Shown: piece after piece, positions 1 to 37,681 of the stretch
How the letters are laid out: the number at the start of each line of letters is the position of its first letter
How positions within the stretch are numbered: position 1 is the first letter of the stretch
DNA from: Chlorobiaceae bacterium
Lineage (GTDB): Bacteria; Bacteroidota; Chlorobiia; Chlorobiales; Chlorobiaceae
DNA: 37,681 nt
Direction: 5' to 3'
Assembly (NCBI GenBank): GCA_013334335.1
Contig: JAAXXR010000007.1
Span: 17,503-55,183, forward strand
The notes under the pieces: generated by a model
Databases searched by the model: none
What the model was told of the DNA's origin: nothing
Seen by the model: only the letters and a program-made list of their open reading frames with translations
Position numbers and translations under genes: made by a program

Positions 1-25
1 TCCCTGAGTGTGCCAAATTCCCTGG

Positions 26-47
26 GAGCGCCGAGCTCCAGTTCGGC
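26..47. repeat. dispersed palindromic repeat, copy A
   Basis: A 22-bp stretch that matches positions 28236-28257 at 20 of 22 bases. The core is an inverted repeat, GCCGAG then six bases then TTCGGC. In the other copy the right arm is CTCGGC, so the hairpin is kept through a G-T versus G-C change. It lies outside any gene, just beyond the 3' end of the acyltransferase gene. This suggests a small family of intergenic hairpin repeats. Confidence 0.5.
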
Positions 48-48
48 A

Positions 49-65
49 TGAAGCCGAAGGCTTCA
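49..65. terminator. short hairpin downstream of plsC
   Basis: Perfect 7-bp inverted repeat TGAAGCC-GAA-GGCTTCA, directly next to repeat copy A. There is no long T-run on either side, only CCTTCTTAT on the plus side, so it may be part of the repeat element rather than a true terminator. Confidence 0.3.
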
Positions 66-117
66 CCTTCTTATGAAATGAGTGACGAGGACGGAGCGTC
101 CCCAATTCAGGAGGGTT

Positions 118-885
118 TCACCCCTCCGGACACTGATCATCTTCCATTTTCTTCCCTTGCCCCGGGCTTGAGCCCAGGGTGGAGGAGTGCTTCTCCAGGT
201 TTCCCGCGATGGCGTCATGGACCGCCTGCTGGAGCTCTTCGGCGCTGCTGAAACTGGAGGGGTTGATCGGTTCGCCGATGACCATACGGATATGCCCCTT
301 CCTTATCTTCAGGCTTTTTTTCGGGGTGATGAGGTTGCTGCCGATGATGGTCACCGGAAGCACGGGTACTCCGGCTTTTCGGGCGATGATGAACGCTCCG
401 CGCTTGAACGGCAGCAACCGGCCATCAACCGATCTGGTGCCTTCCGGAAAGATGTGGATCGAATGCCCCTTCTTCAACTGGACGGTTGCGTCGAGCAGGC
501 TCTGCAGGGCTTCACGGTTCTGCCCCCGTTTGATCAGGACATAGCCGCTGCCTTTCAGCGTCCATCCGAGGATGGGAATACGCCCAAGCTCCTCCTTGGC
601 TACGAAGCGCAGATTCAGGCGGATTGATCCAAGGATCAGCGGGATGTCGGCCATACCGGCGTGGTTGCTGACGATGAGATAGGTTTTATCCGGCTGGTAG
701 TGCTCTGCGCCCTCCACTTCGATCGAAATGCCCAGCAGTGTTGCCGAGAACCGTCCCCACCAGGCGGTCATCCGGTAGAAAAGGTCCCCGGTCGGGTCGA
801 TGAGGTTGAGCACGAGCCCGATCGACAGGCCGAAGAACATGACCGGCAGGAGCACCAGAAAAAAGAGAAGTGTCTGGAGGTTCAT
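118..885 (-). CDS. plsC: 1-acyl-sn-glycerol-3-phosphate acyltransferase (PlsC family)
   Basis: This 255-aa protein should transfer an acyl group to lysophosphatidic acid, making phosphatidic acid for membrane lipids at the inner face of the cytoplasmic membrane. The family HX4D catalytic motif is visible as NHAGMAD (His75, Asp80), and the FPEGTR substrate-binding motif is at residues 146-151. Residues 1-30 form one or two hydrophobic segments that anchor the enzyme. The length is normal for PlsC. It is the last gene of a minus-strand operon, 15 bp after thrC. A 6-bp hairpin overlaps its stop codon. Substrate preference cannot be read from sequence; glycolipid acylation is possible. Confidence 0.9.
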   Translation of the reverse strand: MNLQTLLFFLVLLPVMFFGLSIGLVLNLIDPTGDLFYRMTAWWGRFSATLLGISIEVEGAEHYQPDKTYLIVSNHAGMADIPLILGSIRLNLRFVAKEELGRIPILGWTLKGSGYVLIKRGQNREALQSLLDATVQLKKGHSIHIFPEGTRSVDGRLLPFKRGAFIIARKAGVPVLPVTIIGSNLITPKKSLKIRKGHIRMVIGEPINPSSFSSAEELQQAVHDAIAGNLEKHSSTLGSSPGQGKKMEDDQCPEG

Positions 886-900
886 AATTCGAAAGCCTGT

Positions 901-2217
901 TTACCGGTCCAGGTTCTGGAGAAATCGTGAAAGGTCGGAGTACCCGTTGCCGATCAGGGTGGCCTTCTTGGGTTTGTCCATGACCGCCTTCATCTCTTCC
1001 GGAATGGGCACCTCCGCTCCGATGGCCGTCATGATGGCCTCGTCGAATTTGACCGGATGGGCCGTCGAGAGCACGACACCGGGATAGCCGTCACCCGGAC
1101 GCGCCCTCCGGAACTCCTCGAGCGCCCGGTACCCGACGGCGGTGTGCGGGTCCATGATGTAACCGCTCCGCTCGTAAACCGAACGGATGGTCTCGATGGT
1201 CTCCCCATCCGTCACCGAGATGCCGGTGATCTCCGAGCCCATTTTCCTGAAATCGTTGTCGTAGAAGTGGAGCAGCCTGGCGAAGTTGCTCGGATTTCCC
1301 ACGTCCATGGCCGTCGTGAGTGTCCTGACGGTCTGCCTTGGCTCGTAACGTCCGTCGCTGAGGTAGCGGGTCACGCTGTCGTTCGCATTCGACGCGGCCA
1401 CGAAATGGCCGATAGGGAAGCCCATCATTCTGGCGAGCACCCCGGCGGTGAGGTTGCCATAGTTGCCGCTGGGCACGGAAAACAGCAGGGGTTTTCCGGG
1501 GAATCGTCTCGAGAGCTGGAGCGATGCCCAGGCATAGTAGAACGATTGCGGAATCAGGCGCGATATGTTGATCGAGTTGGCTGATGTCAGGGTGAGGGCG
1601 CGCTTCAGGTCGGGGTCCACGAACGCCTGCTTGACGAGGCGCTGGCAGTCGTCGAAGTCACCCTGCACTTCGAGGGCGAAGACGTTGTCTCCCGCGGTGG
1701 TGAGCTGCTGCTCCTGGAGACGGCTGACCTTGCCCGACGGATAGAGCAGGACCACCCTCGTGTTCGGGATGCCGTTGAATCCGTAGGCGACCGCGCTGCC
1801 CGTGTCACCGGAGGTGGCCACCAGTACGGTGATCATTTTCCGGTCTTCGGCCGCGAAATAGCCGGTCATGCGGGCCAGGAACCTGGCGCCGTAATCCTTG
1901 AACGCCAGTGTCGGACCGTGGAACAGCTCTTCGACGAAGGTTCCTTCGCCGACCTCCCGCAGGGGGGTGTCGAAGCCGTAGCATTCGTCGATAAGCCGTG
2001 ACAGGGTGTCGAGTGGCACTTCGGCGCCGGCGAACTTCCTGGCAATGGAGAAGGCCACGTTGTTGAATGTGCCGCTTTCGAGCAGCGAAAGCTCCTCTGC
2101 CGAAAAACGAGGTACTTCAGCGGGCACATAGAGGCCGCCATCCGGGGCCAGGCCTTCAAGGGTCGCCCGCTTCAACGAAACCGGTGTTGACGATTTGCTG
2201 GTGCTGAAAAAGATCAT
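901..2217 (-). CDS. thrC: threonine synthase
   Basis: Converts O-phosphohomoserine and water to L-threonine and phosphate, the last step of threonine synthesis, in the cytosol. The 438-aa protein carries the PLP-lysine motif FHGPTLAFKDYGARF (Lys107). It also has the family segments VATSGDTGSAVAYGF and FSVPSGNYGNLTAG, which bind the cofactor phosphate and substrate. Length and N-terminus fit the fold-type II threonine synthases of the longer class. It starts 13 bp after thrB, so the two are co-transcribed and act on consecutive steps. Confidence 0.97.
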   Translation of the reverse strand: MIFFSTSKSSTPVSLKRATLEGLAPDGGLYVPAEVPRFSAEELSLLESGTFNNVAFSIARKFAGAEVPLDTLSRLIDECYGFDTPLREVGEGTFVEELFHGPTLAFKDYGARFLARMTGYFAAEDRKMITVLVATSGDTGSAVAYGFNGIPNTRVVLLYPSGKVSRLQEQQLTTAGDNVFALEVQGDFDDCQRLVKQAFVDPDLKRALTLTSANSINISRLIPQSFYYAWASLQLSRRFPGKPLLFSVPSGNYGNLTAGVLARMMGFPIGHFVAASNANDSVTRYLSDGRYEPRQTVRTLTTAMDVGNPSNFARLLHFYDNDFRKMGSEITGISVTDGETIETIRSVYERSGYIMDPHTAVGYRALEEFRRARPGDGYPGVVLSTAHPVKFDEAIMTAIGAEVPIPEEMKAVMDKPKKATLIGNGYSDLSRFLQNLDR

Positions 2218-2230
2218 GGAGTGAAGCTGG

Positions 2231-3205
2231 TCAAGGTGTTGAGCTGATTACCCTGGCGCCCTCGCTGCAGATCGGTGAGACCCACATGTCAGAAGGAAGA
2301 GCCGCTTTCGAGTGCAGGAACGCCTCCTGCATGGCGGTGCCGACGGCGAGCGCCATCTGCCTCGACGACGAGAACGCGAACACGGAGGGACCGGACCCTG
2401 CGATACTGCAGCCGAGCGCTCCCGTTTCCAGGGCGGCATGCTTGACTTCGGTGAAGCCCGGAATGAGCGGGGCCCGTTTCGGTTCGGCGACCACATCGAC
2501 CAGGGAACGTCCGATGAGGTCGTAATCCTCCATCAGCAAGCCGGAGACCAGGGCGCCGACATTGCCCCACTGCTGCGTGGCTGTCGTGAGCGGGATGCTT
2601 TTGGGCAGCACCGAACGGGCGAACGAGGTCTTGAGCTCGGTGTGCGGATGCACGAGCGTGCAATAGAGATGTTTCGGCGGCTTTATGGTGATGAGGTCAA
2701 GCGGATGGTAGCTCCGTATGAGAATGAAGTTGCCGAGCATGGCCGGCGCGGCGTTGTCGGCATGGGCCGAGCCGCAGGCCACGCGTTCGCCCTCGATGGC
2801 GAAATGGACGAGTTCCATCTTGGAGCAGGGGGATCCGAGCAGTTCGTTGGCTGCCACGAGAGCCGCGGCAGCGCTCGCTGCGCTGCTGCCCATACCGCTG
2901 GAGAGCGGCAGGTTCTTTTTCAGCGTCAGGTCGATGTGGCCGTTGAACGGGATTCCCTTGACGGTACGGATGTATTCGAGGAATTTCAGGACGACGAAAC
3001 TCGAGGTGTTTTTCCTCGGGTCGAGCGGAAGTGCACCCCCGTCACCGACGATTTCAATGATGGAGACCAGGCAGTCAGGCCGGGGTTCTTCCTGAAGCGT
3101 CAGGATCACCTCATCACCAGGTTCCGTAATGGCGAAACCGAGAACGTCGAAACCGCAGGCGACGTTTCCGACGGTCGCCGACGCAAATCCAGTGACGGTT
3201 TTCAT
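2231..3205 (-). CDS. thrB: homoserine kinase
   Basis: Phosphorylates L-homoserine with ATP to give O-phosphohomoserine for threonine synthase. The 324-aa protein is a GHMP-family kinase: the ATP-loop motif LPLSSGMGSSAASA spans about residues 99-112, and the C-terminal GHMP motif is seen as GCSIAGSGPSVFAFSS. It is the first gene of the thrB-thrC-plsC operon. The operon reads away from atpA, and the 209 bp between them must hold both promoters. Its partner aspartokinase/homoserine dehydrogenase lies about 3 kb away on the other strand. Confidence 0.96.
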   Translation of the reverse strand: MKTVTGFASATVGNVACGFDVLGFAITEPGDEVILTLQEEPRPDCLVSIIEIVGDGGALPLDPRKNTSSFVVLKFLEYIRTVKGIPFNGHIDLTLKKNLPLSSGMGSSAASAAAALVAANELLGSPCSKMELVHFAIEGERVACGSAHADNAAPAMLGNFILIRSYHPLDLITIKPPKHLYCTLVHPHTELKTSFARSVLPKSIPLTTATQQWGNVGALVSGLLMEDYDLIGRSLVDVVAEPKRAPLIPGFTEVKHAALETGALGCSIAGSGPSVFAFSSSRQMALAVGTAMQEAFLHSKAALPSDMWVSPICSEGARVISSTP

Positions 3206-3288
3206 AGTAGTATATCAGAGCAAGATTCCTGAATCGGTAAGGTGAAGCGGATAGAAGGTATGGCTCTTTATCTAATTGTCATGAGCAC

Positions 3289-3317
3289 TTGAATTACTAA
3301 AAGCTTTTCATTAAATT
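3289..3317 (+). promoter_or_regulatory. candidate promoter for atpA
   Basis: TTGAAT at 3289-3294 and TAAATT at 3312-3317 are separated by 17 bp, which would suit a sigma-70-type promoter. Each hexamer matches the consensus at four of six positions. It would give an atpA leader of about 90 nt. This is inferred from consensus only. The thrB promoter must lie in the same 209-bp gap on the other strand, but I could not place it. Confidence 0.3.
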
Positions 3318-3414
3318 TGGCTTTTATTTTTTGGAGTGGGAAGGCCGTAGCTGATTCCAAAAGAAGGTACGGAGAATCTTTTTGTTTTCTTAACAATAAC
3401 CTATCGAATTCCAT

Positions 3415-4995
3415 ATGTCAACAACAGTCAGACCCGATGAGGTGTCTTCCATTCTCCGCAAGCAGCTCGCGGGTTTCGAGTCGGAAGCGGACGTTTATGA
3501 TGTAGGCACAGTGCTGCAGGTCGGTGATGGTATCGCCCGCGTGTATGGCCTGTCCAGCGTCGCCGCCGGTGAGCTTCTCGAATTCCCGAATAAAGTGATG
3601 GGAATGGCGCTGAACCTCGAAGAGGACAACGTCGGCGCCGTGCTTTTCGGCGAGTCCAAGGCCGTCAAGGAAGGCGATACGGTTAAGAGAACAAAAATTC
3701 TTGCTTCTATCCCGGTCGGCGAAGCCATGCTTGGCAGGGTCATCAACCCGCTCGGCGAGCCGATCGACGGCAAAGGCCCGATTGATACTGATATCCGCCT
3801 GCCGCTCGAGCGCAGGGCACCTGGCGTCATCTTCCGTAAATCGGTGCACGAGCCCCTCCAGACCGGTCTGAAGGCAATCGACGCCATGATCCCGATCGGC
3901 CGCGGCCAGCGTGAGCTGATCATCGGCGACCGCCAGACCGGCAAGACCGCCGTCGCACTCGACACGATCATCAACCAGAAGGGTAAAGGGGTTTTCTGCA
4001 TCTATGTTGCCATCGGCCTGAAAGGCTCGACGGTCGCCCAGGTGGTCAACACCCTCGAAAAATATGGTGCCATGGAGTACACCACGGTCATTTCGGCCAC
4101 GGCCTCCGATCCGGCCCCGCTGCAGTTCATCGCTCCGTTCGCCGGCGCGACCATCGGCGAATATTTCCGTGACACCGGCCGCCACGCGCTGGTCGTGTAT
4201 GACGATCTTTCGAAACAGGCCGTGGCCTACCGCCAGCTTTCCCTGCTTCTTCGCCGTCCCCCGGGACGTGAAGCCTACCCCGGCGACGTGTTCTATCTGC
4301 ACTCACGCCTGCTGGAAAGAGCTGCGAAGATCACCGACGACATCGAGGTTGCCAGGAAGATGAACGACCTTCCGGAACCCATGAAGCCGCTGGTCAAGGG
4401 CGGAGGCAGCCTCACCGCACTTCCGGTCATCGAGACCCAGGCCGGCGACGTGTCCGCATACATTCCGACCAACGTGATCTCGATCACCGACGGTCAGATC
4501 TTCCTTGAGTCGAACCTGTTCAACGCAGGTCAGAGACCGGCCATCAACGTCGGTATCTCGGTCTCCCGCGTCGGCGGCGCCGCTCAGATCAAGGCCATGA
4601 AGAAGGTTGCCGGTACGCTTCGTCTCGACCTTGCCCAGTTCCGTGAACTCGAGGCTTTCTCGAAGTTCGGTTCCGACCTCGACAAGACCACCAAGGCACA
4701 GCTCGACAGGGGCGCCCGCCTGGTCGAAATCCTGAAGCAGGGCCAGTACATCCCGATGCCTGTCGAAAAGCAGGTCGCCATCGTCTTCGTCGGCACCCAG
4801 GGACTGCTCGACACGGTTGACCTGAAGTACATCCGCCGCTTCGAAGAGGAGTTCCATGCGATGCTCGAGCAGAAGCACCCGGAAATCCTGACCTCGATCG
4901 CAACGACTGGTGCGCTTGAAGCCGATACGGCCGCGAAGCTGAAAGATATCGCTGTGAAATTTGTCAGCTCCTTCAAGGAGAAGCTGAAGATTTAA
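3415..4995 (+). CDS. atpA: F-type ATP synthase subunit alpha
   Basis: The 526-aa non-catalytic nucleotide-binding subunit of the F1 head (three copies per complex), on the cytoplasmic side of the membrane. The Walker A motif GDRQTGKT is at residues 171-178. Walker B lies near [13 protein letters not shown], and the conserved [15 protein letters not shown] segment carries the arginine that reaches into the beta-subunit site. The ATG at 3415 has no clear Shine-Dalgarno sequence. Only atpG follows: genes for delta, beta, epsilon and the Fo sector are not in this window, so the ATP synthase genes are split in this genome. Confidence 0.98.
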
Positions 4996-5007
4996 CCAAC
5001 AGTGAAA

Positions 5008-5051
5008 AGGTCCCCCCGGGCAATGCCGCGAGGCAGGTTTCGGGGGAACCT
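5008..5051 (+). other. strong intercistronic hairpin between atpA and atpG
   Basis: Arms AGGTCCCCCCG (5008-5018) and CGGGGGAACCT (5041-5051) pair with one mismatch. Inside is a second hairpin, TGCC-GCGA-GGCA (5024-5035), closed by a GNRA-type tetraloop. It is followed by TCATAATTTT, not a clean T-run, so it looks more like an mRNA-stabilising or partial attenuation element than a full terminator. Alpha and gamma are needed at 3:1, and a partial block here would fit that. Confidence 0.6.
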
Positions 5052-5089
5052 CATAATTTTACAGCAATTACACTAACGTATCGGAATAC

Positions 5090-5965
5090 ATGCCTACTTT
5101 AAAGGACATACGAATCCGTCTCAAGGGTATCAAATCCACGCAGCAGGTGACCAAGGCCATGAAGATGGTCGCGGCCGCGAAGCTGAGAAGGGCGCAGGAC
5201 AGGGCTATCCAGGCCCGACCTTATGCCGGGAAGCTCAAGGAGATGCTTGCGTCGCTGTCGGCCAAGGTCGATACGTCGCTCAACCCGCTGCTTTCACCCC
5301 GCGAAGAGGTCAAGAAGCTGCTTGTGATCCTGATCACTTCCGACAGGGGTCTGTGCGGAGGCTTCAACACCAACATCATCAAGCTTGCACAGAAGGTGAT
5401 CCATGAGGATTATGCCGACCTGTACAAGAACGGCGGCGTGACCATGATCTGTGCCGGTACGAGAGGCACCGACTTTTTCCGCAAGAGGAACTACAACATC
5501 ACGTCAGGGTACCCGGCAGTGTTCCAGAACCTCGACTTCAGTACGGCCAGGGAGATCGCCGAGACCGCCTCGAAGATGTACCTCTCCAAAGAGGTGGATC
5601 GTGTCCTGGTGGTATATAACGAGTTCAAGTCGGTGCTTGCCCCGAACCTGAAGGTCGAACAGCTTCTGCCGATAGCTCCCGAGCCGGGAGCAAGCGACAG
5701 TGGCAGCGAGTACCTCTATGAGCCCTCGCCTTCGGCCATCATCGACGTCCTGGTACCCAAACACCTGAACACTCAGGTCTGGAGGGTCATGCTCGAGTCG
5801 AACGCCGCCGAGCAGGCTGCCCGTATGGCGGCAATGGACTCCGCCACCGAGAACGCCAAGGAGCTGATCCGCCTGCTCAATATCAGTTACAACAGGGCCC
5901 GTCAGGCAGCCATCACCAAGGAGCTGAGTGAAATCGTCGCCGGCGCCGACGCACTCAAGAATTGA
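5090..5965 (+). CDS. atpG: F-type ATP synthase subunit gamma
   Basis: The 291-aa central rotor shaft of F1, which couples proton flow to catalysis. The N-terminal helix [28 protein letters not shown] and the C-terminal helix around [14 protein letters not shown], which form the coiled-coil shaft, match the family. The segment [12 protein letters not shown] (about residues 83-94) is the usual signature. It lies 94 bp downstream of atpA and is followed by a 12-bp-stem terminator, so atpA-atpG is probably one transcription unit. Residues 195-205 ([11 protein letters not shown]) are a polar, loop-like stretch. Confidence 0.97.
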
Positions 5966-5987
5966 TGGATCTTCCGACAGACTTCAC

Positions 5988-6018
5988 GCAAAGCGCCCGC
6001 ATGTTCGGGCGCTTTGCT
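5988..6018 (+). terminator. terminator after atpG
   Basis: Perfect 12-bp inverted repeat GCAAAGCGCCCG / CGGGCGCTTTGC with a six-base loop, starting 23 bp after the atpG stop. The T-tract is weak (TGTTTA), but the stem is long and GC-rich. Confidence 0.7.
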
Positions 6019-6164
6019 GTTTACAACGGCGACGGCGTTGATGGACGATACCGAAGGGCCGGATGTCAAAGAGTCGAAAAAGAGGGGTCGTCCGGCTTGT
6101 ATATTTCACCCGGCCGTGAGAAATTAGGGGGACTTTCAATTACCGTAACGCAGTCAACTTCAGC

Positions 6165-8624
6165 ATGAGAGTATACAAGTTCGGAGGTTCCTCGATCGGG
6201 TCCGCATCAAGGATCAGGCATGTGGCAGGCATCGTCAGGGAGGCTTGTGGCGAAACCCGTCTGGTGGTCGTCGTGTCGGCGATCCAGAAGGTGACCGACA
6301 TGCTTGCCGAAACCGCAACGCTTGCCGGCAGGGGCGAACTCTCCTATCAGGACCGTCTGGGCGAGATCGCGTCGCTTCACCGGGCGATCGTGCACGAGCT
6401 GTTCGGCCAGGGCGGACAGGAGGATGCGGAGTCCTGGCTCGGTTCAATGATGTCCGAACTTGAGGATGTCGTCCATGGCGTGTTCCTGCTCCGGGAGCTT
6501 TCAGACAAGAGTCTCGCGCTGGTGCTGAGCTATGGTGAACGGCTGTCGGCATGGATCGTCGGGAGCTACTTCGTGCAGGCGGGAATACCTGCGGAGGTGG
6601 TTGACGCCCGGGAGGTGATCGTGACCGACAACAACCACGGCTACGCGAAGGTCGACATGCATGCAACCGACCGTCTCGTGCGTGAGCGGGTGCGGGTGAA
6701 CGAGGTGGTTCCGGTGGTTACCGGCTTCATCTCTTCAGCCCCGGACGGTTCGGTCACGAACCTCGGGCGTGGCGGTTCCGACTATACCGCAACCATTCTC
6801 GGTGCCGCGCTGCATGCCACTGAAGTCTGGATCTGGACCGATGTCGACGGTTTCTTCAGCGCCGACCCGAAGCGTGTGCCCGATGCGAGAGTGCTTCCGG
6901 AGATCAGCTATGCCGAAGCCCTGGAGCTTTCCCATGCGGGTGCCAAGGTGCTGCATCCGCTGGCCGTACAACCTGCCATGAAGGCCGGCATTCCTGTGCT
7001 GATCAGGAACACCTTCAACCCCGACGCTCCGGGAACGAGGATCGGGCAGCTGACTGCTGATGAATCCTCGCTGCCGCGTCCGGTCACCGGCCTTACCTCG
7101 ATCAACCGTGTCGTGCTGTTCAATCTTGCCGGAAGCGGGATGGCCGGTGTGCCGGGAACCGCGTCGCGCCTGTTCACCTGCCTTGCAAGGCACAGCATCA
7201 ACATCATCTTCATTTCGCAGGCGTCGTCCGAACAGTCGATCAGCCTTGCCATCGCTCCCGGGCAGGCTTCGATGGCCAAAAAGGTGCTCGAGGAGGAGTT
7301 CACCCGCGAAATCGAGGATCGCAGGATCGAGCCGCTGCATGTGCGTCGCAACCTGGCGATGGTCGCCGTTGTCGGCAACAAGATGTCCGGCCATCCCGGC
7401 GTCTCCGCCCAGCTTTTCGAAACGCTCGGCAAGAACGGCATCAACGTGATCGCTGTCGCCCAGGGGGCCAACGAGATGAACATCTCGCTGGTCATCGACA
7501 ACAGCGACGAGGACAAGGCGCTCAACTGCATACATGAGTCATTTTTCCTGTCACGGCGCAAGGTGCATGTGTTCATTGTCGGAACGGGTACGATAGCCAA
7601 GAGCCTGATCAGCCAGATCAGCGCCCACCGTGCGACGCTGCAGCAGGAGAAGGACCTCGACGTGATGGTCTGCGGCCTGGCCAATACCCGCTCAATGGCG
7701 CTCGACCGGGAGGGAGTCGACCTCGGGCAGTGGCACGAAGCCATGAAACCCCGCACCGGACAGGACGGCATTGCGGAGTACATCCGGCTCATCAGGGAGA
7801 TGAACCTGCACAACACCATCGTGGTGGACTGCACGGCGAGTACGAAGGTCGCGGAGATCTATCCGGGTCTCCTGCAGTCCAACATCTCGGTGGCGACGGC
7901 CAACAAGCTCGGTATGGCCGGCTCTTGGGAGCTCTATCGTCGAATCACCGACGCCTGCCGCAAGAGCAACGCGAAGTTTCTCTACGAGACCAACGTCGGC
8001 GCAGGCCTGCCGATCATCAACACCCTGAACGACCTGCGCAACAGCGGTGACAAGATCATCTGCATCGAAGGAGTGTTGTCGGGTACGCTCAGCTTTATTT
8101 TCAACGAGTTGCGCAAAGGCGGACGCTTCAGCGAAGTGGTCAGGAACGCCAAGGCGGCCGGATACACCGAACCGGATCCGCGGGACGATCTTTCCGGTGC
8201 AGATTTCGCCAGGAAACTGCTTATCCTCGGCCGGGAGCTTGGTTACCAGCTCGACTATGCCGATGTCGAGTGCGAAAGCCTGGTGCCCGAGAGCTGCCGT
8301 GGGGAGATGAGCCCCGGTGAGTTTCTTGACCGGCTTGCCGGCGTCGACGACTGGTATGCGGAGGAGATCAGGAAGGCTTCGGCCGACGGCATGACCCTTG
8401 CCTTCACTGGCGAACTCAAGGAGGGGAAGGCGAGGGTCGGTCTCAAACGGGTGCCGCTCAAGAGCCCGGTGGCCGGCCTCAACGGCACCGAGAACCTCGT
8501 GGTGTTCACCACGGACCGCTACCTCAAGACGCCGCTCGTGGTCAAGGGACCTGGAGCGGGCGGAGAGGTTACGGCCGGAGGCGTGTTTGCCGACATTCTC
8601 AGAATAGCCGGGTACCTGGTATGA
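6165..8624 (+). CDS. thrA: bifunctional aspartokinase / homoserine dehydrogenase
   Basis: An 819-aa fusion enzyme that phosphorylates aspartate and later reduces aspartate semialdehyde to homoserine, feeding the threonine, methionine and isoleucine branches. The aspartokinase part (about 1-290) starts with the signature [11 protein letters not shown]. The middle (about 310-455) holds two ACT-type repeats ([14 protein letters not shown] and [13 protein letters not shown]), which sense end product in this family. The dehydrogenase part starts near residue 465 with [12 protein letters not shown], and the catalytic region is [16 protein letters not shown]. Threonine feedback is expected but not proven. 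No threonine-rich leader peptide was seen upstream, and there is no obvious Shine-Dalgarno sequence. cinA overlaps its stop by 4 bp. Confidence 0.96.
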
Positions 8625-9907
8625 CCGCGAGAACCATGAAAGCCGTCGTCGTCTCCATCGGCGACGAGCTGCTCAAGGGGCACCGGGTCAACACCAACGC
8701 TCCCTTTATCGCCCGGACCCTTGGGACGATCGGCATTCCGGTCGAGCGCATCGTGACCTGTTCCGACGATCCCGAGGCGATCAAAGAGAGCATCGCTTCG
8801 TCGCTCGAACGATCAGACCTGGTGCTGGTGACCGGAGGGCTCGGCCCGACGAAGGACGACCGGACCCGCAAGGCCGTGCAGGAACTGCTCGGCCGGGGAC
8901 TCACCGTTTTTCCGGGTGCCCTTGAGCGGATCACCGATATATTCCGGCGTCGGGGTCTCGAGGTGACCGAAGAGATGCGCGACCAGGCCATGATCATCGA
9001 GGGCTCGGTCCCGGTGCCGAACACGAAGGGCACCGCTCCCGGCATGATCATCGACGGTGCTCCCCGTTTCGGCAATCGCCACCTCGTGCTCATGCCCGGC
9101 GTACCAACGGAGATGGAGGCCATGATGATCCTGACGGTCACACCGTTTTTCGCGCCGCTCTCCGGCGCCTTCATCCGGCACACGCCGGTCATGACGATGG
9201 GAATCGGCGAAAACCTCCTGGCCCGGAAAATCGCCGACGTGGAGGATCAACTGCCTTCCGGAACGACACTCTCCTACCTGCCCCATGCCGCCGGGGTGAG
9301 CCTCATGGTGAGCACCTCAGGAACATCGCGCGACGCGGTCGAGGAGGAGAACCTCGGGGTGGTCGAGGCGATCATGGATAAGGCAGGTTCTTTCGTTTAC
9401 GCCACGTCGGACGCCTCCCTTGAAGAGGTGGTCGTCAAGCTGCTGATCGAACGCGGGCTGACACTGTCCGTTGCCGAATCCTGCACCGGCGGCCTTGTCT
9501 CCAGCCGCATCACCGATGTTCCCGGCTCTTCCGGTTGTTTCCTCCAGGGGGTGGTCACCTACAGCAACGAGGCGAAGCAGCGGCTGCTTGGCGTCGACCA
9601 GTCGACCATCGCCCGCCACGGGGCGGTCAGCGAGCCCGTGGCTCTCGAAATGGCCAGGGGTTGCCTGGAGCAGAGCGGGGCGGATCTGGCCGTGGCCACC
9701 ACAGGCATCGCCGGGCCAGGCGGCGCCACACCCGAAAAACCGGTCGGCACGATCTGTCTGGCCGTCGCATCGAGATCGTCCGGGGGAGCGGTTTCACTGG
9801 AAGCATTGACCCTTTCGATGCATGGCGATCGTCGCCAGAACAAGATACGGTTCAGCGAAGCCGCCCTGCGGGCACTGCTCGGACGCCTCAGGGAGCATCG
9901 AGCCTGA
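8621..9907 (+). CDS. cinA: CinA-like protein (nicotinamide-nucleotide amidase / MoaB-like domain)
   Basis: A 428-aa two-domain protein. The N-terminal part (about 1-170) is a molybdopterin-binding-like fold, with [17 protein letters not shown] and [13 protein letters not shown]; in related proteins it acts on ADP-ribose-type substrates. The C-terminal part (about 265-428) is the PncC amidase domain, with [20 protein letters not shown] and [18 protein letters not shown], which deamidates nicotinamide mononucleotide to recycle NAD. Its ATG overlaps the thrA stop (ATGA), so translation is probably coupled. The competence role suggested by the name is not supported by any neighbour. Confidence 0.9.
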
Positions 9908-10124
9908 CACGGGAGGAACATCCATCTCGTGCTCCTTCCGGCCCGGGCCACTTTTCCGGTCGGACAATGTTGCTTGGCAGGGGCAGCAGATTGCAACCAT
10001 GCCCGATGGGGGGCCACTGGCTTCACTCAAGGCCTCTGATCGAAATGAGGTCGTCTTCAGGAGCAGTTTTTTTTCGATATTAGGTTTTACGCTGTCGTAA
10101 GAATGAAACCTGTGCGCGTGCTTT

Positions 10125-12008
10125 ATGGCCTCCATTGTTAAACTCCCCGATATCGTCGCCAACAAAATCTCCGCTGGCGAAGTGGTGCAGCGGCCAGCTT
10201 CGGTGGTCAAGGAACTGCTCGAAAACTCCATTGATTCCGGCGCGAGCCGCATCACCATATCGATCAGGGATGCCGGCAAGCAGCTGATCCAGATTGTCGA
10301 CAACGGCTGCGGGATGGCCAGTGACGATGCGCTGCTCAGCGTCGAACGTTTCGCCACGAGCAAGATAACGGGAGTCGATGACCTCGAGGCCTTGACGACG
10401 CTCGGTTTCAGGGGTGAGGCGTTGGCCAGCATCTCCTCGGTTTCCCACTTCGAGCTGAAGAGCCGTCGGGCGGACGATCGTCTGGGCTCTCAGGTGAAGA
10501 GTGACGGGGGGGTGGTCGAAGGGATCCAGCCGGTGCAGTGCGAAGCCGGCACCACGATTTCTGTCAGGAACCTCTTTTTCAACGTACCGGCGCGGCGCAA
10601 GTTCCTCAAATCGAACTCCACCGAGTTCCGGCATATCCACGAATCGGTCAAGGCGCTCGTGCTGGCTTACCCCGAGATCGAGTGGCGAATGATCAACGAC
10701 GACGAGGAGCTCTTCCATTTCAGGACATCCGACGTGCGGGAGCGACTCGACCTGTTCTATGGGGAAGGTTTCGGCGACAGCCTCATCGAGGTGACCGAGG
10801 AGAACGACTATCTTTCCATTGGCGGCTATCTCGGCCGTCCCGGCATGATGGTGCGGCAGAAGTACGACCAGTACTTCTACATCAATCGCCGTATCGTACA
10901 GAACCGCATGCTTTCCCAGGCCGTGCAGCAGGCTTACGGCGACCTGCTCGTGGAGCGTCAGTCGGCCTTTGCCCTCCTTTTTCTCGGCATCGATTCCTCG
11001 AAGGTGGACGTGAATGTTCATCCGGCGAAGCTCGAAGTCAGGTTCGAGGACGAAAAGAGTGTCCGGAACATGGTCTATCCGGTCATCAGGCGAGCCATCC
11101 AGCTCCAGGATTTTTCGCCCGAAGCATCGGCAGCGCTTCCGGGAAGCCTGTTTTCGGCACCGTCCGCTCACACCGAAAGCGGTGCGGAGCGCCGGCTGGG
11201 TTATGATTTCCGGCCGGGGCGCAGCTCGACGACCGGTGAGCTCTACAAAAATTACCGGGAAGGCGCGTTCGACTTCCCGTCGTTTGCTTCCGGCGCAGTG
11301 CCGTCCGGCAACCTGCCCGCTCCCGGCATCGCTCCTTCTGCCGGGGATGAGCCGTATACGGTGCACGAGGCGGCTGACATGGGTACTCCCGGAAGCGGAG
11401 TGCCGCTCGCCGAGGATGCACCTACGGTGATGACCGACAGGGACCCGAAGATCTGGCAGCTGCACAACAAGTATATCGTCTGCCAGATCAAGACCGGCCT
11501 GATGATCATCGACCAGCACGTGGCCCACGAACGGGTGCTGTACGAACGCGCTGTCGATGTCATGAATGAGGAGGTGCCGAATTCGCAGCAGCTCCTGTTT
11601 CCCCAGAAGATCGACCTCAAGGCCTGGCAGTACGAAGTGTACGAGGAGATCCGAGAGGAGCTGTACCGGCTGGGGTTCAGCATCAGGGCGTTCGGGGGAA
11701 TGAGCGTGATGATCGAAGGCGTCCCGCCGGACGTGAGGGACGGGACCGAGGCCACCATTGTACAGGATATGATCGCCGAGTACCAGGAGAACGCCTCGAA
11801 GCTGAAGCTCGACAAGCGGGACAACCTGGCCAAGTCCTATTCATGCCGCAACGCCATCATGACCGGCCAGAAGCTGAGCCTCGACGAGATGCGAATGCTG
11901 ATCGACCGGCTTTTTGCGACCCGAATGCCCTACGTCTGCCCGCATGGCCGTCCGGTGATCATCCGGCTCTCCCTGGACGAGCTGGACAGGATGTTCGGGA
12001 GGATGTAG
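10125..12008 (+). CDS. mutL: DNA mismatch repair protein MutL
   Basis: A 627-aa ATPase that links mismatch recognition by MutS to strand removal. The GHKL ATPase motifs are clear: VKELLENSIDSGA, DNGCGM, TLGFRGEALASISSV and GTTISVRNLFFNVPAR. A linker of about 100 residues rich in Ser, Pro and Gly follows. The C-terminal domain has DQHVAHERVLYE (from residue 463), which matches the endonuclease motif DQHA(X)2E(X)4E except for Val in place of Ala, plus CPHGRP near the end. It is therefore the nicking type of MutL used by bacteria without MutH. The preceding 217 bp contain no gene and no convincing promoter. Confidence 0.96.
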   Translation: MASIVKLPDIVANKISAGEVVQRPASVVKELLENSIDSGASRITISIRDAGKQLIQIVDNGCGMASDDALLSVERFATSKITGVDDLEALTTLGFRGEALASISSVSHFELKSRRADDRLGSQVKSDGGVVEGIQPVQCEAGTTISVRNLFFNVPARRKFLKSNSTEFRHIHESVKALVLAYPEIEWRMINDDEELFHFRTSDVRERLDLFYGEGFGDSLIEVTEENDYLSIGGYLGRPGMMVRQKYDQYFYINRRIVQNRMLSQAVQQAYGDLLVERQSAFALLFLGIDSSKVDVNVHPAKLEVRFEDEKSVRNMVYPVIRRAIQLQDFSPEASAALPGSLFSAPSAHTESGAERRLGYDFRPGRSSTTGELYKNYREGAFDFPSFASGAVPSGNLPAPGIAPSAGDEPYTVHEAADMGTPGSGVPLAEDAPTVMTDRDPKIWQLHNKYIVCQIKTGLMIIDQHVAHERVLYERAVDVMNEEVPNSQQLLFPQKIDLKAWQYEVYEEIREELYRLGFSIRAFGGMSVMIEGVPPDVRDGTEATIVQDMIAEYQENASKLKLDKRDNLAKSYSCRNAIMTGQKLSLDEMRMLIDRLFATRMPYVCPHGRPVIIRLSLDELDRMFGRM

Positions 12009-12119
12009 CAAGACGTGGCGAGTGGGCATGGGTGAGGTTTTTTCCCCTGTCCGGTCACTCGTCACTCATCACTTGTTTCTTTAACGGCTACTTCGTACAT
12101 TAACGCCATAGAGTACCAT

Positions 12120-12192
12120 ACCCTTGTAGCTCAGAGGATAGAGCAGCAGTTTCCTAAACTGTTGGCCGGCAGTTCGAGTCTGCCCAAGGGTA
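12120..12192 (+). tRNA. tRNA-Arg (CCT)
   Basis: A full cloverleaf can be drawn. The acceptor arms are ACCCTTG and CAAGGGT, the T-arm is GGCAG-TTCGAGT-CTGCC, and the anticodon loop TTCCTAA carries CCT at 12153-12155. The discriminator is A and CCA is not encoded. It reads the rare AGG arginine codon. Confidence 0.95.
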
Positions 12193-12224
12193 CGCCTTAC
12201 CACTGAGAAGGCAGTAGTTATGGT

Positions 12225-12262
12225 AAGCAAAAACAGCAGGGGGTTCCCTGCTGTTTTTGCTT
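12225..12262. terminator. bidirectional terminator between tRNA-Arg and the cytochrome gene
   Basis: Perfect 17-bp inverted repeat AAGCAAAAACAGCAGGG / CCCTGCTGTTTTTGCTT with loop GGTT. Each arm has a run of five A or T, so a stem followed by U-rich RNA is formed in either direction. It lies between the plus-strand tRNA and the converging minus-strand cytochrome gene and can serve both. Confidence 0.85.
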
Positions 12263-12289
12263 GCGGCAAGAGGTGCCTGTTTTCGATGC

Positions 12290-12742
12290 TTACGGCTGCC
12301 GGAGACATTCGCCTTTTCCCTGACCCCTGCCGGCACCCGATCCAGGGCCCCATCCACCGTCCACTCCCTGCTCCCATATCCATCCGGCTACGGCGTTCAG
12401 TTCGGCATCGCTCAACTGCATGGGGGGCATGAGCCCGAAACGGGTTATCGCCTGCTGGTCTGCGATCGCCTTTTGTTTTGATGGCGATTTTATGAACGAA
12501 ACCATGTGGGCGATGCCCTGCGATTTCGATTTGAACTGCTGATGGTACCGGGATGCGATAGGGACAATCGGTGGCGCCGATTTGGGTGGCGGCATGACCG
12601 AATGGCAGACGCTGCAGTTCCTGTCGAACACCGCCTTCCCGTCCGGCGCCGCCGCAGCCGCAGGAGTGGCTGACAGCACCATCAGAAGCCCCGACATGCC
12701 AAGGGCTAATCCGGTTGCGGTAAAACTGTGGTGATGCATCAT
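12290..12742 (-). CDS. small periplasmic c-type cytochrome
   Basis: A 150-aa monoheme cytochrome c of class I type. With the start at 12742 (ATG ATG), residues 1-32 form a signal peptide with a hydrophobic core and an Ala-rich end (TPAAAAA). The heme site is CSVCH (Cys43, Cys46, His47), and the likely sixth ligand is a methionine in LMPPM (Met105 or Met108). The C-terminus ends in a Gly-rich tail (GWGPGSGAGRGQGKG) that is unusual for the class. An ATG at 12862 would add 40 charged residues before the signal peptide and is rejected. The role is probably electron transfer in the periplasm, for instance in sulfur oxidation or donation toward the reaction centre, but the partner is unknown. No strong ribosome binding site is seen. 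Confidence 0.8.
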   Translation of the reverse strand: MMHHHSFTATGLALGMSGLLMVLSATPAAAAAPDGKAVFDRNCSVCHSVMPPPKSAPPIVPIASRYHQQFKSKSQGIAHMVSFIKSPSKQKAIADQQAITRFGLMPPMQLSDAELNAVAGWIWEQGVDGGWGPGSGAGRGQGKGECLRQP

Positions 12743-12967
12743 GGCTTTTTGAATTTTGTGTTCACGGAGCGCCGGATAATCCGGCCTCAAAACTTCATTC
12801 CGGCAAAGGTTGCTCCCCTCAGTCCGGCCAATCGATCCCCGCCTGGAAATCATGTTACTCATTTGACGTCAGGATTGCCCGTGTTCTGGCACAAATATCT
12901 TTCATGAAGGGTGTTAAAACGCTATAATTTGAAAAATCAGCGATTTCAGGAACCGAATCTCCACCCC

Positions 12968-13849
12968 ATGAAATTTCTCAGAAACGCCTTTCTGTTGATT
13001 CTTGTTTTTCTTGTCGCAGATGTCGGCCGATATGCCGTCTACCCCGACATATCGAAGCTGGCCGTGACCAATCCAGAAAAAACAGCCTTCATGGAGTTCC
13101 GGGAGGCGGAGTGGAAGCGCGACGGGCTTGATAAAAAAGTGCAGCAGCGGTGGGTGTCCCTGAAAAAAGTATCTCCCGCGCTGATCAAGGCCGTACTGAT
13201 CTCCGAGGACGACAAATTCTGGAAGCATGACGGCTTTGATTACGAGGCGATCGAAATGGCCGTGCAAAGGAACATGAAGGCTCGGGAATTCAAATTCGGT
13301 GCGAGCACCATCACCCAGCAGCTGGTCAAGAACCTCTACCTGTCGCCTTCGAAGAACCCGGTCAGGAAGCTCAAGGAGGCCATCCTTACCTGGCGGATCG
13401 AGCGCGAATTGTCAAAGCGAAGGATTCTTGAACTCTATGTGAACATCGCCGAGTGGGGCGACGGCATTTTCGGAATCGAAGCGGCGGCCCGCCACTACTA
13501 CGGCACCAGTGCGGCCGGTTTGTCGGCATCGCAGGCTTCGAAGCTTGCCGCCGTGCTGCCGAATCCGATCAGGTACAAGCCGGACGGCTCGTCGTCATTC
13601 GTCCGGAAACGGTCGAAGCGGATCTATGCGATCATGCTGAGGCGGGGAATCGTGGTCCCCGATTTCCAGGAGGTGATGGCTCCGGCTGCAGGCGCAGCAG
13701 CCACGGATACGGTGACGATCGGGATTCCCCAGTATCTCATCGACGAGGTGGTCGCACCTGACTCTGCCGCCACGGCGCCATCAGCCACGAAAAATCCGGA
13801 ACCCTCTCCGGCAGGCCTGCCGGAAGAGGAGGGCTCCGCCGTCAAGTAG
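12968..13849 (+). CDS. mtgA: monofunctional biosynthetic peptidoglycan transglycosylase
   Basis: A 293-aa enzyme of family GT51 that polymerises lipid II into glycan strands at the outer face of the inner membrane. A single N-terminal membrane segment (about 7-25) is followed by the catalytic domain. Motifs seen are ISEDDKFWKHDGFD (general-base Glu80), KFGASTITQQLVKNLYLS, RRILELYVNIAEWG and EAAARHYYGTSA. No transpeptidase domain follows. A GTG at 12911 opens the frame earlier, but its purine-rich upstream bases are too close, so ATG 12968 is preferred. A TATAAT at 12923-12928 could be its -10 box, without a good -35. The tail beyond residue 240 is rich in Ala, Pro and Ser. Confidence 0.93.
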   Translation: MKFLRNAFLLILVFLVADVGRYAVYPDISKLAVTNPEKTAFMEFREAEWKRDGLDKKVQQRWVSLKKVSPALIKAVLISEDDKFWKHDGFDYEAIEMAVQRNMKAREFKFGASTITQQLVKNLYLSPSKNPVRKLKEAILTWRIERELSKRRILELYVNIAEWGDGIFGIEAAARHYYGTSAAGLSASQASKLAAVLPNPIRYKPDGSSSFVRKRSKRIYAIMLRRGIVVPDFQEVMAPAAGAAATDTVTIGIPQYLIDEVVAPDSAATAPSATKNPEPSPAGLPEEEGSAVK

Positions 13850-13865
13850 GCGTTCACCGGCGCAT

Positions 13866-13898
13866 AAAACAAAGCAGCATCGGAGTGACCGATGCTGC
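13866..13898 (-). terminator. terminator of the rubredoxin gene
   Basis: A 10-bp perfect stem GCAGCATCGG / CCGATGCTGC with a five-base loop. Read on the minus strand it is followed by TTTGTTTTATG, a good U-tract, 26 bp past the rubredoxin stop. The plus-strand side has no T-run, so it serves the minus-strand gene best. Confidence 0.8.
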
Positions 13899-13923
13899 CT
13901 GCGTTCCTGGTGCTCCGCTTCGT

Positions 13924-14085
13924 TCAGGTTGCGGGTTCAAAAAACGACTTGTCGACTCCGCATACAGGGCAGACCCAGTCATCGGGCAGATCTTCGAATG
14001 GTGTTCCCGGGTCGATACCGTTGTTCGGATCGCCATCTTCCGGATTGTATTCATAGCCGCAAGGCACACAGACCCATTTCTGCAT
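13924..14085 (-). CDS. rub: rubredoxin
   Basis: A 53-aa protein that binds one iron atom through four cysteines and carries single electrons in the cytosol. The start is [18 protein letters not shown]. The metal motifs are CVPCG (Cys6, Cys9) and CPVCG (Cys39, Cys42), with the usual [16 protein letters not shown] between them. Length and spacing match the family exactly. Its ATG is preceded by AGGAG with a spacing of seven bases, one of the best ribosome binding sites in the window. It is a single-gene unit with its own terminator. In green sulfur bacteria rubredoxin is linked to ferredoxin-level electron transfer and oxygen defence; which applies here is not shown. Confidence 0.95.
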
Positions 14086-14321
14086 AATTGGCTCCTGGTG
14101 GAAAGGTTAACGTGAATGAACTTGGCTGAGAGAACACTGCAGGCAGCTGAGCTTGCCCCATGTTCCGTAACCTACTAAATGCCGATGAAGATAAAAAAGT
14201 TCACCGGTATGCTGCACACCGGCTAACCGCTCACCAGGCGAGCTTTCCTGTTCGCCAGGGCTTTGAACTCAAGCGGGCTGTGTTTATTTTCCCGATGCTT
14301 CCGGGACATTCCGGGAGCGAA

Positions 14322-14460
14322 TTCTCAGGGCGGGGTGAAACTCCCCACCGGCGGTATTCCGGTCACGCACCGGTGAGCCCGCGAGCGCCTTCGCCAACGG
14401 CGGAGGGTCAGCAGATTTGGTGAAATTCCAAAGCCGACGGTCAGAGTCCGGATGAAAGAG
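14322..14460 (+). promoter_or_regulatory. FMN riboswitch (RFN element)
   Basis: The conserved core is easily read: TCAGGGCGGGGTGAAA, then CTCCCCACCGGCGGT, AGCCCGCGAGCG, CAGATTTGGTGAAATTCC, AAGCCGACGGTCAGAGTCCG and GATGAAAGAG. It binds FMN and shuts off the gene downstream when FMN is plentiful. The downstream gene is ribB, as expected. No U-tract terminator is visible between 14461 and the ribB start, so control is more likely at translation initiation. It lies in the 442 bp between rubredoxin and ribB; the rest of that gap (14086-14321) shows no gene. Confidence 0.96.
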
Positions 14461-14527
14461 ATCAACGTGCGTTTCTTGCGCCGATGCGCCCTGATTCATG
14501 CATTTTCGCCATGTCAACCATACGATC

Positions 14528-15190
14528 ATGAATCAGTTTCCACAAAATCACCTCGCCAACGACCCCTTCGATCGGGTCGACCTTGCCCTTGCCGCCCTTC
14601 GTCAGGGCAGGGGTGTGCTGGTCGCCGACGCTTTCGACCGTGAAAACGAGGTCGACCTCATTTTTCCTGCCGAATCGGTCACGGTCGCCCAGATGGCGCT
14701 GCTTATCCGCGAGTGCAGCGGCATTGTCTGCCTCTGTCTCACTCCGGAAAAGGTCGGTTCCCTCGACCTGCCGATGATGGTTTCCGACAACACGAGCGGG
14801 TTCCAGACGGCGTTCACCGTGTCGATCGAGGCCGCCGAAGGGGTCTCGACCGGGGTTTCTGCGGCCGACAGGGTCAGGACCGTCAGGACGGCGATCGCCG
14901 ATGACGCCAGGCCGGTCGACCTTCGGCGTCCGGGCCATGTGTTTCCGTTGCGGGCACGACCGGGCGGAGTTCTCGAACGTCCGGGCCATACCGAGGCGAC
15001 GGTCGACCTGATGCGGCTTGCAGGCCTGAAACCATCCGGGGTGCTCTGTGAGCTCACGAATCCCGACGGAACGATGTCAACCCTTGCTCAGGCAATCGGG
15101 TTTTCGGAGATGTACAGCTTCCCGATGCTCTCAATCGCCGATCTGATCGCCTCGATCACGCAGCGCGAGTCAGGAAGAGGTGTGGCGTGA
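14528..15190 (+). CDS. ribB: 3,4-dihydroxy-2-butanone 4-phosphate synthase
   Basis: Converts ribulose 5-phosphate to dihydroxybutanone phosphate plus formate, supplying the four-carbon unit of riboflavin. The 220-aa monofunctional protein closely follows the E. coli RibB pattern: [16 protein letters not shown], the acidic loop [39 protein letters not shown] and [14 protein letters not shown]. No GTP cyclohydrolase II domain is attached. The ATG at 14528 gives the N-terminus MNQFPQN; an ATG at 14498 would add ten residues. Neither has a clear ribosome binding site. One oddity is Val42 in the acidic loop, where the family normally has Gly. It is controlled by the FMN riboswitch and overlaps the next gene by 4 bp. 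Confidence 0.95.
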
Positions 15191-15591
15191 CGCTGAAGCG
15201 GGCCCTCCTGGCATGGCTGCTGATCATTTCGGCCGAGTCGGTCAGCGGGGTTTTCAGACGGATCGTCCTTGTCCCGGAGTTCGGGGAGCTGCGGTCGCAT
15301 TGGATCGGGGTCGCGACCGCATGCGCCATCGTTTTTGCCGTCTCATGGCGGTACGCCCGTCCACCCGTCGAAGCACATTTCGGCAGGGCGCTTGGGACCG
15401 GCCTCATATGGGTGGTGCTCACGTTGATGTTCGAATTTGGTCTCGGTCTTGGGCTTGGGTATACGGTCGACCGCATCCTGGCCGATTACGATCTGTCGAG
15501 TGGGCGTCTGATGCTTCCCGGTTTCCTCTTTATGTTTTTTGCTCCTTTGCTGGCGGCGAGGGTCAGGGCAGGCCAACACGCTCGGGAGTAA
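15187..15591 (+). CDS. small multi-pass membrane protein of unknown function
   Basis: A 134-aa hydrophobic protein. I count four likely membrane segments: about residues 4-22, 40-54, 70-92 ([18 protein letters not shown]) and 108-125 ([17 protein letters not shown]). Acidic and basic residues sit inside or next to the segments, notably Glu in FEFGLG. Its pattern resembles a small conserved family of uncharacterised bacterial membrane proteins that I cannot name. The GTG start overlaps the ribB stop (GTGA), so translation is probably coupled to ribB and subject to the same FMN riboswitch. A link to flavin uptake or use is only a guess from position. Confidence 0.75.
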
Positions 15592-15743
15592 GGTCGCCTC
15601 GGGAGGTCATCGTTATCGTTCTCTTTCCGTGCCCCTGGCCGGGGAGTGCCTGAGCATGCCGTACACCGAGGGTGCGGCCGAGTCTGTTGCCGGGGATGCA
15701 CCGCAGGTGTTGCTGGCGAGCCGGAGCAGTTCGCCAGAGAGGC

Positions 15744-17075
15744 TCAGACCCAGCCGCGGAGGCGCATGGCCTCCTCGATTCGCCGGATGGCCACGATCAT
15801 GGCCCCCATGCGGTTGCCGACATCGTGGCGAAGGGCGGTGTCGTGAACTGCCCTGAACGCGGCCGTCATCTTTTTCTCGAGTTGCCGGTGCACCGCCTCT
15901 TCCTCCCAGTACCAGCCGCTGGTGTTCTGAACCATCTCGAAATAGGAGACGGTGACCCCCCCTGCGTTGCAGAGCAGGTCGGGGATGACGTAGACCCCCT
16001 GTTCGCGGAGGAGCTGGTCGGCGTCGGGCGTGGTCGGACCGTTTGCAAGTTCTGCGACGATGCGTGCCTTGATCCTCTGGGCGTTCCGGCAGGTGATCTC
16101 CCCTTCGAGGGCTGCCGGGACAAGCGTCGTGACGTCGAGTTCGAGCAGATCACCGTTCGCGAGTGGTTCCGCTCCCGGAAAACCGCGGACCGAGCCGGTT
16201 CGGCGCTTGTGTTCCACGACGGCCACGTAGTCGAGGCCATGGGGGTTGAAGATGCCCCCTTTCGAATCCGAGACGGCCACGACGTTTATGCCGAGGAGCT
16301 CTGCCGAGAGCTTGTGCGCCAGGGATCCTGCGTTGCCATAGCCGTTGATGGCCATGGTCGAACCTTCGAGCTTGATGCCGAGTTCGCTGGCGGCTTCGCG
16401 GATGCAGATGACGCCACCCCTGGCGGTGGCATCCCCTCGCCCGAGTGAGCCTCCAATGGCGAGCGGCTTGCCCGTGGTGACACCGAAATCGTTGTATCCC
16501 TGCATGAAGGAGTACTCGTCGGCCATCCAGGCCATGATCTGGGGGGTGGTGTAAACATCGGGTGCAGGCACATCCTTTTCCAGGCCCAGCACACGCCCTA
16601 CCTGGCGGATGTAGCCTCGGGACAGGCGTTCGAGCTCTCCCTTGGACATGGTTTTCGTGTCGCAGATCACGCCACCCTTCGCACCTCCGAGGGGGATATC
16701 CAGAACGGCGGTTTTCCAGGTCATCCATGCGGCAAGAGCCCTGACGGTGTCGATGGTCTCCTCGGGGTGAAAGCGGATGCCCCCCTTGTTTGCGCCCCTG
16801 GCGTCGTTGTACTGGACCCGGAAGCCATGGAAGGTCCTCGTGCTGCCGTCATCCATCCTGACCGGTATGGTGACATGGAGTTCGCGCATGGGCCATCGCA
16901 GCAGTTCAAGCACGGCGGGGTCGAGTGCGATAACGGCAGCAGCGTCGTCCAACTGCCTCCGTGCGTTCGTGAAGGGATTCGTGGCCTCTGCCGACTCGAG
17001 CGCGCAAGCGCTGAGGGAGAATGGTTCCGGAACCGGGTTTTCCGGTGGAGGCTCCGGTTTGGTGCCCTGTTGCAT
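15744..17075 (-). CDS. gdhA: glutamate dehydrogenase (Glu/Leu/Phe/Val dehydrogenase family)
   Basis: Interconverts glutamate and 2-oxoglutarate plus ammonia using NAD(P)H. The 443-aa protein shows the dimerisation and substrate domain with [19 protein letters not shown] and the catalytic-lysine segment [12 protein letters not shown]. The coenzyme domain follows with [15 protein letters not shown]. Length and order match the hexameric family. The frame stays open upstream to 17315, but that would overlap the MEMO gene, so ATG 17075 is chosen. It is the last gene of the dapF-radical SAM-MEMO-gdhA run, 28 bp after the MEMO gene. Coenzyme preference is not decided here. Confidence 0.92.
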
Positions 17076-17103
17076 GTTTACCGGGGTATGGGTTGGAAAC
17101 GGC

Positions 17104-17958
17104 TCACGGTTTGCAGAACGCGATGGCGCCATAGCCGACGACGGCCAGCCGGTCGTCATGCACCACGTCGCCGCTGTTGCGATAAGACGGTTCGCCAGCC
17201 TTCCATTTCCGCTTGCGGGCGATTTCCAGCAGGGTCTTGATCGCGTCAGGGCTGCAGAACGCCGAGGTCGCCCCCGGAATGGTCCGCCGCCTGATCTCCT
17301 CTTCATGGCGCTCAAGGTTTTCGATATCCATGTTTTTCATGTGCTCGAGCGTCACATGGTCTATTTTGGTGGCGTCGCGATAGGATGGGTAGTGCGAGAG
17401 GTCCGTGCTCGCCACGATCAGGTCGTCATCGGTCAGGACCGAGAGGAGGTGGTCGGCGACCGTACGGTAGATTTCGGGACTGTTTTCGCCGAACAGCATC
17501 GGCAGGATCGAGAATCCAGGCGCCAGGGTATGCTGGAGAAGGGGTATCTGCACCTCGAGCACGTGATCACAGTGGTGTGCGATATCGTGTTCATGGAACA
17601 GCCCGGGAGCGGAGGCATTGAGGCGATGGCTCAGGCCGAGGTTCACGGGGACGTCGCCCAGCGGTGAGTTCCATGCCTCGTGGGGATCGATGGCGATACC
17701 CTCGAACAGGTAGGCGTGGGCGTTTGCCATGAGGATGACCGTGCGGAACGAGCGTCCGGCGACCGATGCGAACACCTGTGCAGAGACCGCGCCGCTGTAC
17801 CGGTACGCGGCATGCGGTACGATGAGGGCTTTTGCCGTCTTTCCATTGACAGGAGGAGGTACGTCCTTGAACAGCCCGTCAAGCAGGGCTTCGAGCTCCC
17901 TGGTTTCGGAGGGGTAGAACTCCTCGGCGACAGCTGGGTATCTGATGGTCGGCTGCAT
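17104..17958 (-). CDS. amrB: MEMO-family protein (AmmeMemoRadiSam system protein B)
   Basis: A 284-aa member of the MEMO1 family, whose fold resembles extradiol dioxygenases. The N-terminus [18 protein letters not shown] and the motifs [27 protein letters not shown] and [14 protein letters not shown] match the family. The histidines of the first, second and third motifs are candidate metal ligands. The bacterial form is found beside a radical SAM protein and an AMMECR1-domain protein; here the radical SAM gene ends only 10 bp upstream and AMMECR1 is not in this window. The function is unknown; RNA or protein modification has been proposed for the system. Start 17958 is chosen because the longer frame overlaps the upstream gene. 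Confidence 0.88.
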
Positions 17959-17968
17959 GTTCGGATGT

Positions 17969-18976
17969 TTACATCTTGATAGATAACGAAGCATGGCATG
18001 ACGGGCAGCCGCCTTCGGTATCGACGCTGACGACGGTCGTTCCGAAAATGCGCGGGTGTCGCTGTATGGCCGTCCGGCCGCATCGCGGGCAAACGGTGTC
18101 GGAGTGGCCCTCTCCTGAATATATGAAGAACAATCCGGCTTTTCTTCCAATCTCCCATGCCGTTTCAATCGATTCACGGGAGCTCGCGGCGATCTCCTGC
18201 ATTTTCCGGGAGATGCCCGGCCGGAAGGGGATGATGTGCCAGGGGACCCCGCGTCCGAGTTCGTCGGCAATGAAGCCGGTCATCCGTTCGATCATGGACG
18301 GATGGTCCGATTGACCCGGGATGAGCAGCGTGGTGACCTCCAGATGCATGCCGCTCCGGGAGATCCGGCGGAGGTTGTCGAGCACCGGTTCGAGGCGGGC
18401 GCCGCAGTTGCGGCGGTAGAATGCGTCGTCCATGGATTTGAGGTCCACATTGATCGCGTCAACCCAGGGCATGATGGTGTCGAGGCAGAGCGGCGATAGG
18501 TACCCGTTGCTGACCCAGATGGTTCCGAGCCCCGAATCGCGGGCCAGCTTCAGGACTTCGAGCGCGTACTCGGCGTATATGGTCGGTTCGGTAGAGGTGC
18601 AGGAGATTGAGCGGCATCCTGCACGCAGGGCGTCAGCAACCACCGTTTCAGGTGGGGTGACCGGAATGGAGAGCCCGTCAGGAGTTGCCTGGCTATTCTG
18701 CCAGTTCTGGCTATTGGCACAGGTGAAATTGCATCCGGGGGCGCCGAACGACCAGGTGGTGCTCCCCGGCATGAAATGGTGCAGCGGTTTCTTTTCGACA
18801 GGGTCGGCCGACGCGGTTACGACGGCTCCGAAGTTCAGCGAAAAGAGCGAGCCGGCGATGTTCCTCCGGACCTTGCAGATGCCGCTCCGGCCAGGCAGGA
18901 TCCTGCAGAAATGGCAGCAGAGGTCGCACTGGATTTTCCCGTCCGGGGTCTCGTGGCAGAAATCCGCTCTCCGCAT
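17969..18976 (-). CDS. amrS: AmmeMemoRadiSam system radical SAM protein, third cluster cysteine replaced by serine
   Basis: A 335-aa relative of pyruvate-formate-lyase activating enzymes. An N-terminal cysteine cluster CDLCCHFCRILPGRSGICKV (about 17-36) and a C-terminal zinc-ribbon-like pair (CPRCG and CPSCH) are typical of this subfamily. The radical SAM site reads GCNFTCANSQNW: Cys82, Cys86, then Ser89 (codon AGC, 18710-18712) where CX3CX2C needs a cysteine. The usual YTYNEPT is CTSTEPT (126-132). Later, VDAINVDLKSMD and EVTTLLIPGQSD are well kept. ATG 18976 follows an excellent GGAGGTGATC ribosome binding site; the GTG at 18982 lies inside that site. It may be a modified or inactive enzyme. 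Confidence 0.88.
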   Translation of the reverse strand: MRRADFCHETPDGKIQCDLCCHFCRILPGRSGICKVRRNIAGSLFSLNFGAVVTASADPVEKKPLHHFMPGSTTWSFGAPGCNFTCANSQNWQNSQATPDGLSIPVTPPETVVADALRAGCRSISCTSTEPTIYAEYALEVLKLARDSGLGTIWVSNGYLSPLCLDTIMPWVDAINVDLKSMDDAFYRRNCGARLEPVLDNLRRISRSGMHLEVTTLLIPGQSDHPSMIERMTGFIADELGRGVPWHIIPFRPGISRKMQEIAASSRESIETAWEIGRKAGLFFIYSGEGHSDTVCPRCGRTAIQRHPRIFGTTVVSVDTEGGCPSCHASLSIKM

Positions 18977-18986
18977 GATCACCTCC

Positions 18987-19781
18987 CTAAAGGGTCATGG
19001 TCGCCTGGTAGACGATCTTTGCCGGCCCTTCCAGATAGACCTGCTGCATGTCGCTGCTGAAGCCGACCTCGAGGACGTCGCCGCTCCGCACCCGAACCCT
19101 GACCGGTGAATCGCTTACCTTGCCGAGGCGATAGCTCATCAGGGCTGCGGCCACGGCGCCAGTGCCGCAGGCGAGCGTTTCGTCCTCGACGCCGCGCTCG
19201 AAAGTCCTGACACTGATGCTGTCGCCGGAAGTGACCTCGAGGAAGTTCACGTTCGTCCCATCCGGGAAGAGATCCTTCCGGTGCCGGATCGCACGGCCCT
19301 CGCTGAAGACGTCGATCGTCTCCACGTCGCCGGTGAAGACGATGGCGTGTGGTGATCCGGTGTTGACGAAATGACACCGCCAGGCCCCGGCCTGCAGATC
19401 GTCCCTGAAGTCCACGGGAGGCAGCATATGCAGGCGCACGGCGTCGGTTCCGGTGACTTCGGCTTCGTAGCGGCCAGGCCCTGCATCGAACACGTAGCGG
19501 CCTGCTGCCGGCAGAATGCCGATCGACCAGGCGAAGTAGACCGCGCAACGGCCTCCGTTGCCGCACATTGATCCGGGATATCCGTCAGCATTGTGATAGT
19601 TCATCCTGAAGTCACCTGAATCCGATCGTTCCAGGAGGATCAGGCCGTCGGCCCCGATGCCGGTCCGGCGCGTGCACAGCGCATGAATCTGTTCGTGCGT
19701 CAGGTTTGCCTGGCCGAGACGGTTGTCGATAACGACAAAGTCGTTGCCTGCGCCCGACATTTTGGTGAAATTGATCTGCAT
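18987..19781 (-). CDS. dapF: diaminopimelate epimerase
   Basis: Converts LL- to meso-diaminopimelate for peptidoglycan and lysine synthesis. The 264-aa protein has both catalytic cysteines: Cys73 in SMCGNGGRCAVYFAW and Cys205 in ETLACGTGAVAAAL. The N-terminus MQINFTKMSGAGNDFVVIDN is a textbook match, so ATG 19781 is preferred over an upstream in-frame ATG at 19856. It is the first gene of a four-gene minus-strand run and ends 10 bp before the radical SAM start. Lysine-pathway and glutamate genes thus flank the radical SAM/MEMO pair. Confidence 0.96.
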   Translation of the reverse strand: MQINFTKMSGAGNDFVVIDNRLGQANLTHEQIHALCTRRTGIGADGLILLERSDSGDFRMNYHNADGYPGSMCGNGGRCAVYFAWSIGILPAAGRYVFDAGPGRYEAEVTGTDAVRLHMLPPVDFRDDLQAGAWRCHFVNTGSPHAIVFTGDVETIDVFSEGRAIRHRKDLFPDGTNVNFLEVTSGDSISVRTFERGVEDETLACGTGAVAAALMSYRLGKVSDSPVRVRVRSGDVLEVGFSSDMQQVYLEGPAKIVYQATMTL

Positions 19782-20153
19782 GGTGCGTGATGAACCCCGA
19801 TTTATCGCTTTATTATGATAACCCCACAAACAGTTCCCGATCATGGCCCGAAACATGCCGGGAAGGCTGTAAGGCCTTTATAGGCAAGGGTAAAAAACTT
19901 TACTATTAAATAAATTTTCTTATTTTATTTGCTACTATTGCATGGTAATTTTTTTGAGTGACCACCATGTGAACCTGTTTTTTCCGGGAGTGTCTCTGGC
20001 TTCGCCGCCTGCCGGCGCAGTCTGAAGAGTTCGGTGCCGGTCATGGACCAGGAGAGAGGATAAGGGTTCATTGACGGCTTCCGGCAGAGACCGGATTCCG
20101 GTTTTTTCGGTTTCTTCAACCTGAAAATACGTCCAAACAAAGGAGAGAATACA
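19782..20153. other. divergent intergenic region and pscA leader
   Basis: 372 bp between dapF (minus) and pscA (plus) without a gene. An AT-rich block at 19885-19960 (runs such as TTTACTATTAAATAAATTTTC) is the likely place for the pscA promoter, but I cannot fix the hexamers. The part nearest pscA holds the possible attenuator at 20080-20107 and a clear ribosome binding site, AAAGGAGAG, just before the ATG at 20154. Confidence 0.6.
20080..20107 (+). promoter_or_regulatory. possible attenuator in the pscA leader
   Basis: Two hairpins exclude each other. TCCGG (20080-20084) can pair with CCGGA (20091-20095). Alternatively ACCGG (20090-20094) can pair with CCGGT (20098-20102), which is followed at once by TTTTT. 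The second is terminator-like although short (5 bp). It lies about 47 nt before the pscA start. This is structure by eye, not proof. Confidence 0.4.
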
Positions 20154-22349
20154 ATGGCTGAACAAGTGAATCCCGCAGGGGTCAAGCCAAAGGGGACCGT
20201 ACCTCCTCCAAAGGGGAATGTACCGGCTCCAAAGGCAAATGGCGCGCCAGGCGGAGCATCGGTCATTAAAGAGCAGGATGCCGCCAAGATGAGACGTTTT
20301 CTGTTCCAGAGAACAGAGACGCGCTCGACGAAGTGGTACCAGATCTTCGATACCGAAAAAGTCGACGACGAGCAGGTGGTCGGTGGGCATCTGGCCCTTC
20401 TCGGCGTGCTTGGCTTCATCATGGCGATCTACTATCTCTCGGGAATCCAGGTGTTCCCATGGGGTGCCCCCGGCTTCCATGACAACTGGTTCTACCTTAC
20501 CATCAAGCCGAGAATGGTCTCACTCGGCATCGACACGTACAGCACCAGGACCGAAGACCTCCAGTTCGCGGCAACCAAGCTGATCGGATGGGCGGCCTTC
20601 CATTTCCTTTCCGGCTCTATCCTGCTTTTCGGCGGATGGCGCCACTGGACGCACAACCTGACGAACCCGTTTACCGGTCGTTGCGGCAACTTCCGTGACT
20701 TCAGGTTCCTTGGCAAGTTCGGTGACCTCGCCTTCAACGGCACCAGCGCGAAGTCCTACAAGGAAGCTCTCGGGCCACACGCCGTCTACATGTCCCTTCT
20801 TTTCCTCGGCTGGGGCCTGCTCATGTGGCTTGTGCTCGGTTTCGCCCCGATTCCCGATTTCCAGACTATCAACTCCGAGACGTTCATGTCGTTCGTCTGG
20901 TTCGTGGTCTTTTTCGCTCTCGGCATCTACTGGTGGAACAATCCGCCGAACGCTGCGATCCACCTCAACGACGACATGAAGGCGGCCTTCTCGGTCCACC
21001 TTACCGCCATTGGCTACATCAACATCGCCCTTGGTGTGATCGCCTTCGTGGCATTCCAGCAGCCGTCATTCGCTCCCTACTACAAGGAACTTGACAAACT
21101 CGTCTTCTACATCTATGGCGAGCCCTTCAACAGGGTCAGCTTCGACTTCGTGCAGGAGGGTGGCCGGATCGTCTCAGGTTCCAAGGAGTTCGCCGAGTTC
21201 CCGGCATTTGCCATCCTTCCGAGGAACGGCGAAGCTTTCGGTATGTCGCGGGTCGTCACGAACCTGATCACCTTCAACCACATCATCTGCGGTGTGCTGT
21301 ATGTCTTTGCCGGTGTCTACCACGGTGGCCAGTACCTGCTCAAGATCCAGCTCAACGGCATCTACAACCAGATCAAGTCAATCTGGATCACCAAGGGACG
21401 CGACCAGGAGGTTCAGGTCAAGATCCTCGGCACCGTCATGGCGCTCTGCTTCTCGACCATGCTCTCCGTCTATGCCGTCATCGTCTGGAACACCATCTGC
21501 GAGCTGAACATCTTCGGCACGAACATCATGATGTCGTTCTACTGGCTGAAGCCGCTCCCGATCTTCCAGTGGATGTTCGCCGATCCAAGCATCAACGACT
21601 GGGTCATGGCCCACGTCATTACGGCCGGCTCACTCTTCTCGCTGATCGCGCTTGTCCGTATCGCCTTCTTCGCCCACACCTCCCCGCTTTGGGATGACCT
21701 CGGCCTGAAGAAGAACTCCTACTCGTTCCCGTGCCTCGGCCCAGTCTACGGCGGTACCTGCGGTGTCTCCATCCAGGACCAGCTCTGGTTTGCCATGCTC
21801 TGGGGGGTAAAGGGTCTTTCCGCTGTCTGCTGGTACATCGACGGCGCATGGATCGCCTCGATGATGTACGGTGTGCCTGCTGCCGACGCGAAGGCCTGGG
21901 ATGCCATCGCCGGACTGAAGCATCACTATACGTCTGGTATCTTCTACTACTTCTGGACCGAGACCGTGACGATCTTCTCGAGCTCGCACCTGTCGACCAT
22001 TCTGATGATCGGTCACCTGGTGTGGTTCATCAGCTTCGCCGTGTGGTTTGAGGATCGCGGATCGCGCCTTGAAGGTGCTGATATCCAGACCCGTACCATC
22101 CGCTGGCTGGGCAAGAAGTTCCTCAACAGGGATGTCCAGTTCAGGTTCCCGGTTCTGACCATTTCGGATTCCAAGCTGGCCGGTACTTTCCTGTACTTCG
22201 GTGGTACCTTCATGCTGGTGTTCCTGTTCATTGCCAACGGCTTCTATCAGACCAATTCCCCGCTGCCTCCGCCGGTCAGCCATGCGGCTGCTTCAGGTGA
22301 GCAGGTGCTGGCCCAGGTGGTCGATATGTTGATGAAGCTGATTGCTTAA
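20154..22349 (+). CDS. pscA: photosynthetic reaction centre P840 core protein PscA
   Basis: A 731-aa membrane protein, two copies of which form the homodimeric type I reaction centre of green sulfur bacteria. They bind the P840 bacteriochlorophyll pair, the primary acceptors and the shared FX iron-sulfur cluster. The FX motif PCLGPVYGGTC supplies Cys527 and Cys536 from each copy. Many hydrophobic segments with histidines are spread along residues 75-720, consistent with the family's eleven helices; the last runs FLYFGGTFMLVFLFIANGFY. The first 40 residues are polar and rich in Pro, Lys and Gly, facing the cytoplasm. It has a strong ribosome binding site. pscB follows after 84 bp. Confidence 0.99.
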   Translation: MAEQVNPAGVKPKGTVPPPKGNVPAPKANGAPGGASVIKEQDAAKMRRFLFQRTETRSTKWYQIFDTEKVDDEQVVGGHLALLGVLGFIMAIYYLSGIQVFPWGAPGFHDNWFYLTIKPRMVSLGIDTYSTRTEDLQFAATKLIGWAAFHFLSGSILLFGGWRHWTHNLTNPFTGRCGNFRDFRFLGKFGDLAFNGTSAKSYKEALGPHAVYMSLLFLGWGLLMWLVLGFAPIPDFQTINSETFMSFVWFVVFFALGIYWWNNPPNAAIHLNDDMKAAFSVHLTAIGYINIALGVIAFVAFQQPSFAPYYKELDKLVFYIYGEPFNRVSFDFVQEGGRIVSGSKEFAEFPAFAILPRNGEAFGMSRVVTNLITFNHIICGVLYVFAGVYHGGQYLLKIQLNGIYNQIKSIWITKGRDQEVQVKILGTVMALCFSTMLSVYAVIVWNTICELNIFGTNIMMSFYWLKPLPIFQWMFADPSINDWVMAHVITAGSLFSLIALVRIAFFAHTSPLWDDLGLKKNSYSFPCLGPVYGGTCGVSIQDQLWFAMLWGVKGLSAVCWYIDGAWIASMMYGVPAADAKAWDAIAGLKHHYTSGIFYYFWTETVTIFSSSHLSTILMIGHLVWFISFAVWFEDRGSRLEGADIQTRTIRWLGKKFLNRDVQFRFPVLTISDSKLAGTFLYFGGTFMLVFLFIANGFYQTNSPLPPPVSHAAASGEQVLAQVVDMLMKLIA

Positions 22350-22356
22350 CACTGGA

Positions 22357-22384
22357 GTGCGAAGGGGCGATGGCCCCTTCGCAC
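22357..22384 (+). other. intercistronic hairpin between pscA and pscB
   Basis: Perfect 12-bp stem GTGCGAAGGGGC / GCCCCTTCGCAC with a GATG loop, beginning 7 bp after the pscA stop. No T-run follows (ATCCTGAGG), so it is not a standard terminator. It could protect the 3' end of a processed pscA message and so lower PscB relative to PscA, which the 2:1 complex would need. Confidence 0.65.
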
Positions 22385-22433
22385 ATCCTGAGGCAAGAGA
22401 AACGTATACCATGTAAAAAACTGAGGGGGCGTT

Positions 22434-23168
22434 ATGGCCGAACCTGTACAGAAGAAAGAAGAGTCACCAAAACCGGCTGCAAAGGAAGCACCGAAAGGTG
22501 CACCGGCCGCACCCAAAGCGGGGGCTCCCGCGGCCAAAGGGCCGGCAGCACCCAAGGGCGCTGCTCCTGCCGCCAAACAGTCCGCATCGGCGGGTAAGCC
22601 GAGGCTTTCACCGCTGAATACCAATCTTGGCCGTTCCGGCGTTCGCCAGGAGTCTGCACTTCCATACGTCAAACCGGCAGCGGCAAAGCCTGCTCCGGCT
22701 GGAGCACCAGCTGCGAAAGGCGCACCGGCAGCTAAGGGCGCCCCGGCAGCCAAAGGCGCGCCTGCCGCAAAGACAGCACCAGCCGCACCTGCAGCCCCGG
22801 CAGCCAAAGCCGCACCAGCCGCACCCGCGGCTCCTGCCGCAAAAGCTGCGCCTCGTGCCAAGAAGCATTACTTTATCATCGAGAATCTCTGCGTCGGCTG
22901 CGGCCTCTGCCTCGATAAGTGCCCGCCGAAGGTCAATGCCATCGGATATAAGTTCTATGGCGACGTCCAGGAGGGTGGTTTCAGGTGTTACATCGACCAG
23001 GATGCCTGCATCTCCTGCTCCGCCTGTTTCTCGGACGATGAATGTCCTTCAGCCGCGCTGATTGAGGTGCTGCCTGATGGACAGGTGCTTGATTTTACCT
23101 ATACTCCACCCGACAGGCTCGATTTCGATCTCCGTTTCCTGCATCGTTTCCACAGGGAAGTGAAATAA
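22434..23168 (+). CDS. pscB: photosystem P840 iron-sulfur protein PscB (FA/FB)
   Basis: A 244-aa peripheral protein on the cytoplasmic face that takes electrons from FX and passes them to soluble ferredoxin. The C-terminal part holds two [4Fe-4S] sites: CVGCGLCLDKCP (Cys153, 156, 159, 163) and CISCSACFSDDECP (Cys192, 195, 198, 204). The second has five residues before its last cysteine instead of three. Residues 1-145 are a low-complexity Ala, Pro, Lys and Gly region with repeated GAPAAK units, a known feature of PscB that is long here. A good ribosome binding site (GAGGGGG) is present. It is co-transcribed with pscA and ends in a strong terminator. Confidence 0.98.
   Translation: MAEPVQKKEESPKPAAKEAPKGAPAAPKAGAPAAKGPAAPKGAAPAAKQSASAGKPRLSPLNTNLGRSGVRQESALPYVKPAAAKPAPAGAPAAKGAPAAKGAPAAKGAPAAKTAPAAPAAPAAKAAPAAPAAPAAKAAPRAKKHYFIIENLCVGCGLCLDKCPPKVNAIGYKFYGDVQEGGFRCYIDQDACISCSACFSDDECPSAALIEVLPDGQVLDFTYTPPDRLDFDLRFLHRFHREVK
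22684..22860 (+). repeat. GAPAAK-type tandem repeat inside pscB
   Basis: Codons for residues about 84-142 of PscB encode repeated units of GAPAAK, then APAAPAAPAAKA twice. Third codon positions differ between units (for example AAA and AAG, GCA, GCC and GCT), so the repeat is kept at the protein level while the DNA has drifted. Confidence 0.8.
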
Positions 23169-23197
23169 GGTCTTCGGGCAAATACCAGGCGAAATGC

Positions 23198-23236
23198 AAA
23201 AGCATTGCTTTTTAACGAAGCAATGCTTTTTTTTTA
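23198..23236 (+). terminator. terminator after pscB
   Basis: A 13-bp perfect stem AAAAGCATTGCTT / AAGCAATGCTTTT with a seven-base loop, followed by further Ts (nine Ts in a row in total). It starts about 30 bp after the pscB stop and is the clearest intrinsic terminator in the window. Confidence 0.92.
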
Positions 23237-23267
23237 ATGCCCGGGACATCCATTCATTACCAGAATT

Positions 23268-24017
23268 GTGCACGATACCAAACACTGTCAAGAAGAGATC
23301 AGGACGCTGGTCATCATTCCAACCTACAACGAGGCCGAAAACATCGAGCGGTTGATCCGGTTCATATTGCTCCATTACCCTGACTGGTTGCAGGTACTGG
23401 TCATCGATGACAACTCACCTGATGGAACCGCCGGTATCGTCGAGGCGATCTCACTGAAGGAGGGACGGGTCAGGCTCATCAGAAGGGCAGGGAAGATGGG
23501 GCTGGGGACCGCCTATCTCGAAGGCTTCAGATATGCCCTCCGCAACGGTTACGGCCGCATCATGGAGATGGACGCCGATTTTTCGCACGATCCGGAATCG
23601 ATCGGTCCGATGTTCGATGCCATGCACGGCGCCGATCTCGTGATAGGGTCGAGATATGTCAACAATACGGTCAATGTGGTGAACTGGCCGCTTTCCCGGC
23701 TCATCCTGTCAAAGGCAGCGAGCATTTATACCAGGCTGATCACCGGGATGCCCGTATCTGATCCGACAGGAGGATTCAAGTGTTTCAGCGAAAGGGTACT
23801 GAAGGGGATCGACCTGGACCGGGTGCATTCACAAGGTTACTCCTTTCAGATAGAGATGAATTTCCGTGCCTGGAAGCGTGGCTTCATCATCCGTGAGATT
23901 CCCATTGTTTTCACCGACCGGACGGTGGGGAAGTCAAAAATGACCAGAATGAACATCTTCGAAGCGGTCTGGATGGTATGGTGGCTGAAGCTGCTCTCGA
24001 TCTTCCGGCAGCTTTAG
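23268..24017 (+). CDS. family 2 glycosyltransferase, polyprenol-phosphate mannosyltransferase-like
   Basis: A 249-aa GT-A fold enzyme of the DPM1 type, which moves a sugar from a nucleotide sugar to a polyprenyl phosphate at the cytoplasmic face of the membrane. Motifs: LVIIPTYNEAENIERLI, VIDDNSPDGTAGI, GLGTAYLEGFRYAL and the metal-binding MDADFSHDP (Asp102, Asp104). The second half, DPTGGFKCFSERVL and FTDRTVGKSKMTR, is also family-typical. No C-terminal membrane anchor is visible apart from a short hydrophobic end. The start is a GTG at 23268 with no strong ribosome binding site. It stands alone after the pscB terminator. The actual sugar is not known. Confidence 0.88.
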   Translation: MHDTKHCQEEIRTLVIIPTYNEAENIERLIRFILLHYPDWLQVLVIDDNSPDGTAGIVEAISLKEGRVRLIRRAGKMGLGTAYLEGFRYALRNGYGRIMEMDADFSHDPESIGPMFDAMHGADLVIGSRYVNNTVNVVNWPLSRLILSKAASIYTRLITGMPVSDPTGGFKCFSERVLKGIDLDRVHSQGYSFQIEMNFRAWKRGFIIREIPIVFTDRTVGKSKMTRMNIFEAVWMVWWLKLLSIFRQL

Positions 24018-24111
24018 CAAAGGGTGGTCGGACGACGGTACCGGATGGACGATTTGGATTTCATGGACGCGGTGGAAGGGAGCGCACGAGCTCATGTCCC
24101 GGTCAGTTGAA

Positions 24112-24142
24112 AATCTGGGTAGCCGGACCAGCTACCCAGATT
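24112..24142. terminator. hairpin between converging genes
   Basis: Perfect 12-bp inverted repeat AATCTGGGTAGC / GCTACCCAGATT with a seven-base loop, between the ends of the glycosyltransferase and the EF-G-like gene. There is no T-tract on the plus side and only a weak one on the minus side. Its position suggests it ends both transcripts. Confidence 0.55.
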
Positions 24143-24173
24143 GCTGTCGCGCACCTTCCTCGTCCCCGTCTTC

Positions 24174-27823
<3,650 letters not shown>

Positions 27824-27879
27824 CGTCAAGAACGGGGCGGGGCTCCTTCGACGGGGCCCCCGCTCAAACCTTCGGGATC

Positions 27880-28185
27880 ATGACAAGATACCTCACGGAA
27901 ATCTGGCTGTATATCCGCTCGAATCCGAAAAAATTCATTCTGCAGTCCGTACTTGCCCTGTTTGTGTTCTGGTTCGTTTTCGGCGATTTCGGACTGGTCA
28001 CGCGTATCAGCATGGAACGCGATCACCGCGAACTCATGAAGCGCCAGACCGAAGAACAGAGGAAAATCCTGGAGGACCGGGCGACCATTCGCCAGGCGTA
28101 CCATCAGGACAGCATCGAAAAAGTCGCCAGGGAGAAATACAACTTCCGGAAACCCGGCGAGACCGTGTTCATCATCCGGCAGTAG
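27880..28185 (+). CDS. septum formation initiator, DivIC/FtsB family
   Basis: A 101-aa single-pass membrane protein of the cell-division complex. Residues 20-38 (FILQSVLALFVFWFVFGDF) are the membrane segment. About 45-75 form a charged coiled coil (ERDHRELMKRQTEEQRKILE), and the end carries the family motif DSIEKVAREKYNFRKPGETVF. It is 56 bp downstream of eno, an order (eno then ftsB/divIC) that is common in many bacteria, so co-transcription is likely. Confidence 0.88.
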   Translation: MTRYLTEIWLYIRSNPKKFILQSVLALFVFWFVFGDFGLVTRISMERDHRELMKRQTEEQRKILEDRATIRQAYHQDSIEKVAREKYNFRKPGETVFIIRQ

Positions 28186-28198
28186 ACGGCCCGGGAAC

Positions 28199-28216
28199 GC
28201 CGAACCACAGCCCGGC
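28199..28216. repeat. dispersed palindromic repeat, degenerate copy
   Basis: GCCGAACCACAGCCCGGC matches the core of the copy at 28240-28257 at 15 of 18 bases and, like it, is soon followed by ATTTCCTTC. It looks like a tandem, partly decayed copy. Confidence 0.4.
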
Positions 28217-28235
28217 ATTTCCTTCTTCTCCCCGT

Positions 28236-28257
28236 GAGCGCCGAGCCCCAGCTCGGC
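28236..28257. repeat. dispersed palindromic repeat, copy B
   Basis: Matches copy A (26-47) at 20 of 22 bases over 28 kb away. The core GCCGAG-CCCCAG-CTCGGC forms a perfect 6-bp stem. It lies in an intergenic region downstream of the divIC-like gene. Confidence 0.5.
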
Positions 28258-28406
28258 GTCTTGCATTTCCTTCCTTCGTCAGAAGACGGACCGCGATGGT
28301 CACTGAAGAACTTCGCTGGCAGAGGAATATGCAGGCCACGAGCCGCTGGTGCCATTGCCGGTCTGGGACTTGGTGCACCCAGGGAAAATCGAGGCTCCCA
28401 GGTTGC

Positions 28407-28435
28407 CGATGCACGCTGCTGAGACAGCCGCATCG
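28407..28435 (+). other. stable hairpin in the ispG upstream region
   Basis: Outer stem CGATGC / GCATCG and inner stem GCTG / CAGC with a six-base loop, separated by a small internal loop. A T5 run (28444-28448) follows after nine bases. It may be the 3' end of a small RNA or a leader structure of ispG; nothing more can be said from sequence. Confidence 0.4.
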
Positions 28436-28569
28436 TCCGCGCATTTTTCGCTCAGGCATTTTACGTTCTTCACCGTACCCCTTCTTTTATTTGTGCCGAG
28501 CAATACCTACCTTGAAAGTTTGAATTATGAGCGAGTTTTTCCTGCTGCTGAACTTAAATACCTGACTTC

Positions 28570-30654
28570 ATGACCGCAGAGATCCGTACGGCAGGTCATG
28601 CCATCGATTATCCGGTACCCCTGTATACCTATCGTCGCCGCTTTACCCGCGAGGTCGCCTTCGGGGAGATTTTCCTCGGAGGATATCAGCCCATCCGGGT
28701 CGAGTCCATGACCAACACCCACACCATGGACACCGCGGCCACGGTCGAACAGTGTCGTCGCCTGTATGAGGCCGGCTGCGAGATCATCCGGCTGACCGTA
28801 CCGACCGAAAAAGATGCCGAGAACCTCAGGAACATCCGTGACCAGCTTCGCCGGGATGGCATTACGACACCGCTGGTGGCGGATATCCACTTCTCTCCCA
28901 AAGCCGCAATGAAAGCGGTCGAGTTCGTGGAGAACATTCGCGTCAACCCCGGAAACTATGCCACCGGTGCCAAATTCTCGAGCGAGGAGTATACCGAGTC
29001 CGAATACCTCGCGGAGCTCGAAAAGGTTCGGGAGGAGTTCACCCCGCTGGTCAGGAAAGCCAGGGAACTGGGCGTGTCGATGAGAATCGGCACCAATCAT
29101 GGCTCCCTGTCGGACCGGATTGTCAGCCGTTTCGGCAACTCACCCGAAGGGATGGTCGAGTCGGCCCTTGAGTTTGCCCGGATCTGCGAGGACGAGAACT
29201 ACTTCGACCTGCTTTTCTCCATGAAATCATCGAACGTGCGGGTCATGATCCACGCCTACCGGCTTCTGGTTGCAAGGGCGGATGCCGGACTGCTGCACGC
29301 TTATCCCCTGCATCTTGGCGTGACCGAAGCCGGCGATGGGGACGAGGGGCGCGTCAAGTCGGCCATGGGTATCGGCGCCCTGCTCGAGGACGGCCTCGGT
29401 GACACCATCAGGGTTTCGCTCACCGAAGATCCGGTCAACGAGGTGCCGGTCGGGTACGCCATTGTCAGGAAATACAATGAATTTCATCAGGTAAAGGGCG
29501 ACCGTGCCCATCTGCCGGTCAAGCAGGTGGTCGAGCACGGCAAGGCATTCGCAGGCCACGACACGCTTCCGTTCGACCCGTTCAGCTACTCGAGGCGTGC
29601 ATCGTGCCGGATCCTGGCCGGCGCCGCCCCGATCGGTGGCGACAGTATGCCCAGGGTGGAGAGTGCTGCCCGAACCCCTCTTGCTGATGTCGATGCCCTG
29701 AGGGCGGAAATCCTCGAGCGTCTCGCTCCCGAACTTCCCGATGATTCGATCCGTTCGGAGTATGTTGGCGTCGGCGTCGGTTGTGTCGATGATCTCGAAG
29801 AGCTGGCGCGGCTGCTCGATTCGCTCGGGGAGTATCGAGACCGGATCGTGGTCTCGACGGCCGATACCTCGCTTTTTCCGAAGCTGCTGCCGCTTGCTTC
29901 GAGGGTGCGACTCGACATTGTCGAGGGTGAACGTCTCGGCACCGGATTCCTCGAAGGGCTGGACGACAGTGGGGCGGTCATGGAGTTCAGCTTCATTCAT
30001 GAGCAATCGTCCGTTCGTGTGCCGGCAGAGGTGCTCAGTCGCCTGGCCGTGAGGCTGAAAACGCAGGGCATGTCCCGGTTTTTCCTTTCGGTCGTTTCTT
30101 CAGAGGGGCTGTTCGCTACCCGCAGGCTTGTCCTCGAACTCTCCAAGGCGGGCGTCGACTGCCCTGTGGTGGTGCGTTACCGCAACAGGGGCGGGGAGCG
30201 GTCGGGAGTGCTGGTCGAGTCTGCCGTGCAGTCAGGGACGCTATTCTGCGACGGCATCGGGGACCTTGTCGCCGTCGAGACCGGGTTGAGCGTTGCCGAC
30301 GAGGTCAGCCTCGCCTTCAACATCCTCCAGGCGGCCAGGGTCCGCATGTCGAAGACCGAGTTCATCTCTTGCCCGGGTTGCGGTCGGACCTATTTTGAGC
30401 TTGAGAAGACAACGGCGCTCATCAAGCAGCGGGTTTCGCACCTCAAGGGGTTGAAGATCGGCATCATGGGCTGCATCGTGAACGGGCCCGGTGAAATGGC
30501 CGATGCCGATTTCGGTTATGTCGGTTCCGGGAGGGGCAGGGTAAGCCTCTATGTAGGCCGCGAATGCGTCGAAGAGAACATGCCCGAGGCTGAAGCCCTC
30601 GACCGCCTGATCGAGCTCATCAGGCTGAACGGAAGGTGGAAGGACCCGGTGTGA
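28570..30654 (+). CDS. ispG: 4-hydroxy-3-methylbut-2-enyl diphosphate synthase, large insertion type
   Basis: Catalyses the iron-sulfur-dependent ring opening of MEcPP to HMBPP in the MEP pathway, which feeds carotenoids, quinones and the chlorophyll tails of the photosystem. The 694-aa protein is the long form known from plants, Chlamydia and Bacteroidetes/Chlorobi. The TIM-barrel part starts with GGYQPIRVESMTNTHTMDT, an inserted domain spans about 280-590, and the cluster domain follows with FISCPGCGRTYFELE and MGCIVNGPGEMADADFGYVG. The latter two supply the [4Fe-4S] cysteines. The ATG at 28570 has no clear ribosome binding site. It is translationally coupled to the next gene. Confidence 0.96.
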   Translation: MTAEIRTAGHAIDYPVPLYTYRRRFTREVAFGEIFLGGYQPIRVESMTNTHTMDTAATVEQCRRLYEAGCEIIRLTVPTEKDAENLRNIRDQLRRDGITTPLVADIHFSPKAAMKAVEFVENIRVNPGNYATGAKFSSEEYTESEYLAELEKVREEFTPLVRKARELGVSMRIGTNHGSLSDRIVSRFGNSPEGMVESALEFARICEDENYFDLLFSMKSSNVRVMIHAYRLLVARADAGLLHAYPLHLGVTEAGDGDEGRVKSAMGIGALLEDGLGDTIRVSLTEDPVNEVPVGYAIVRKYNEFHQVKGDRAHLPVKQVVEHGKAFAGHDTLPFDPFSYSRRASCRILAGAAPIGGDSMPRVESAARTPLADVDALRAEILERLAPELPDDSIRSEYVGVGVGCVDDLEELARLLDSLGEYRDRIVVSTADTSLFPKLLPLASRVRLDIVEGERLGTGFLEGLDDSGAVMEFSFIHEQSSVRVPAEVLSRLAVRLKTQGMSRFFLSVVSSEGLFATRRLVLELSKAGVDCPVVVRYRNRGGERSGVLVESAVQSGTLFCDGIGDLVAVETGLSVADEVSLAFNILQAARVRMSKTEFISCPGCGRTYFELEKTTALIKQRVSHLKGLKIGIMGCIVNGPGEMADADFGYVGSGRGRVSLYVGRECVEENMPEAEALDRLIELIRLNGRWKDPV

Positions 30655-31457
30655 AGCAGAAGAGCTTCCATACGCTCGTCACCGGCGCCTCCATGGGCAT
30701 CGGCAAGGCAATTGCCGAGGATTGCGCCTCAAGGGGGGAGAACCTCGTGCTCGTGGCCCGTTCGCAGGAGCGCCTCGCAGGGCTCGCGACAGAGCTTGCC
30801 GGCAGGTACGGTGTCGATGCCAGGGTGTGCAGCGAGGACCTCGGGGCGCAGGGGGGGCCGGGACGCGTGTTCGCCTTCTGCGAGCAGGAGAAGCTCGTGG
30901 TCGACCGCCTGGTCAACTGCGCAGGCTTTTCGTTTACCGGAAACTTCGTGCATATTCCCCAGGAGGAGCTCCTCCAGATGGCCATGGTCAACATGGTCTC
31001 CCTGGCCGACATGACACGGCTGTTTCTGCCGGGCATGCTCGGAAGAGGGCGTGGTGCCGTCGTCAATATCGGGTCGCTGGCAGCGTTTCAGGGGGTTCCG
31101 GGCATGGGCCTCTATTCGGCCACCAAGTCGTTCGTGGTGACGCTTACCGAGGCGCTCGCCGTCGAGCTCAAAGGGTCAGGCGTACGGGTGTTCGCCGTCT
31201 GTCCCGGATTTATCGACAACCAGCAGTTCTACACACGGGCCGGCCATGACCGTACGCGGATCCTGGTGCCTGTTTCGGGGCCGGAAGTGGTCGTCAGGGC
31301 ATTGCGGCGGGGGTTCGCATCGGGCACGATCGTGCAGATGCCGACCCTGTTCGACCGCCTGATGGTATTCACGCAGCGCCTGCTTCCGAGAAGGCCTGTG
31401 GTCATGCTTGCAGGGTTTTTTGCCGGTGCCGGGGAAAATAATTTGCACAAGAGATGA
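30651..31457 (+). CDS. short-chain dehydrogenase/reductase
   Basis: A 268-aa NAD(P)-dependent oxidoreductase of the classical SDR family. It has the cofactor motif TGASMGIGKAIA (11-22), NCAG (89-92) and the catalytic residues Asn114, Ser142, Tyr155 and Lys159 (YSATKSF). The C-terminal part (FDRLMVFTQRLLPRRPVVMLAGFF) is hydrophobic and may touch the membrane. The GTG start at 30651 overlaps the ispG stop (GTGA) and has AAGGAC upstream; an earlier GTG at 30636 is possible. Coupling to ispG hints at a role in isoprenoid or lipid metabolism, but the substrate is unknown. Confidence 0.88.
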   Translation: MKQKSFHTLVTGASMGIGKAIAEDCASRGENLVLVARSQERLAGLATELAGRYGVDARVCSEDLGAQGGPGRVFAFCEQEKLVVDRLVNCAGFSFTGNFVHIPQEELLQMAMVNMVSLADMTRLFLPGMLGRGRGAVVNIGSLAAFQGVPGMGLYSATKSFVVTLTEALAVELKGSGVRVFAVCPGFIDNQQFYTRAGHDRTRILVPVSGPEVVVRALRRGFASGTIVQMPTLFDRLMVFTQRLLPRRPVVMLAGFFAGAGENNLHKR

Positions 31458-31479
31458 AATGCATTTTTTCTTTGCATTT
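31457..31479 (+). terminator. weak hairpin after the SDR gene
   Basis: AAATGC (31457-31462) pairs with GCATTT (31474-31479) around a T-rich loop, right at the stop codon. Only one further T and CC follow. It overlaps the -35 region proposed for the tRNA cluster, so ispG-SDR transcription may end or read through here. Confidence 0.3.
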
Positions 31480-31499
31480 TCCGAGTCGTGAATTATATT
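31471..31499 (+). promoter_or_regulatory. candidate promoter of the tRNA-secE-ribosomal gene run
   Basis: TTTGCA (31471-31476) or TTGCAT (31472-31477) and TATATT (31494-31499) are spaced by 17 or 16 bp, 24 bp before the first tRNA. The -10 box matches five of six consensus bases. It fits a stable-RNA promoter but has not been tested. Confidence 0.45.
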
Positions 31500-31523
31500 A
31501 CCAGCCCTGTATTTTTATGAGCT

Positions 31524-31596
31524 GCTGGTGTAGCTCAATTGGTAGAGCAGCTGACTTGTAATCAGCAGGTTGCGGGTTCGAGTCCCATCACCAGCT
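31524..31596 (+). tRNA. tRNA-Thr (TGT)
   Basis: Acceptor arms GCTGGTG / CACCAGC, anticodon stem GCTGA / TCAGC with loop CTTGTAA, anticodon TGT. The discriminator is T and CCA is not encoded. First of four clustered tRNAs. Confidence 0.96.
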
Positions 31597-31610
31597 CGTA
31601 GTACATGCAT

Positions 31611-31693
31611 GGGTAGGTAGCGAAGCGGTCAAACGCACCAGACTGTAAATCTGTCGACATATGTCTTCGGAGGTTCGAATCCTCCCCTACCCA
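31611..31693 (+). tRNA. tRNA-Tyr (GTA)
   Basis: Acceptor arms GGGTAGG / CCTACCC, anticodon loop CTGTAAA with anticodon GTA, and a long variable arm (about 31647-31662) as expected for tyrosine tRNAs. The discriminator is A and CCA is not encoded. The base pair at the foot of the anticodon stem is a C-T mismatch. Confidence 0.95.
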
Positions 31694-31712
31694 CAGAAGT
31701 TGGTTGATGCAA

Positions 31713-31785
<73 letters not shown>

Positions 31786-31807
31786 CCGGATTACGGAGGA
31801 GGGTTAT

Positions 31808-31880
31808 ACGTCAGTAGCTCAATTGGTAGAGCAGCGGTCTCCAAAACCGCAGGTTGGGGGTTCGAGTCCCTCCTGACGTG
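31808..31880 (+). tRNA. tRNA-Trp (CCA)
   Basis: Acceptor arms ACGTCAG / CTGACGT, anticodon stem GCGGT / ACCGC, loop CTCCAAA with anticodon CCA. The discriminator is G, as is usual for bacterial tRNA-Trp. It lies 53 bp before secE, the usual order. Confidence 0.96.
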
Positions 31881-31933
31881 CATGCTAACCGCATCCCGAT
31901 GCTGTTCACGATATTTTTCCTTGTCGGTCAATC

Positions 31934-32125
31934 ATGAAGAAATACCTGGATATAACTGAAAAGTACTATCGTGACGTTGTCGGAGAGATGCGTAAGGTAT
32001 CCTGGCCGACAAAAGATGAGGTCAAGGACATGACGGTCGTCGTACTGACGGTCTCGGGTATTCTTGCCCTTTTCACGTTTGCGGTCGATTGGGCGATCAA
32101 CGCGGTGATGGGGCAGTTATTGTAA
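31934..32125 (+). CDS. secE: preprotein translocase subunit SecE
   Basis: A 63-aa essential subunit of the SecYEG protein channel in the inner membrane. It has the short single-helix form. The amphipathic segment EKYYRDVVGEMRKVSWPTKDEV carries the family motif RKVSWPT, and the membrane helix covers about residues 35-56 (VVVLTVSGILALFTFAVDWAI). It sits between tRNA-Trp and nusG as in most bacteria. Confidence 0.96.
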   Translation: MKKYLDITEKYYRDVVGEMRKVSWPTKDEVKDMTVVVLTVSGILALFTFAVDWAINAVMGQLL

Positions 32126-32147
32126 GACTAAGGATTTGAGGTGCGTG

Positions 32148-32723
32148 ATGAGCGTCAAAAAAAAGGTGATTGAAGCAGAGCAACCCCCGCAGGCCCACTG
32201 GTATGCCCTCAGGATCTATTCGGGTCATGAGCGCAAGGTCAAGGAGGGGATCGAGATGGAGTCAGAGCGGCACGGCCTGACCGAGAAGATCAAGCAGGTG
32301 TACATTCCGTACGAGCGTTTTGTCGAAGTCAAAAACGGCAAGAAGCGCAGTCTTACCAAAAACGCATTTCCCGGATATGTGCTGATCGAGGCGGTGCTCG
32401 ACAAGCAGACCAGGAACCTGATCATGGATATCCCTTCGGTCATGGGTTTCCTCGGTGTCGACGACAATCCGACCCCGCTGCGTCCCGACGAGGTCGAGAA
32501 GATCCTCTTGCCTGAGGGTACCGTCGAACATCGTTCGGTTATCGAGGCTCCGTTCCGGGTCGGTGATTCGGTCAAGGTCATCGACGGGCCTTTCAGCTCG
32601 CTTACCGGCATCGTTCACGAGGTCTGCACCGAGCGGATGAAGGTCAAGGTCATGATCAACTTCTTCGGCAGAAGCACGCCTACCGAGCTGGACTTTTCAC
32701 AGGTCAAATCAGTTTCACAATAA
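32148..32723 (+). CDS. nusG: transcription termination/antitermination protein NusG
   Basis: A 191-aa transcription elongation factor that binds RNA polymerase and links it to Rho or the ribosome. The N-terminal NGN domain is seen as AHWYALRIYSGHERKVKEGI and FPGYVLIEAVLD. The C-terminal KOW domain is VGDSVKVIDGPFSSLTGIVHEV. ATG 32148 has GAGGTG just upstream; a TTG at 32136 keeps the frame open but is less likely. It starts 22 bp after secE. Confidence 0.96.
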   Translation: MSVKKKVIEAEQPPQAHWYALRIYSGHERKVKEGIEMESERHGLTEKIKQVYIPYERFVEVKNGKKRSLTKNAFPGYVLIEAVLDKQTRNLIMDIPSVMGFLGVDDNPTPLRPDEVEKILLPEGTVEHRSVIEAPFRVGDSVKVIDGPFSSLTGIVHEVCTERMKVKVMINFFGRSTPTELDFSQVKSVSQ

Positions 32724-32768
32724 CAGAGATCAAGTTTTCTTCAAGCTGCTGAATAGAGAGAGAGTACT

Positions 32769-33194
32769 ATGGCAAAAAAGGTAGTTGGGTTCATCAAGTT
32801 GCAAATTCCTGCAGGGGCTGCGAATCCTGCGCCTCCCGTTGGTCCGGCACTCGGCCAGAAAGGGGTCAACATCATGGAGTTCTGCAAGCAGTTCAACGCC
32901 AAGACCCAGTCTGAGGCAGGAATGATCACCCCGGTCGTGATCACGGTCTATTCGGACAAGTCGTTCACCTTCGTCACCAAGACCCCTCCGGCCGCAGTGC
33001 TCCTCCTCAAGGAGGCCTCCTTGCCGAAAGGTTCAGGTGAACCGAACAAGAACAAGGTGGGTACCGTTACCCTGGAGCAGGTTCGCAAGATCGCCGAGCT
33101 GAAGAGGCCCGACCTCAACGCGATCGACGTCGAAGGCGCCATGGAGATGGTGAAGGGTACCGCCCGCAGCATGGGCATCACCGTCGTGGAGTGA
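32769..33194 (+). CDS. rplK: 50S ribosomal protein L11
   Basis: A 141-aa protein of the GTPase-associated centre of the large subunit. The N-terminus [20 protein letters not shown], with [19 protein letters not shown], and the C-terminal RNA-binding part ([19 protein letters not shown], ending RSMGITVVE) are typical and of normal length. An AGAGAGAG ribosome binding region lies just before the ATG. Confidence 0.98.
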
Positions 33195-33260
33195 CGCTCG
33201 CAATTTAATTTCTCAATCGTGGGAGGCCTGACAAGCCGATTTCATAACCACTAACACATA

Positions 33261-33956
33261 ATGTCAATGGCTGGAAAGAATTACAAGGGCGCTATCGCCA
33301 AGGTTGACCGCATGCAGGAGTACGAGATTGCGGAAGCCATCGAGAAAGTAAAAGAGATCACCACCGCGAAGTTCGATGCGACCATCGATATCGCCATGAA
33401 GCTTGGCGTCGATCCGCGTCACGCCGATCAGGTTGTTCGCGGCACGGTCATGCTCCCGCACGGCACCGGTAAAACCGTGTCCGTTCTGGTCATCTGCAAG
33501 GATGCCAAGGCGGATGAGGCCCGTGAAGCCGGAGCTGATTTCGTCGGTTTCGAAGAGTACATCGAGAAGATCCAGGGCGGATGGACCGGTGTCGACGTCA
33601 TCGTCGCCACTCCGGACGTCATGGGACAGCTCGGCAAGGTCGCCAAGATCCTCGGCCCACGCGGCCTGATGCCGAACCCGAAGTCGGGTACGGTTACCAT
33701 GGATGTCGCCAAGGCTGTCCGCGAGGTGAAGGCGGGTAAAATCGAGTTCAGGGTCGACAAGGCAGGCAATGTTCATGCACCGGTCGGAAAGGTCTCGTTT
33801 GAGAGTGAAAAGCTGGTTGGCAATATCATCAGCTTCATCAAGGAGGTTGTCCGTCTGAAGCCGTCAGCCGCAAAAGGCCAGTACGTTCAGGGGATCACCG
33901 TCTCGAGCACCATGTCCCCGGGCGTGAAAGTGAAAAAGGAAAAATTTGTTGCCTAA
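33261..33956 (+). CDS. rplA: 50S ribosomal protein L1
   Basis: A 231-aa protein of the L1 stalk, which in many bacteria also represses the L11-L1 message. It has the family segment [20 protein letters not shown] and [25 protein letters not shown] split across the N-terminal domain. The start is ATG 33261; a second ATG at 33267 (MAGKNYKG) may be the true start. A 66-bp gap separates it from rplK. Confidence 0.97.
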
Positions 33957-33980
33957 CATAAACGGTTTGAGAACGACAAG

Positions 33981-34499
33981 ATGAAGCGTGATAAAAAAGA
34001 GCAGATAGCACAGGAGATCGCCGGCAAGATCGAGCGCGCGCAGGGTATCTATTTTACCGAGTTCCAGGGACTCAATGTCACCAAGATGGCCCAGCTTCGC
34101 AACGAATTCAGGAAGTCCGGCATAGAGTACAAGGTTGTCAAGAACACCCTGATCAGGAAGGCCCTGAAGAGTGTCGCCGACGCCGACAAGCTGGCAAGCG
34201 GACTGAAGAACACCACGGCGGTCGCCTTCGGTTACGACGATCCGGTGGCTCCGGCCAAGATCATCAGGAAGTTCAGCAAGGACAACGAATCGCTGAAGTT
34301 CAAGATGGCCACCATCGACGGTGTCGTGTTCGGTGCTGACGCACTGCCGCAACTCTCCGAGATGCTCAGCAAGACGGAGAACCTCGGTCGTGCCGCTGGC
34401 CTGATCAACAACGTCATCAGCTCCGTGCCGATGGTCATGAACGCGGTGATGAGAAATCTCGTCTCCGTGATCGACCAGGTCGGAAAGCTGGAAAAATAA
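33981..34499 (+). CDS. rplJ: 50S ribosomal protein L10
   Basis: A 172-aa base of the L7/L12 stalk. The N-terminus [21 protein letters not shown], with the segments [24 protein letters not shown] and [13 protein letters not shown], matches the family. The C-terminal helix that holds L7/L12 dimers is [21 protein letters not shown]. Only 24 bp separate it from rplA, too short for the long L10-binding leader seen in E. coli, so control must differ. Confidence 0.97.
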
Positions 34500-34554
34500 A
34501 CGATTTACGCACTCAAAGCTTCTATATACTTCAATTAAACACAGAGAGGAAATA

Positions 34555-34932
34555 ATGTCATCTATCGAAACCCTTGTAGAAGAGATTGGTAAGCTTACCC
34601 TTACTGAAGCTTCCGAGTTGGTTAAAGCCCTTGAGGAGAAGTTCGGTGTGAGTGCCGCACCTGCCGTTTTCGCTGGCGCTGCTGCTGCGGCTCCTGCAGA
34701 AGCTGCTGCTGTCGAAGAGAAGACCGAGTTCGACGTCGTCCTGAAGGCAGGCGGCCCCAACAAGATCAACGTCATCAAGGTTGTCCGCGCCATCACCGGT
34801 CTCGGCCTGAAGGAAGCGAAAGACCTGGTTGACGGTGCACCGAAGTCGGTCAAGGAAGCCATCTCCAAGGACGAAGCAGAGAAGATTGCCAAAGAACTCA
34901 AGGAAGCCGGCGCTGAAGTCGAGCTTAAGTGA
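34555..34932 (+). CDS. rplL: 50S ribosomal protein L7/L12
   Basis: A 125-aa stalk protein that recruits translation factors and is present in several copies. The N-terminal dimer domain is followed by an Ala-rich hinge ([17 protein letters not shown], about 41-57) and the globular domain with [20 protein letters not shown] and [16 protein letters not shown]. An AGAGAGGAAATA ribosome binding site precedes the ATG. Confidence 0.98.
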
Positions 34933-34958
34933 TCTTTTTCAAGGCAGAAAAGTAGACG

Positions 34959-34989
34959 AGCTCCGTACCGATCCGGGACGGAGCTTTGT
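34959..34989 (+). terminator. attenuator between rplL and rpoB
   Basis: AGCTCCGT (34959-34966) pairs with ACGGAGCT (34978-34985), with an inner stem CCG / CGG around an A-G mismatch, then TTTGTCCGTTTG. The tail is short, so part of the transcription should read on into rpoB. An attenuator at this place is well known in E. coli, where it lowers rpoB relative to L7/L12. Confidence 0.7.
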
Positions 34990-35043
34990 CCGTTTGTTGA
35001 AATGAATTCCGATGTCTTCCGGCTGCCGGCAGCCAAGCCGCTG

Positions 35044-35062
35044 ACCGGAAATCCGCTCCGGT
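35044..35062 (+). other. second hairpin in the rplL-rpoB spacer
   Basis: ACCGGA (35044-35049) pairs with TCCGGT (35057-35062) with a seven-base loop. It may be an mRNA processing site, as the E. coli spacer has an RNase III site here, but this is inference. Confidence 0.35.
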
Positions 35063-35138
35063 AAAGGGTATTTACGGATCCTTGTAAAGACGAAAAACTG
35101 TTAAGTACTCCCTGCAATAGACTAAAAGCGAGGTGCAT

Positions 35139-37681
35139 GTGAAAGTGGCTGATGCAACACCAACACCCTGTATTGACTTCTCAAAGATCCAGAGTATCAT
35201 AGAACCCCCCGATCTTCTCAAGGTACAGCTCGACTCATTCCATAATTTCATCCAGGACAGCGTTCCGCTCGCCAAGCGCAGGGACCAGGGACTCGAAAAA
35301 GTGCTGAGAAGCGCCTTCCCGATCACCGACACCCGGGGACTCTATCTCCTGGAATATATCTCGTACAGCTTCGACAGGCCGAAATATACGGTCGAAGAGT
35401 GCATCGAGCGCGGCCTGACCTACGACGTCTCGCTCAAGATAAAATTGAAGCTCTCCTACAAGGACGAAGCCGACGAGGCCGACTGGAAGGAGACCATCCA
35501 GCAGGAGGTTTACCTCGGCAGGATTCCCTACATGACCGAACGGGGCACCTTTATCGTCAATGGCGCCGAACGTGTCGTCGTGGCCCAGCTGCACCGTTCT
35601 CCAGGTGTCGTGTTCAGCGAGGCCATCCATCCGAACGGCAAGAAGATGTACTCGGCCAAGATCGTGCCGACCCGCGGTTCATGGATTGAGTTCCAGACCG
35701 ACATCAACAACCAGATCTACGTCTATATAGACCAGAAGAAGAACTTCCTGGTCACGGCACTGCTTCGCGCCATCGGTTTCGCCAAGGACGAGGACATCCT
35801 TGGCCTGTTCGACATGGTCGAAGAGGTGGAAATCTCCTCGAAGAGCTCGAAGCGCGAGCAGCTGATCGGTATGTATCTCGCTTCCGACATCATCGACATG
35901 CAGACCGGCGAGGTCGTCAGCGCAAGGTCGGCGATCACCGAGGAGATCATGGACCAGATCGTCGCGGCCGGCTACAAGAAGATCAAGGTGATGAAGACCA
36001 CCGCACCCGACAAGGGTATCGACAAGTCGATCATCATCAATACGATCCTGAACGACAGCTCGGCCACCGAAGAGGAGGCGCTCGAAATCGTCTATGAAGA
36101 GCTCCGTGCCAACGAGGCCCCGGACATCGACGCAGCGCGAAGCTTCCTTGAGCGCACCTTCTTCAACCAGAAGAAATATGATCTGGGCGATGTGGGCCGC
36201 TACCGCATCCAGAAGAAGCTGCAGAACGAGATCGCGGAACTCGAGGCATACCTGCCCGGAAAGAGCGAGCTCAAAGAGCTCTCCGATGCCATCTACGAAC
36301 GCATTCTGCAGACGATCCGCACCTATTCGGAAGAGCCGATCGGAGATGACATCCTCGTCCTGACCCACTACGATATCATCGCGGTCATCAACTACCTGAT
36401 CAAGCTGGTCAACGGCATGGCCGAGGTTGACGACGTCGACCACCTCGCCAACCGCCGCGTCCGTTCGGTCGGCGAGCAGCTTGCCGCACAGTTCGTGATC
36501 GGCCTTGCCAGGATGGGCAAGAACGTCAGGGAGAAGCTCAATTCGCGTGATTCCGACAAGATTGCCCCTGCTGACCTGATCAACGCAAGAACCGTCTCGA
36601 GCGTGGTGTCGAGCTTCTTCGCCACCAGCCAGCTCTCGCAGTTCATGGACCAGACCAACCCGCTTGCCGAAATGACCAACAAGCGCAGGGTATCTGCCCT
36701 TGGCCCAGGTGGTCTGACCCGCGAGCGCGCAGGTTTCGAGGTTCGTGACGTCCACTATACCCACTACGGCCGGCTTTGCCCCATCGAAACCCCTGAAGGT
36801 CCGAACATCGGCCTCATCTCGTCACTCTCCGTCTATGCGGAGATCAATGACAAAGGCTTCATCCAGACCCCGTACCGCGTGGTCGAGAAGGGTCAGGTGA
36901 CCGACAAGGTGGTCATGCTTTCGGCCGAGGATGAAGAGAACAAGATCACGGTGCCGGTCAGCATCCCCCTCGATGACAAGAACAGGATCTCCGTCGAGTC
37001 GGTGCAGGCCAGGACCAAGGGCGACTATCCGCTCGTGCCGGCCGAGGATGTCAACTACATGGACGTCTCCCCGGTGCAGATCGTCAGCGCCGCCGCCGCA
37101 CTCATTCCGTTCCTCGAGCATGACGACGGCAACCGTGCCCTCATGGGCGCGAACATGCAGCGCCAGGCCGTGCCGCTGCTCATCTCTGACGCACCGGTGG
37201 TCGGCACCGGCATGGAAGCCATGGTCGCCCGTGACTCCCGCGCCGTGATTCTCGCCGAAGGTCCGGGGTTGGTGCAGAGCGTGACCGCCGAGCGCATCGA
37301 GGTCCGTTACGACCTCGACCCGGAGAACAACACCATCTCGCTGCTCGATCCTGACGAGGGCGTCAAGGTCTACAAGCTCATCAAGTTCAAGCGCTCCAAC
37401 CAGGATACCTGCATTTCGCAGCGACCGCTCGTGCGCAACGGCCAGAGGGTCGACAAGGGCGACGTGCTGGCAGACAGCTCATCGACCGACAATGGAGAGC
37501 TCGCCCTTGGCAAGAACGTGCTGGTGGCATTCATGCCCTGGCGTGGTTACAACTTCGAGGATGCCATCGTGCTGAGCGAAAGGCTCGTGTACGACGACGT
37601 CTTCACCTCCATTCACGTGCACGAGTTCGAATCGAACGTGCGCGACACCAAGCGCGGTGAAGAGCAGTTCACCCGCGACAT
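35139..37681 (+). CDS. rpoB: DNA-directed RNA polymerase subunit beta (5' part)
   Basis: The window holds the first 847 codons; the gene runs past the edge. It begins with the family stretch [20 protein letters not shown] and shows [13 protein letters not shown], the rifampicin-region sequence [20 protein letters not shown] with [20 protein letters not shown], and the [13 protein letters not shown] motif. The reading frame is intact throughout. The start is most likely GTG at 35139, just after GAGGTG; GTG 35145 is an alternative. The ATG at 35137 is out of frame and stops at once (ATGTGA). A 206-bp spacer with an attenuator-like hairpin separates it from rplL. Confidence 0.97.

What the first reader, a model, noticed from the sequence alone, without database searches (positions are those of the whole stretch)
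18710..18733. Radical SAM protein with serine in place of the third cluster cysteine
The motif reads C82-NFT-C86-AN-S89 (GCNFTCANSQNW). Ser89 is encoded by AGC, one base from the cysteine codon TGC. Radical SAM enzymes need three cysteines to hold the [4Fe-4S] cluster that cleaves SAM. The YTYNEP stretch of the family is also altered (CTSTEP), while the frame, the N-terminal cysteine cluster, the C-terminal zinc-ribbon-like cysteines and an excellent ribosome binding site are kept. That mix points to a changed function (serine ligation, non-catalytic partner of MEMO, or a ligand taken from elsewhere) or to a very recent loss.
Basis: partly seen in the sequence, partly recalled or inferred. Interest (0 to 1): 0.72.

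Follow-up and report, generated by a model that had tools for sequence, protein, structure and literature searches.

The report
Radical SAM protein losing its catalysis
A bacterial gene for an enzyme that needs three cysteines to hold its iron-sulfur cluster has lost one of them, and close relatives have independently lost other parts of the same active site while the rest of the protein stays conserved, so it probably lives on as a non-catalytic protein or is on its way out.

Summary
The gene at 17969-18976 (-) is an AmmeMemoRadiSam-type radical SAM protein (TIGR04337) between dapF and memo, and it reads C82-x3-C86-x2-S89. All 78 homologues outside the genus and 14 canonical Chlorobaculum orthologues keep all three cysteines.

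Ser89 is private to this species, but it is one case of a wider pattern. Within Chlorobaculum the same orthologue has lost catalytic residues several times: all three Cys (G012), Cys86 plus nine other universal residues (G006), Lys62/Lys63/Asn91/Tyr128 (G018), a stop plus C89R (G019, probably C. tepidum), and a degraded remnant (G013). Tyr128 and Trp257 are replaced in all four full-length degenerate lineages, including this one.

Outside the pocket these four evolve under normal purifying selection (omega 0.169 vs 0.171). None has a stop, and no structural cysteine is lost (0 of 32). Neutral decay since pocket loss is rejected for G006 and G012. It is not decided for the window gene.

Best reading: radical chemistry is lost here and the folded, cysteine-ribbon-bearing scaffold is probably still used (pseudoenzyme). 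Rival: early pseudogene. Serine ligation is disfavoured by the accompanying Y128S, I94N and W257R. Part of the 'CTSTEP' claim is genus-normal (CTYTEP).

The parts
17969..18976 (-). AmmeMemoRadiSam-type radical SAM protein, 335 aa, open frame
   Evidence: translation; TIGR04337 273.5 bits, cut-off 220; Pfam Radical_SAM
18710..18733 (-). cluster motif C82-NFT-C86-AN-S89; Ser89 = AGC at 18710-18712
   Evidence: sequence; Cys in 78 of 78 homologues outside the genus
18695..18697 (-). I94N, next to the cluster loop; Ile in all canonical orthologues, I/T/M/L/S elsewhere
18593..18595 (-). Y128S in the YTEP stretch; Tyr in 78 of 78 homologues outside the genus
18206..18208 (-). W257R; aromatic or His in all homologues outside the genus, replaced in all four degenerate lineages
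18875..18928 (-). N-terminal cysteines C17, C20, C24, C34, retained in all degenerate orthologues
17996..18091 (-). C-terminal ribbon-like cysteines C296, C299, C324, C327, retained in all degenerate orthologues
18978..18986 (-). ribosome binding site GGAGGTGAT
   Evidence: sequence
17104..17958 (-). MEMO-family gene (AmmeMemoSam_B), 10 bp downstream, under purifying selection
   Evidence: TIGR04336 and Pfam Memo; omega 0.068 on this branch
18987..19781 (-). dapF, diaminopimelate epimerase, upstream neighbour
   Evidence: TIGR00652; synteny in the genus

Best explanation
This is the syntenic Chlorobaculum orthologue of the AmmeMemoRadiSam radical SAM enzyme, and it has lost radical SAM catalysis. 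Ser89 removes one cluster ligand. Y128S, I94N and W257R hit the same pocket. Shown by sequence: the changes, their independent parallels in G018, G006 and G012, and normal constraint on the rest of the protein. Inferred: no working [4Fe-4S]-SAM centre, and survival of the folded protein with its N- and C-terminal cysteine sites as a non-catalytic scaffold or metal-binding protein (pseudoenzyme), expressed with MEMO where memo is present. In this genome the change is at an early stage.
For: Universal conservation elsewhere: C82, C86, C89, D58, K62, K63, Q90, N91, T127, Y128, P131, D178 and K180 are invariant in 78 of 78 homologues outside the genus. Parallel loss: 8 sites hit in at least 3 of 4 independent degenerate lineages against 1.4 expected (p=5e-5). 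Catalytic Cys lost 5 of 12 against structural Cys 0 of 32 (p=7e-4). Outside the pocket, pooled omega is 0.169 against 0.171 background; inside, 0.253 against 0.075, p=8e-5. Neutral decay since pocket loss is rejected for G012 (p=6e-4) and G006 (p=0.009). About 8.2 stops expected in the four genes if neutral, none seen (P=3e-4).
Against: For the window gene itself neither omega (0.133; p=0.4 against background), nor pocket omega (0.06), nor absence of stops (P=0.39) separates retention from a very recent loss. Two genus members end as true pseudogenes (G019 stop; G013 remnant), so degeneration can be transit to loss. The pocket was delimited from a predicted model after the changed sites had been seen. 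No functional data exist.
Confidence: 0.5

Rival explanations
1. Early pseudogene: catalysis became dispensable recently in this species and the gene is drifting, as already completed in G013 and G019. No function of the protein remains.
For: G013 keeps only a degraded remnant between dapF and memo; G019 has a stop at codon 38, C89R and D178G, with omega 0.72; private changes at invariant sites are raised in the window gene (13 against 3-4).
Against: No stop or frameshift in four degenerate genes (joint P=3e-4 if neutral); whole-gene neutrality since pocket loss rejected for G006 and G012. For the window gene alone this rival is not excluded.
Confidence: 0.33
2. Still an active radical SAM enzyme: Ser89, or a cysteine from elsewhere such as C21 or C125, serves as third ligand.
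For: Pocket omega is low on this branch (0.06); R21C adds a new cysteine near the N-terminal site.
Against: Y128S, I94N and W257R accompany it, and Y128 and W257 are also lost in lineages that lost other Cys or all three. C125 is present in all genus members shown, so it is no special rescue. Ser in this position is seen in none of 78 homologues.
Confidence: 0.1
3. The frame is kept open only because stops would be polar on memo downstream (coupled operon), not for the protein itself.
For: Gaps of about 10 bp between dapF, rSAM and memo; memo strongly constrained (omega 0.068).
Against: Does not explain amino-acid constraint outside the pocket (0.169 against 0.171), nor G012, which has no memo, nor G013, where memo survives with the rSAM gene destroyed.
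Confidence: 0.04
4. Sequencing or assembly error at 18710-18712.
For: A single base separates AGC from TGC; draft genome of 130 contigs; no second strain held.
Against: Y128S, I94N and W257R occur at other otherwise conserved sites of the same gene; one error cannot make these.
Confidence: 0.03

Closest known systems
AmmeMemoRadiSam system radical SAM enzyme (TIGR04337)
   Same: whole-length match over the cut-off, next to memo, conserved N-terminal and C-terminal cysteine sites
   Different: third cluster Cys is Ser; Y128 and W257 replaced; AMMECR1 not found in this genome
Pyruvate formate-lyase activating enzyme (PDB 3cb8)
   Same: best solved fold match, TM-score 0.78 by target length; aligned Cys loop and DLK segment
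   Different: PFL-AE keeps the three-Cys motif; the window protein adds N- and C-terminal cysteine-rich extensions
Yeast Dph1-Dph2, non-canonical radical SAM heterodimer
   Same: a precedent in which the Dph2 cluster is described as regulatory rather than catalytic (PMC11048331)
   Different: different cluster motifs and reaction; Dph2 still binds an Fe-S cluster
MEMO1 family
   Same: the neighbour memo appears to keep the residues matching human metal ligands H49, H81 and C244 (ligands from PMC11081632; the match to the bacterial sequence was judged by eye, not aligned with the human protein)
   Different: this is the neighbour, not the finding; its bacterial function is unknown to me

Membership tests
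AmmeMemoRadiSam radical SAM enzyme (TIGR04337) | model score over curated cut-off | tested here: met
   273.5 bits against 220
AmmeMemoRadiSam radical SAM enzyme (TIGR04337) | MEMO gene in the same genome | tested here: met
   17104-17958, TIGR04336 208 bits
AmmeMemoRadiSam radical SAM enzyme (TIGR04337) | AMMECR1 gene in the same genome | tested here: not met
   PF01871 found in 3 of 21 genus genomes, not in G000; most genus members with canonical rSAM also lack it
catalytic radical SAM enzyme | radical SAM partial-barrel fold | tested here: met
   AF2 pLDDT 87.6; top PDB hits are radical SAM enzymes
catalytic radical SAM enzyme | three-cysteine CX3CX2C cluster motif | tested here: not met
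   C82, C86, S89
catalytic radical SAM enzyme | [4Fe-4S] cluster and SAM cleavage | not testable with these tools
   needs purified protein
pseudogene | stop or frameshift in the frame | tested here: not met
   335 aa open frame, full-length alignment
pseudogene | omega near 1 | tested here: not met
   0.133, p=6e-15 against 1, but this averages the whole branch
pseudoenzyme | catalytic residues lost while the rest stays constrained | tested here: inconclusive
   supported for G006 and G012; for the window gene key residues are lost but the time since loss is unknown

The most novel reading that the evidence does not exclude
The MEMO-linked radical SAM protein has a second, non-catalytic job carried by its cysteine-rich extensions and barrel scaffold. 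Chlorobaculum repeatedly discards the radical chemistry while keeping that job, giving a natural series of radical SAM pseudoenzymes, with the window gene at its first step.
Probability: 0.4. Interest if true: 0.7.

Novelty: new variant of a known kind. Interest (0 to 1): 0.5.

Why it matters
The reaction of the widespread AmmeMemoRadiSam radical SAM protein is unknown to me, and I found no paper on it. A genus in which its catalytic pocket is lost in parallel while the rest is kept gives a natural separation of catalytic from scaffold functions. It also gives testable pairs (intact G011 against degenerate G006; intact G010 against the window gene). The set of co-lost residues (D58, K62, K63, C82/C86/C89, Q90, N91, Y128, K180, W257) outlines the active site without a solved structure.

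Tried and rejected
Sharing of Ser89 by other species: rejected, none has it. A rescuing paralogue in the same genome: rejected, only one TIGR04337 match in G000. Link with loss of MEMO: rejected, G004, G007, G008, G015 and G017 keep all three cysteines with no memo next to the gene, while G000, G006 and G018 are degenerate with memo. A general slackening on this branch: rejected. Decay of memo alongside: rejected. G014 could not be used because dapF, the marker of the locus, was not found in its assembly. Distance-based pocket analysis was not possible because no model coordinates are given; loops after predicted strands were used instead. Literature searches for AmmeMemoRadiSam function and radical SAM pseudoenzymes gave nothing direct. 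No collection with a second strain of this species could be searched.

Full report
What is there. The window lies in a genome of the genus Chlorobaculum. Contigs of genus members G005, G010 and G017 match in length the named records Chlorobaculum sp. 24CR, a Chlorobiaceae MAG and a Chlorobiales MAG. The gene at 17969-18976 (-) encodes a 335-residue protein that scores 273.5 bits against TIGR04337, the AmmeMemoRadiSam radical SAM enzyme (cut-off 220), and matches Pfam Radical_SAM. It lies about 10 bp after dapF and 10 bp before a MEMO-family gene. The order pscA, dapF, rSAM, memo is found across the genus, with memo missing in seven genomes. The AlphaFold2 model is confident (pLDDT 87.6) except over the cluster loop, residues 83-85, and its best solved match is PFL-activating enzyme.

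The observation. S89 is AGC at 18710-18712, C82 and C86 are present, and the frame is open. Among 78 homologues outside the genus, C82, C86 and C89 are present in all, as are D58, K62, K63, Q90, N91, T127, Y128, P131, D178 and K180. W257R (aromatic or His elsewhere) and I94N go with it.

Not alone. Four full-length orthologues have degenerate pockets: G000 (C89S, Y128S), G018 (D58E, K62N, K63M, N91E, Y128C, with three Cys kept), G006 (ten universal positions including C86S, Q90L and Y128R; also K180R) and G012 (twelve, including all three Cys; also K180H). By gene and species trees these are separate lineages with canonical relatives between them, although the position of G012 is weakly supported. 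Its sister G004 already has K180Q. G013 keeps memo but only remnants of the rSAM gene, with an 83% match to the 3' end region of the G009 gene.

Is it decay or a kept scaffold? Codon-model fits, with code written here, give a one-ratio omega of 0.158. Branch values on the species tree are G000 0.133, G018 0.176, G006 0.27, G012 0.20 and G019 0.72. Private changes at 142 genus-invariant sites number 13, 14, 22 and 35 in the four degenerate genes, against 0-4 in 14 canonical ones. The changes fall on the same sites in independent lineages (8 sites in at least three of four; expected 1.4; p=5e-5) and spare the structural cysteines (0 of 32 against 5 of 12; p=7e-4). Splitting the protein, the part outside the pocket has omega 0.169 in the four lineages against 0.171 elsewhere, while the pocket has 0.253 against 0.075 (p=8e-5), driven by G006 and G012. 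If the whole gene had been neutral since the pocket was freed, the rest should show omega near 0.4 in G006 and G012; this is rejected (p=0.009 and 6e-4). G018 is borderline and depends on how the pocket is drawn (p=0.049 or 0.27). For the window gene the test has no power, because few pocket changes have accumulated.

Limits. The pocket was drawn from predicted secondary structure after the changed sites were known, and residues 58-65 were added in one version; the loop-only version gives a similar result for G006 (p=0.016) and G012 (p=5e-4). Shuffles assume equal mutability of invariant sites. The number of independent lineages is small. Several genomes are drafts. No second strain of the window's species was available, so Ser89 itself remains a single observation, but the accompanying changes make a simple error an unlikely explanation of the whole pattern.

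Verdict. Loss of radical SAM catalysis in this protein is likely. Retention of a non-catalytic protein is supported for two relatives and plausible for this one. Early pseudogenisation is the main rival. A working serine-ligated cluster is unlikely.

Noticed in passing
G006:C23:63934-65274 (L123), G011:C12:418276-419610 (L124), G016:C77:16116-17465 (L125): Second, unlinked MEMO and AMMECR1 domains that appear to lie in one open frame of about 460-510 aa (apparent fusion), followed in G006 and G011 by an intact second TIGR04337 gene scoring over 550 bits.
   Followed up: partly
L120 (G019, probably C. tepidum), L106 (G004): The C. tepidum-like orthologue carries a TAA at codon 38 plus C89R and D178G; its sister G004 has K180Q in the DLK segment, so loss may predate their split.
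   Followed up: yes
L115:6519-6855 (G013): Degraded rSAM remnant of about 336 bp between dapF and an intact memo.
   Followed up: yes
G004, G007, G008, G015, G017 (L106, L109, L110, L116, L118): rSAM genes with all three cysteines but no memo next to them, so the radical SAM protein can be kept without its usual neighbour.
   Followed up: partly
window 18914-18916: R21C gives a tandem cysteine (CDLCCHFC) beside the N-terminal cysteine site, private to this genome in the genus.
   Followed up: no
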